NCBI GenBank assembly: GCA_019096065.1
Contig: JAGUCH010000007.1
Span: 4,858,501 to 4,922,500, forward strand
DNA length: 64,000 nt
Reading direction: 5' to 3'
Source: Paracyclopina nana
Lineage: Eukaryota > Arthropoda > Copepoda > Cyclopoida > Cyclopettidae
Shown piece by piece: positions 1 to 64,000 of this stretch. Below the pieces are notes generated by a model that searched no databases, had not been told where the DNA came from, and worked only from the letters and a program-made list of their open reading frames with translations. A program made the translations under genes and the position numbers. The number at the start of each line of letters is the position of its first letter. The first letter of the stretch is position 1.

Positions 1-726
1 TAAAAGGTTACGTGAGAGGAACCAGCGCAAACTTACGGATTTCGTTGTCCGCTCTCTAAGTTTATTTAGTAGCTACCATAGGCAGAAAAAAAGAACTCGA
101 AATCTTCACAACTTTTCCGTGTTAGCCAGTAATGATATGGATATGTAAAATAACGAAAAGCTAGGGAATATAATTGATAATTGAACAGATGAAACAATGA
201 AAATTCGTTTGTTCATTAAAATTGCTTGCTAGTTGCTTAGCAGCAGTAAAAAAATCATTTAAATTATTGTTTTATTATTCAGTAGGAAATTATGGAAAAT
301 CAGATAGATCTGTGCGTCCTCGCAAAAAAGCTTTAGAATGTGGCATTTATTCATTTTAAAAAGTTAAGAAATTGAAAAAAAAAAAGGTGAGATGATCTCG
401 CGGCTGGAGTTCAACCTCGCGAGCGGGTAAAACAAGTACCGTTGATATTGTACAAAAACTCTCCGTTTCCTAATCCCCATTAGAGGATAACGAAGTGTTA
501 CTTTTAAGACATTTATCTTTTGTTTTTTGCGGCTTAGCAATTTTTGTTTTTTATGTCTCTCTTAGCTCCTCAGTCTAGTTAGAGTCGTTCAAGCTTCCTG
601 GCGCATCATAATTGCGCATTTACATCCATCATATCGAGTAATATAAAGAGAAGGTAAACCAAGCATCATGCACTGTTTTTGTGAGAGTAAATCAGTCTCA
701 TTGAAGAAGACAACAACAGCATTAGC
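1..726. other. Intergenic, no gene seen
   Basis: AT-rich sequence upstream of the first 7TM gene. I see no convincing open frame, splice pair or RNA motif. It may hold the promoter and 5' UTR of the gene that begins at 727. Confidence 0.5.
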
Positions 727-1572
727 ATGATCATCACAATGGAGATGAGAAGTGTGTTAAATACGGTTTTCTCCGTGATTCTGCTTCTGTCCATGGTGAT
801 CACGTTGCTCCTTTTCGCCATCATCTGGAGGTACTTGGGGAAAAAGGCCTTGGGCATGCAAACCCCACTGGACACCTTGATCAAAGATCTGCTCATCATC
901 TCCTATTTGGCCTCAATCTTTGCCTCCTTGAACAGCCTGAAATGGGGACTTCCTGCAGCTTATCCCAAGCTTGGTGTCATACAACTCCGATGCCAGCTCT
1001 TCACTGGATTGGCACTGTACCTGCAAATCCTGGCCACCGTTTTTGTGAGGTACTTGATGGTTTTCCACCACAAATTGACCCAAGCCATCAATGACAGCAC
1101 AATCATAGCTTCTTCGAGGATTGCTATCATTGCCATCACCACAACTGCGACACTTTATGAGCACTTGAACTTTGATGCGACCGAAGGACCGGATTATGCT
1201 TACCTCACTGGAATCCCCAATCCGAACATGCAACCAAGGATTAACCCCTCCATCAAGCTACTGATTGTCTCCAGCATCCTTTGCTCCCTTGCCATGCAGG
1301 TCAGAGTTGAATTGCTGAAGCAAGAGGATCAGCTCAACGTTGACAAGACCAGCATGAGAATTACCTTCCGTCTCATGGTGACTTTTTTCCTGCTCCTTAA
1401 CATAATTCTGCTGGCATGGCTGGATTGAGCCACTGATGACACAGAAGGAATACCCAAATTGGTCTTTCAAACCCTCATGAATGTGATTTTGTACAACTTC
1501 CTGCCAGCAGGGATGATCTTGAAGAATGAGAACCTCACTAAATTTGCCAAAAAGAATGTAATGATTGTTTAG
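727..1572 (+). pseudogene. 7TM orphan receptor with an in-frame TGA before TM7
   Basis: The reading frame opens at ATG 727 and runs without introns to a TGA at 1426-1428. The same frame then continues open for 47 more codons to TAG 1570-1572. Six hydrophobic segments lie before the TGA (about residues 11-34, 50-70, 88-112, 125-142, 172-190, 208-230). The part after it holds a seventh segment and a basic tail, which is what a complete 7TM receptor needs. Loop lengths and the long TM4-TM5 loop resemble the two other 7TM genes in this window, at 11.0-12.1 kb and 26.1-27.1 kb. AATAAA follows at about 1579. The simplest reading is a recent nonsense mutation, either a young pseudogene or a segregating null allele; stop readthrough or a sequencing error are alternatives. 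The ligand is unknown. A chemosensory or peptide receptor is only a guess. Confidence 0.6.
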
Positions 1573-1912
1573 TCTAGAAATAAAATACTCAAATAAGGGT
1601 TATTAACTATGACCCACTTTTGTGTTGAATTGCTAAGGGTCAAGGAAAAAGTGCCAAAAATGAGTACACTTGCAAATAAGGGAGAATCACCAACCTATGC
1701 AAATATGCTACTGTTTCAAAAGCTGGATTGAACTTGACTCAAGGACATAGTAAATATATGGTACAATTTGCCTTATAAAATGGCTTTAGTAGCAAAGTGG
1801 CTTCAAGATATTTTCTTTAAAGCTAGTATCAAATTAAAGGCACTAGCATCAAATTAGGCAAATCCCTTAGAAGACTCTTCACCTTTTAAGGTTGCATCAC
1901 AATGCCAAATAC

Positions 1913-2141
1913 TGTCTGAAATATTTCGCTACTATATTTGAATATTCCCGCTCTTTATATTTTCCCTCCCTCTCGTTAAACTCGTCAGCTTCAGCTGAAT
2001 AAAACAGTTACGTTCCACCTTTCCATCAAACAAGTTGTTCATCTCGATTTATTCGATAGATTCCAAACTTATAAGTATTACTTCGTAAAGTCATCGGCAA
2101 TTTTCTCCAAGGACTAGTATCCGGGTAGCAAATTGCTTACA
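1913..2141 (+). repeat. 5' LTR (229 bp)
   Basis: TG...CA terminal repeat identical to 4982-5210. Inside are a TATA-like tract (about 1952-1960) and AATAAA about 100 bp in, which fit U3 promoter and R/U5 polyadenylation signals. Confidence 0.95.
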
Positions 2142-2159
2142 TGGCGCCCAACGGATTGC
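2142..2159 (+). other. Primer-binding site, tRNA-Lys type
   Basis: TGGCGCCCAACG begins at the first base after the 5' LTR. The first 12 bases match the primer-binding site known for tRNA-Lys1,2-primed retroelements; the remaining 6 diverge. Confidence 0.75.
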
Positions 2160-2382
2160 AGGCAAGAACAAAACTTTCTGTAACCTTGGGTGTAAGAATA
2201 CGCCTCGAAAGGCAGTAGCTCATGGGGCTTGATTTCAAAGGCCTGCTATAGCAACCCTTTGGATATCGGAGGCCTGCTTCTAAGCAACCCTCCGGCTCAA
2301 GCTAACAGTGTCTGGCACAAAACTTGGCCTTGAAAGTCCTCAAACGAGTGAAATCCCCCGGCATCGGCTCTATCCCATCCCT

Positions 2383-2554
2383 CGGCATAAGAAAACACGC
2401 TGAAAAGCGGCGTCGAAATCCCGAGGCATCGGTAGAAGCAAATCCCGAGGCATCAGATCTCCGCAAGCACTGGAAAACCCGAGTTCCAGCACTATTTCCC
2501 GCATCCTCGATAACGGCATAAGAAAACACGCTGAAAAGCGGAGTCGAAATCCCG
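2383..2554 (+). repeat. 41-bp direct repeat inside the LTR element
   Basis: Positions 2383-2423 and 2514-2554 are the same 41-bp unit with one mismatch, 90 bp apart. Shorter pieces of the same wording (CCCGAGGCATC) recur between them. They lie in the leader between the primer site and the Gag-like frame. Confidence 0.8.
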
Positions 2555-2984
2555 TTTGAAAAGGAAGCAAAACCACGTGGCAAGTTCGGCTTCGAGTGAT
2601 CCTCAGACAAGTGAAATCCCACAGTTCAAAAGCTGTGGCATCAGATCTTGAAAAGCATCACTAAAACCCAAGCTCCCATCTGGCACCTCCTTCTTGTAAG
2701 TTGACTCAAAAGTCAATTCTTTCACTTTTTCCAGTTCATAAGAACTAATCCGTTTCTATTTACAGGTCCAAAGACCAGTGAACCCCTCCCCAGACGTTTC
2801 TAAAACCCAAAAGGGACGTCGAACTCTGTTCTATCTATCCTATTCCGGAGCGACTCAAACGCCAATCCGGACTCATCACTTCTTACACCCAGTTAAAACT
2901 GTAGCTGTTTAAGAACAATAAAAGACCAAATTGCTCATTCTACACTCAAAAGTTTAATTCTTGAATGGCAGTTAAATATTCAAA

Positions 2985-3935
2985 ATGGCCAGCAACCTAA
3001 ATAAGAGCTCTCCAAACCACTCTGACGAGGACAATAGCCAAAGGCATTGGAGAGTGGTGCTCAAAGAGATTGAAGCTGACATGAAAGTCATCCAGGATCA
3101 ATATGATGCATGGCATCAAATCATGCCAGATGTCATGAAACAAGACATCAGGCCTTACAAGAGAAAGCTCAAGGAGCTCAGGCCAAAGATCTCACACCTC
3201 GACAAGGAAGTTGAAGCTTTCGAGGAAGACACAGACTTCATCGATGCCGAAGATGGCGAGGCCAGAGACAAGGCTTTAATCATCCTCAGGGAAAAAATGG
3301 AAATGATCCTCATTAGGAAAAAAGGCTGGTTTGCAAGGTTCAGGCGATACCATGCTGAATATGAAATGCAGGAATCTACAATTAGCACAAGCTGCACAGC
3401 TCTATCAAAGCCTTCAACCAGCGCTCAAACGGGCGACTGGAACGATGCGCAAATGGCACTCAAAACCCCATCAAAACAAAAATTGGAGCTAACTCCAGCA
3501 CCCCAAACGGAAATGGGTAGCAAACCTTGCAAAGATCTTCTTGGAAATCCAGAAAACAAGGCCAATGACGCCTATGAGACAATCAAAGCAACAGAACTGA
3601 AGCAAACTGTTGAAAACTTCGAAAATGATCCCAATACCGATCAATTTGAAGCAAAAATCGTCTTAAAAGCCCAACAAGCAAAAGCTGAAAGTGGGCAGAC
3701 GAGATCAACTACGAATTGGCTTTCACTTTTTCACTCTTTTGCGCGTATCGCTTATCGCAGCGCACCACCTTGGCCAATCCCTCATCGAAGTGCACCACCT
3801 TGGCCAATTACAAAAAACCCGATACAAGTCGGCAAAATTCGTGCAACTCTTTCTAGTCACTTTTGCCCCCTTAAAATGTCATCAGGCATGTCAAACAAGG
3901 GGGCGAATCATACCTATCAAGGGTTAAAAACTTGA
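2985..3935 (+). CDS. Gag-like protein of the LTR element
   Basis: Open frame of 316 codons starting ATG 2985. The N-terminal 130 residues are charged and helical with coiled-coil character (KELRPKISHL, EKMEMILIRK). The rest is Thr/Pro/Lys-rich and disordered. The C-terminal part contains a short tandem repeat (RSAPPWPI, twice). I see no CCHC knuckle and no pol frame after it. Position in the element and the helical N-terminus suggest a Gag remnant, but no specific Gag family is recognised. Two short overlapping frames near 4588-4889 could be the remains of a second, now broken, coding region. Confidence 0.5.
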   Translation: MASNLNKSSPNHSDEDNSQRHWRVVLKEIEADMKVIQDQYDAWHQIMPDVMKQDIRPYKRKLKELRPKISHLDKEVEAFEEDTDFIDAEDGEARDKALIILREKMEMILIRKKGWFARFRRYHAEYEMQESTISTSCTALSKPSTSAQTGDWNDAQMALKTPSKQKLELTPAPQTEMGSKPCKDLLGNPENKANDAYETIKATELKQTVENFENDPNTDQFEAKIVLKAQQAKAESGQTRSTTNWLSLFHSFARIAYRSAPPWPIPHRSAPPWPITKNPIQVGKIRATLSSHFCPLKMSSGMSNKGANHTYQGLKT

Positions 3936-4139
3936 ATTTTAAATTGCAAAACTGCGGGGAAAATCCCCACCAAAGGCATTGTGCACCCTAAAGCAAAAAT
4001 GATCCAAGGGCTTTAAACTAAAGTCAAAAGCTAGATATAAAAACATGATGAACTCATTTTTGCTAGAATTCAATCTAAAGACAGAATTCTTACTTTTCTA
4101 TGAGTAAACTCAGATGCCGCAAAATTCTAACTGAAAAAA

Positions 4140-4485
4140 TGCTGGCAAATCCGGAAAGACCGGATCATACTCAGAAACTCCGCAGGCTTAAAGCTAAAGC
4201 AAAAGCAATCCTACTTCCAAAAGACGAAACTTGGACCTTCTTTCCTCATTAGAGAAGCTCAGACTGTTTCTGAGTACCAATTCTAATCTAAAGAAAGAAT
4301 TGGTCAGCTTTAAAGCCAAATTACAACCAAAAAAGCTCTCACAAATCCGGAAACTTTCTAACACACTCAGAAACTCCGTCAGGCTTAAACCTAAAGGAAA
4401 AGCAATCTAAAAAAGAAAAAGTTTGTATCGTTTCTGAGTGTCAATTCGGATCTAAAGAAAGAATTGGAAAGTTTCAACGCAAAAA
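4140..4485 (+). repeat. Diverged tandem duplication inside the LTR element
   Basis: The block at about 4148-4320 is repeated, with gaps, at about 4354-4485. Shared landmarks are CAAATCCGGAAA, ACTCAGAAACTCCG, AAAGCAATC, GTTTCTGAGT and ATCTAAAGAAAGAATTGG, in the same order in both copies. The region is non-coding in both strands as far as I can see. Confidence 0.75.
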
Positions 4486-4981
4486 ATGACAAAAGTCTCT
4501 GAATCAATAGCAATTCCAAGGTTTAATTACTTCGTAATTGCGGGGAAGAAGTAAGAATTGCTCCATAAAAGTACAGTTTAAAAACTCATGAAATGCGCAA
4601 ATTGCGGGGAAAAGGCAAACGGCAATCCGCTCAAAAAACTTGCACGAGAAAACTCGCACCCAAAAGACGAACAAAAAAGTCCAAAAGTACGGACTCCCCA
4701 CTCTACCTTGACAAGAGCAACGAGCTACGCAAAAGGATACCCAAACTGTTCACCGACCCCGATCACACCGCTCCACAAGATGACCCCACTGTGCGCTCCA
4801 GGGATCAAAAGGCTGACCCCAGGCTACTCGCCGAAGTCATGCCCACGAAGCACATCATCGTATTAAGATACAACTATCCAGTACCCTGATTGCCCATTGG
4901 ACCCTAACAAGAACTATTGGACAAGAGAGAAGGAGAAGGCTCAATATTCGAACGTGTAAAGCATTGTGCTTTAGCGGGGAA

Positions 4982-5210
4982 TGTCTGAAATATTTCGCTA
5001 CTATATTTGAATATTCCCGCTCTTTATATTTTCCCTCCCTCTCGTTAAACTCGTCAGCTTCAGCTGAATAAAACAGTTACGTTCCACCTTTCCATCAAAC
5101 AAGTTGTTCATCTCGATTTATTCGATAGATTCCAAACTTATAAGTATTACTTCGTAAAGTCATCGGCAATTTTCTCCAAGGACTAGTATCCGGGTAGCAA
5201 ATTGCTTACA
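4982..5210 (+). repeat. 3' LTR (229 bp)
   Basis: Exact second copy of the 5' LTR. It is followed directly by the TSD copy AATAC at 5211-5215. Confidence 0.95.
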
Positions 5211-5215
5211 AATAC

Positions 5216-7169
5216 CATATTCTTAAGACTCAAGCATCATTTGGTCTAATAAACCTCATGGAGCACAAAAATAAAGTGAAAAATTAGCAATTCAGGTCTT
5301 CATTAAACTGATTTAAGGTCTCACAGACTCCCTAAAAACAAAAAATGATGCAACCAACATAACGGCATTAAGGATCACGACAAGGAAAAAACCGAATTAC
5401 CCTTAGTAATTTCGGTCTGTACACGTATGCAACGAAAACACTTAGCTGAGACATTCAAAACCCTTAAGCTTTTTTGCTCTTATGATCAATTTTACTCATT
5501 TAACTCTGATTTATATAGGAACCCGAAGTCAAGCTTGATGGACGATAAGTTCATCATGGCTCTTTGAATATGGAAAGAAGGAAGAAGAAGATGGCTATTC
5601 AGCGCAACAGTATCAACAAGGGCCTCGCAACCTCCCATCTTATTTCATCATACTTCGCGGATAAGAAGAATATGAAGCTACCTGGACGGGTGGGGGTTAG
5701 CCTTGAGAGGAGGAAAAAGGATTGCGAGCTTAGAGGGAGTTCTTCGGGGGACCTCAGAGAAGCAACATGTCAACCTCACAGCTGGAGGTTGACTGGTGAG
5801 AACTCTGCCAGCAGCTGAAGCCAGAAGATCCTCACCAAGTTTGAAGAGTACAGTACTGAAGAGACAGCCACAGAGAAGAAACTTTATTGTCATATATATT
5901 GTTTTGAGATCTGATTTGAGGCAGCTGTTATGATGTGTTGTGCTAGCTAATGAACAGAAAATACCACCAGACCTTAATGAAGTATATTAGTGCTCAGACT
6001 CATAGAGAGGTCCTGATCCCTGGAATGATCAGGGTGAAAGGGCGAGACTTAACCACTGGTCAACTGTACATAAGCGTGCCGAGAGGTTCCTTGCCAGGAG
6101 CAGTGTACGTGAGGCTGCGGCCTCTGCGTTGCGGCGAGTGAGACCTGGCAGCTCCGGTTGATGCAACTTAGTACTGGACTTGGAACCGATGCTTGGAAAC
6201 CTTCCTAGGTTCCTGGAGGGAGTACGAATTGCACACCAAGCTGACTGCACTAGATGGCACTGAGTTCAGACGGCTTGACGTCATCAGCGCGCGAGCGTAG
6301 TTGACACGTTCATCAAATGAGCTACTAGACGTGAACTGTACAAAATAGTCAAAAAGAGCCAGCTTCCTATTATAAAAAAGCCACTTTAATTTGGTGTGTC
6401 AATCTGGAAACACTTTTAATTAGTGCTCTAGCTTGCCCGTAAGCCAGCCCAAAGGCCAGCCTGGAATTTTAGGAAAAGATGGAATTTGAGGAAATATACC
6501 ACTCTTAATATAGTGAGATGTAAATATAATTGGTCTATTTGAAACTTAGGCTCTACTTAAGCTTGTGAAAATTACACCTTGCGAAAAATAATCAAGAAAA
6601 TGAGGCATTATGCTAATTCAGACGGCGCAGCGATCAGCCGTCTGAAATCTAATGAGCTCGCCGGTAGGATAATTTTCGGACAAAATACAAGTAGGCTGAG
6701 ATTTTCGAAGATGGCGCAACTAGATAGAACAACTAGACAGTTTTGGTCGATTATTGCAAATTACTTACCGCAAGAGATGAGTCAGACTTCACAAATAGGT
6801 CAATTTTTTCGACTAAAGCACTTCATCTGTGCAGTAAATTTTTTAGCAGAAATGATGCAGTCCGAACAAATTTGCCGTGGTCAGATTACTGAAATACCAA
6901 GAAACTGAGTATTTTGAAGCGAGTCATCTTTTTTCAAGCCGCTAAATAGCTCCTGTAGGAGCTTTCATCTCTCGATGAGGAATATTCATGGAATCAATTC
7001 AAACTAATCACGATAGTTTTGAATCACATCACTTAAAACGAAAATTTAATGATATAAGAAATACTTAAATACTACTAAAGCAAAATCAAACAAAGTCTCG
7101 AGCCAGCGCTTGATCCGTTTTTCAAAACAAAAACAAAACAGAAACGTGGGTTATATTTTTTCCGTGAAC
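5216..7169. other. Intergenic, no supported gene
   Basis: Only short isolated frames occur, none with splice context or domain. A 10-bp inverted repeat (TTCAGACGGC at 6617-6626, its complement at 6637-6646) is present, and a third copy of the same decamer lies at 6265-6274. The last 100 bp should contain the PWP1 promoter. Confidence 0.45.
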
Positions 7170-9142
7170 ATGGATGATTTGGAAGAGTTGGTGGAGAAAG
7201 GTGATGGTGTCAACTTTATTCCGTGCATAAAATGGGTGCAGAGGGGCGTGGCCAAAGCTCAGCCTGAGAAAATCAAGCTGACTCAAGAGGAGTTGGCCAA
7301 AGTCATCTCAAAAACAGAAAATAGCCTTAAATCTCTTGAAGAACCTGAAGAAGAAGAAGCCGAGGAACAGGAAGACATAGAAGCTCCAAAAGAAGAGCAA
7401 GAGCAGAATGGAGAGCGTGACATTGTCAAGCTTTATGGCTTGGACACTTATGATGATGAGGAAGAGGATGACACCACTGCTGGTTTGGCAGGCATGCTAG
7501 CATTTACCAACCCCAGGGATGATCCATACTTGAAGAATCCAGATGAAGATGATGACCAGAGTGACATTGAAGACATGGTCATCAAACCAACGGATAATCT
7601 CATCCTTGTTGGTCATGTGGAGGGCAATGCTGCCATCCTGGAAGTTTATGGTAGGAATTTTTTTCTGCGCATGCGCGAAAAGCACACGGGTCACGCTCAC
7701 TTCTTTGTTTTGCATATTTTCAGTGTACAATGATGAAGAAGATGCGTTGTATGTCCATCATGATATCCTTCTGCCTTCCTATCCTATGGCCTTGGAATGG
7801 CTGAACTTTGATCCTGGCGAAGAGACAAGGGGCAATATGGTTGCCATTGGCAGCATGAGCCCCATCATTGATGTGTGGGACCTTGACGTGGTTGATAGCC
7901 TTGAGCCAGCCTTTACTTTGGGTCAGAAGGGGAGTAAAAAGCGCAAAATTCCACGCATTGGCCACAAAGACGCTGTTTTGGCCTTGGCATGGAACCGAAA
8001 TGTTGAGTGAGTGAAAGTAAGGAAACATGGCGAATAAGCAATATAATGTTGTGTACATTTTTCAGCCATCTTTTGGCCAGTGGGTCAGTGGACCAGACTG
8101 TCAAGATTTGGGACATGCGAGAGGGGAAAGTGGCCAAAACCATGACTGACCACAAAGAAAAAGTCCAGGCCTTGAGTTGGCATCCTTTTGAAACGCAAAT
8201 GCTCCTCACTGGATGCTGTGATCAGTAAGTAGCTTTCATACAATCATTATGTTACTAACTTGACTTGTTGGAGAAGCATCATGATGTAATGTTAGGCCAA
8301 AAGCTATTTAACGCTCATTTACTTGCAGGAAAGTTAGAGTGTTTGATTGCAACCAAAATGCTTGCAAAACCTGGTCAGTTCAGGGGGAAGTGGAGAAAGT
8401 CCTTTGGAATCCATTTGACCCTTTCACCTTCTTGGCAGCCACAGACAAAGGCAATGTGCACCTGTTTGATGCCAGACAGGACAAAAAGGCCTTGTGGACT
8501 CTGTCAGCTCACTCTGAAGGCATCAATGGGATGAGCTTGTCATCACAATGCCCCAACTGCCTCATCACTGGATCCTCAGACAAAACTGTCAAAGTGTGGG
8601 ACATCAGTGACAACAAACCCACGTGTGTGCTAGAAAAGGACGTTAAAATTGGCATGGTGCACTCGTTAGATGGCTGTCCAGATGCTCCATTCGTGATTGG
8701 TTGCGGTGGTGATGTACCCTCAAATAACTTGCATGTCATGGACATAAGAGAGGCTGGCTCAGGTATATTTTTTTTTTTCGTGAAAAGCTTTTAAAACGTC
8801 AAGCCAATATTTGCTCAATAATGTGATGCGCATGTGGTTTCATGAGTAGTTTTATGCATTATGAGGGCAAAGTTGATGTTTTTAATTTTCTCAGTGAGAG
8901 CTCGATTTGGACAACGAAAATTAGCCAATCCATTGGGCTACGCAGCCTTCCCCTACAGCTCCATGGATGATGCTGAAGAATCTTTGAAAACCAACGAAGA
9001 GGACCAAGATATGCAAGTGGATGCCAGTGAAGTGGCAGCTCAAGCTTTGGAGAAAATGGCTGTGACATCATCATCCAGTGGAGGAGCAGTGGGCAAATTC
9101 AAAAAGAAGGACAAAAAGAAAAAGCCCAAAAAGAAGTTCTGA
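7170..9142 (+). CDS. PWP1: PWP1 homologue, WD-repeat ribosome-biogenesis protein
   Basis: Five exons: 7170-7650, 7724-8006, 8066-8224, 8329-8762, 8895-9142; 534 aa (human PWP1 is 501). The start ATG precedes a short acidic lead and then [11 protein letters not shown], the family's N-terminal signature. An acidic stretch (about residues 55-145) follows. Next come the conserved [12 protein letters not shown] and WLNFDPGE segments and WD40 repeats ending VWD/IWD (EVWDLD-like [22 protein letters not shown]). The C-terminus is a Lys-rich nuclear/nucleolar-type tail. PWP1 is a chromatin-associated WD protein needed for rRNA transcription and pre-rRNA processing. All junctions are GT-AG and keep frame. 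AATAAA lies at 9151, so the 3' UTR is very short. Confidence 0.95.
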
Positions 9143-9368
9143 ATGCAGCGAATAAACGATATTTCAACTCAAAAGCTAAACTGTGCTATTTTTTGACATC
9201 ATATCAGCTCTTTCACGTTTATTGCTGTTTTGTCCCTCAGTCAGCCGTCATCTGTGAGTCACTTTATTTCTAGCTTTGCTATAGTAGCAGCACAGAAGTA
9301 AGGTGATGTGCATGCAGTGAAACTTCAGCTAACTTTTATCGTTCTCTCCTTATCTCAAGCTTGCATGC

Positions 9369-10971
9369 ATGAATAATAGCAACAGAAAAACGCATCATCC
9401 GATCGACGACGTTGTCATGATGGAGTTGAGGCCTTTTTCCAGCTCCAGCAACCCTGCAAGATCTCACTCAGCTAGCGAAACGTATTGGTCATCAGTGTTT
9501 CACCATTTGGCGAGATCCACCAATGATGTTGAATCTGGTCCATTAGTGAAGAAAGCAGAAGGAATCAGCTTGAAAGAGCTTAAAGCATGCTTGGACAAGA
9601 GCACTTCCTATGAGGTGGGTGATGACACTTTTATCAAATTAAGCAGGCTTTTCCTCATGTGTGATTTCAGCTGGAAAAAGAGACTGGTCTGCCAAGGCAC
9701 CGATTGTTGTACATTGCCTCCCAATTGGAATCTTATGCTGACAAGAACAAAGATGGCAAAATCAGTCTGCAGGAATGGAATGAGTGGGTGGAAGCCCAGA
9801 AGAAGAAGCAGCAGCCTTTCCAAAAGCACAAATCTATGGCTGGTTTCATGCAAGTTGTGGCCTACTCACCAACCTATAGTTGTTGCCCTCCAACTGTGTT
9901 CATCCTGGGAATATCCCTTCTGGAGGTCCTTTTCTACTTGCTCTGGTAAGCAATCTGTAATCCTCTAATTTTGGCTATTTGGCTAGTAATTTTTTGTGCT
10001 TGGTTTTTTAGCCATTTTACACCAGATTTCATGGGCATTGTGAATGACTATGGAGAACCGAGTTGGCTGATGTGCTCTGACTTTATCTATAATCCTCATA
10101 GAAGAAGAGAGGCCTGGAGATTACTCACTTACATGTTTCTCCACGGAAGTCACCAGCACATAGGTTCCAATGTGGCCATGCAACTAATTGTTGGTAACTA
10201 GGAAAATGGACTGAAATTCCTTTATAAGTGTATTTATTTATTCATTTGTTTCAAGGCATTCCACTAGAAATGTCTCAGCCAGGATGGTTGGGATCCTTGA
10301 GAGTAGCAAGTCTGTACTTGGCTGGAGTCATCATTGGAGGCTTGGGAGCGTCAGTTGTGGAGCCCACCAAATATTTGGTTGGAGCCTCTGCTGGAGTTTA
10401 TGCCTTGATCTCTGCTCATCTTGGTAAGCATATTTTTTCATAATGTAGTCACATAAAATAGACTTGTGCTAAAAAGTACATTTTTGAAGCTACCCTAATT
10501 TTGAATTGGAAAGAGGATGGAGAGATTTACTCAAAAAGGGTTTCAGAGGGTGAATCCGCAATGAATCTGAACCCTTGGATCAGAGGCCTGAGATTGGCCT
10601 TTGTCATACTTTTTGCTGCATTTGACATTGGCCTTGCTTTGTACAATGTAAGTAGTCATTAGGTGAATTAAAATTATTTTACAAAGCTGTCTTTGCAGCA
10701 TTACTACCTGGGCCTTGATTCCACTACTAGCTACGCTGGGCATGGATTTGGAGCATTTGCTGGCTTGCTAATTGGTGTTTTTGCTATGAAAAACAGAAAA
10801 GTTGAAGACTGGGAGGTTATTGTGCAGTGGATCTGTTTCGGATTGTTTGGGCTAATTCTCTGCATTTTCATACTATGGCACATCATTGGCACCAACTTTG
10901 CCTACTTTCCGACGGAATATTGGGATTTTACCCCGCTAATTTGTACTGAAAGCACAAATTCAACCTCATAA
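9369..10971 (+). CDS. EF-hand rhomboid intramembrane serine protease (RHBDL family)
   Basis: Six exons: 9369-9614, 9671-9945, 10012-10193, 10256-10423, 10490-10647, 10699-10971; 433 aa. A cytosolic N-terminus carries a perfect 12-residue EF-hand loop (DKNKDGKISLQE, residues 106-117). Seven membrane segments follow. The oxyanion/L1 region reads HGSHQHIGSN, the catalytic serine is S279 in GASAG and the catalytic histidine is H358 in AGHGFGAFAG, so both dyad residues are intact. The EF-hand places it with metazoan RHBDL1/3 and Drosophila Stet-like secretase rhomboids, which cleave single-pass membrane substrates such as EGF-family ligands in the Golgi or at the cell surface. Calcium control through the EF-hand is inferred from family data. 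The gene lies head-to-tail 226 bp after PWP1. Confidence 0.93.
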
Positions 10972-11043
10972 ATACATCGTCAGATTTTTGAACGTGACAT
11001 TCAAAAAATATTTTGAAAGCAACATGTACTGTACGCGCTCTTT

Positions 11044-12087
11044 TCATTTCCTCAAAACTCTCAAGAAGATGTCGCGAGCCTCATTTCTCAATGTCTTGTA
11101 CTTAACGAAGTGATATGTGGTGTACGCTGACACTGCGAGAGAATTTGTGACCAAATTCAGCCCAAATGGTGCCCAATATTGGGTGCTTTTCAAGCTTGTG
11201 CTGCAAAGAAGATAATTATTTGTTTATTATCAGAGCTGACGCGTTCGGCGGTGCGACTCTACGCAGCTTCCAATTAGGCTTACGTGTTGAGTGATTTGAT
11301 GACGAATACTTGGGCAAATACCAGACCAGTGACCACAGCTGAATAAAAGGCCAATTTTCCAAGGTGGGAAATCTGTCCTCGGTTCTTATTTGCAATTCCA
11401 GTCGTGGACACTTCGTTAGCTTTAGCCTTATTTTTGGCCAAAAATATGGGAATGGTCATGCAAGCATGCAGGCAAAAGTTAATGGCCAAAACGACAGCAT
11501 CAAATGGGAATTTGCTTTCCAACTCATCCCACTCATTTTGGTACCCACCCAGGCACAAAACCTGAAAGATAAATTGATTTATACTATTATGCTGCTAATT
11601 TTTGAATTGATACCTCATTGGCAACTGGTTTTCCAGGGCTGAAATATTTTAAGCTGGCATAAACCAAACTAAGCATAGCTGAAGCAATATTGACAAAAGT
11701 GGCAATAAAGTCATCATTCATGACTGGAATGGATTTAAAGTGGCAGAGCACTACATATCTGTACGTGACTAGAGCCAAGAGGACGAATCCAACGCAAATG
11801 GTCGCGGCTGTCTTCAGGATGTCTTCTGCTGCACAAACAAACGGTGGCAATGGCCCAAAGATAAATCTGAGCGCATCCACAATACTAATGAGCCTGTTGG
11901 CAATCGTCAAAAAACTCAGAGTTGCAACCATATGGTTGATCAGGGATCTGTAGTTGCCTGACAGCCCTGAAATTTCGTACCAAATCAGTATGCACAGCAA
12001 CGGCAATGCATAAATGAGGTTGACAAAGTAGACTGCCAACCCAAGGAAAACTATGCGTTCGTCAGTGATATCCACATTGACATCCAT
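11044..12087 (-). CDS. 7TM orphan receptor
   Basis: Three exons on the minus strand: 12087-11614, 11561-11284, 11200-11044; 302 aa starting at MDVNVDITDE. Hydrophobic segments give seven helices. The last one (APFGLNLVTNSLAVSAYTTY) lies in the third exon and is followed by a basic cytosolic tail. Introns are 52 and 83 bp with GT-AG ends. General layout resembles the intronless 7TM genes at 0.7 kb and 26.1 kb, with short N-terminus, a R-Y pair after TM3 and a long TM4-TM5 loop. No class A landmark such as NPxxY is clear, so it may be a lineage-specific chemoreceptor-like or peptide receptor. It faces the rhomboid gene tail to tail. Confidence 0.75.
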
Positions 12088-12513
12088 GTTGGCTGATGCC
12101 TTCAAAGCAACTGTTTTCGATTTAGCTTTTAAACACAAAGCACTAAGTAGGGCCCCATTTTTTCAAGCGTAAGCTCTTACTTTAGCTTCGCTGGTCTCTT
12201 CTTTTAAAAAGCAATTTTAAAAGGCGTTTAGGGCAACTAAAACGAGCTTTTATCGTAATGCAACATAAGTACTTTTCTGCTGAAGTTTAAAAATAAAGTG
12301 AGCAGATGGGCATTCATTTTTCCTCATTCTTCAGTTTTGCTTATTAATAGGCGAGTTGCGTAGAATTAATTTGATTTGTTGCGCGCAGTCAAAATTCCGC
12401 GAAGCAGCCTAAAAGCAAAACAAACAGCATCTGGTGATTGTTTACGCGCACGGGAAGCCATGGAGAAATTGTAGTCTGCCTTGAGATTAAAGAATGTGAA
12501 ATATCGAGGAGAA

Positions 12514-13886
12514 ATGCAGCGATTGTTCATCTTTCGCCGCGCCTTTTCTTCCATTGGCAAAGTGATCCGGCCGCACGAGTTCAAACCGAAAAAGGCGCTC
12601 ATTGTCACCAAAGTGTCAAGATATGAATTCGAGAGAAACAAGGCCGGTGACATCTCGGAAATCGAGTTTGAAGATCTCCTCACAAAGCGGGGATCCGACT
12701 ACACCATGATCAAGTAAGTCTGCCTCGTTTGAGAAGCGTTTCACCTGTCAAAACTCAGAAATTACAGGTACCATCACAACATTCACAAAGAGGCTGAAGC
12801 CGGCGTCATTCGGGCTTTGGAATCCCGAGGAGTAGAGACCAAGAAGGTGCAGCGCAATGAGTACACTAGCGACCTCATTGAATGGGCGGACATTGTCTTC
12901 ACGACTGGCGGAGATGGCACATTTCTGCTCGGAGCTTCCAAAATACTCACCCCCAACAAGCCTGTCGTTGGCATCAACACAGACCCCACAAGATCTGAAG
13001 GCTACTTGTGTCTACCCAAACATTTTAGCTTCAACATAGATGACGCGATTGAGCTACTCTTGGCCGGTCATTTTAGGTAACTCGTTACACCGATTGTGTC
13101 AGTCTTGCAAGCTTAATACCTTGCTCTTTTCGTTATAGATGGTTCTTCAGGAGAAGGCTGAGAGTCAGCTTGATAGGTGACAAGGACAAGATATTTGAAC
13201 CTGCTGTGGAGCTGCACAAGCAAGAGCTCCAATATCCCGAATACAGATACATAGATTTTCTGCAAGAGAAAAGCGTGTCGGCAAAAGATCATCCACTCAA
13301 ATGGGAAGAGTCGTCGAAAGATGAGGAAAATGTGACGACCAGAACATTGCCAGTGCTTGCACTCAATGAGGTCTTTGTCGGGGAAAGCTTGTCGTCTCGA
13401 GTGTCATATTTAGAGGTGAAATTCGATAATGATCCGCTGACCAAAAGCCGAAATTCTGGCCTGTGCATCTCCACGGGGACTGGGTCAACTTCGTGGACCT
13501 TCAACATCAACAAGCTCACCCATCAAAGTGTGGAGGCCATTCTGAAAATTGTCTACGAAATCACCAAATTTCCCCTCAACTACAAAGATGATCGTTTGGT
13601 CGAGGCTGTGACGCAAAGATTCAACAACGACCTCATTTTTGATCCAGAGCTCAACTTGATGAGCTACACTCTTCGGGATCCAGTGAGTGTTGGCACATTC
13701 CCTGGAGCCACTGAGAGAAAACCACGTGGCAAGGCTCGCAGGATTGAGGTCAAGTCCAAATGTTTTGATGCCCATCTTGTGCTGGACGGTAGCCTCAGCT
13801 ACAAATTCAACGATGGCACTCGAGCAAAGATCGAGCTTCATGATGAGGATGCGCTGAGAACTGTGCAGCTCTATGAAATTCAATAA
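12514..13886 (+). CDS. NADK2: Mitochondrial NAD kinase 2
   Basis: Three exons: 12514-12713, 12768-13076, 13139-13886; 418 aa. The product phosphorylates NAD+ to NADP+. The N-terminus (MQRLFIFRRAFSSIG) is basic and amphipathic, as expected for a mitochondrial presequence. The NAD-kinase GGDG motif is at residues 114-117 in IVFTTGGDGTFLLGAS, followed by PVVGINTDPTRSEGYLCLP, the NADK2-type version of the conserved GINxG region. A second conserved block, GLCISTGTGSTSW, holds the nucleotide-binding TGST. Length agrees with animal NADK2. ATG 12514 was chosen because the presequence starts there; a non-AUG upstream extension is not supported. AATAAA is at 13914, only 28 bp past the stop, and the 3' end faces RNF181. 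Confidence 0.94.
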
Positions 13887-13992
13887 TGCTAACCAAGGAA
13901 ACAACAATGCAAAAATAAAGAAGAAACCCTTGCTGATGAGAAACCCATAGAATTTGTAACCAATTAATTTTTGAAATACAAAATTTATGCCA

Positions 13993-14550
13993 CTAGCCAA
14001 ACATGGAATTATGTAAATCGTCAATTTCCTGTTCGCGCTGTTTCATCCTTTTCTTTTGCCTTCGCATCTCTTCAAAGTCTTTGTCATCAGTTGGCAATTC
14101 AAACCGGCAACAAGGACACGAACAAGTCTAGAAAAAAAAAGATTTTTTGAGAGCCTCCATATGCTAGCATGAAATAATGTACCTTTTGTAGCCACGGTAA
14201 AATGCACTCTTTGTGAAACTGATGCTTGCATGGGAGCACGTTTAGAATGTCGTCTTGTTCAAGAGCCTTCAGACAAATAGGACAATCCCCTTCTCCTGTA
14301 AGATATGTTATTATGATGCAGTTGAACTATGGCTTGATTTTATACCATCGTTGCGAACAAGGTGATCAGTTAAATCTGTCATGAACTTCTTTGAAGTAGG
14401 AGGAGGGGCTCTGTCAGCAAACAAGGCAGAAAATTCAGCTTGATTCCAGTTTCCTGAATCGATCAAGAGTCTTGCAAAATGTAGCAAATGATCTGGGGTT
14501 TGGCCTTCGGCTAAGGGCTCGCAGTCATGCTCATCAAAATATGAGGCCAT
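13993..14550 (-). CDS. RNF181: RNF181, RING-H2 E3 ubiquitin ligase
   Basis: Three exons on minus: 14550-14346, 14295-14183, 14127-13993; 150 aa (human 153). The N-terminus MASYFDEHDCEP is the hallmark of RNF181. The RING-H2 ligands are C73, C76, C91, H93, H96, C99, C110 and C113, all present. They are followed by the family's RFELPTDD and a basic C-terminal helix. RNF181 is a small cytosolic E3 that works with UBE2D-type E2 enzymes. The start lies 94 bp downstream of the STAMBP stop on the same strand. A pyrimidine-rich tract ending CTGCAG sits 6 bases before the ATG, and could be a cis- or trans-splice acceptor. Confidence 0.96.
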
Positions 14551-14644
14551 TTTAGTCTGCAGGCAAAAAATAGCAATTTTGAGTTTAAATCACATGTTAA
14601 GCAAGCAAAGAAAGTTTAGCGTTTTTTTTAATTCTGCTTAATGA

Positions 14645-16062
14645 TCACAATCTTAAATCAACAACGGTGACATCACCATGCTGATCGAGGTGGACATGGT
14701 CCAGCTCTGCAAAAAGTGGCGGATCTTTGGGGTGAGGATGGAAGCCACTTTCTCTGCAATTGGCAATGAAATCTAATCCATGATCTGGAGTCAATGAGAA
14801 GAATCCAGTTTCATTGTACTTTGGAGCCATGACTATTGCTATAGCTTCTGGAAGCATGAGCTGATACGAAAGCTGCGTGTGAAGGTCAACTGAGCTCAGA
14901 AATGCTGTTTGACTGGGATGAGTGTGAATCTGAAAACAAAAGAGTTCACTTGCTTTTCAAGACTAACTAAATCAAAAGCAATTTCATTACCCATCCTAAA
15001 GTGATAAGATCGTGCTTTTCTTGATAGTCAAAAATGGCTTCTTCTCCAACAGTGGCACAAGAGTCTGAAGTTCCAGATTGCTTTGGAATGAGTAGATGAG
15101 TCACTTTGAATTTATTTTGTGCCAACTTTCCAGTGAGTACACCACAAGTCTCGATGTTTGCACTCGTGTTCGGGTCAGCTATAGACATAAACTTGGCCAT
15201 GAGCATGGCAGGCACTTCTACTCTTCTCAATCCTCCAGACCCAGAGTAGAGTGACATGCTCTTCGGCTTGGAAGCTCTGTCTGGAATGGCAGGTGCAGCA
15301 TTCAAGTTATTTGGTTTAGACGACCTGTCAACGTCTATTTTCATGTTAGATGACACTTCACTATTTCTCTTGCTTGATTCTTCATCTTCTTGATTGAGCT
15401 TCAACTGCAAATTGACAAGAAAAAGTAGGCTAAATATGACAATTAACTAAGTATAAGCTTTATACCTGATGCCACATGGCAACTTCCATGTCACGTTGCA
15501 TTTGCAGAGTTTTGCTTTTCTCATCGTGATACTTTGATATCTCTTTCCTCAAGTTCTCCCCGTCTAATTTTAGCTTTAATTGGCGCTCCTCTTCAGCTCT
15601 CTGTGCCTCTCTTTGCCTGTGAATTTCAACCATTTGCAGGTAATCTTTGTGCTCCGCTTCAAACTGGTGTTTCAGCAGAAGCTTCAAATCCTCTGACTTG
15701 GGCATGACTATTTTCACGGTTTTCATCACTTTGGCCTTCTCTTCTTTAGAAATCGTGTTATATTCCGGATGTTCGCGCACCTTCTCAATGAAAAGTGTCA
15801 AATATTTCAAGTACAATATGTAAGCTTTCTCGAAATTCTCTTCTTCCCAGTAAATGTCGGCCATTTTCACCATTTCTGCTCCGGATCGGTAGTACCTAAA
15901 TCAAAATGTGAGTAACCTTTTCAAAATTACTTTTATCGAGAATTCTCACCTCCGAATCGGCTGATTTCGGTCCACTTCGAATTTGTTTGCAATATCTTGT
16001 AGGTTTTTGAATCTTTGATCAGGTGGCAAAACGGCCTCCATTCCAATGCTGGATGATGCCAT
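14645..16062 (-). CDS. STAMBP: STAMBP/AMSH, JAMM metallo-deubiquitinase
   Basis: Four exons on minus: 16062-15950, 15895-15466, 15404-14991, 14929-14645; 413 aa (human STAMBP 424). Residues 1-110 form the MIT-like/USP8-dimer helical domain that binds ESCRT-III. A charged coiled coil (about 110-181) and a Ser-rich linker follow. The JAMM domain has the glutamate E266 (IETCGVLTG) and the zinc motif [14 protein letters not shown] at 321-334, with H321, H323, S331 and D334 intact. The enzyme cuts K63-linked ubiquitin on endosomes. The paired neighbour RNF181 starts 94 bp downstream. An acceptor-like TTTTTCAG lies 11 bases before the ATG, suggesting a 5' UTR intron or a trans-splice site. Confidence 0.96.
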
Positions 16063-16613
16063 CGTTTTCTTGACTGAAAAATTGTATGAGTCATTCACTG
16101 ACTTGGCTGAAAATTATCATTTTTGCGCTGTTTGTTTTGATCGTTCAGAGGCTTTTAAAGATACCCACTGTCCCACTTGAAAAATGATGATACATATTTT
16201 GAATCAAGTAGGCTAGTAGATACTTGGCTTTTAAAAGGGGCTCGATTAAATAAAAGTGACTTACGTGTGTAAGCTTTTGACACTTCTCAACAACTAAAAA
16301 AGGAGATTAACCAGTTAACTCACTAACTAGTAATTGAGCATAAAAATAGCTATAAGTTTAAGGAAATTAGAATATGTATATAATTTAATAGCTAACAACT
16401 TCAAAAAGACAAAATCCGGGATTTTTATGAAAATGGCTGTCAAAGCCAAAGAAAATTGATTATTTATTCTTGGATGCGTAACACCTTAAACATAGAAAGA
16501 AGAGGCAAAAAAGATTACATAACATGGTAAATAGGAAGTAGGAAAAATGCTTCAGGCAAATAATCATAGGAAATGGAGCAAAAGTAGGATGCAAAGCCAG
16601 CTTGAATTCCTTG

Positions 16614-17720
16614 CTACATCTCTGGAAATGGCACCTCCACAACGTGGACATTGGAAGACTTTTGGAAAACAATGCGCACATGGTTGGTTTCGAAGAAGAC
16701 TTGAGCAGTCATCGGTGGCTTCTTTTCATTGGGATTGGATATTTCAATAGTTGTAGCGGACGCATCAGGTGGAGCAGGTGTGGAAGGCACCTCCTCCTTC
16801 GGCTCAACAATCATGGGAGGTGGAGTGGCAATGGGATCTCTAAGATCCAAAACTGAGGAAGACCTTCCTCCTTGAGCAGTACTTGTCATTGGGCTATTGC
16901 AGTTCATATCCATGATTGTGTTTTGATTGATATCCGAGCCAGCATTGGCATTAATGCCCCTTGGCTGATGCTGCTCATTGTTGGTAGCATCCATGATGAA
17001 GTTGGTGAACTGGTCCTGATAATATCCACTATTGTAGTCATGATGGCTAAGCCATGGAGGTGGAGGATTGCAAAAGAAGTTGGGCGGCCTCCCTAGGAAA
17101 GGCTTAACATCCAGCATGGCATCATCGCCACAGCTACCACGTCCGTGTCCTTGATAGACAATGGCAGGGGACTCTTCGCGCTTGATTTGGTGCTTGGTAG
17201 CCAAGTGCCTTTGCACAACCTGCAAGATTTAATTGATGACAACTGAAAATATTCTCAACCCACTGAGTAAAATGCAGAGGCTTAGCAAAATTCTTAGTGC
17301 TGAAACGAGACTCTTTAAGCGACGCAAAAAATTACGTACCTGCTTGTGAGCCGATCTATAAGGACACACTGGGCATCCAAATCCCCGTTGATTTTCATGC
17401 ACGGATTTGCGATGTCGGTCCACGTTGCGCTTGTGTGACATGAGCTTTTGGCAAATGTCGCATTGGAATTTGCGGTGCAAGCTCTCCAAGTGACTCTTCA
17501 TCTCAGTCAACGTGGAGAAGTAATCGTGGCACATTGGACATGGGAAAATGGCCGAGGTTGGGGTTGACATCCGGGGAACTGGCTCCTCAATGACGGCTGA
17601 GGTCGAGGAAGTGACCATCGGGCAAGATCCAGGATTCATCACCGGTCCATCCATGGGCACCAGCTCCAAAATTCCCTCGTGATTCATGCTGGGATGGGAG
17701 TGATTTTCCTCGATTGACAT
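16614..17720 (-). CDS. Three-finger C2H2 zinc-finger protein
   Basis: Two exons on minus: 17720-17340 and 17219-16614; 328 aa. Three C2H2 fingers sit at about residues 60-83 (FPCPMCHDYF), 87-109 (FQCDICQKLM) and 114-137 (FGCPVCPYRS). The third is split by the intron exactly in its helix. The N-terminus is acidic/Met-rich. The C-terminal 190 residues are low-complexity, Asn/Pro-rich, with a conserved-looking end (VRIVFQKSSNVHVVEVPFPE). Likely a nuclear DNA-binding transcription factor; no specific orthologue is recognised. It is divergent from TM9SF3 across an 853-bp gap. Confidence 0.85.
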
Positions 17721-18573
17721 GCTGAAACTTGCGCTTTGAGGATTAACCGGTGATTCTGCTTTACCCCGTTTTTAGTTGTTACTTGATAGCTCGCTAAAAT
17801 GTCGGGTGAAATGTCGATTTGCGAAAAGTTATGGTTTGATATGAAATCACAAAGTGTTGAGAGTTTTCATTTTTATGTTGGTGATAATTTTTTTCATTTT
17901 AAATTGCATTTATTCTATGGTAAGATTTTCTGGAATTTCGCTGGTTAAATCGTCTCAAGTGTGAAGTTGAATCGCCTAAATTTTGTCGGTTCGTGTCTCG
18001 GAACCAGAAAAGCGGTCCGTTCCGTTTTTTACATGATAGCGAGCTTCGCTGAATTTTTCCAGCGCTTAATCTTTTTGGGATCCGTACATGAACAAGATAT
18101 ACAGTGCATTTTCTTCTGTAACAACTCTGACAAGGACCTACTCTAACGTGGCAACACCGCAACAAAACTCCAAGCACTACCCTAAAAATGATCGTTCAAT
18201 TGTCCGAACTCCTTACTTTCAGCTAACGCTCATAACTGTTTTGAGGCAGCGTTTTTACAAAACTCAGGCTAAGTCCTCGTTCCATTCACTCTCTTTAGAG
18301 CAAATTTTCTTAAATAAATTATAAGCATAACTATTCATGTGCTTCTATATTTTTTGTCACTCTCAAATTATAGTAATATTTGAAGTTTTTTTGATTTTTG
18401 GACAATTGAATGTGAATTAGAAAGCAAGGTCGAGCCTTTTTTTGATCTGATCGCCACAAGTTTTTTGGAGAAACTGCTACAACTGTGCCGTGTCAAAAGT
18501 TAAGCAAGGGTTTGGTTCTTGTGCGCCAAACTTCTTGAGAGCCTTTCTGCATCATCTTTTGCTCCATGCCAAG
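17721..18573. promoter_or_regulatory. Divergent intergenic region, ZnF gene / TM9SF3
   Basis: The only sequence between two genes transcribed away from each other, so it must hold both promoters. No TATA box at a persuasive position and no other gene was seen. Confidence 0.5.
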
Positions 18574-20733
18574 ATGAGGGCCAAAAAGACACCGCTCGTC
18601 TTTATATTCATATTCAGCCTGGTCGCCATTTGTGACTGCGACGAGCACGACCACTCGGTAGGATAGCAATAATTTCCATGCTTTTATAAAAGTATTGCAA
18701 TGTCATTTTTTAGTACGCTGATGGGGAAGAAGTGGTCGTTTGGATGAACACGGTTGGTCCATACCATAACCGGCAAGAAACTTATGGCTACTTTTCCTTG
18801 CCATTCTGCCAAGGCCCAAAGGTGACAATTTCTCACTACCATGAGACATTGGGAGAAGCTTTGCAGGGCACTGAACTGGAATTCTCAGGTTTACCTCTCG
18901 AGTTCAAAAGTAAGCACCATTTTTTGCGCTGATTTTTCATATAAATATTATTACCACTTTTGTTCTTAGCAAATGTGGCCAAAACCGAGTTTTGCCAAGT
19001 GCATCTGGATGACACCAAACTCAAGTCATTCTTGTATGCGGTGAAGAATCACTACTGGTACCAAATGTACATTGATGACTTGCCCATTTGGGGCATTGTG
19101 GGCGAGATTGAAGACAATGGAGACTCCTTGTACATTTGGACCCACAAAAAGTTTGAAATTGGCTTCAATGGAAAACGCATTGTCGATGTGAATCTCACCT
19201 CTGAGGGCCGAGTGAAACTGGAGTCTGATGCCAAATTGCCATTCACATATGAGGTCATATGGAAGGAATCTCAAGTCCTGTTCCAAGATCGGTTTGACAA
19301 GTACCTCGACCCCAACTTTTTCCAGCACAGAATCCACTGGTTTTCAATCTTCAACTCCTTCATGATGGTCATTTTTCTGGTGGGACTTGTCTCCATGATC
19401 CTCATGCGAACGCTGAGGAAGGACTATGCCAGATATTCCAAGGAGGATGAAGTGGACGACATGGAACGTGATTTGGGTGATGAGTATGGCTGGAAGCAAG
19501 TGCATGGGGATGTCTTCAGACCTGCCACACAACCATTGCTATTTTCCGCCTTGATTGGCTCTGGCTACCAAATCAGTTTTGTGGTCCTCATTGTCATATG
19601 CTTTGCTATCATCGGCGATCTCTACACTGAGTATGTCTATTTATAGATTTACAAGCACTTCTACATTTTAACTTTATTTTTTACTACAAAGGCGTGGATC
19701 CTTGCTAAGCACAGCAATTTTCGTTTATGCTGCCACAGCCCCAATAAATGGATATGTTGGGGGTAGCTTGTATGCAAGAATGGGTGGGAAATTGTGGATC
19801 AAACAGGTATATAAGGAAAATATTTCTGTCTTAGAAGACATGAAAAGAATAAATTATTTTTCAGATGGTCATATCTGCATTTTTGATGCCCTTTATGGTC
19901 TGCTCGACTGCATTTCTGATCAATTTCATCGCCATCTACTATCACGCATCCAGGGCAATTCCTTTCGTCACAATGGTAAATTGAACTTTCTTATTAGAGT
20001 CATTCGTAGATGTTCATTAATTTTTGATGATGATAGATTGCAGTGGCTTCCATTTGCGTCTTTGTGATCCTACCCTTGACACTGGTGGGCACAGTTTTGG
20101 GCAGAAACTTGGCCGGAACTCCAGACTATCCTTGTCGCATCAATGCAGTTCCCCGGCCAATTCCAGAGAAGAAATGGTTCATGGAGCCCCTCGTCATCAT
20201 CCCCCTAGGAGGCATCCTGCCTTTCGGCTCCATCTTCATAGAGATGTACTTCATTTTCACCTCGTTTTGGGCCTACAAAATCTACTACGTCTACGGATTC
20301 ATGCTCCTGGTTTTCCTCATCCTGGCCGTGGTCACCGTCTGCGTCACGATTGTCTGCACCTATTTCCTCCTGAATGCTGAGGACTACAGATGGTAAAGGC
20401 TTGACCTCAATTCTTGGTACACTTGAATTTCTAATTTTATTTTTGAAAAGGCAATGGACCAGCTTTTTGGCAGCTGGGTCGACAAGTGGATACGTCTATC
20501 TCTATTCAATCTACTACTTCTTCTTCAAAACGAAGTAAGAGTCAAAATGAAAGAAAAAAGTAATTGCAATTAATTTCACTATTCATAGGATGTACGGACT
20601 GTTTCAAACGGCATTTTATTTCGGCTACATGGCTTTGTTCTCCCTGAGCTTGGGCCTGATGTGTGCCACAATGGGCTACGTGGGAACGTCGATTTTCGTC
20701 AGAAAAATCTACTCCACTGTGAAGATTGACTAA
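18574..20733 (+). CDS. TM9SF3: TM9SF3, nonaspanin
   Basis: Eight exons: 18574-18657, 18714-18909, 18970-19630, 19692-19806, 19865-19975, 20037-20392, 20451-20534, 20589-20733; 583 aa (human 589). The first exon is a signal peptide (residues 1-23). A luminal domain follows with [25 protein letters not shown] and [16 protein letters not shown]. Nine membrane segments come next, including [19 protein letters not shown] and [15 protein letters not shown]. The C-terminus [10 protein letters not shown] matches the family's KxD Golgi-retention ending. TM9 proteins act in Golgi/endosomal membrane protein sorting. Similarity to vertebrate TM9SF3 is very high along the entire length. AATAAA lies at 21020. 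Confidence 0.98.
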
Positions 20734-21485
20734 ATAACAACGCACACTTGTCGTCGTCTCTAGTAGCAAACGCTAGCACATTCCTTAATTTTTCCAATTA
20801 CGACATAGTACACATTATGAACTACTTCTTCGCACAGACCAGAATTGCTACTTCATGCATCCTCCTCTTAAAACTGCTGTTCATTTTTAGTTCACTATTT
20901 TGCCTGAACAACGTTTCGTTTTGTGGGTTGTACATTTTTAATTTTATTGAGATGGAATGCGTCGCGAATTATGAAGATTGTGATATACCAAAACCATAAC
21001 ATGCTGTTGACAAATTTTGAATAAAAACAAAATTCTAAGAAAAATGCTTCATATTTGGGGAAAATGAATTAACGTTTCAATAGGAGTCCTAGCGCTTACC
21101 ATTACTTTTACGATACAAAATCTCGCAAAGCTCGAATTTCGCGAGGAAAATTTTTATGGCCATGGGATCATCTAGATGCAGAGATACGGATTGTTTGTTC
21201 TGAGTTTGCAGTCATCTGGAGTCGCCCATTCCGTTTTATGGCGGATCTATTGGTCTCACAGTAGCGTATTTAACTTGTAAAATATTTATTTTTCAAAGGT
21301 AATTCAGTGTTGAAAGTTAAGAACAGATAATTTTATGATGGAAATTTTGCAGTGTGGTTATTGAACTTTTAATTTTTTTGAGGCTCAATTACCACACTGT
21401 GCTATTTTATGTGAGTGAGCATTTGCAATTCTTCAATTTCAGTAGTAAGCTCACCATTCGAAGGATCAGTACAAGATCGTAAAAT
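20734..21485. other. Intergenic with a strong hairpin
   Basis: No gene seen. Positions 21350-21364 and 21385-21399 form a 15-bp inverted repeat with one mismatch and a 20-nt loop (CAGTGTGGT stem), just upstream of the first exonuclease. A splice-acceptor-like tract lies near 21430-21441. Confidence 0.5.
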
Positions 21486-22236
21486 ATGCGAATCATCTAT
21501 TATGACTTGGAGACCACAGGTCTCAGCCCTGTGTCAGGATCCGATTCTGTGGAAATTGTGCAGATTGGAGCAACATCGACATATAGAGGAAGCCAAAATT
21601 CGTTTGCTTGTCACTTGGTTCCAACTGTTGCTATTGAGCCAAACGCCAAGAAAGTCCATGGGCTGACCAATCGACATTTGGAGAATATGCTTCAAAGGGG
21701 AGAAGCGTTCCACCAGAAGAGAGGCCTTGCCAAGTTTGTCTCCTATATCAATGAAATCATTGATGAAGATCACGAAGGCTTAGTGGTTCTTGTAAGTTTC
21801 ATGAGCTATTTCTACAATCTCATCATTTTTGCACTTTCCCCGTAATTTCAGGTGGCCCACAATAACTTCAATTTTGATTTTCCAATTCTTGAGAGCAACC
21901 TCATCAACTTTGGAGTCAACTTTCCCGAATCTTCAGTGGATTTATATGACTCGATGAATCTCATGAGAAGAGTTAAGGCAACAGGTAAAAATGAAATTAT
22001 GGCTGACATTTAAATATCATGCATCACTCATTTCAGATCTTAACATGACAAGCATCAGCTTGGATGCCTGTCTTGGCCACTTCTTTGATGATTACCAGGC
22101 TGTTCCCCATAATGCAGTGCATGATGCAAATGATGTTAGAAGAATCTCTGAGGAGGGAGCAAAGAGGCTCGGATATGGCTGCGGCCTCAGACACTTTTTG
22201 AAAGATGATTACAATCTTACCAAAGCATGGGTGTAA
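21486..22236 (+). CDS. DEDDh 3'-5' exonuclease, copy 1
   Basis: Three exons: 21486-21791, 21852-21984, 22037-22236; 212 aa. DnaQ/RNase T-type fold. Motif ExoI is YYDLETTG (D7, E9), ExoII has the aspartate in AHNNFNFDFPIL, and ExoIII is HNAVHDANDVRRI with the HxxxxD pair. The family hallmark VHGLTN is also present. All four acidic residues and the histidine are intact, so it should be an active metal-dependent 3'-5' nuclease. The protein is only the nuclease domain with no targeting or helicase region. It is the first of three tandem copies. Confidence 0.88.
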
Positions 22237-22919
22237 TCTTTGATTGCCTATTTCTTTAAAATGCATGAAAAACGCATGACTCATGCATAAAAAAGTATTT
22301 GGATCAATTTTTTTCGAAGCGACGCTTAGCAGAATAATACAAGTCGTACGTAGACAAAATTACAAAGCATTATGTAGCAAGATTTTTGCCAACTTTTTTT
22401 ATAACTACGAACTAGCTGCCTCGCTAGTAGCTTTTTTGTGATATGGCTTATGAGTGAGGAGTCGATTGGCCTTATATGTGTCATTAAACTGATCAAAGTC
22501 TAAACAGCTCTGAGCAGGATTTTCACCCTCAAGTCTTAAAAAAGCGAGCAGTTCTGAATATCACTTTTTAAGTCAACATTAAAGTGATAATTTCAATACC
22601 GCATAAGTGGAAGTTTCTAAAAAAGGAAATGTGAGTATTTTTAATGCTCGACTCGAATTTTGCTTTGAAAAAGCTCAGCTAATTTAACATTTGCTGAGGC
22701 GTATTGAATTTCAGTCTAGCATTGCACTTACGGAATAGATCAATTTGGATTGCAATTTTTACTCTCCTCATTAGCAACTTCATAAAAGCTGAAGCTTGCA
22801 AATTGATAGCTTTTTTTTGGTAAGAAGGATTTTTCAGGCTACATCGCCACAGTGTGCTCTTTGGACCATGTGAGATTTCTTAGCAGTTGCAGACTAGACA
22901 GTAGCTGGATCATCAAGAC
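22237..22919. other. Intergenic between exonuclease copies 1 and 2
   Basis: No gene seen. A pyrimidine tract ending in CAG at about 22840 resembles an acceptor for a 5' UTR intron of copy 2; copy 1 has one at the equivalent place. Confidence 0.45.
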
Positions 22920-23656
22920 ATGCGTATCATCTATTATGATTTGGAGACCACAGGTCTTGGCCCTGTTTCAGGAGCCGACTGCGTGGAAATTGTGCAAATT
23001 TGTGCGACAACAAGCTACAGAGGCACTAGAAAAATTTTTGAGTGCTACTTGGCTCCAACTGTAACGATTGACCAAGGAGCCACCAATACTCACGGGCTGA
23101 CTAACCGCAAACTGAGAAAAATGCTACAAAATGGAGAAGCTTCTTATCCACAGGATGGCCTACGTTATTTTGTCGATTTTATCGATCAAATCGTAGATGA
23201 AGATTCCCAGGGATCAGTTATTCTTGTAAGCTCAAAAAATCAGTTTTGCTTCATGTTTGACCCATTTTTTTAGGTGGCTCATAGAAATCATCAATTTGAT
23301 TTCCCCATTCTTGAGAGCAACCTCTTCAAATTTGGAGTCCCATTCCCTGAATCCTCAGTGGGTCTATTTGACTCTTTGGATCTTATGAAAAAAGTGAAAG
23401 CTGCTGGTAAAAAAAAGTATGTTAAATGAGCCCCGTTTTATCAATATTTATTTCAGAACCTACTTTGACGAGGATCAATTTGAATGCCTGCCTTAAATTC
23501 TTCTTTAAGGGAGAATGCCAGCAAACTCCCCATGATGCATGGCATGACGCAAATGATGTGAGACGAATTTCTGAGGCCGGAGCAAAAAAGCTTGGCTATG
23601 GCAGCCTCAGGCATTTTTTGCAGGAAAATAGCAACTATGTGAAGGAATGGTTGTAA
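22920..23656 (+). CDS. DEDDh 3'-5' exonuclease, copy 2
   Basis: Three exons: 22920-23225, 23274-23406, 23457-23656; 212 aa. Exon lengths (306, 133, 200) are identical to copy 1. ExoI is YYDLETTGLGP, ExoII lies in AHRNHQFDFPIL and ExoIII is HDAWHDANDVRRI; the catalytic set is complete. The start MRIIYYDLETTG is shared with copy 1, which supports both starts. Clear tandem duplicate of copy 1, transcribed in the same direction with about 680 bp between them. Confidence 0.88.
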
Positions 23657-24522
23657 TCCTTAAAAATAGCTGAAATGCAACCCCAGCATCTTGAGTCATT
23701 CAAAAAAGTTTCATAATTATGCGGACACACATATTTAATGTACTAGAGAAACAGCTGGAACACACATCATAAGAGAGATTAAAAAGGGGCTCAAATTGCT
23801 TGATACGTTCCATCTCAACAGTCTTTTTGCGTAGCTGTTACCAAGGTAGTTTCGGAAATAACGGCGCTACGGTTAGATACCGTCGACCAGAGCTGATTGA
23901 TTTGGTAGTTTTGTTCCAATCTGGCCATTTTTAAGGCATCAATTGTAAAAAGGATTCCGTTGGCATATTTAGGGGCAAATAAAATACAACTTTAAGGTAC
24001 GCATATAATATCTTTTAATGCAGTAAATACTTTCAATTTTGATGTAAAAGAAGCTGAAAAAATAGCAGATGCGCATGTTTTTGCCAGGTTCGAGGTAGGC
24101 GTGAGCATGCATTCTAAGCAAAGGAGAAGACGTTTTTCTTTTCACGCTACCTGGCAGCCGCGTATCACCAAGACTCTATGTTTAGAAGCCCTTTTTGCCA
24201 ATGAAAATAGGAAAATGTGCAACTAATAGCCATTGAAATGTTGCAAGCCACTCTAATGTTGCAAACGCTATTCGATTAAATATCTTATTTCTGCGAGTTA
24301 TTTTTACCCAGTTGATTCTTTGAAGCTCAAGCCGAGATTATTGTTCAATTTATCGCTTCGTCTGCAGTTCGATCCATCACTCAAATATTAATGCTTTAAA
24401 GGCGCTCCTCGTTCCCCAATATACAGAGAACTATCAAGTAACAACCAAGCAGTATTTCAGCACTTAATTTTAATTGAGCCTTTATCTTTTCTAACCAGGT
24501 ACATAATTAAGACTTGTTCAAG
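23657..24522. other. Intergenic between exonuclease copies 2 and 3
   Basis: No open frame of note, no RNA gene recognised. Confidence 0.5.
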
Positions 24523-25312
24523 ATGCGGGTGATATTCTACGATTTGGAGACTACGGGACTAAGACCCACTTCAGGCATTGCTTGTGCAGAAATCGTGCAA
24601 ATCGGGGCAATTTCCACCGATGCAGCAGGCACAGACAAAATATTCAATTGGTATATTTTACCAACCAATATGAGGGTTGAGGAAGATGCTTTCCGAGTGC
24701 ATGGGCTGTCAGATCAAGTTTTGGAGCAAAAGTTTCATAATGGAGAGGCTTTACTCACTGTGGAAGGTTTAGGCGATTTTATGACTTATATCGAAGCGAT
24801 TCTCAAGGAGGATCCGTATGTTGTGCTTGTGAGTAGTACACAATCATTGTTGACTATTCAATATCTTAGCATAATTTTTAGGTTGCACATAACAATCATA
24901 AATTTGACTTCCCAATCCTTGCCAACAACCTGATCAACCATCATATTCAATTTCCTTGTGGCTCTGTCAAACTGTTTGACTCTTTGGATCTAATGAAAAA
25001 AGTTCAAGCTTCTGGTAAGCACATTTTAGTGTTTCTTCAAATGTACTATAGCACAGCTTATGGAATGCTCAATTAATTTCAGATTCTTGCTTGACAAAGA
25101 TTAACCTCAATGCATGTCTAGATTTTTTCTTTGGTGTTAAACAGGCAAACCCTCATAATGCTCTTACTGATGCCAAATATGTCAAAAGAGTGTGTGATGC
25201 TGCTGCCAAGAAATTGGGCTATGTTGGGGGCCTCGAGTCTTTTCTGGTAAATAACCAGAATCTTATGAAAGAATGGCCTCACAGAGAGGCGTACAATCCT
25301 TTCAATCAATGA
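24523..25312 (+). CDS. DEDDh 3'-5' exonuclease, copy 3
   Basis: Three exons: 24523-24828, 24882-25014, 25083-25312; 222 aa. Exons 1 and 2 have the same lengths as in copies 1 and 2; exon 3 is 30 nt longer. ExoI is FYDLETTGLRP, ExoII AHNNHKFDFPIL and ExoIII the canonical HNALTDAKYVKR. VHGLSD replaces VHGLTN. It is more diverged than the other two, so the copy 1/copy 2 split is younger. AATAAA is at about 25404. Cellular substrate is unknown. Confidence 0.87.
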
Positions 25313-26136
25313 TATGCAAAACACTACTAATTCATAGAATTATGAAAGCTATATTATATTCTGAATGAACATTACAAAGTCTTGCTAAAACCAAGAAGGC
25401 TAAAATAAACTATTATTGAAAGCATCATAACCCCTCTCGCCCAGCAATGAAAGCAAAAAAAAAATGCATCATTCTGATTCATGAATTAGATTGGAGCAGT
25501 ACGCGCGAATTCCAATATTATGTGGATATATTCAAGGTCAAATGAACCATAAATAACTGATCAACATACGTAAGCATAATGACGAAAGGAAGCCTATAAT
25601 ACGCTAGAACGATACGTTTTTATCAAACATAATATTTAGTGTAGTGTTCATCTCAATGGAGTAGGCCTCTTTACTCAAGAACATTAGCTGTGCTCAAATT
25701 TACTAGAGCTTGTGATTTTTAATGTGGACATTTGTGAAAGACACACAATGTCAAAGTGCTTTTTTTAAAACGTGACAAAGAGGAAGAGAAGATTTGTTGA
25801 GCTGAGTCCATTTCATGATGGACTGTTTTATGCCACTATAGCATTTCTGCTCTGCCATTTTTAAAAAAGCATGAATGTAAAACTTTGGTTTGTGTACATC
25901 GCAGCTAAGGTGATTTTATGTTCATAAGTTATGTAAAAAGTAGCTTGTCGTGAGTAAGGACACTCATAACTGGATATTTCAGGATAAAAAAATTGCCTAA
26001 AACAAGGCCTTCTAGGTAACATTAAGGTAATTTTTGAGATGCTCTCTTGCTTTCGTTCCCTAGCGGAATCAAAGAGGAGCTTCACATAACAAAGCACTTG
26101 TCTCCGACTCAAACGGTATCAAAAGGTGAACCAGAG
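25313..26136. other. Intergenic, no gene seen
   Basis: AT-rich, with only short unsupported frames. Ends with the inferred 5' UTR of the 7TM gene at 26137. Confidence 0.5.
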
Positions 26137-27057
26137 ATGTCACTCAGTAGCAATATTCTACCAGAATACTCCTTGACTATCAAAATCATCCAGGGGATAG
26201 AAATTCCCCTTGGTATCATGATTAACTGCATTTGCCTGATTTACATTGTATTCATGCTCAAGCTGAATGCAACCATCAAGCAAATTCTCATAGCCGACAC
26301 CGTCATCAACTTGATCAGCCTCATCTGCTCTAGCATCGGATACATTTGTATTATAATGGCTGAAATACGAACGCCTGTATCCTGCACATTGATGGTATTC
26401 TCAGGCGTGGCAGCTTTCACCTGCTCCACCTTGATGACCACCACTTTATCCTACATTCGATACCAAATGGCTTACAAAGCTTCACTGGGTCGTATTTACG
26501 ATACTGTCGAGCTGAAATACAAGCTGAATGTATTCGTATGTATCCTTTGCTTGTCGCAATTTGCCACGTCTCTCTACATTGCCAATTACAACATTGGCTT
26601 CACAGTTGGACAAGTCTTTTGCTCTGGTGGAAACAGGAGCAGGATTGGAGTGCTGAACTTCATCATGCTCCTGGGCGGATTCTGCATCTCCATGTATTAT
26701 GATTTGGCACTCGTCAACTTTGTGAAGAAACAGTCGAGAGTTCAACCCACTCAAATGGTCGTATGGTCAACCCAGCCGCACCCAAGGACCAATTCGACAA
26801 GGGAAATCCTCAATAATTCAGTCCCAATCAGATCAACCATTTTGAGTGCTTTGGGCATTCTGTTCATGACTGTGGCCTCAGTTTTGTCAGCCAGTGGACA
26901 AAGGAATGATTGGATGATCATTGGAGCAGCCAGAGCAGGATTGCATATGGCTTGGACTCTAACTATAACAGTAAAATCATCAGAAAAGGAGAAAAAACAC
27001 TACCAATCACCTCCAAGAGACTTGCAATTTCATGAAAGCTCTAATTTAGAAGAATAA
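26137..27057 (+). CDS. 7TM orphan receptor (intronless)
   Basis: Single-exon frame of 306 aa starting at MSLSSNILPE. Helices lie at roughly 20-42, 48-72, 78-105, 130-150, 168-195, 225-250 and 260-280. An Arg-Tyr pair (SYIRYQ) follows TM3 where class A receptors have DRY. The third intracellular loop is about 40 residues, Pro/Thr-rich. The tail is basic and hydrophilic. AATAAA follows at 27079. It resembles the other two 7TM genes of the window in size and layout but is far diverged from them in sequence. Function is unknown. Confidence 0.78.
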   Translation: MSLSSNILPEYSLTIKIIQGIEIPLGIMINCICLIYIVFMLKLNATIKQILIADTVINLISLICSSIGYICIIMAEIRTPVSCTLMVFSGVAAFTCSTLMTTTLSYIRYQMAYKASLGRIYDTVELKYKLNVFVCILCLSQFATSLYIANYNIGFTVGQVFCSGGNRSRIGVLNFIMLLGGFCISMYYDLALVNFVKKQSRVQPTQMVVWSTQPHPRTNSTREILNNSVPIRSTILSALGILFMTVASVLSASGQRNDWMIIGAARAGLHMAWTLTITVKSSEKEKKHYQSPPRDLQFHESSNLEE

Positions 27058-27574
27058 AGATTCTAGAAAAAGGCTACCAAATAAATGCCAGGTTTTTTTA
27101 TAGTAAAAATGCTATGTCTCGTAGACAAGTCTTACTGGGTACACTTAGGTCACCATACATCAAATGACGGCAATCGAGAAGAAAATGCATTTCTAATTGA
27201 AAAAATGGGCCTATCTATTATACTAGTTATAATACCGCGAGGGCTTGCTAAATTAGGTACCATCAACCATCATTCTTACGTTCCTCACAATATGATTGTA
27301 TTATTTTTTTTATTTCTTAAGTCCCTCAAGGCACAGATGATTAAATTGTTGAAAGCTAAGTTTTTATTCCTAGAATGCCGCAATTCTAGGCACTAGAGTT
27401 ATTTTTGGACTCAAGTATTTGAAAAGATATAATATAGAGAAAGAGGCAACATCAGTGATTCATTTCAATCATTTGTACATCTTAACCTTACTTTTCCGGA
27501 AGCTCTCAATTACTGAGATGAGCACTGAGCAGTCAGTCAACAAAAGTTACAAAACAAAACAAGGAAGCAATAAC

Positions 27575-29262
27575 ATGCCTAAAGCACAGCAGTTGATGAT
27601 TTGGCTGTTTTTAATCAAATCAAATTGTGGTGCAGTTCCTCCACAGCAACAAGTGAAAAAAATTCCTGAACATTGGTTTGATGTGTGGAACCTTGGGCTT
27701 GCTGATCAATTGCTTACTTTATCATCATCCACAATTTCAATGGAAGATGTGGATCTATTTGTGCTGGAAACGCAGACTTTCTTGAATGAGGTGTCCATCA
27801 TTACAGCTGATGGAGTTAAAAGATGCAACAAATGTCACGTGGTCACTGAACTACACCCAAATATTTTATCTATGCATACTTCAGATTGTTTGCCTCAGGT
27901 AAGATTGGCCTGAAATTGGAAGGATTACTTCTAAGATTAAGTAAGTCTTTTCAGGCTCCTCCTGATGTCCTCTGCACTCTTGCAAAAGACAAGAAAACAG
28001 AATTTTTGTACAGGACAAGTGAGCAGAAAAATCCTGAAGCTTGTCCAAGAATCTTTTCCACTTGGGGAGTTTCCTACAACATCAGCTACAATGAAGTATC
28101 AGTTGATTCTGGCAATTGGCAATTAGTGGCCAATTGTGGGCAGCCTAGATCTGAATTAAATAGCTGCTTTAAAAGGCAAAGATCTGATCCTCAATTCAGT
28201 ATCACATTAGGAGCTTGTCCTGAGTCCACTTTAGTGCATAGGCAAAGTTTGACCCTAAATATGAATTGTATCGGTCATTTTACAAGGTGGGCTTCAAATT
28301 AATTTAACTTCTTAATACAGAAATTGATGACAAAAAATTCAAAGGGCTGATATGGAGTTTGTGGTCACAAAAGGCTCAGAGTATGAATTTTGGGATGAAC
28401 TCACATACAAGTCCTCTGAGGATGTTTATAGGTGCTTTGCTTACAAGGCTTTCCCAAATGGTTATATAAGGCTAGCCCAAGGCATTGGCAGTGACTGCAA
28501 TGGGATGAGTGGACATCTGAGCTTTGATACTGCATTAAGAACAATGAGTTTGACCAAAATTGAAAAGGACATATCAACATGTGAGTTCCCTCATTGGGTA
28601 AGCCGAAAAACTTGGAAAATCATCCCAAGAGGGGGATTCAGATCAGAAGCCAATACCAATGGAGGGTCCAGACAAGTATCGTTTCCAGACAATATATCAT
28701 TCATGCTAGGCCTAGAGGTAAAAAATTATTTCTTATTGTCAAACATACAGATTATTCCTTAAACCATCAATGCTAGGGTTCTCCAGTTGGTCAAATATTC
28801 AAATGTGCAAAGGTGGTGAATGCAACCAAGGCAGAAATATTTGTCAAGACTTTCACTCAATCTCAATGCTATGGAGAATATCATTGCTTTCATGCAAAAC
28901 TAGTCCAAGGAAATCTGGTTGAAATACATGTTGGTGCACCTACACCCAACATAGAACATGCTTGTCTCAGCCCAAGCTTTGACATTGAAGTGCCTTACTT
29001 GCTAGCCACACTGATACCTTCTACAATGGAATTCAGCAATACTGAGCTCATCTCATCTACTGAGCCTCAGCAAGAGACAAACATCGTTCACGCCAGTTAT
29101 ACAGATCTAGAAATGGAGACAAACTTGGACAAAATCGGACAGCATGCAATGAAATTATTGCAACAATATCAATCTGATTTCTCTGACAAAATGAAAAAAT
29201 GGGTTGGAGAGTTTGTGGAGCAAGTCAAATTATTGTGTTTGTCTAAAGAAAATAATAAATAG
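27575..29262 (+). CDS. Secreted cysteine-rich protein, DUF7042-7045-like
   Basis: Four exons: 27575-27898, 27955-28286, 28345-28717, 28777-29262; 504 aa. The start MPKAQQLMIWLFLIKSNCG reads as a signal peptide; an in-frame upstream ATG at 27518 would bury it. The protein is rich in paired cysteines and aromatic residues. The third exon contains YRCFAYKAFPNGYIRLAQ, then DCNGM, LRTMSLTK and CEFPHWV with a following Trp. This order is what I recall for the arthropod secreted families annotated DUF7042-DUF7045, so extracellular or cuticle/cell-surface location is likely. There is no membrane anchor; the last 80 residues are acidic and helical. AATAAA at 29321 overlaps the 3' end of the convergent gene. 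Confidence 0.72.
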
Positions 29263-29335
29263 TGATTCACAACATTTTTTAAAGTTTAATCCTGTAGAAA
29301 TCAGCCTTTTTTTGATGTTCAATAAAGCTCTACAA

Positions 29336-31350
29336 CTACTGCATGTCATTTGAATCAATTCCAGATTCATTTACCAAATTGGCTTCTTCACTTGATTGGC
29401 AATGTTCTAAATGATCTGCAAAGTAAAGCAAATTCAACTTTAAAAAATTATTTCTCAAATAATAATGATAACACTGCTTACCTAGTTGTACTAGAGCTAC
29501 TAAAACCGTGTCTGTGTCAAAGTCTGGTTTTCGTCTCTGGGCCTTAAACTCAGTTTCATGCACTTTAATGCATTCCCTTTGTGATGTTAGTAGATAAGTC
29601 AAGTAATGTCCTCCATCTTCATTGTCAACCATGTAGTTAACTGTTCCCAAGACAGCATATTGCTTGCCTAGAACAGTGTACGCGCTCTGTAGTTGCAATG
29701 AAAATAATCGCAGTTCTTTTGAAGTGTCATCTGTTGCATCCCCTGAAACATGGGTAATGGTTGATCATAGATAAATGATCAGTAGGATATTCAACAAACC
29801 TGAGAATATTGATCTGTCAATCTCAATAAAAATATATTTGGCAATATGTTTCACTGAAGGTTCTACCTCACTGACTTGACCACAAGGGCATTTTTTGGTT
29901 GTAGTGAAGTCAGAGATCAACTTTTCTAGTGATTGCTCTTGATTCACTTTAATCTTCATGACATAATCTTTCAGACTCATTGCCATAAACCTTTTACAGC
30001 TGGAGCATTCAAATTTCCACTCCAGATGTAGAAATGCCAAATTTTTCAGCTCACTAGGGTTGTGATCTGAGTCATTGCCAACTTCAAATAATAATCCTCT
30101 TAGGAAGTCACCACAGTCAACATCATGAATTGCTTCTAGCCCAAAAGCCTTGTAATTTTTGAAGATCAAACTAGAGTCTATTTGTAAAGTCTTGGGTGAA
30201 ATGTACTCATTCATGAAATGAGCAACTAAGCAACTCGGTTTCTGACATCTAGGGGAATGGTTATTTTCCAATAGTTTCACAATAATAGCAAAATCTGTTT
30301 GAGCTAGTAAATGCAAAACAGATATGCTGAAGCAGTCCTAAAAATATAAAGATGCTTGTCATAGATGTAAATAATAAATGCTCAACCACAACTTACATAA
30401 CCAGAAGAATTGGCTATGCCAACAACTTTCCTGAACGGAGGCAATAAAGATCTTGAGGCCTCATTTTCTGTTTGTACTTTTGAGCAACCTTGCCTCTTCA
30501 TAGCTCTTATTGTTTGGCCAAGTGGTGGCTCATGCTTAAAAGAAAGATGTTCTTTTAAGGCTAGTAGTGAAGGAAATCCTTGCTTCCTCCTTTCAAGATC
30601 GCAGTCATAGCATGGATAATCTACTATTGTGGTCTCACCAGGATTAGCCTCACTGAAAAGCATTGAATATTCAATCAAGTAAATGTGCATAGGACTTTTT
30701 TAGGCTACAAGCAATCACCTCACTAAGCCTTTCAAATTATGCTTGAGTAATAAATGCCCTGATAGTTTGGCTTCTTCAGTAAAAATTGGACCAGATCCAC
30801 AACATATGTAGCAGCAAAACTTTCCAAGTTTCGCTCCCTCAGAAGAATGTTTTTCCAGAATGTGAACCCTGATAAGAGCTGTAGGACCAATAACAAAGCA
30901 TATTTGGCAATAGTCAAATCCATGCTCAGCAATGAGGTGTCTTTCATAGGTGTCAGATGACTCAAATTCAATTCTTGGATGGCAAAGAGAGCATAGGTAC
31001 CTTTTTCTCAGCCTCTTTGGGGGTGGTTTCCCCATTTTTTCTGCCAACTCATTGACTCTTGCTCTCTCTTGCTTTTTCCAAAGTTTGTCTTCCTCCTTGA
31101 TTTTCTCTCTCTTGTTTATGATTCCTTCATGTGTTTCTTTGTAATGTTGGTTGTAAGATGCTTGAGACACAAAATTGTCTGACCAACCTTTCTTCTCAAC
31201 ACAAAACAAGCACAAATTCATCTTTGGATGTTTCAATAAAATGTGAGTTTTCAGCTTTTTCACATTGATAGCCTCAAAAGAGCAAATGGGGCAGGTGCTT
31301 GGTGAAGCCTCTGTGCTGACTTCCTCAGCTATTGAAGCTAATTCACTCAT
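29336..31350 (-). CDS. C2H2 zinc-finger / USP-like deubiquitinase fusion
   Basis: Five exons on minus: 31350-30719, 30652-30397, 30337-29800, 29742-29482, 29415-29336; 588 aa. Residues 1-265 carry several C2H2-like fingers (CPICSFEAINVKKLKTHILL, LCSLCHPRIEF, CYDCDLER and others). Residues 285-530 form a small USP-like domain. The Cys box reads SSGYDCFSISVLHLL with candidate nucleophile C298. The zinc-finger insert has FECSSC and KKCPCG. The His box DNEDGGHYLTYL gives H521. The usual box wording (GNTCYxNSxLQ) is only loosely kept and the domain is short, so it may act on ubiquitin or a ubiquitin-like protein, or be inactive. USPL1-type SUMO proteases are an alternative comparison. I know no standard family with this exact order. 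Confidence 0.75.
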
Positions 31351-32419
31351 TTTTCAGCACAATATTGCGACCAAGCTATTGATCTCAGCTAGGCAAAAGT
31401 GGCTCAACTTTGAACTTTTTCACTCTCAGCTTCAAGTTTGTTTTTGTTATTGGTACAACTGTCAACTGTACGAAACAGCTATGCCTTAGTGATGGAACGA
31501 TCTTAGACTCCACATAAGCAATTTTTAGCAAGGGCAGCATTAAAGCCACTAGAAATTGCTCTAAACTCAGCCTTTTTTACTGTTCGTAGCATTTATTAGC
31601 TCCATTGATGTAAGCACTAACTATTTTTCAGCTCTACTTCCGCATTTTTCACACAATCTTGAACCTCGACCGAGCCAAATATTTTCGGCACGCTACATCG
31701 CTTCATTGCAGTGTGACGTTAAAAGAGCGGGAAATTTTAAATTTGCTGTCACTTTGAATAGCAAAATTCAGCAGCTATATTCATGATTGAGAAAACATTT
31801 ATCGCTGGCTTTTTACAACTCTGGTCCCTAGATTGAAGCACCAGGAGTTTCATAAGTAGGCAATTTGTTCCATCAATCAGGGCCATCCACTATGACAATT
31901 CTAGACGGAAGTATGCAAGTTAATTCACTAAACTTATTTTAGTTCTTTCGTCATTTGTGCGGTGGCGCTTATGCTGCTTGCTTCAATGAAAAAGCGGGAA
32001 ATTCAAATTTTGATTTTAGCGCCAATTTTTTAGTGCTCGAGTGGGAGGAGCCTGTTAATCAGCTTTACCAGACATGTAATTTTTACTTCAAGAATTGCTT
32101 AAATATGGCGTTTTCTATCATCTGACAGCTTTTTCGTGAAACTCACGATTCATAGAACTCTACTTTTTTCGTCAGAAGCCCTTCCATAGCATAGTCAGAT
32201 GAAGTGTAGAAGTACAGCTGAGATAAGGGGTCACCTTACATTATAGATCATCTTGCATCAATAAATCTTTCAATAATCTTACCTACACAATATTGAGCCA
32301 AAATGGAGGAATGATCAATTTTTGGCAAGTGCATATATTGTTTCTTTTCCAGATAATTGTCTGGAAAGCCTCAAGGTTGTCCTTTCGCTCAGTGATGACA
32401 GGTGGTATTTGGAGCTACT
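31351..32419. other. Intergenic with E2F-like motifs
   Basis: No gene firmly supported. GCGGGAAA occurs at about 31727 and 31994, and TTTAGCGCCAA at about 32015; these match the E2F/DP consensus. A single exon-like fragment on minus near 32150-32190 has a GTGAGT donor but no partner exon was found. Confidence 0.4.
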
Positions 32420-32648
32420 TTAAGGCGTTTTCTTGAACTTCTTCTCTTGCCTTTTTCCAACTTTTTTATCATCAGTCGAGAAACTCAGCTTGGATGGTGG
32501 TGTAAAATCACTAAAATGTAATTCTTGAACTTAGCCAATCGGAAGACTTTGGAGTAAGAAAAAATATTTACGCCTGCTCTGCCAACATTTCGTTTAAAAA
32601 AACGCCTTTGCCAAGATGATCTTTAGGCCTTTGCATAAACGGCCTCAT
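32420..32648 (-). CDS. Small basic protein, 55 aa, unknown
   Basis: Two exons on minus: 32648-32572 and 32510-32420, joined across a 61-bp GT-AG intron that keeps frame. The product begins MRPFMQRPKDHLGKGVF, has a short helical middle and ends in a Lys-rich tail (KRQEKKFKKTP). No family is recognised; the tail suggests a nuclear or RNA-binding role. It lies head-to-head with the zinc-finger gene at 33289, the two putative starts being about 200 bp apart if the 32.9-kb 5' UTR exon is real. Confidence 0.6.
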
Positions 32649-33288
32649 AATTTAACTAAAAATTAAAATGGCAACTTTCGCGAATCCTCACGGGCTACAG
32701 CTCAGCAGCCTCAGCTCAAGCGTGCGCGACCAAACTCAAATGTAAACAAACTGAGACAAGTGCGAACTCGTCAGCCTCAGCTGAGTCAGCTCTCACTTAT
32801 TGTAATTACTTTTAGCAAAGCAGTGATTTTTAGGAACAAATAATTTACTTTTTCGATGATGTAGCTGGCTGGCATTATTCAATCATCATTCTTCTGGACG
32901 TACTTTACAGGTAAGTTCATATTTTGTTTGCATTTCATTCATCATTACTTGCGTTATCATGGCGAATTGCCAATTCACTTCTCAAGAGTCAAGATAAGAT
33001 AGGATGCATTCGCGCTCTACGCAAGTGCACTTGCTTCGCTCTGCTCTGGCTGTTTTCGACATTTTCTGGCGGTTACGTGAATGTAGAGAAACTGGTAAAA
33101 GTACGCGCTACTCTACAGTGAACTTGATAGCTGTCCAGACGCTGTGTTGCAACCGCTGTCTTTTGTACCTTACTAGCTCTTGTTTTGGTAGCTCTGTACC
33201 ACTTGCGTAAGCAGTCAAGGGTGTACTTAAAGTGCTCGCTTTAATTTGCTCATGAAGAAATAGTGACAGAACAATGTGAAGAAGAAGC

Positions 33289-33504
33289 ATGGCTCAAATC
33301 ACAAATATCGCTTGCGTGGCCAAGTCTGCGGAGAGTCTGGAGATCTCCAACCAGAAGCCATGTCACATGTGCTTGAAAGAGTTCACATCAATGCCAGATT
33401 TGCATAGGCATATTGAGCGGGACCACGACTTGAAGCACCCAACCTGCAGGTCCTACCGGAAGATAATGACAAGCACCGCTGTAGACGTATTTAAGCTGCA
33501 TTGA
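33289..33504 (+). CDS. Single C2H2 zinc-finger micro-protein, 71 aa
   Basis: Open frame from ATG 33289 with one clear finger: CHMCLKEF, then HRHIERDH (C-x2-C-x12-H-x4-H). No second finger and no other domain. A consensus donor CAG|GTAAGTTC at about 32910 indicates an upstream non-coding exon. AATAAA lies at about 33564. It may be a genuine micro-protein or the remnant of a larger finger gene such as the one at 29.3-31.4 kb. Confidence 0.5.
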   Translation: MAQITNIACVAKSAESLEISNQKPCHMCLKEFTSMPDLHRHIERDHDLKHPTCRSYRKIMTSTAVDVFKLH

Positions 33505-33639
33505 CTAGGCTTTTTCTCCAAGAAAAATTATTGGAATATTATGAAGATCTTCTTGAAGAAATGAATAAAAGGTTTATTTAGAGTATGTCACAGGTGTACT
33601 TCTAATGTAATTTGCAATAACTATATATGTTGTGGCATT

Positions 33640-35871
33640 TTAAGGCAAGTTCTCATTGTCTTGATTTTGAGTCGGTCTGCGTCTTGACTTCTCCTCATAA
33701 TCGGCAAGACTTGATGGCAATCTGTTAAGTCGGGTAAAATCTGGTAAAACTTGGAAGAGCAAGGCTGACACAAGTGTTGTCACACCCATTATGATAATCA
33801 CAGTTGTGTTGAGGTGCAGGAATTGCAGCTCACCTAGCAAGATCCCAACGATGCCACCAATTCTGCTCAGGCCTGAGCAGATTCCCAGCAGTGATGACCT
33901 GGAACAAATTGTTCGGATTCAAGGGGAAGGAAAACTGTCAAGTCAAACATGTACCTGTATCTTTTTGGGAACTGCTCCACAGTAATGATCCATAAGATGG
34001 CAAATGCAGCTGCAGATATGAAGCTGTTGATGTGAGCAACATAGAGAGTTTTTCCATAGAAGCTTGATGAGACAGTTCCATTGGTAGCGTTTGGGCTGTA
34101 GGTCAGATTGGAATGGTCACTCTTTTCATCAGTGGATACCATGAACAAAAAGTAGGCAACTGCTGAGCACAACAGGAAAACGGAGTAAGGCAAGTTTTTC
34201 CTCTTCACAGTGCAGCATGTCAGCAGGGCCATAATTTCACCAATGGCTCCCAGGACTGCTGACAAGATGTCATTTTCAAACTTCTTGTGAGTGCTCGAGA
34301 TTTTGCACCAGCTATGCAGGAAACCATAAAATGTCACTCCCAATACAAACCAAGACAGCCCCAAGCTGATCAAGTTTGCATACAAAGTTGGGCATCCCCT
34401 GATGGCTTGCCAAATTGGAGGCTCTCCGTGATCAAGCCGCTCTTCATCGCCTCGTTGGATCTCTTCACTCCAGATGAGCTGCTCTAGGAAAAGGTATGTG
34501 GTGGCTATGACCACAGTGAGAAGGATCAGAACTGAAGACCACTCATTGCAAAAGTAGACAATGGCCAAAGCTATGAATCTGCTGAGGGACCAGGAAAGTT
34601 GGAAGCACAGAGCTGATACCAATCTGAACTTCCATTCTTGAACTTGATAGTCGGCCACCTCCACCAGATGGGTGATGACAAGCAGGTACACAGCACTTGA
34701 TGTGAGTGCCACGAAAAACCAGGCAAATGAGAAAATGTACACATTGCCTATAAATAATAATGATAAAAATGAGGATGTTGGTCCCAGATCATGAACATGA
34801 CTCACCTGCAGCTGCAGAAATCATTCCGCTGATGATGAGCACTTTGATGTTCAGCCTAAGCATCATCCAACGATCGTAGTGATCAGCCAGGAAGCCAAAG
34901 ATGAACTGACTGATGGCAAATCCGGCCATGAAGACCATTTTCAGCCACATCATGCAGCAAAAAGGCTCCTCGTGGAAGTGATAATGGCCTGGACCATGTG
35001 CATGACCTCCACCGTGTGCATGATGATGACTGCCATGTCCATGGTCATGAGAATGAGTGTGACCATGCACTACATCATGGTCATGGTTATGTTTCCTGCG
35101 AGCCTTCTTAGATGCTTTTGTCACATTGTCATGATCCATGTTGTTATTTTCCTCATGGTGATCATGATGATGGTCCTTTTTGTCATTATCATCATCATCA
35201 TGGTCATCAATTTGTGTCTCGTGTTTGTCTTGTTCATCATTGTCACCTTTTAGTGCGTCAGGTTCACCATCGCTAAGTTTTTTGACATCCTGATCAATAT
35301 CATGATTGTGATCATGATCATCGTCATCATGATCTTTGTCATCATGATCGTTGTCACCATGATCTTTGTCACCATGATCTTCATCATCATGATCATCACC
35401 TTCATGAACATGATCATCACCTTCATGAACATGATCATCCCTTCGTCGTCTCCTATGGTCGTGATCATGATGCATCAGATTAGGTCCATGATGATGATCA
35501 GCTTCATGATCATTGTCGTCATTTTCTCCATGCTTTTCGTCGCCATGCCCAGTGATGGCTTCCGGATCAAAGCTGTGCCACAGCGTGACTGTCAGTGGTT
35601 CGAAGCCAGCAAATATCAAATTGCCATCATTCGATTTGCCCACCATTTCAGGCTCGTAGGTGAGGAAAGGAGTGGCGAAGCTTTGAGCCAAGCATGCTGA
35701 CACCAGCAACGAAGTCGCCATCATCCACTGCACAACTTTGCCCTTTTTTCCATCTTGGCTCACTGACAGTTTTTTGCGCAGATGTTGCGAAAATTGATCA
35801 ATTTTCTGAGAACAACTCCTCACCACTCTTGAGTAGTCCACAAGGTTTGTTTCGGAGCTAGTTGACGGCAT
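33640..35871 (-). CDS. SLC22-like MFS transporter with a His/Asp-rich first loop
   Basis: Three exons on minus: 35871-34806, 34747-33955, 33898-33640; 705 aa. About twelve membrane segments; TM1 is near 47-66. MFS motif A follows TM2 as FGFLADHYDRWMM. The central loop (GDEERLDHGEPPIWQ) and KRYRYSSLLGICSG after a late helix fit SLC22/organic-ion carriers, which also have a large extracellular loop between TM1 and TM2. Here that loop is about 230 residues, of which 107-303 is almost pure His, Asp and Glu with repeats such as DDHVHEG and HDHGHGSHHH. Such tracts are typical of ZIP/ZnT zinc transporters, not of MFS carriers. Substrate is unknown; metal binding is an inference. Confidence 0.85.
35020..35520 (-). 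repeat. Imperfect CATGAT/CATCATGAT tract coding the His/Asp loop
   Basis: On the plus strand the segment is built of CATGATCAT-type units for about 500 bp. It translates in the minus frame to His/Asp runs with no stop. The exact 21-bp unit coding DDHVHEG is present twice in tandem (about 35395-35440), so slippage has enlarged the loop. Confidence 0.7.
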
Positions 35872-36881
35872 TTCGGACGCCTTCTAGTTTTCTTTTGTTA
35901 ATTCGCCGCCATCTTCTTTTTCTATATAGTGAAGTTATTGTTGGAACGCTTTGTGGGATTCCCAGGTTCTAAACCGCGGGCCCTCATGTCTCTCATGCAT
36001 GTATGGCATGGCATTGACTCTACCTGAGCCAGCCTATAGGCTCTAAAAAAAGCTGCGTACTTTAAGCCTCACCTTGCTCAGCTAGGCATACTTTTTGCGC
36101 CTGTACATAACGATTTTTAATTTTTTAAGCATGCTTGGCTATAATGGTACACATGTACCGAAAACTAACACAAGATATAGATACCTAACAAATAGAGTTG
36201 CCAAGAAAAATTAATTGCATATGTTGTGTTCATTTTTTTGAAAAAATAGGGTGCATGCGTATAAGGTTGATAACTAATAGCTATATACTATTTTCTAACT
36301 TTTATCTTATTACATTTTGTGATTGGTTCATATGTTGTGTTGTTTCAGGTGGGAGCTTTGTGATATGCGTGCACATTTGGAATAAGGTCGGCAGCGAGCC
36401 CTTTATGCCTATTGGCCTGTAACCAGTTTTTTAAAAAGGCATGAGCTCTTTACCAAAGCACATATATTTACCTGATTTGTACTTGATTGGTCTTGCGTGA
36501 GTTTTTTCTAGACATAGCCGAGCAATGTGAAACGCGCGTTCCAACGTCTTGTATCACTAAAAATGTCCACTGTAACGTTTTCCCATAGACCACGCAAAGC
36601 AATTTTAGAATTGCCAATTACCAAAGATTATCTGCCTGCAACTGCCACAATTTAGATTTTGTCTTTATCTGTCCCCCAAACTGATTTAAAAGTATTTACT
36701 AGCAATGTAGCTTTTATTAGCTAATTTTTTTAGGTTTGAATAGAATTCATGAAAAGGCTTTCATTACAAGCTGTAATAAAGATAGTGTCATAATTTATTG
36801 GTGTTTCGAGCCTACGTCTCTGAACTAACAAATATATATAATAATTAACTAACACAAAGTAATTTTCATGTTAAATTCCTC
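35872..36881. other. Intergenic, no gene seen
   Basis: AT-rich; one 74-codon hydrophobic frame on plus (36198-36422) lacks any support and is treated as chance. Confidence 0.5.
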
Positions 36882-37988
36882 CTAGCATGTATGAAATGGG
36901 TTGGCAAAGTCGATAAATGTTGACGTGGTGACTGATGCAAAGCCCATTGGTCTTCCTGGCTCACACCATTGTGAACCTCCGAGTGAGTTGACTCCAACTT
37001 GGACATACTTTCCATTTTTGAGAGCCACAACAGGTCCTAGGTATGAGATCATGATCAAATATCAATAAAATTAATTTCTATAATAGTGCCTCCGTTGTCG
37101 CCATGACAAATTCCCCCATTTGCAAAGTTGGCGCAAAAATAATCCGGGTTGTCTTTGGTAGTGCATTCAGAGTCTTCGATTATTGAAACAGTTGCTTCCT
37201 TTAGCGTTAAACTCAACAAGTCGGAAGTATTTGTTGTCTTTCCCCAACCCATGGTAGTGACAATTGTGCCAGGACTCAGATCCTCCTCCGGATTCATTGA
37301 TAGACAAATTGGCTTGATGGTAGCACTACAAGAGGGTAATGAAGTGTTCAAGACCAATATGGCAAAATCCAAGTTGGAATCATCCGGAGGTCGGATTATT
37401 GAATCGACATAAAACTCATATGGAGCATTCTTTGCCACAGAGCCAGCATAGACAGTGAAAGCTGAGGGATGGAGTTGACCAGTGCAGTGATTGGCAGTCA
37501 AAATTTTATTGTGATAAATGATGCTTCCAGAGCAAAATCCAATGGAGCTTTGAATGCTTGCCATCCAAGGATACTTTGTGGAGCTCTTCACTTCCATTCC
37601 AAAAACAATTTTGTATGACTTTGACTCAGATTTGCTATGTGGGCAATCTGCATCAGCTGATTGACTTTCAATGGCTAGTTGGTTTTGGTGAGTGACAGAG
37701 TGGTTCACCATTGTCAAGGTGCCCTTAAAATCATGCTATATAATGTCCGTTTTGCTATTCAGTTTCATTTACCATGAGAACAAAGCTCAGGGAAGATCCA
37801 TTGAAATTGGTTGAAATTGGCTGAACATCTTGACCACTCAATGTGTTAAACAGTTTTTGCGATGTAGCTGAAAAAGCTGCCATTGCCATAATTACATTCT
37901 GTAACCTGCAAGGTTGACAATTTCTTAAACTTTCTCTACTTAAAAAAATTCTTACCAAAGCAACAAGAGTTCGAATAAGGATCATCAT
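36882..37988 (-). CDS. Chymotrypsin-fold serine protease homologue, catalytic Ser changed
   Basis: Four exons on minus: 37988-37956, 37898-37773, 37723-37090, 37036-36882; 315 aa. The first exon plus the start of the second give a signal peptide (MMILIRTLVAL...). The S1 domain begins at KIVFGMEVKSSTKYPWMAS. His is kept (ILTANHC) and Asp is kept (LDFAIL), but the serine motif reads GDNGGP instead of GDSGGP, so it should not cleave by the usual mechanism. The last intron begins with GC (GGAG|GCACTA), where the neighbouring paralogue has GT. Likely secreted, in hemolymph or gut; such pseudo-proteases act as cofactors or binding proteins in insects. Tandem with the next gene. Confidence 0.82.
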
Positions 37989-38249
37989 TTTCAATTTTCA
38001 GGTGAATGACATCAAATAAGAAATCTTGTTAAAGCATCTTGAGGGCAAAGAAACCGGAGCTTTCCCATTTATAATGCGCCTATGATAATTTATTGCTGCC
38101 ATAATTTGTAAAAATCTTCCAAGCTAATTGCTAATTCTAGCTTTTACATCATAATTGAAACTGAAGAGATTACGTTGTTTAGTACTTTTTAGTGCTGAAT
38201 ATGTCATTGCTTTTTTATATATTTTTGCTTCTACAAAGCAGAATGAGTG

Positions 38250-39458
38250 CTAGCAGGTCTGAAATGGCATGGCAAAGTCAATAAATGTGGAAGTTGTGGT
38301 CGATGCAAAGAACATTGGCTCTTGAGCTCCACACCCGTGATGGCTAGGAAATGTCGATATTCCCACTAGGACATACTTTCCATTTTGGAAAGCCACCACT
38401 GGGCCTAGAAAGCAGATTTCAAAATGAAGCAATAATATTTTTTCACATTGTCACATACCCCCATAATCTCCTAAACAGACTCCTCCATTGCCATAATGAG
38501 CGCAGAAATAATCCGGATCCACTCTCTTTGTTCTGCATTCGAAATCAGTTGTCACGGAGAGGTTGGCTTCTTTCACAACTGTTACTGTTCCCTCAATATT
38601 CGACTCATTATTCGTGCGTCCCCATCCCATAACCGTGACAATTGCTCCCGGACTCAGATCCTCAGCTGGAGTCATGGATAGGCAAATTGGCTTGATATTT
38701 GGAAGGCAAGTTGGTAAAGAGGTGTTAAGGTTCAAGATGGCAAAACCCAAGGTTGAATTTTTGGGAGGCGCCATAATTGAGCTGACATAATACTTATTTG
38801 GGACATAGAGTTTTGCAATAGATCCGACATACACCGCAACATTTTCAGCGGGGATCTCATTTCCCTCATTGTCATGCGTGCATACCACTGCAGTCAATAT
38901 TTTTGTGTAAGAAATGATGCTGCCAGCGCAAATGAAGCCATGGCTTAATACGCTTGCCATCCATGGATACTTTGTGGAGCTGTCAACTTCAGATCCACCG
39001 GAAATTTTGTACGACTTTGCATCGGAATTGTTCTGCGGACAATCTGCCTCATTTGGGCTACTGATATTCATATTGCTTTCCAATCCAGCTGATGTATTGT
39101 TAAACACAATCAATGAACCCTTGAAGTGAAAATTAATTATTCAAGAAGGTTTTTTATTTTTTGTTTCCATCAAACAGCAGCAATTTAAAAACCATAATTA
39201 TTTCCTTGGAAACTAACAATTTTTTGAAAAAGATATGTGAAATAAAATGCTTCTTACTGCAAATAGAATATCGTATGGGCTGTTTGTCATGTTGGATAAA
39301 AATGGGTTGATGCCAAACACACTAAATTGAGGAGCAGACTTGGCTGCAATTGCCATTATTGCCTAGAAGGAAAGCAAACAGAGGAGCTCTTAAAATAACT
39401 CTTTCATTTTATTGTTCGCAACGCCTACGGCTATAACCAAAGCTGTCAAGCACACCAT
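38250..39458 (-). CDS. Chymotrypsin-fold serine protease homologue, whole triad lost
   Basis: Four exons on minus: 39458-39429, 39362-39258, 39119-38459, 38404-38250; 316 aa. MVCLTALVIAAIMAIAA is a signal peptide split by the first intron, exactly as in the paralogue at 36.9-38.0 kb. The S1 domain starts KISGGSEVDSSTKYPWMAS. The histidine site reads LTAVVC (His lost), the aspartate site LGFAIL (Asp to Gly) and the serine site GDYGGP (Ser to Tyr). The fold-forming cysteines and the VMGWGRT segment remain, so the protein is probably kept for a non-catalytic role. Exon phases match the paralogue, confirming a tandem duplication. Confidence 0.85.
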
Positions 39459-42145
39459 GGTGGCCTCAAAGCGCTTTTTCGACCATATTGCGGCAAATTG
39501 GAGTCAAAAATATAATAACGTGAAATACGAGCCAAGCTTCATAAAAATATGATGATAAATGTTCACATTCGTGTTGCCATTTCCGCATAATTCGTTCCGA
39601 ACTTTAGCCACTTTTTAATGAAACCAGCCATCATTGAAACATTTGTTGCCTTTGAAAATAATTGTGTACTCATCTAAAAAAATAAAAGATGTAATGCAAT
39701 AAAAAAAATGCGGAAAGAAGTGGCCATTAATCAGGCAACCTCGATCATTTTGCAACATGAGAGCTTATGCAAGCTGGAAATAGTTAAAGTTAACACTCTC
39801 GGATTTTCCATAACTGAAAGTGCGAGAGTCATCAACTTTGGTGTTTATTTCCGCGCTACAACGTTTTTTGCATCAAATTGATTCCAGGATCGCCGGGTTT
39901 GTTAAAGAGGGGCTTTTTTTTCACACACACCCCAAATGAATTGGGGTGAATTTGGCAGATGCGTTTATTAGGAGACTGAGGGGTGACTTGAGCGAAGCTC
40001 TAACAAAGAGGCTTTATGTAACGACATCTGCTTTCATGCACGCTCGTCTGAGTGCACAATAATGCACTAAATGCCAATCGTGAGACTTGCAAGGCGAGCT
40101 TCATGTTTATTATGCTTAGTGTTTGCTTTGCATCGGCGCATTTTGACAACTTCGCGAGCTTGTCAATCTCGGCAAATAACGGCCCGAATCGTTACGCGCA
40201 TTTTTCCGGTGGGGAAATCGTTTCGAAGCCTCAAATTGAATTTTCTTCGCTCTTTTCGGAAAGATGGAAAGCGCGGGAAGGCTGCGTGGCCTTTTTGGTC
40301 TTTGGCACATATTTTCGTCCTTGCTTTCTCCACGATGGCCTCGCCGAGGATATCAAACTGCGCAATAGTCCCTCTTGGCGGCCTTCGCCTCCTCACCCCC
40401 GCACGTGCACGTGGCGGCATCGGCGGCCCAAAAGCCCCGTAAAAAGGACGCAGTCAAGGAGAGAAGCGAGGGGCTTTTGTGATCGCCGGCAAAGGTCCAC
40501 CGTGTCCCTCCTGGGTGAACGGAGCTCGAGTCTCGCGTAGAGGTGTTGTGACCTTATTTCTCCCCCTCCGATTCACATGGCCTCAATTTGACAGACGGAA
40601 GATGCGCGAGCTGCTTGCTGATTTTTCTACACACGCGCATTGCGGCCAATTGCACATACTCGCTACATTTTTAAGCTTTTCAATTTTCACATATTACGGT
40701 AGAGGCGGAAAACATCATGGTTCTTTTCAGGTTGGAGAGCATGGCTTCACTTTGTCGCGAAGCATGTCCAAAGCTTCTTTTTTAGGCTCGCATCGGGGTT
40801 AAAAAGGGGAAGGACAACCCTCGCGAGGAACCTGGCCAAGACGCTGGAATTTAGAAAGCAGGAATCACCCAGGGGGAAAAAGGGGGAGGGGGAGAAAAGC
40901 GCGCGGTGACTCGATGGTTTCATCGCGCGCGGTTTGCATGAACACCGGCCGCCCAACCGACGTCTTGGAGGGCGCTCCGCGACGCGACGGAAGCGCGCAC
41001 GCGCCGTCGTCTTGCTCTAGACGGGCGTAAAACAGCCGCGCTGCATTTCAAGACGGGATCGCTTTTGGCGGGAACGCGGCGCTACCAGGCGTAGGCCTTC
41101 GGGCCTCGCCGATCCACGAAAATGCCAAAATAGCGTGCGGCGCACGAGCCCGATTTCGCTAATGAAATTCGTCATTGCGATAGCGACGGCCTTATCGTCG
41201 CACCCAATTTTATCGCGGGATTGCGCCAATGGGCAGTGCAACTGTCACGCGGGCAAACAGTGCAATTATGGCTAAAATCAATAAATTGGGACGACGGAAA
41301 CTTCCTACAGACTGCCCCGCATCTTGAAGTTTGAGCAAAGTTCAACTTTTCTTTGACATTTTCATCGAGGATAAGCCTGGCTTCTTTCGGATCGGAAATG
41401 CGCCGTCTGGGAGTGATTCTGGTGTCGCTGCAAACGCAGTAGCAGCAGCAGACTTTGTCGACTTTGTCGTCGTCGTCGTCGATCGCCTCTCGCTCTGTCT
41501 ACCCGCCAAGCCCACCAGCCGCCAGCTAGCTATCGTTGAGCTCGGTCGGTGGGGAAAGAGGGGTGTCGATGGCGGCAAAGGCGGCCCGACCCGCAGCCAG
41601 ACGTTTCAACTTAGCAGCAGCAGCCAGCCGGCAGCAACGCTCGCCTTGGCCGCTGTAGGCCTCCACCGATCCTCGCCACCGAACGAACCCACGAGTCGTC
41701 TGGGAGAAAAATCGAAACCAATTTTGCCGAAGAAGTTTTTGTCCTCATGGATTTGTTTACGTTTTGCAGAACCCAATATTTTTGTCGCCAAACGGAGCGG
41801 CGCTAATTTCGGCATAGTACTTTTCTCGTCAAATGAAGTGGCGTTGAAACGGCCGACCGTCCAAAAGTAAACAAGAGTTTTCGAGACTCGAGTTGGTGTC
41901 GGGACGAACATTGCTGCTCGCGAGTCGTCTGCGTGAATGCGAAGTAGTCTGGACTAGTGCACATAGTCTGGTATGGCCTCGGCGTACTTGGTAAACGTCC
42001 CGTTCCGACCTCCAGCTTGTGCGGCGCGCAATTCGGCCTTCTTAATGCAAGCTGCCGTCCGTCGCTCAGTCGTCTCACGGGCCGTGATCGCACCAACAAC
42101 ACAACACTCATCGTCTCATCGAATCATGTGAATTCGCCACGCACC
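39459..42145. promoter_or_regulatory. CpG-rich upstream region and 5' UTR of SKI
   Basis: From about 40.05 kb the sequence changes from AT-rich to GC- and CpG-rich (CGCGCGG, GCGACGCGACGG) and stays so through the first SKI exons. Long overlapping frames on both strands here (40.05-40.54, 41.33-41.87 kb) are explained by GC content. A GTC/CAG trinucleotide stretch occurs at about 41440-41485. The SKI first exon probably begins between 41.3 and 42.1 kb. Confidence 0.5.
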
Positions 42146-45100
42146 ATGAGCGCAGAGTCAAAGGCCACGCCCGCCGCACCGCTCGGGGGCGTGGGCAGGG
42201 GGACCCCGCCCTCCAAGGACTTTGCCAACACCCATAGGGTGAAGAAGCTCCTGGAGACCTACACCATGACCGCCGAGAGGTCACTCATGGGCCCCGACCA
42301 CAGCGAGTACTACGACAGGTTCAAGCTGCCGCCCGACGTCGAGCTCAGCAAGACGGAGCAGCCGGGACAGAGGGCTGCTGTCGATGTCGAGGCCTCCAAG
42401 AGGCTGCAAATGCAAATGGCCGCCGTAGCCTCCTCAATGCAGTCTGGCGGACTCAAGGGTGGTGGGCCTCCTTCGCCCTCGCCGGCCTTGACGAGCAACG
42501 GCTTGGTCACCCTCTCCAGGATGGACGGCAACGGCTTCGACGAGTACGGCAGGCACAAGTCACGCAGCAGTACTAGCCACGATCCCAGACACTTGACCGG
42601 TGAAATGATTCGTCAGATGAACGCCCTCCAGAAGAAAGGGGGCAACGCCAGCGCGGCAGCCGCGGCCGCGGCCTCGCTGGCCTATCAGCATCAACTCCAA
42701 ATGCAAGCTACCTACGAAAGAGTCCTCAAGGTGAGTTCTTCGTGTTGCATTAATAAATAGCAGCACTGTATCGGAATTTTCATGACGCTTGCCATTATTG
42801 TCGCTCTCATCCTTCTTGCAGGAGAAGACTTACCTGAAATACAACAAGGCCGTGCAGCAAGAATCGACGACGAGTAGCAGCAGTGCTGTGCCCGCGGCCA
42901 AAGCTGTAGTGGCCCCCGTGTTCAGCGCCCGTGATCGAGGCCACCCGAACTTGTCAGAAACGCGGCTGGCCAACCGAGACATTGCCTGCTTCGAGGTCGG
43001 TGGCGAGAAACGCTGCTGCCTCCCCCAAATCCTGAACAGTGTCCTCGACCAAATCAGCCTCGCTGCCATTCACGCTGCGTGTGACGAGCTCCAGATCTAC
43101 TGCTCCACGTGCACCCACGAGCAGCTGGATGTGCTCAAGTTGGGCAAAATCATCCCTGACACCGCTGCGCAGTGCGGCCTCATTACGAAATCCGATGCAG
43201 AGAGGCTGTGCTCCAAGCTGTTGGACTGCAACCCACCCGTAGCCTCCATGATGGGGTTCCACGCCACGGCCTCGCCTTTCAGCTTTCGAGTGCAGCACGA
43301 GTGTTTCGGCAAATGCAGGGGCATCGTGCTCCCCGAGGCCTACACCTCCGCCAATGCGAGATGCATTGAGTGCCTTGAGTGCGAGGGCCTGTTCTGCCCG
43401 GCCAAGTTCGTCTGCCATTCTCACCGCAACCGGGAGAATCGCACTTGTCATTGGGGATTCGACTCCTCGAATTGGAGGGCTTATTTGCACTTGGCTGATG
43501 ACTACACTGTGGCAGAGCGAGACAAACTGGCCAAGACTGTGGTGGACTTTAAGGCCAGATATGTCAACAGTGGTAGTAATAGTAGTGCAGTGGCTCCCAG
43601 CCCCAACAACCAATACAAGAGAAAGCTGCAGCAGCAGGTGAGTTGAAATATATAAATGTAACTGTTGTTGGTAGAGTTGAGTCTGAAACTTGTCAAAGGT
43701 GTCGAAAGACTTCTCTAGCCTTTTTCTGAGCAGAGTGTATAAAAGTGTTTTTTGCTCCGCTGGGTAATCATTACTTAGAGCTAGAAGATTTATTAAGCGC
43801 TGTCAGTCGTCGAAAAAGCAGTAGTTACCTCGAGTCGAAGGTGATTTTTTATCTATCGTTCCTAGGCACTTTTACTTTCATATGCAGATGAAGTGAGTCT
43901 AGACATTTTTGTTTGCCATCCGTGCTTGTTGCTCCTCCCTAAGAAGCTACACATGCATGAATTTTGACGAGAAAAAATTGACAAACTAGTATTAGAGTGA
44001 GCTAGCAACAAGGGGCCATAAGTGTGCGCGAGTGCAATTTTCGGCTATTTTAATGGTCCGTAAGCAGTCGTTTTGGCCACACTCTAAAAGCCAAAAAGAG
44101 TTTGCAGTCTCGAATACGTTTCAAAATTCCCATTTTCTTCTATTTCGTCCTCGACTCGCTGTTAGTGTGCCATTATTGGCTGAAAAGTGCATTTAGCAAA
44201 AAATGGCAAAGAGGGCGCCTATCAACAGCTGGCCATGTCAAACAAAGATTGGCATCTTGTTTCCAAGCATTTTTGATTAAATTGATTCTGCCTCACAAGT
44301 ATTCTTTTTTTGTATCACTTTTTCAATCTGGCGCTGAAAAATGCTGTAATTTATCCGCACCCCAAGCAGTGAGTAGTGCAGTAACAAAAAGCATTCTAGC
44401 AGTAGCCTTGCTAACAAACAAGTCCGAAATCGAGGGGTAGCTTGCTTTTGGACCGACAAACAACAAAAGACTCGAATTCTTTTGAATGGATTTTCTGCCA
44501 AAATGGGTGCATTCATCGCATGCAGAGGAGGGCCAAGGAAAAAGGAGCTTCATAATTGTTTTCTTTTGCTGCTTCTTTGGTCGCGACAAAGTGCAATTGA
44601 TTTAAGTGCAACAGCAGCAAACTGGAAATCATCTCTAGTTTCTCAAGGTTATGCAATATAATACACTGCTGCTGGAGTTTGGAGCCAATTTTGATGACGA
44701 TTAAAACGTGTGCGTTGTTGTTTTCGTCGTCGTTTTTCTATCTGATCGGAGAAGCTTCGCATAAGGCCGTGAAAAATAGCGCAAAATCGCTACAGCGACG
44801 TTAAACAAAAAAAGTTGCTACATTATTACGCGCGCATCATCGAGATTGACATTTCCACTCGTTTTATTCAGCAGGCTGAGCTATTACAGCAGGGCTTGGC
44901 TGCTTGTGAAAATTCTGAAATTAATGGCAAATTTCCAACATTCCGCCTCAGCTCTAAAGGGTAAAAAAGCAGCCTATGTCATTCGATAGTTTCACTGCAA
45001 CTGCTCCTATGAAAAAGTTATTTTGGTGAAACTGAATTTTGCTTCATTGGAGCCGGCCATTTAGCATGAATTCCACTGGGCTGCAAAAATAATTTGGGAA

Positions 45101-48100
45101 GTTGTAAACATTAAGAATTGCTTCTCTCTCTCTCTCTCTCTCTCTCTTTTGCACCCTCCTTTATGACAGCTAAAAGCTTGGTAATTTTTGCACAAAAGGA
45201 GACGGATTTTATTATTCACAAACTAGCAGTGTAGCATTTGTCAATTTTCCAAAAGTTGAACATGAAACTGGGAATAATCAACGTCGTCGAAGCCTGCACG
45301 CAATCGCATTTTTCCACGTGTTGTACACTGCTAATAAAACGTTGTCATTTGACGCCGCGTTATTAAGGTTAGCATTTTTTTTTCTTGCGCATAATTCTTC
45401 TGGGACAGATTCAAATTTCCTGCAAAACCTCACATGCTTACGAAGGAGAATAAGTGCATTTCCAATTATTGCAAAAAGAAGATCGTTACGTAACGCCTCA
45501 TGGGTGGTGGTGATCATATTTTACGATTCCCATTTTTGGCAGCCATTTTATTAGTCTTTTTTTTGCAACCGCCAACTTTTATTAGGGTGATATGAATACA
45601 GTTGGCTGTTGCTGACCCTGAACCCATTTTCAATTTTTATCGATTTTTGTGTCTGCTGCATGGCTGGCTGAAGTGTGCAAACCGAGCTGCTCCTCGTCAA
45701 GCAGCAAAAAGCCAAATTTAATGTTACAACCGCCGCGCCGTCCAACCCTCATATTTTATACACTCCGAGTGCGGTGCAAAAAAGGCAGCTTTTAAATTAT
45801 TTGCCGTCCGAGAGTCGGCAATAATTGTCACGCATCATTTAATTCGGTGCGCGCACTTTTCTCCTCTTCTTTGGCTTGCGATAATTATGCAAATGGCATT
45901 CGACCCCATTTTCACGTCACTTGTCCCCATGTGGCTCAAAAGTCAGGTCTAGCTCGGTTAAGTCTCAAGGACTCACATTTTTTGCTCGCCAGCAACATAC
46001 ACACAATCCTTTGCCTCAACGATAAGCTATGCTATGCTGGCTTGCTTAGCAGCACAACGACGACGCGGGCAAAAAATCATGGACGACAGAAGTGCAAAAA
46101 ATGGCTGAAAAAAAGCCCACCTCTTTTATTTACTCGGACGATTCAGTCACACGCAACTCCATTTCAAGTGATGCATGCATGTAAATGGGATTTTTCTCAT
46201 TTTTTCGCAGCCTTTTTAAAAGGCTGAAATCTACACAGGGATAATGGGTAGCTTCGTTTATATTGGCCACCAGGTGGCGCTAGTTGTTTTTTTCTAGCTG
46301 TAGCAGCTCTTTTAATCGTGCTTCCGGGTGTCGTTTTTTGCAATTGCGTTTAATACACTTCTATTGGACTGTAACTGCCCCTGGGTTGGCGTTATCATCT
46401 CGCCTCCCATAAATTATTCGCAAGCAACCTTGGCTCAAATCTCTTCTTGATCTTGCAATTAGGTCCTACTGGTACATTGTGATATAAAAAGTTTGTAGCA
46501 GGCTAGTGAAAGTTAGGCTATCGCCAAGGACCTACAAAGAGAGAGAGAGAGAGAAGGGAAAAAAGCCAAAACGGAGCCACTTTTTGCTAGTTGTGCTAGA
46601 CAAAGAGACCTTCAAGCTAGGCAGACTTGGCTGTTTTTGCTGACTTGGAATGCGCGAGACTCCTCACAAAAACGCGCTCGGTTTCACCTTTTCCGCCTTG
46701 CTCACCTCATTTCACTAAAGCCTTTTGATATGAAGTATATCTTACAATGATGTCCTTCACAAATCTGGTTCTGTCATGGCAAAATTTCACCTTTGAGGCT
46801 CGCATTTCACCCTCCTAAATATCGAGTTGATGACGAGCCGGGGCCAAAAAACCACTCACAAAAAATAACCAAATAATGAAAGAGAAAGGAAGGCATGCAT
46901 GTAAGGTAGTGCGTTTATTAGGTCAAGACCAAGCATTAAATAGAGCATTTGCTCGTTAGGTGGATTATCAACATATTTAGTAAATTGTATCATGTGCTCA
47001 TATGAACGTACACTCAGCTGATGAACAAGTCTGCTGTTAGCTGCTGCTCTGTGTGTCCTAAATGTCTGACCTAGATTGCGTTAACTGCAGTCACCCCCTC
47101 CACTCTGCTGTACACTCTACCCTATCTATCAGAAATACTTGGCTCGGTCCTTAGTATGAAAATTGCAGTTTGCTTTCAAATACTCTAAAACCATTAATTA
47201 TTTATCCTAGACAGTAGCACTATTTTCACACCTTTTTCAGTGGTAAAAATGTCGTTATTGGGTGATTGTCGAAAATCGTGCTACGGACCGAGCCTGAACT
47301 ACGGCGTAGTTTCCCTCCTTCATGAATCGTCGTCGACGGGTCAATTAGCCAAAAATGTTGATATCTCCTCGGTCGTTGTAATGATGCAATTCGTGGAAAC
47401 TTGAGCAGAAACGCTGAGCAGCAAAGGTTTTTCGTCGTATATTTTTGTTTTTGTCTTGGCCGAATAATTAATAACGTTAATGGCGGCCGAAAAAAAGGCG
47501 AATATTGCACGCCTCATAAACTACTGCCTCTAAAAGTGGGCTGGGCTTTTAGAGGCAGTAAATTTTTACATCCTGACATGGGGATCCCATTATTTTTTCG
47601 AGTCTCCTATATCCTTGTGCCAATCCTTCTTCGCATAGTTGGTAGTGGTATGAATGGACATATGGCCAGACAAGGCTCATCATCATCATGTGGGAAATGG
47701 AGGGGGTGGCTAGACAGAAAGTAGGGCAAATATTGATCGACTCTGCCTCGGCCTGAGAGGGGAAATTCAGCTAGTGCAGCTCGCGCCGACGACACACACT
47801 GCTACACAGCTTGCTTGGAGAAGCTTCAACTTATGCTGAATGCACTTAATTATTGATGCGATGGCGAGGCTTTCCTTTTTGGCTCCACTTCGCTCGTCGT
47901 GATGATGGTCTAGACGTGCAAATATTTCCTCGTAACTGACGTGACTTGCAAAAATAGAGCTGAAACTTTGCTGCCTTGACGGGCGCCTTTTCCCATTCGG
48001 AAAATTGTGCTGCGAGGGGGCACTTAATGCATACATTCAATTCTAGTTAAAGCCCTTTTTTCATCCACAGATTGATTGCTTGAGTAGTTGGAAATCGCAG

Positions 48101-51100
48101 AAATTTGGCTGATGGCCAAACTTTTGCTGCTGCTGCTTAAAATGACAAGTTAAAAGCATTATTTTTTTGGTTTGCAGCGCCTGACAATCCCGTCATTTCA
48201 TCAATCAAAAAAGTTTCAGTAGTTGTTGTTGTTCTTTTTTGTGTGCGTGGCCTGTTGAAAGTCATTATTTGTGCCCTTTTACAACACCGCAATAACTCAA
48301 TTACGCGAGGCAGCAGCTGTCGCGCGTGCGCTAGATTTTGTTTATGTCAGCTGATGCGCGTGCGCGCAGGCGTCAGCTGACAAGATATTGTTGAGGTGGC
48401 TTTTTTCAGCACGCTGCTGCCAGGATCTTTCAGGGTGGAGATGGCCATAGCAGACATGCTCACAGACTACTTTCTAGGCTTTCTGTCGACCCCCTTTTGC
48501 TTTCCAGCTGCTCTCATCTCTCAATTCAGCTGATCCCGCCTCCATTTCTTCGAATGGAAAAATAACTTTTGCACATGCTGATATCACATTTCGAATATTT
48601 AATTGAAAACATGTGGCTCATCTCCGCCCACAAATTAGTGGCAGTTTTTATGAATCCATAAAGCTCGCGCGTTGCGTTGTTCAGAGTGGCAGAGTTTGCG
48701 GTTTCCAATTGCCTTTTGGTGCCAGAACATTGCAATAATAATAATAATAATAGCAACACTGGCAAAAAGTTGCTGGCCGCACTTGCGGTTGATGGTTGTG
48801 TGTATATGTGCAAAAATAAGATTGACTATGATCATCAGCATTTTCCTCCAGAAAAACCTTCTGAATTAACATGCCATCATCAAGCGAGCATTTTCGAAAA
48901 ACACATCCAAGTCTTCAATATCCTGTTTCACGATATGCATTTTTGCATGCGCCTTAACAAAGTAATTTGAGAATTGTGAGCTGCTTAGATTTGCTCCTGC
49001 TGCTCCACTTGAAAAACTTCAAAGCAGCATTTCATGCTACGCACAACGTTTTTTCTCCCTTTATATTCACAATATGCTAGAATGAGTTTGCGATTTGATT
49101 ATTGGGAGAGAGAGAGAGTTCTGGGCTATAAGTCCTGTGCTGAAAAGTTTCACTTCATGATGATGATTTATGGCTTCTATGACAACCGAGCTGAAGGGGC
49201 TGAAGCTCTGGCTAAAGGGGTGTACACATATACGTATTTGTACCTAGGATTTCTTCGAGTTACTTCGAACATTCCTTCTGCTGGACTTGAAGTAGCATTC
49301 TTTATAAATGTGCGTAACTTGTCCACTTTGGCCCATTACATCTTTGCAGTTCGTAAAAACTGGCATAGCTTAATGGAAAGAGCTTCATCTATTTGATCTT
49401 CGATTTGTTTTGATAGAAACCAAATGGCTATTTTCGCCATTCCTTGGTCAAAAATGCCAAAAAGCATAAAAAGTGAAAAATCCACTTCTGGTATTTTTGT
49501 CTGCTTCTACGGTGGCGCCACCCCTCAAAAGTGCCTGAACTCAATCTCTTGATCCGGAGTGTGTATGTATGAAATACAACAGCAGTGCAATTGGATATTT
49601 TCTAAAGTTAAGGCGTAGTAGATTCATTGTAGCATGTTAAGAGAAGTGCGTTACTCACACGCAGCAGCAGCAGCTGCTGCTTAGGGTGAAATCACCAGAC
49701 CAGGCATGGCAAGTGTGTGTGTCTGCATTCCTTTCAAGGTAACAGACAAAGTCTAGCAAATCACTGGCTATGATCCTCTATACCATCATCCCGTGTAAAT
49801 GAGACTTGCCAGATATGTTACAGCTTGATTTAAAGCCCCTTTTTCATTTTTTACACCCTTTTGTCCTTCGTGGCTGGCCACACGTGGTTAATTGTTGATT
49901 CGGCGCGCCAAGAAGGAGACTTGAATTTATTGCCTCGTTTTTTGCTGCGTTTTTTGCTCGCGCATGCATACCACTATTGCTCTTTGTAACTAGTGAAAAC
50001 CCGGCCCTGGAGGGTTAGTAGGTCAGCAAAAGGGAAAAGAGGGCTATTTTTTGCCAACTGAAAAGTCTTTCTCCCAGTCACGACTACTATTCTTACTTTC
50101 CATTGTTGCCCTCTCAAATTATGATGTACCATTTCACATGAATTGATTGAGTCGGGATTTTTTTCCGCCTTCGGAATTGATAACAATAACAATGATGTTG
50201 AGCGCTAACAAAGGCTTCATTTAGGATGTGAAGCAGTTAGTAGTCATATCAGAATCAGGTCAGCCATTTTTTGCTCGCAATCTCGTATAACAAGGTCGGC
50301 AGACTGCTGACTTGGCTAGAAATACTATTAAAAAAAAAAGAAATGTGTCAAAATTAGAGAATTCACACATTTTTCGTGTTGCAGGACTCAATCAGTCATA
50401 ATAATGGAGGCCGAGAGAGGTCGTTGGAGGCTAAATCACCCAGACATGTGGATCCTGCGAAAAAGGCCAAAATGGAGCATCCAGAATACCCTGCTGCATC
50501 TGGCAGTGATCCATACAGCCTTTTGTTGTACCAGACTTGGGCAGCTGCGGCTGGCAAGGCCGGAGGAGGAAGTGGAGGTCCGCACTTACATCCTGCGGCT
50601 GCGGCTGCGGCAGCCTGGTCCAGTCATTATGCCCAGGCCATTAAGGTAAAATAGGAGCCAGATCCCATAAATTAGGGGTTTTTTTTCACCTGAAAATCTG
50701 GTGGGATAGGTGTGATCCCTTTTTTGCTAGTTACAACTGTTGGGTTCAAGGTGAGAAGAGTTATCTAAAGCTGCTTTTGCTCTTTTCCTGCAGGAAGGCA
50801 AAACGTCTCGGTCAGTGGTGCCAGCTTCCAGATTCTCCCCTGGGATGCCACCTCCACGCCCCAATTCCTCTTCCACTGCTGGTCACAATGGAGGCAGTTT
50901 TCATCGGAGCTACGAAAAGATGATGGCTGACCATCATGTCACCTCTGCTGGTCATCATCCATCCGGACTGATCAAGTCGAGTCCCTTGTCAGACAGTGCA
51001 GAATCACCTCCGGAAAGGCTCACTCACAGTACGATGAACCTTTTTTTTACATACTATGGTTTTGTAAATTTTATGGTTTCTTTTTTGAAGGTATTGAATC

Positions 51101-52176
51101 TCCTGGAGAATTTTCGAGTCATCTCACGAGAAAGAAGCCCTCGTCGTCCTCGTTGGCCGAGGACATTCTGGCCATTCGGGCTGCCCTGGAAGGGGCCTCA
51201 ACTTCGGCCCGGGAGAGAATTCTGAAGATTCTCGAGCGATTGACAGCCAGATTAGCTCTAGCTGAGTCTGAACGTGATATGGCCATCGGTAATTATGCTA
51301 GATTCACTTATCAAATTATGTCACGGTGTCCTCAGCAAAAAAAAAAAATTCAAATATCACGTGTGTATGTAAATGTATTCGTGTATTTTTCAGACCAAGT
51401 CAAGAAGCTGCACAGGCGTTACGAGATGACAGAAGAAGAACTTCACAAAAAACGAGCCGAGCTTCGAGAGGCTTTGCGTAATGATATGGCAGCCTCTAGT
51501 GTCCGTCAGCAGCCTCCGAGGTCGTCGTCCGAGATTATTGATGTCGGGTCCAAAGTGGATTTGAAATCACCAACCCGAGTCATTATGGAGGAAAAGAGCT
51601 GCGGCGAGAGCTCGAGAAGTTCGAGGTCGGCCACGCCTCCGGTCTCGGCCTCGGCTTTGATGGCAGCCTCCAAAGCAGCCATTTCGTCGGTCGACATGGA
51701 TTCACCTCACACAAATGATTCATCAGTCAAATTGACCCATTTGCGTCGCAGATCCGGAACGCCTGCGAGCATCAGGTCACGAGTAAGTTTTTATCTTTTT
51801 TTCTATTGCTAATTTTATTTGCATCAATTATGTTTTAAAGGAGTCGGAAGACATTCGCGAACGAATGATGACAATGGAGGCCGAAATTCGGGCGTTGCGA
51901 GATGAACTGTCAACTAGATCGAATTTGGCCTCGGCGAGCGTTGCTGCACCTCCAAAAGAGGCTGTTGCCCCGCCTCCTGTCAAAGACGATGCCACGCCCT
52001 CTGCTCCGACTAATGACAACGAAGAAGATTCTGAGGAAAAAGTACTGACAGTCGACGAAGATGAGCAGCCGGGCTCCAAGACTGCAGAAGTCAGCAGCAA
52101 CAACAATAATAATGGTGGTGGCAACGGCGACGACAACGATGTTGATGCTGAAGATGATAAAAAATCCACGACGTAA
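42146..52176 (+). CDS. SKI: SKI/SnoN-family transcriptional co-repressor
   Basis: Seven coding exons: 42146-42730, 42822-43637, 50385-50645, 50794-51028, 51091-51288, 51394-51782, 51841-52176; 939 aa. Residues about 241-329 are the Ski/Sno/Dac (DHD) domain, with [20 protein letters not shown]. Residues 348-425 are the SMAD4-binding SAND-like domain, with the zinc ligands in QHECFGKCRG, CIECLEC, FCPAKFVCHSH and CHWGFDSSNW. Ala- and Ser-rich linkers follow, then a coiled coil at about 655-735 (LAEDILAIRAALEGAS). The C-terminus is an acidic Asn/Gly-rich tail. The protein recruits N-CoR/HDAC and blocks SMAD2/3-SMAD4 in TGF-beta/activin signalling (Drosophila Snoo). The 6.7-kb third intron is the largest in the window. 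Optional exons within it cannot be excluded. Confidence 0.95.
45123..45146 (+). repeat. (TC)12 microsatellite
   Basis: Uninterrupted TC dinucleotides, in the SKI intron. Confidence 0.95.
46539..46554 (+). repeat. (GA)8 microsatellite
   Basis: Uninterrupted GA dinucleotides in the SKI intron. Confidence 0.9.
47522..47560 (+). repeat. Perfect 15-bp inverted repeat (hairpin)
   Basis: Left arm 47522-47536 and right arm 47546-47560 are exact reverse complements (TACTGCCTCTAAAAG), with a 9-nt loop TGGGCTGGG. Too short for a canonical microRNA precursor. Confidence 0.85.
48734..48751 (+). repeat. (AAT)6 microsatellite
   Basis: Uninterrupted AAT trinucleotides in the SKI intron; a similar run occurs near 52893-52909. 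Confidence 0.9.
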
Positions 52177-53179
52177 AAAATATTGACTTGAAACTTGAAA
52201 AGACTGAGCAACTTTTTGTCATTTTTTGCCTTCCACGTTTTCGTTTCCTTTTTTACATGCATATTGTTCAACTCTCCCAAAAAAATCCCACCTTTTCACA
52301 CAGCTACGTATCAATTTTTTTTAAAGGAAAATGACCAACTTTTTTACCATAAAATAGATTCCGAGCGAATTTGAGATTTGCGATTGCCTACTTTTTAGCA
52401 AGAACTAAAATAGCCTGCATGTAATAATTGCTGCAACCTTTGCAAAATCCTCATCAAAATCGACGTTTTCCTTTGTCTCACTGCAATTCGCTTTTCTTTG
52501 CAATTTATCTTGCAAAATTAGTGTGACCTTTCTAAAAGGCCTCGCGGAGTGCATTTTTGGCAAGGAGAAATGTGTGACTATGATGGTCCTTTGTAATATT
52601 TATCAACGTAAAGATGGAGCAGAGAAGACAAAAAAAACCATTCAAATATTACGGGTAAAAAAAGAAGATATGAAAAATTTCTTTTTTTTTGCAGTTTATT
52701 TCATTTTCGTTGCGCAACCACAACAATTTTAAATAGTAATACAAATCTACGATCAAGAATGATGAGATTGAAAATCTCAATAAAAATCCCCCCATACACT
52801 TTTTACTTATTCCTACTATGATTATTATAACTTCTCTGAACGTCTCTCGTCCTTTCATTGCCCCAATGTTGTAATCTGTGATTTTGTGACTACAATAATA
52901 ATAATAATAACAATATGATGAAGGAAAAAATCGAAGAAAACACATCTACACAACACACAGTTACGTAAAATATTGAGAAAAGCATTATTATGTAGCAGCC
53001 ACACTTTTTGCAACAAAAAGAGTACATCAAAAATTGTTATTTGTCACATCAACGATTAATTTACAATTTATCCAGTAATAATAAAAGCAAACATTATTGA
53101 AATATGAATGAACTGCAGTTGTCGACTATATTATTTTCATTTAGAAAATTACAGCAATATTGAGGCTTTTTCAGGACTG
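52177..53179 (+). other. Probable SKI 3' UTR and flanking sequence
   Basis: AT-rich with several AATAAA-like signals (for example about 52780 and 53079). No coding frame is supported. Confidence 0.45.
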
Positions 53180-53365
53180 TCAGTTGTCGTTGGAGTCATG
53201 ATTTGCAAAGAAGTCGCATTTTCCAGTGAAAGCAAATGCACGAAAAGCGTGGGCAGTTTGCGAAATGACTTGGGCTATTTCTGAACTCCAATTTTGTGCA
53301 GTTTGACTCAATTTCGAAAGGACCTTTGCAAATCTCCGAGGCTCACTCATATTTTGTGATTTCAT
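53180..53365 (-). CDS. Possible small protein, 61 aa
   Basis: Frame from ATG 53365 to a stop at 53180. The sequence is amphipathic and helical (KVLSKLSQTAQNWSSEIAQV) with little low complexity, unlike random frames nearby. No intron, family or expression signal is visible; it may equally be chance. It is antisense-facing to the SKI 3' end. Confidence 0.3.
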   Translation of the reverse strand: MKSQNMSEPRRFAKVLSKLSQTAQNWSSEIAQVISQTAHAFRAFAFTGKCDFFANHDSNDN

Positions 53366-56353
53366 TGGCCAAAATTAAATCTACATGGTTTTACGTTCAA
53401 CTTTGAAATGAGAAAAGGGTCCCCGAAATAACAAATTAAATCGGAAAGGAAAAATTAGAAGCACTCATTTGGCAATATTCTCTTGGGTATTACGGAATGT
53501 ACGCAAATCACTAAGACATGCATTGAAGCTCAAGTTTCAATCTTTTTGTCAGGTTTTTATTTATTACTCATCGTGGTTTTTTTTTCAAATTGCATGTTTT
53601 CAGGCAGATAATAATCTCCATATGTAAGGTTTTGTACAACAATCTAAGAGACTATTAAGCTAACATACCAATTTAGTTAATATGCGCATTTGCTCTAAAA
53701 TGCAAGACAAAATGCTGGTTTGTTCCATTTTGACACACTTTTTTGGCTCATACCAAAAAACAAGCGAATCCGGACTTCTGGTGCATTGATGCTCAAACTG
53801 GAAAAACACTTTTTTGCGTTTCAAAGAGTGCAAAAATACTCATCTAACCATGAATAAGGCTTTTCAAAAATAACTTTGCTTTTGGGTATGTTGCATTGAA
53901 GTATAAAACAAATTTGACCTTTGCTCTTAATTTGCCATCTCATGATTAAGTATTAGCGCGCTGCAGCCTTAATTTTTTTCGCCTCCTCGCCGTTGTCAGA
54001 AATTATGTCCATTCTGAGTAGAATGAGTTCAGCGTGCATTGTGCATTTTTCACCGTAATATAGTTGAGGCTGTGGTTATTTTTGCACGGTGCACTTGCCT
54101 TCTAGCCTGTAAAAGGTTTATGCCTAAATCGTGCAAAATTGGCTCCCACGAACCCTGATGCATCTTGACGTCGACGAGGACTTTTTTATGAGCTGCCCCA
54201 TGAAAATTAGGGCTGCAAATGACTTGTGATTACACCGACATATCCGGAATAATGGCATTTGGATCCTTCTTAAAAAAGACTTATTCGGCCGAAATGGCCT
54301 TGAACTGATAGTAATTCTCGGAACTTGTTGGCAGCCAAATCACGCAACCTTTGAAGAGTTGAGGAAAAACTTGCACATTGAGCTCTCTTTTCTCGCAATT
54401 TCGGCCATAATTCCCTGGCTGCATTTTGCAGAATGCACAAGATATGTGAAACTGTATAGTTATTATAGGAATACAAGAATTTTTGAGGGGCGCAAGATGG
54501 CGCTGGCAAATGATGCTTGTAAAAACATCTGCTTGATTCTCGCATCACTTTTAAAACACCATTTGATATTAGCCTCTTAATAACAATGAGGCAAATGGCT
54601 TCAAAAATGATGAGCAATAAAAAGGCTGAACATTTGGTACTAAAAAAATCACGCCATTAAGTTTTTAGTGGCCAAAATAGCAAGACTTTTTACACCCAGT
54701 TCAATATGCAATTTATAAGGAAAAACTGTGTGAAAAGCAATCTTTGGCAGCTATTTTAATAAAAATTGGGCTCATTGAATAGCTTGCCAAATCCTCAAGA
54801 AAAAAGCCTCCTTTTTCCTCCTGTAAAAGCCATGCATATTTTTGGCATCCCAGGCTGATATAAAAAACACCCAAATTCTGCTTAATGTTCTAAGGCCTGG
54901 GTGATAATTGGGCTTTGTGACCTTAGGCATTTTTTCGCACGTTTTCCATTATTATCGTAAGCATGATTGCGACTGCGAGTCTGGGCAAGATTGAAGACTT
55001 GAATAGTTGGCCGCGCCGCCGCCGCTCGCCGATGCATTTTGCAAATTCGCAAATGCAGCCGCCAACTCTGAAGTGGTAGTGCAAAATGCGCGAGACGACA
55101 GTGTATACATGGAGCGAGCGCTCGTCGCGGCATCATCATGGCGAAAGCGCTCTCGGAAAGAGCGTGCGCTTTTGCGAATTTTGTGCAAAAGTGCACCGAG
55201 TGCACTTGGAGGCCCTTCCCACTCTCGCTCTCGTTTTGCCTACTGACACATGCAACTCGGCACAGTGGGCTTTTCCGCCAGCCTCTCGCGCATAACATCA
55301 GATTTTGGAATTGAAACTTAAAATATATAGCGATTCATCTGAAATCACTTTGTGAAATGATGCACATCCTCAACCTTTTAGAAGAGTTCTTAAAGCACTT
55401 CAGAAATAGCTCTTAAAATGCATAGGCGCATCACTACTAAAAAATATCAAAGTTCAAAAATGAGGTTCTTTTGAAAATACTATGGCGCAAATTTACAAAA
55501 TAATAATGCAAAAGCTGAGAGTGATCGATATCGAATTAATTGTCTGAATGAACTTGATTTAGTTTCTAATTGACAGAAATAAATCTTGATCATATCGCCG
55601 ACATATTATTCGATGCTAAATTTAAAATGTTAAGTGAATGACGCTTAACATGCACTCAATACTTGAATTTTTGGATTTTTTTAAAAGCATGGTAAAATCC
55701 TACCTTTCAAAAAATTCCGTAATATTATGGTAGTTCATCCAAAAATTCTGTTAAAACGCTCAAGGATTTTGGCAAGTAACATAAGTTGGCGAATCCTGTC
55801 AAAATTTGCGGCGCCTCTGTTCCACTGTGCATGGACTGCGAATTCGCCAACTCCGACTCGCACAGCTTTTCTGCAATGATTGCACTCTACTCCAGTCCTA
55901 GTCTGACATCCAGCGTTGCCGAAACGTCAACTTTTGCACCTTTTTGCCCATGTTGATTTAGCTGTTGTCGCCAAGTGAAAGGCCAAGGCCCCAAAACATC
56001 AACCTGATACACATTCTCAAGTTTCATAAAAGAAGCTTTAATCCTATTGTTGAAAGGTAAGCCAACTTTTATTCATTTAGGAAGCATCCAAAATCTTCAA
56101 GGACACTGAAAAAAATATCCTTTGTCTACTAGCTGCAATTCTGAGTCTTGGAATTGATGCATTTGCAAAATGCATTTGGCTTGCGAAATGTAATAACCTG
56201 ACTGGATGGGGTGTATTAAGACTATGCAGAAAACATGGCTAAAATTCCAAAAATATACATGATATATGTTGGCAAAGCTTGCTCGCATGCATTTTTGTAG
56301 ATAATATTGATTTGCAGTTGCCATGAGTATATGTTAGTACATTTTTGCTACAG
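53366..56353. other. Intergenic, sparse
   Basis: No supported gene until a candidate non-coding exon at about 55.9-56.05 kb ending in a consensus donor (GAAAG|GTAAGCC at 56049). A CpG-richer patch at 55.0-55.3 kb creates long chance frames on both strands. Confidence 0.45.
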
Positions 56354-56661
56354 ATGGATCCCAGCTTTGCCGTCGTCCAAATTTGAGACTTGCTATGTCT
56401 ACAGGATTTCCGAACCAGGATCAACATCATCTTAACAGCACTGGCAGCAACAGCAACACCACTGCAGCTAATCAAGGCCCAAATTATCTTGGCCAACTGG
56501 CAGCTGCCAATCAAGTTCAGAGGCTTGTTCAGAGGTACTTGTCATTGGCTCCTGTCTTCATTGGTGGACCTGCCAACACTTCCTTGGAGGCTCCACCACC
56601 ACCAACATCCAACACCAGCAACAACACTGATCCAATCCCAGCGAACCCTTTTCAAGATTTG
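56354..56661 (+). CDS. First coding exon of an unidentified Asn/Thr-rich protein (partial)
   Basis: The exon is bounded by an acceptor (TTTTTGCTACAG, ending 56353) and a donor (GATTTG|GTAAGG at 56661). ATG 56395 opens 89 codons with no stop: an Asn/Thr/Ser-rich head, an amphipathic helix (QVQRLVQRYLSLAPVF) and a Pro-rich end. A donor near 56049 suggests an upstream 5' UTR exon. No following exon on the plus strand can be matched before the window ends, and the transposon begins directly after it. The gene may continue past 64 kb, or have been cut by the insertion. Confidence 0.5.
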
Positions 56662-56869
56662 GTAAGGGTGTGAAAGCGCTTTTTTTTGGCTCCTTTTCTG
56701 CTTTCTTGGGTACCCCCAGAGGAAGCGTTTTAGTAACCGAATGAAAGTACTTTTTTTTTGGTTTCGTGAAAGTAATTTTTTAGTATTCGAATGGAAGTGA
56801 ATCTGACACGCTTTCCGAAAGCGAATTGGAAGCTGTGCTCAAATTCGTCAAAATCGTCAACTTTTTAAT

Positions 56870-56899
56870 GGTTTTCATGGAAGTCCTTCCATGAAAACC
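56870..56899 (+). repeat. Perfect palindrome, 14-bp arms
   Basis: GGTTTTCATGGAAG and its exact reverse complement, separated by 2 bp, near the presumed left end of the transposon. Confidence 0.85.
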
Positions 56900-57096
56900 G
56901 TAAGAAAGTATGGACTTTGTTATTTTTCAACTTTTTTGACGAAAACCATTTCCACCGCGTTCGCGCAAATTTTTAGCTGAAACAAGATGAAATGCTTGAA
57001 ATGCGATCCGAAACCTCACTAGAGCAAGAGTTGACCTCATCGGTATTAAAAGTATATAAGTTTTCCTAATTTGTTTATTAAACACTTTCAATTCTT

Positions 57097-60000
57097 CTAG
57101 GTGAAATATACATCATGTGGCACGGAAATGATAACACTTTCTGCAATTACTGCTTTGAAAATCGCTTTGGAACGAGGAACATCGACCAGTTCTTCATCGT
57201 AATGGTCAATCAGCCGAACCATGACCTTGCTCCAATCCAACTCTGGGCAGTCTGGCGTAATGAAGTCGGCAGTCATGATTTGAGTGCATTCCAAAGTTGT
57301 CTCATCATAGTTGTGGACAAAATAGAACTTCCCATCATCAGTTGCAATAATGTTGTCTACAGTTCTCTTGCGCGGGTGTGGCTTCAAACTTACTTTGTAA
57401 CCACAAGAGTGAGCATTCATGTTGCATATGAATGACTTCAACAAGCATTGTTTTGCGAAACTGAGTGTGTAGGGCTTGATTATTTTTTTCAGATAGCTGA
57501 AGAAGCTTTCAAAGGGCATTGCACTTATATCGGAGAGGGGCCCAATTTTGCGAATGTCCAAAAGGTGGCTAAATGTGTGGACATTAAAGCTGCACTGTTG
57601 AAGTCCAAAAACACGTTGGAAGGTGTCATAAAACCGAAAATGAGTTTCGCGAGCCAAGTTGTCGTTCATAATGTTTGAAAACACTTTGGATGGCATTAAA
57701 GCTGCATGAACAATCCATGCAAATCGATACCACGCTTTTCGTAGCCCACTCGGCCATTCGTTAAGTGCCTCGCCAAAGAATGTGAAGCCACAACACACAA
57801 TCGCAATGAATTCCGAGGCTTTTAAGTGCACAAAGTTATCTTTGACTGATCTAGGCGCACGAGGGAACTCTCGTGGTATATCCATGTTAACCCACTTTTC
57901 GTCGAATAACTTTGCTATTGAGACTCCTCTCGCAGTAGTGACTCCTTTTCCACTTCCAGCCTCCAAAATCAGCCTCATTAATTGGCGGCAGACTCCCAAT
58001 GAGATATTGTGCATTGGGTCAGGCACAAAGTCTTTGACAATGTCAAAGTATTCCAGGTCAAGGAGAGGGCTGTATCCTTTTATTCCACATCTTTTCTTCT
58101 TTGGAAGCCGCCTAGCATTTTCGCCAATAATTGTGGCAACTTGCAGCCAATCTTCGTGAGTTCTCTTTTCGCTGAGCATGGATGAGACGGGAAAGCCCAT
58201 CTTATTGAAGTCTTTCAACCATTCGCCCTTAACCTTGCACATCTCGCAGCTGCTGTAACCGTTGTGTTGCGTAAGGCACTTCATTCTTGCGCGCATCGGG
58301 CTATCGCCAATAAACTTTCTCACAATAAAGTTGTTGTCAAGACACTGCTGAAGCACTTCCGACGTCAAGTCCACAATGTCTGTGCTGTGTCCCTTACGAT
58401 AGACATGAATAGCAAGCGGCCAAACTTTACGACAAGGTTGAAACCTCACACACAAGACGCTCATCAAAGCATCCGATGACTTGCAGAGCGGTACACCGTC
58501 AAGAAAGAGATCCACATACTTTTTTCCATTCCATTCGCTTTCGAAGTCAGTTGGATGAATACTTCGGAAAAATGCATACAACGAGTTCATAGAAGTAGTT
58601 GACCATTCAGACAAGAGTAGGTACCGTGGTCGTGGATATTTCTTCCTAGGAAACGTGTTCCCCACATGGTGCATAACCTTTTTTTCTTTCAAATCGTAGA
58701 ATTCATAGGTCATAGAGATTTTCGGTATCCTTTTCTCAAAACGTTTCTTAATAGCTTTGAAGGAAAGCAATTTTCGATCCGTTAGGCTTCTCGCAAAGTT
58801 CCAAAACGCTTTTGAAGCTCTGTCAGTAACAGCAAGGATTGATGTGAGGAAGAAAAACCTTGCATACAAGGCCATGTCCCTTTCCTTTTGCGTCTCAAGC
58901 TCATTTTCCTCTTCCAAAGCTTCGCGGAAGTCTTTCAAAGTCGTGCCATGCATGTTGACTGCGTTGTCCTCACGCGGATCATCAATCCTTTGACTTTCCT
59001 CACCTATTTCATCCTCCGCATCATAGAAGACATCTTCTTCGTCTTCATCGAAACTGCTCTCACCCATCTCCATCTTTGACATGAGCTGTTCATTGTACGT
59101 AGCAACGTTTGCATCGAAATCCAATTGTGCAGCATCAACCAATACAGGCCTACGAGGATCAAAAAGATCCGACTGCAGTGAGCTATTGCTTTCGAAGCTA
59201 ATGTTGGCCAAAACGTCATCTCCATCACTTTCAGCCAATACTTTCTCCTCCGAGGCACTTTGACTTGGCACTTTAGGATCTTTGGAAGTGCTTTCAAAGC
59301 TTATATTTGCAAGCATGTCTTCTTCATCATTGGCTTGACCTTGAACAGTTGCTGGCTGATCCAACAGCATTGCTTGCTTGCTTGTCATTGGCTGCTGCGA
59401 ATCCATGTCAAGATTCACCGTTTCAGGAATGTCACGTTTTGTTGGAATTGCAATCAAATCATCTTCAGAATCGTTTTCAGAGCTTGACACTTGACGTCTT
59501 CTTTTGGCTTCACTTTCGCCAAAGTTGTCATCGAAATACGCACTTGGGCCTTCCAAACATTGCCCATCAGTTCCTTCAACGTACTCTTCCTCAGACACAT
59601 CCGGCGTTACATCATCGGGGCCGATGTCAGTGATGAGGGCCAATTTTCTTTTCAAGTTTTTACGAAGTGACTTCGCTGTTTTCTCTCTGATGTCGCCATC
59701 ACACACTTCGTCATTGTCATTGTGTGGAGGATCATTGACTGGAAGATCTTCCAAAGCATCATGGAAGTCATCGTTGTCCTCGTAGTCAGCTGCAATGTTG
59801 TCGAGATCAGAGATGACACGATCGATTAATGTAGGATCGTCTTTGTTGAACGGGCAAATCTTCAAATGAGGCCCGAAGAGATTTTCATCTCTCCTGAAAG
59901 GAAAGTTTGGTTAATAACAATATTAACACCTTCAATTAGCAAATACTCACATTTCGTCATTGAGCGTGCCTTGCTTTTGCTGCACGAGGCGCACTCTGGC

Positions 60001-60114
60001 CTCGCATCGTCTTTGCAACTCACGAAGCTGCCTTTCGGCCTCACGCACTTTTTTACGATGTCGGGCTTGTCGCACCGCTTCCTTTGATTTTGCGCCGACT
60101 TTTATTTTCGGCAT
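57097..60114 (-). CDS. Tnp2/CACTA-like transposase
   Basis: Two exons on minus: 60114-59951 and 59893-57097; 986 aa, apparently intact. The basic helical N-terminus (MPKIKVGAKSKEAVRQARHR) is followed by about 330 acidic residues, including a repeated LANISFES motif (about residues 249 and 283). The core has the three blocks of CACTA/EnSpm transposases: FLDGVPLCKSS (D520), GDSPMRARMKCL then CEMC (D585), and FVPDPMHNISLGVCRQLM (D680). A later FESFFSYLKK block follows. These supply the candidate DDE/D catalytic residues. The single intron lies in the N-terminal region. The intact frame suggests a young or active copy. Confidence 0.85.
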
Positions 60115-60731
60115 TTCGATTTTTTTCGCTGTAATGGCGTCGCTTTCAGCTGAACGAATAGTTGCCGTACGTAGCTGTTGCAGGAATGTTCTGGAAGAAG
60201 GGCGACGCGAAAACACTTTAAAAAATTAAAAATTACAATGATGCCAATAGGCATGCTTAAATGATTATAAAAATTACAATAAATGTAATGAAATAAATAT
60301 TTTTTATATTTAATTTAATTTTTACGTTTTCGTGTCGCCCCTTTAGCACAATTCATTGCCAAATTAAAATTCGAATTTATTCGAAAGTTTATCGTCATCT
60401 GGCCTATTTTATTAATGAATTAATTGTAATTCATCCTGCATTTGTGATTCCGAACACTTTTTTCCTTTTCGTAATTCAAAAAATCCAAAATATTTGGGTT
60501 CAAATAATTGACTTTCTTAGAAGCCGTTTAGAAGCATCTAGATTTTGGCGGAATTCCGCCAAATTGCTGCCCAAGCTAGCCGCGCCGGCCGAGTCTGCCC
60601 AAATTTTCCCGGAATTCAGCCAGCCAGCACAAACAACAGCAGTTAGTCCTGCGCTGGCTTCCAAACGGTTCGGACGTGTCTCAACGGAACCTGAAAATAT
60701 TTCGTCGTCGCCATTTTGAAATTTTTTCAAA
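60115..60731. promoter_or_regulatory. Divergent promoter region of the transposon
   Basis: 617 bp between the two ATGs. AT-rich core (60220-60480), no other frame supported. Likely drives both genes. Confidence 0.5.
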
Positions 60732-63700
60732 ATGCCTCCCAAGGCCGCAAAGACGCCAACAACGGGCCCCAAGGTGTACAATACGCCTCCCGACACCCCC
60801 GAAACGGTGTACGACCAGTACATCATCATCGCCCTGAAGGAGGATCCGCCGGTTTCGACGTTATCGGCCAATCAAGGATTTGGAAATCCGCGGAAGTCCT
60901 ACCGCGACATTTTGGGATTCTTCCCTTACTTGAAGATGAGCCCCGCTGCTCGTATGAAGATCGGCAAGTTCGTTTTGGATGAACGCGAAGGGCCGAGAGA
61001 ATTCTCGATTTTCTGCCGAGTCGAAACAAGTAAGTATTTCGCTTTCGATCCGCTTCTGCTGAAATCTAACGATAACCTTTTCTTGCAGGAATTGAGGAGC
61101 ACCGCGTGAGTACGCTAGTCGCCGACTTGAATAGTCGTTTCGCGGGTTTGGCCTTCGCTGACCGAGCCAAGCTTAAGATGACCTTGATCCGCAATTTCGG
61201 GGAGAAGTTCCTCAAGGATTGGTCCTACACTGAGCGCGACCCCATCAAGGGCAAAATCTTGTACACGAGGTGGAATCAAATTGGAACTCGTTCCAAAGCC
61301 ACCGAGAAGTTGCCCCAATCAGGGAAAAATGACACCGACGATGAATCAACGGACTCGGATGACGTCTTCATCAAGAAGAAGCGCGGGGCGACAAAACCCA
61401 TTTCGAGCTCGTCTTGCTCATCTGCAGGACCAACGCCGAAGAAGGACCAGGTACTATAAGTTGGTCTTATTCATTTAGTGTGGCTGTTTATACTTAACCA
61501 TTTTCCAGCCTCCAAAGGTTGTTGCCACTATGTTGGACAACCCGTTCTTCACAACTGGATCGAAGACGCCTGTGAAGAAGGACATCAGCGGTGGCAAGAA
61601 AACTGGCAAAGTCGCCGTGGCCGCTGGAAAGTCTCCCAAAGAGGTTGCGAAGCCTAAAGACGACAAGAAGCCGAAAAAGGCCGACTCCAAGAAGACGGGC
61701 AAGGCTGCTTCAGCTCGTACCAGCGGCAAAAGGAAACACGTTTCCGAAAGCGATTCGGACTCCGACAGCAGCGTTGAATATGTCGGCTCTGAAATCATCT
61801 GCCCGTCGCCAACCAAGAAACGCTTGGTTACTCCAAAGGCTGAGCAAATGGACACCTCCACGGGTAAGACCCCTGACGCGGATAAGGCTTCTCTGTCATC
61901 AGAAGCGACGGTGACCAACTACGAAGTACCAGTTGTTGTAAGTATATTGCCATTTGTAATTAAATGTGGCTTTCAATTGGCTTTTAATTGCAGTCCGAGT
62001 TCACTGAGGCGACTCTCATCACGGAGGATCACTTCGACGCCAAGATGAAGAACTTCCAGGAGCAATTTGTCACTTCTGTGTCAACTTCGGATGCTATGAA
62101 GCATTTGGTTCGCCAACAAGTTGAGGCTGTGTTCCTGGAGAGCATTGCGCCATTCATGAATGACCTCAAGTATGAGATCAAGGACGCTATCAAGGAGGAA
62201 GTTGGCAAAGTCTTGTCTGGCCAAGCAAATGTCGCCAAAAGGGCAGCTGTGACGGTAAGCAGTAATTAGTAACTTTCGAATTGCTTTTGATTGCAATTTG
62301 AGCACTTTGCAGAAACTACTTGAGGAAACAAGCGCGATGAAAGATGCCATTGCCGACTTTAGCGTCGAGCATGCTGCCATCAGGGTGGAAATTGGCAAGT
62401 TGCGTGAACATGAGGCGGACTTTCAATCGCGCTCCAATGGCATTTTGGCACGAATGTTGCCTTTTGAGTACATGGGCCCCGCTGCGGACATTTTTTTTGC
62501 GTCCCACTTTGTGCAGGAGAACATCATCCATTTCGTCAAGGATGAGTTGTCAAACTTGACTGACAAGGTGAATGTCAACATTGCGTTTGCTTTCACAAAC
62601 GCCTTCTTCACCCGTATGGCTCTTGCTCACTTGGTGTGGAAGCATCCTATCAGGTAATTGATTTGCGAAGCAATTTCGAATGCGAGTTGAGTTAATATTT
62701 TGCAAAATTGCTTATTCTTTAGCGAGGATCAGATGATGTACTACAAGAGGACTGTGCCGGAGCCTGTAGAGAGGATCGTCAAGACCATCATCATTCCTTA
62801 CGTGCAAAAGGAAATGGAGCTCCGCAATTCCAACCTGGTCATCGTTTGGAAGAAGATCCGGAAGATTATTAGTCGCCGATTCACCAACTCTCGGACCAAG
62901 ATGCTGGAATGGGCCTTCAAGAAAACATTCACTCCTGAGGAAGGCTTCGAGGCATTGTTCAATGTGGACAATGAGTTTTACCTCTACAATGAAGTAAGTA
63001 CATATTTAACTTCCGAATCGCTTCCACTTTGTAACGCGAATGTTTTCAGCATGCTGTTCCTCCTGTTGCCATTGATGACCAGGACGCTTACATTGAGAAG
63101 CTGACCAACAGCCGAAAGGAGGCCAAAACGGCACTGCTTGCTAGCCAAGACGACAAATGGGTCGATGGCGCAACTTTTCCATCAAGCGACAAGGTTTTCG
63201 ATGGCTTTCGAGGCAAGTCCTACACTCGAAAAGTGTTCAGCAAGTATGACGCCATCAAAATTATTGTGGCTGCTGCTGCTGCCAAGAAAATGGATGTGAC
63301 GGCTCTGACATGGGACGAGATCTCCAATGTTCCCGACGTAAGCTTGCTAATTTTTACTTGCTTAACTTTCATACTTATTCGTAAACGCTTCCGTAGTTGA
63401 AAGAAGTGTATGCCGATGTGCTGAATGACTACAAACATTCTTTGGACGACTTGGTCAGGGAGTTCCCGCACGACCCTGACTACATGATTAAGATCAAGTC
63501 GAATTCGAGCAGCGAAGAGCAAAGCACTGTGCACACGCCAAGGAAGGAGCAATCCAGGTCGAGCGATGATTCCAGCTCCAACAATGACGATGACGATGAG
63601 GTCGAGGAGGTTCTCACCCAGCAACCCAAAGAAGAACCAAAGGACAGCGAAAGTCGCGAAACCACTCCCCCAGTAAGCCCGTCTACCAAAAATAAGCCTT

Positions 63701-63991
63701 ACCTTTACTTTCAAAGCCCTTTTAATGGCTGCCAATTAGAAATTTGTAACATTTTCTAAAACAATTCACTTTTCTTTAACGTATGCAAAATTGTACGTTA
63801 TAGACTTTTTATTTACATTGAATGCAATGCAAGGCCGCTTTTAATTAAGATTCCTAACCCCTTTCGAACCTTTGCAGGACGCGACGGCTGAGCTTGTTGG
63901 TATTGCTGGTGCGAGTACCACGGATCCTAATGACATCAAGGAGCAGTTGGCGATTGAGCGCACCATCAAGAAGGCCGCCGCCAAGAAGTAA
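60732..63991 (+). CDS. Nine-exon Lys-rich protein, candidate transposon accessory factor
   Basis: Exons: 60732-61029, 61089-61450, 61509-61937, 61994-62254, 62313-62653, 62723-62993, 63050-63337, 63397-63672, 63878-63991; 879 aa, all GT-AG and in frame. The N-terminal 200 residues look folded (KVYNTPPDTPETVYDQYIII; WSYTERDPIKGKILYTRWNQ). A 170-residue Lys/Ser/Asp linker with nuclear-localisation-like runs (SKKTGKAASARTSGKRKH) follows. Next is a helical, coiled-coil-prone centre (about 365-480), then a second folded region with WKKIRKIISRRFTNSRTKML and WDEISNVPD. The end is an acidic tail and KKAAAKK. No known domain is recognised. The divergent pairing with the transposase suggests a TnpA-type DNA-binding partner, but a host gene is possible. 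Confidence 0.7.
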
Positions 63992-64000
63992 ATCAGCTCC

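Follow-up and report, generated by a model that had tools for sequence, protein, structure and literature searches.

A CACTA-like transposon in the copepod Paracyclopina nana with a divergently oriented second gene of no recognised family

Our analysis of a 64,000-nucleotide stretch of the Paracyclopina nana genome (hereafter the window; C7:4858501-4922500 in a 92-Mb, 10-contig genome) identifies a two-gene transposon that is bounded by terminal inverted repeats (TIRs) and spans 56637-64677, a length of 8,041 bp. Positions 56637-64000 lie within the window, and the last 677 bp fall past its end. A sequence-only reading of the window had proposed an intact two-gene element from 56700 to 64000; the element does look intact, and its start moves to 56637 and its end to 64677. 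We consider it probable that this is an autonomous, CACTA/CMC-like cut-and-paste element whose second protein, the partner, is a cofactor in transposition and likely a TnpA-like binder of subterminal repeats. The element itself is well supported; the function of the partner we infer.

The transposase gene lies on the minus strand. A 922-residue reading frame at 57097-59865 is open, and the spliced model extends it to 986 amino acids in two exons (57097..59893 and 59951..60114) separated by a 57-bp GT-AG intron (59894-59950). Exon 1 encodes a basic N-terminus, and the terminal stop is the only one in the model. Exon 2 carries D520, D585, C604, C607, H827, H831 and E850 (986-residue numbering), and this series of D, D, C-x2-C, H-x3-H and E is invariant in an alignment of 11 transposases with identity down to 30%. 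In a 20-row alignment the motifs are present in every row that reaches them; L017 and L018 are cut. Two D residues and an E, with C(2)C and H(3-4)H between the second D and the E, are the mark of the CMC/CMCT clade, and the available part of one survey gives the D, D, C2C, H3H, E pattern for EnSpm, Mirage, Chapaev, Transib and Plavaka (PMC12730594). Judging from these motifs, the protein is presumably a DDE transposase that cuts at the TIR.

Profile searches place the transposase in no library family. Transposase_21 (PF02992) gave no match up to E 10 in any of 11 transposases, in a HMMER search whose filters drop most weak matches, and neither the single protein nor the 11 members significantly matched any Pfam family. 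A profile search of the PDB likewise gave no match up to E 10. A genome search with the family PF02992 returned no match anywhere, controls included, and is uninformative, and an AlphaFold model of the transposase core built without an alignment reached a pLDDT of 36 and is unusable.

The partner gene (60732..63991, plus strand) is head to head with the transposase gene; the two point outward from start codons 617 bp apart. Its spliced model encodes 879 amino acids in nine exons (60732-61029, 61089-61450, 61509-61937, 61994-62254, 62313-62653, 62723-62993, 63050-63337, 63397-63672 and 63878-63991), and all introns are GT-AG. The models thereby bear out the sequence-only reading, which had described an open transposase and a long multi-exon gene of 879 codons, arranged outward at this distance. 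That reading had also seen folded-looking regions, a Lys-rich linker and an acidic tail in the partner and had recognised none of them, and we find the same layout. A conserved N-terminal domain, encoded by exon 1 (first half) and 61089..61315 on the plus strand (second half, ~aa 100-175), is followed by a linker rich in Lys, Ser and Thr (net charge +11, aa 236-345), then by the conserved core and finally by an acidic tail (net charge -13, aa 766-842). Constraint is highest in the core (aa 446-765, at 62240..63441 on the plus strand, introns included) and lowest in the linker and tail. Partner models in eight other elements are 839-914 aa long, and six are free of stops. Copies C1 and C4b, whose partner models are 99% identical to each other, have one stop each at a probable splice-model error, and the C4a model reads through one probable intron.

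We aligned the partner cores of 13 diverse copies (alignment A1), three taken from full models and the other 10 chosen from 20 further cores. The set excludes six cores with stops in the model (L043, L047, L052, L056, L058 and L060), L042, which likely contains an unspliced intron, and L049, L050 and L054, which by eye resemble the cores that were kept. Seventeen columns are invariant across the 13 copies, and the invariant polar residues (A1 numbering) include D61, H108, K124, R125, D198, N205, H207, R228, D288 and D295. Conservation of this kind would suit an enzymatic role in transposition, such as that of a nuclease or modifying enzyme, but invariant residues can also be structural and neither Pfam nor the PDB yielded a significant match to an enzyme family. 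We therefore regard an enzymatic partner as quite unlikely.

Domain searches with the partner gave little. Pfam searches with its exons, the whole protein, the 13 cores and six N-terminal domains produced nothing above curated cut-offs, and the best E over all Pfam searches, transposase and partner together, was 0.0056, which falls short of the curated cut-off. Profile searches of the PDB gave best E values of 0.32 and 0.28, which we judge to be chance. No recognised DNA-binding domain emerged from the Pfam searches. The partner has only three cysteines, all before aa 346, and a classical zinc finger is therefore unlikely. Myb gave no significant match (one member reached E 0.089), and BEN had no Pfam match. 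DUF4806 was considered and dropped: its match, at E 0.043-0.081, was confined to a single member and lay elsewhere in the core. By eye, the core looks BEN-like, and the hhalign alignment to five BEN sequences is best at that very place, with scores of 16.7-20.5 and probabilities of 0.8-2.9% over six master rows. For one master (score 20.3, 30 columns), none of 150 column shuffles reached the score; against three BEN sequences the probability was 1.1%. A BEN domain in the partner is suggestive as a lead only. Genome searches with PF10523 and PF16064 returned no matches, controls included, and are uninformative, and tblastn detected no relatives of either protein in viral contigs.

The ends of the element were set by comparison with its relatives. 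Nucleotide searches with each of the two genes turned up six additional sites carrying both, and in all seven two-gene copies compared (these six and the window copy) similarity starts and stops at a 16- to 17-bp inverted repeat, CCCAGCGAACCCTTTT(C). In the window copy the left TIR is CCCAGCGAACCCTTTTC (17 bp, 56637..56653, plus strand), and its counterpart ends at the equivalent of 64677, in stretch L021. The termini read CCCAGCG, and the TIR starts with CCC in each of the seven copies whose ends were set by the stop in similarity. The TIRs enclose both genes in all seven, and not the transposase alone. With up to one mismatch, the first 16 bases of the TIR have 64 matches in the genome, compared with two for the reversed control pattern. 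From the 64 we took 28 TIR pairs, leaving out nested outer ends, single ends and one 1.1-kb pair; 21 are 7.9-8.8 kb and seven are 1.3-1.6 kb long. These pairs were picked by the CCC-starting TIR and so carry no evidence on the CCC start itself.

A matching 2-bp flank, as expected of a target duplication, borders 24 of the 28 pairs. When flanks were re-paired as a control, a mean of 2.9 pairs matched, with a maximum of 11 in 10,000 re-pairings. Two of the four remaining pairs, the window copy and C7:2952627, show a 3-bp AAT match instead. In the window copy the duplication is ambiguous: it can be read either as 3-bp AAT or as 2 bp (AT/AA) with one mismatch, and the host frame is open only under the second reading. 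The search past the window end that the sequence-only reading had called for has in this way supplied both the TIRs and, at most of the 28 pairs, a short duplication. The seven 1.3-1.6 kb pairs (C1:1021944, C1:4514557, C1:9929337, C1:15140977, C1:17133239, C4:7519880 and C8:6330741) all have 2-bp duplications and are probably non-autonomous derivatives; one of them keeps a match to partner residues 70-99 (C1:4515257-4515346). Just inside the left TIR, the seven copies compared have a GTA, which is part of GGTAAG in the window copy (window 56662). This GTA is a possible splice donor, by which the element might be partly spliced from host transcripts.

Protein searches across the genome list at least 150 transposase loci and at least 126 partner loci. 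The transposase loci include 102 places added from a second search; the partner list comprises 100 stretches, one per locus, 25 added loci and the partner at L041, and omits the fragment in the short element at C1:4515257. A partner lies head to head on the 5' side of the transposase, within 9 kb, at 117 of the 150 listed transposase loci. A partner lies 5' on the same strand at none of the 150 and on the 3' side at five. Conversely, 117 of the 126 listed partner loci are paired with a head-to-head transposase within 9 kb and nine are unpaired. No partner was detected at 33 of the 150 listed loci, and the four of these that we opened all had one. In total, five loci chosen as apparently partnerless were opened (L041, already among the 117, and L102-L105), and each carries exons of a diverged partner, located and oriented as expected. 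Their best E values against a profile built from nine partner models were 1.6e-13, 6.3e-11, 1.1e-8, 1.1e-14 and 3.8e-9, respectively, and the same DNA reversed gave no match up to E 1. Apparent solo transposases are thus at least partly a limit of sensitivity. This back-to-back pairing at roughly a hundred places suggests that the machinery normally includes the second protein.

These counts bear on two further explanations of the gene pair. The first is that two unrelated elements were nested or fused at the window locus alone. A probable nested insertion does exist elsewhere, at C8:4375614, but the same head-to-head order recurs in 117 loci, with cores 1.6-4.8 kb apart, and we give this explanation next to no weight. 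The second is that the partner is a captured host gene or chance neighbour, or that the pair has been domesticated. The partner is indeed multi-exon and the window copy sits in a host gene, but both genes lie inside the TIRs in the seven assembled copies, 117 loci are paired, near-identical copies occur at different sites, and divergent copies have intron positions in common. We regard this second explanation as very improbable, and a partner with at least 126 listed loci is no single-copy gene.

The copies also look mobile, as judged from the 2-bp duplications at 24 of 28 TIR pairs and from two copies, on C1 and C4, with 99.2% identity across 8 kb. The C9 and C2 copies share 96.3% identity; between the window copy and its closest relative, silent sites are saturated. 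Many of the listed loci have an open transposase frame. Estimates of dN/dS are 0.06-0.20 for the transposase, computable in three of eight pairs, and 0.06-0.14 for the partner in five of eight, two of them near saturation, with silent sites saturated in the rest; these values show purifying selection on both genes. At C2:2564184-2587234 three same-facing copies of both genes follow one another every ~8.3 kb and seem to form a tandem array. At C8:4369012-4385476, the site of the probable nested insertion mentioned above, one element appears to lie inside or next to another member of its family, with a CT duplication.

In the window copy, the element interrupts a host exon (56395..56636, plus strand), and the open frame resumes to its right. 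The frame is that of an Asn/Ser/Gln-rich host gene, which runs into the left end and continues at the right flank (L021). Either this gene is broken in the assembly or the insertion is polymorphic. Elsewhere in the window we noted, by eye, three tandem exonuclease-like frames with MRIIYYDLETTGL-like starts (21486-24933) and two tandem frames resembling trypsin-like serine proteases (37055-39113). In a further frame (34789-35871), hydrophobic segments enclose a very long stretch rich in His and Asp, which by eye resembles a metal-transporter loop.

The sequence-only reading had taken the short introns as a possible sign of domestication, a view we do not retain, given copies that look mobile and introns that look ancestral. 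The eight closest elements agree in the position and phase of five partner introns, and L039, with a partner of 22% identity, has two of the five as well; because the partner models were fitted to the window protein, they are biased toward such agreement. That the modelled copies agree in intron position and phase makes the short introns probably an old, ancestral feature of the element. Intron-bearing transposase genes are common in plant CACTA elements, according to the part of the source at hand (PMC4158355).

The 617-bp region between the start codons (60115..60731) presumably serves as a shared bidirectional promoter. A region upstream of both genes would also suit a partner that acts as an anti-silencing or transcription factor, keeping the element expressed and taking no part in the cutting complex. 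The long Lys/Ser/Thr-rich linker and acidic tail fit such a role, and plant TnpA is itself described, in the portion of the report available, as acting on the element promoter (PMC1636069). The distribution of the motif GRAAGY points elsewhere. Counted on both strands, 11 sites lie in the left 350 bp (56657..57006) and eight in the right 350 bp, compared with a shuffle mean of 1.2 at either end and no shuffle in 200 reaching the observed count; four sites in 615 bp of the intergenic region are background density. The subterminal repeats that the sequence-only reading saw at the left flank are thus real and present at the right end too. Five window-group copies have 66 sites in 3,500 terminal bases and 178 in 30,948 interior bases. 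Three of 400 random patterns of the same shape scored as high as GRAAGY, all A/T-rich, and the near-identical copies C1 and C4b have no excess of GRAAGY at the left end. Repeats that crowd both outer ends, at background between the genes, favour a role for the partner at the ends, and we consider a purely regulatory partner rather unlikely.

Of the roles considered, a TnpA-like one fits the partner best, short of proof. On this reading, the two proteins would be made from one divergent promoter, and the partner would bind the subterminal repeats, within 350 bp of either end, and bring the transposase and the ends together in a transposition complex, as TnpA does in plants. The transposase would cut at the TIR.

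Other families differ from the window (W) group in their repeats. L040 has GAAAAT-type repeats, with 10 in 700 terminal bases compared with 1.6 expected from the interior (one shuffle in 500 reaches 10). The W group and L040 share the first 12 TIR bases at both ends and differ in repeat motif; their partners are 36% identical and their transposases 59%, so that the partner differs more. L041 is a distant relative, with 36% transposase identity and a 2-bp GA flank match. Its longest inverted repeat between flanks is CCCAACCAGAAAT, and neither GRAAGY nor GAAAAT is enriched at its ends. L039 showed no convincing TIR pair in the stretch examined. Across nine elements, a set that includes close pairs and one far outlier, transposase and partner protein distances are correlated (Mantel r 0.955; 0 of 5000 permutations), and two of six and one of six forks are supported in the trees. 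A conserved TIR read by the transposase, together with family-specific repeats read by the partner, would explain the two family comparisons. We offer more tentatively, as something a little short of probable, the broader proposal that a partner family absent from the libraries searched is a near-obligate second component throughout an animal CACTA-like lineage. In it, the transposase would read the conserved TIR and the fast-evolving partner the family-specific repeats, so that partner and repeats co-diverge and a single genome comes to hold many families that do not cross-mobilise.

As far as the sources at hand go, animal CACTA-like elements are characterised chiefly by ends and transposase, and a TnpA-like second protein has been proposed for SmTRC1. 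With 117 paired loci in one small genome, the partner alignment is deep enough to test, and the copies already supply natural chimeric combinations of ends and partners. Two-gene copies that are under selection might in addition yield a new animal transposition system.

Plant TnpA binds subterminal repeats. PIF/Harbinger elements, too, combine a transposase with a separate second protein, a Myb/SANT protein in Harbinger, and in this pairing they resemble the element described here; their transposase motifs and ends differ. Unlike the Harbinger protein, whose Myb/SANT domain is mentioned in the available part of one source (PMC12730594), the partner has no significant Myb match. The same source gives 5'-CA..TG termini for most of the CMC/CMCT clade, and these are absent here. 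Plant CACTA/En-Spm elements require two element proteins, and TnpD stabilises the binding of TnpA to DNA (PMC1636069, in the part available). A second gene and subterminal repeats are present here, and the partner is a candidate binder of those repeats. What sets the present element apart from the plant systems is that its termini are CCCAGCG and not CACTA, that 3-bp duplications occur in only two of 28 TIR pairs, that no significant domain match was found, and that its genes are divergent, whereas the plant proteins come from transcripts of one unit.

Animal TRC elements (transposons related to CACTA) and Spongebob of Hydra (listed with EnSpm-4N1_HM) are described as having CCC termini and 2-bp duplications, in the parts available of PMC1636069 and PMC4298943, respectively. 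Both features are found here, as in SmTRC1 of Schistosoma and the elements of Aedes and Tribolium. The TIRs of the Aedes (9.2 kb) and Hydra elements, CCCAGTCAAC and CCCAGCCAACATTGAC, are close to CCCAGCGAACCC here (PMC1636069; PMC4298943). The available part of the SmTRC1 study reports no similar protein in other TRC elements, and it proposed a TnpA-like role for the fast-evolving PrA and called for a test (PMC1636069). In SmTRC1 the extra proteins arise by alternative splicing (PMC1636069), whereas the partner here is a separate divergent gene at more than 100 loci. Ten types of CACTA element are tabulated for Daphnia pulex (PMC2884549). Among the titles and abstract starts of open-licence PMC articles, we found no animal CACTA element in which a conserved second gene is encoded separately and divergently; one may be present in Repbase. 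Because the transposase lacks the Transposase_21 match of the TRC/CACTA superfamily, we describe the element as working like TRC/CACTA elements and do not file it as a member. The element is a genuine two-gene transposon of a familiar broad kind: both genes are open, there are signs of mobility, and the second protein, unrecognised in Pfam and the PDB, accompanies the transposase at each locus looked at in detail.
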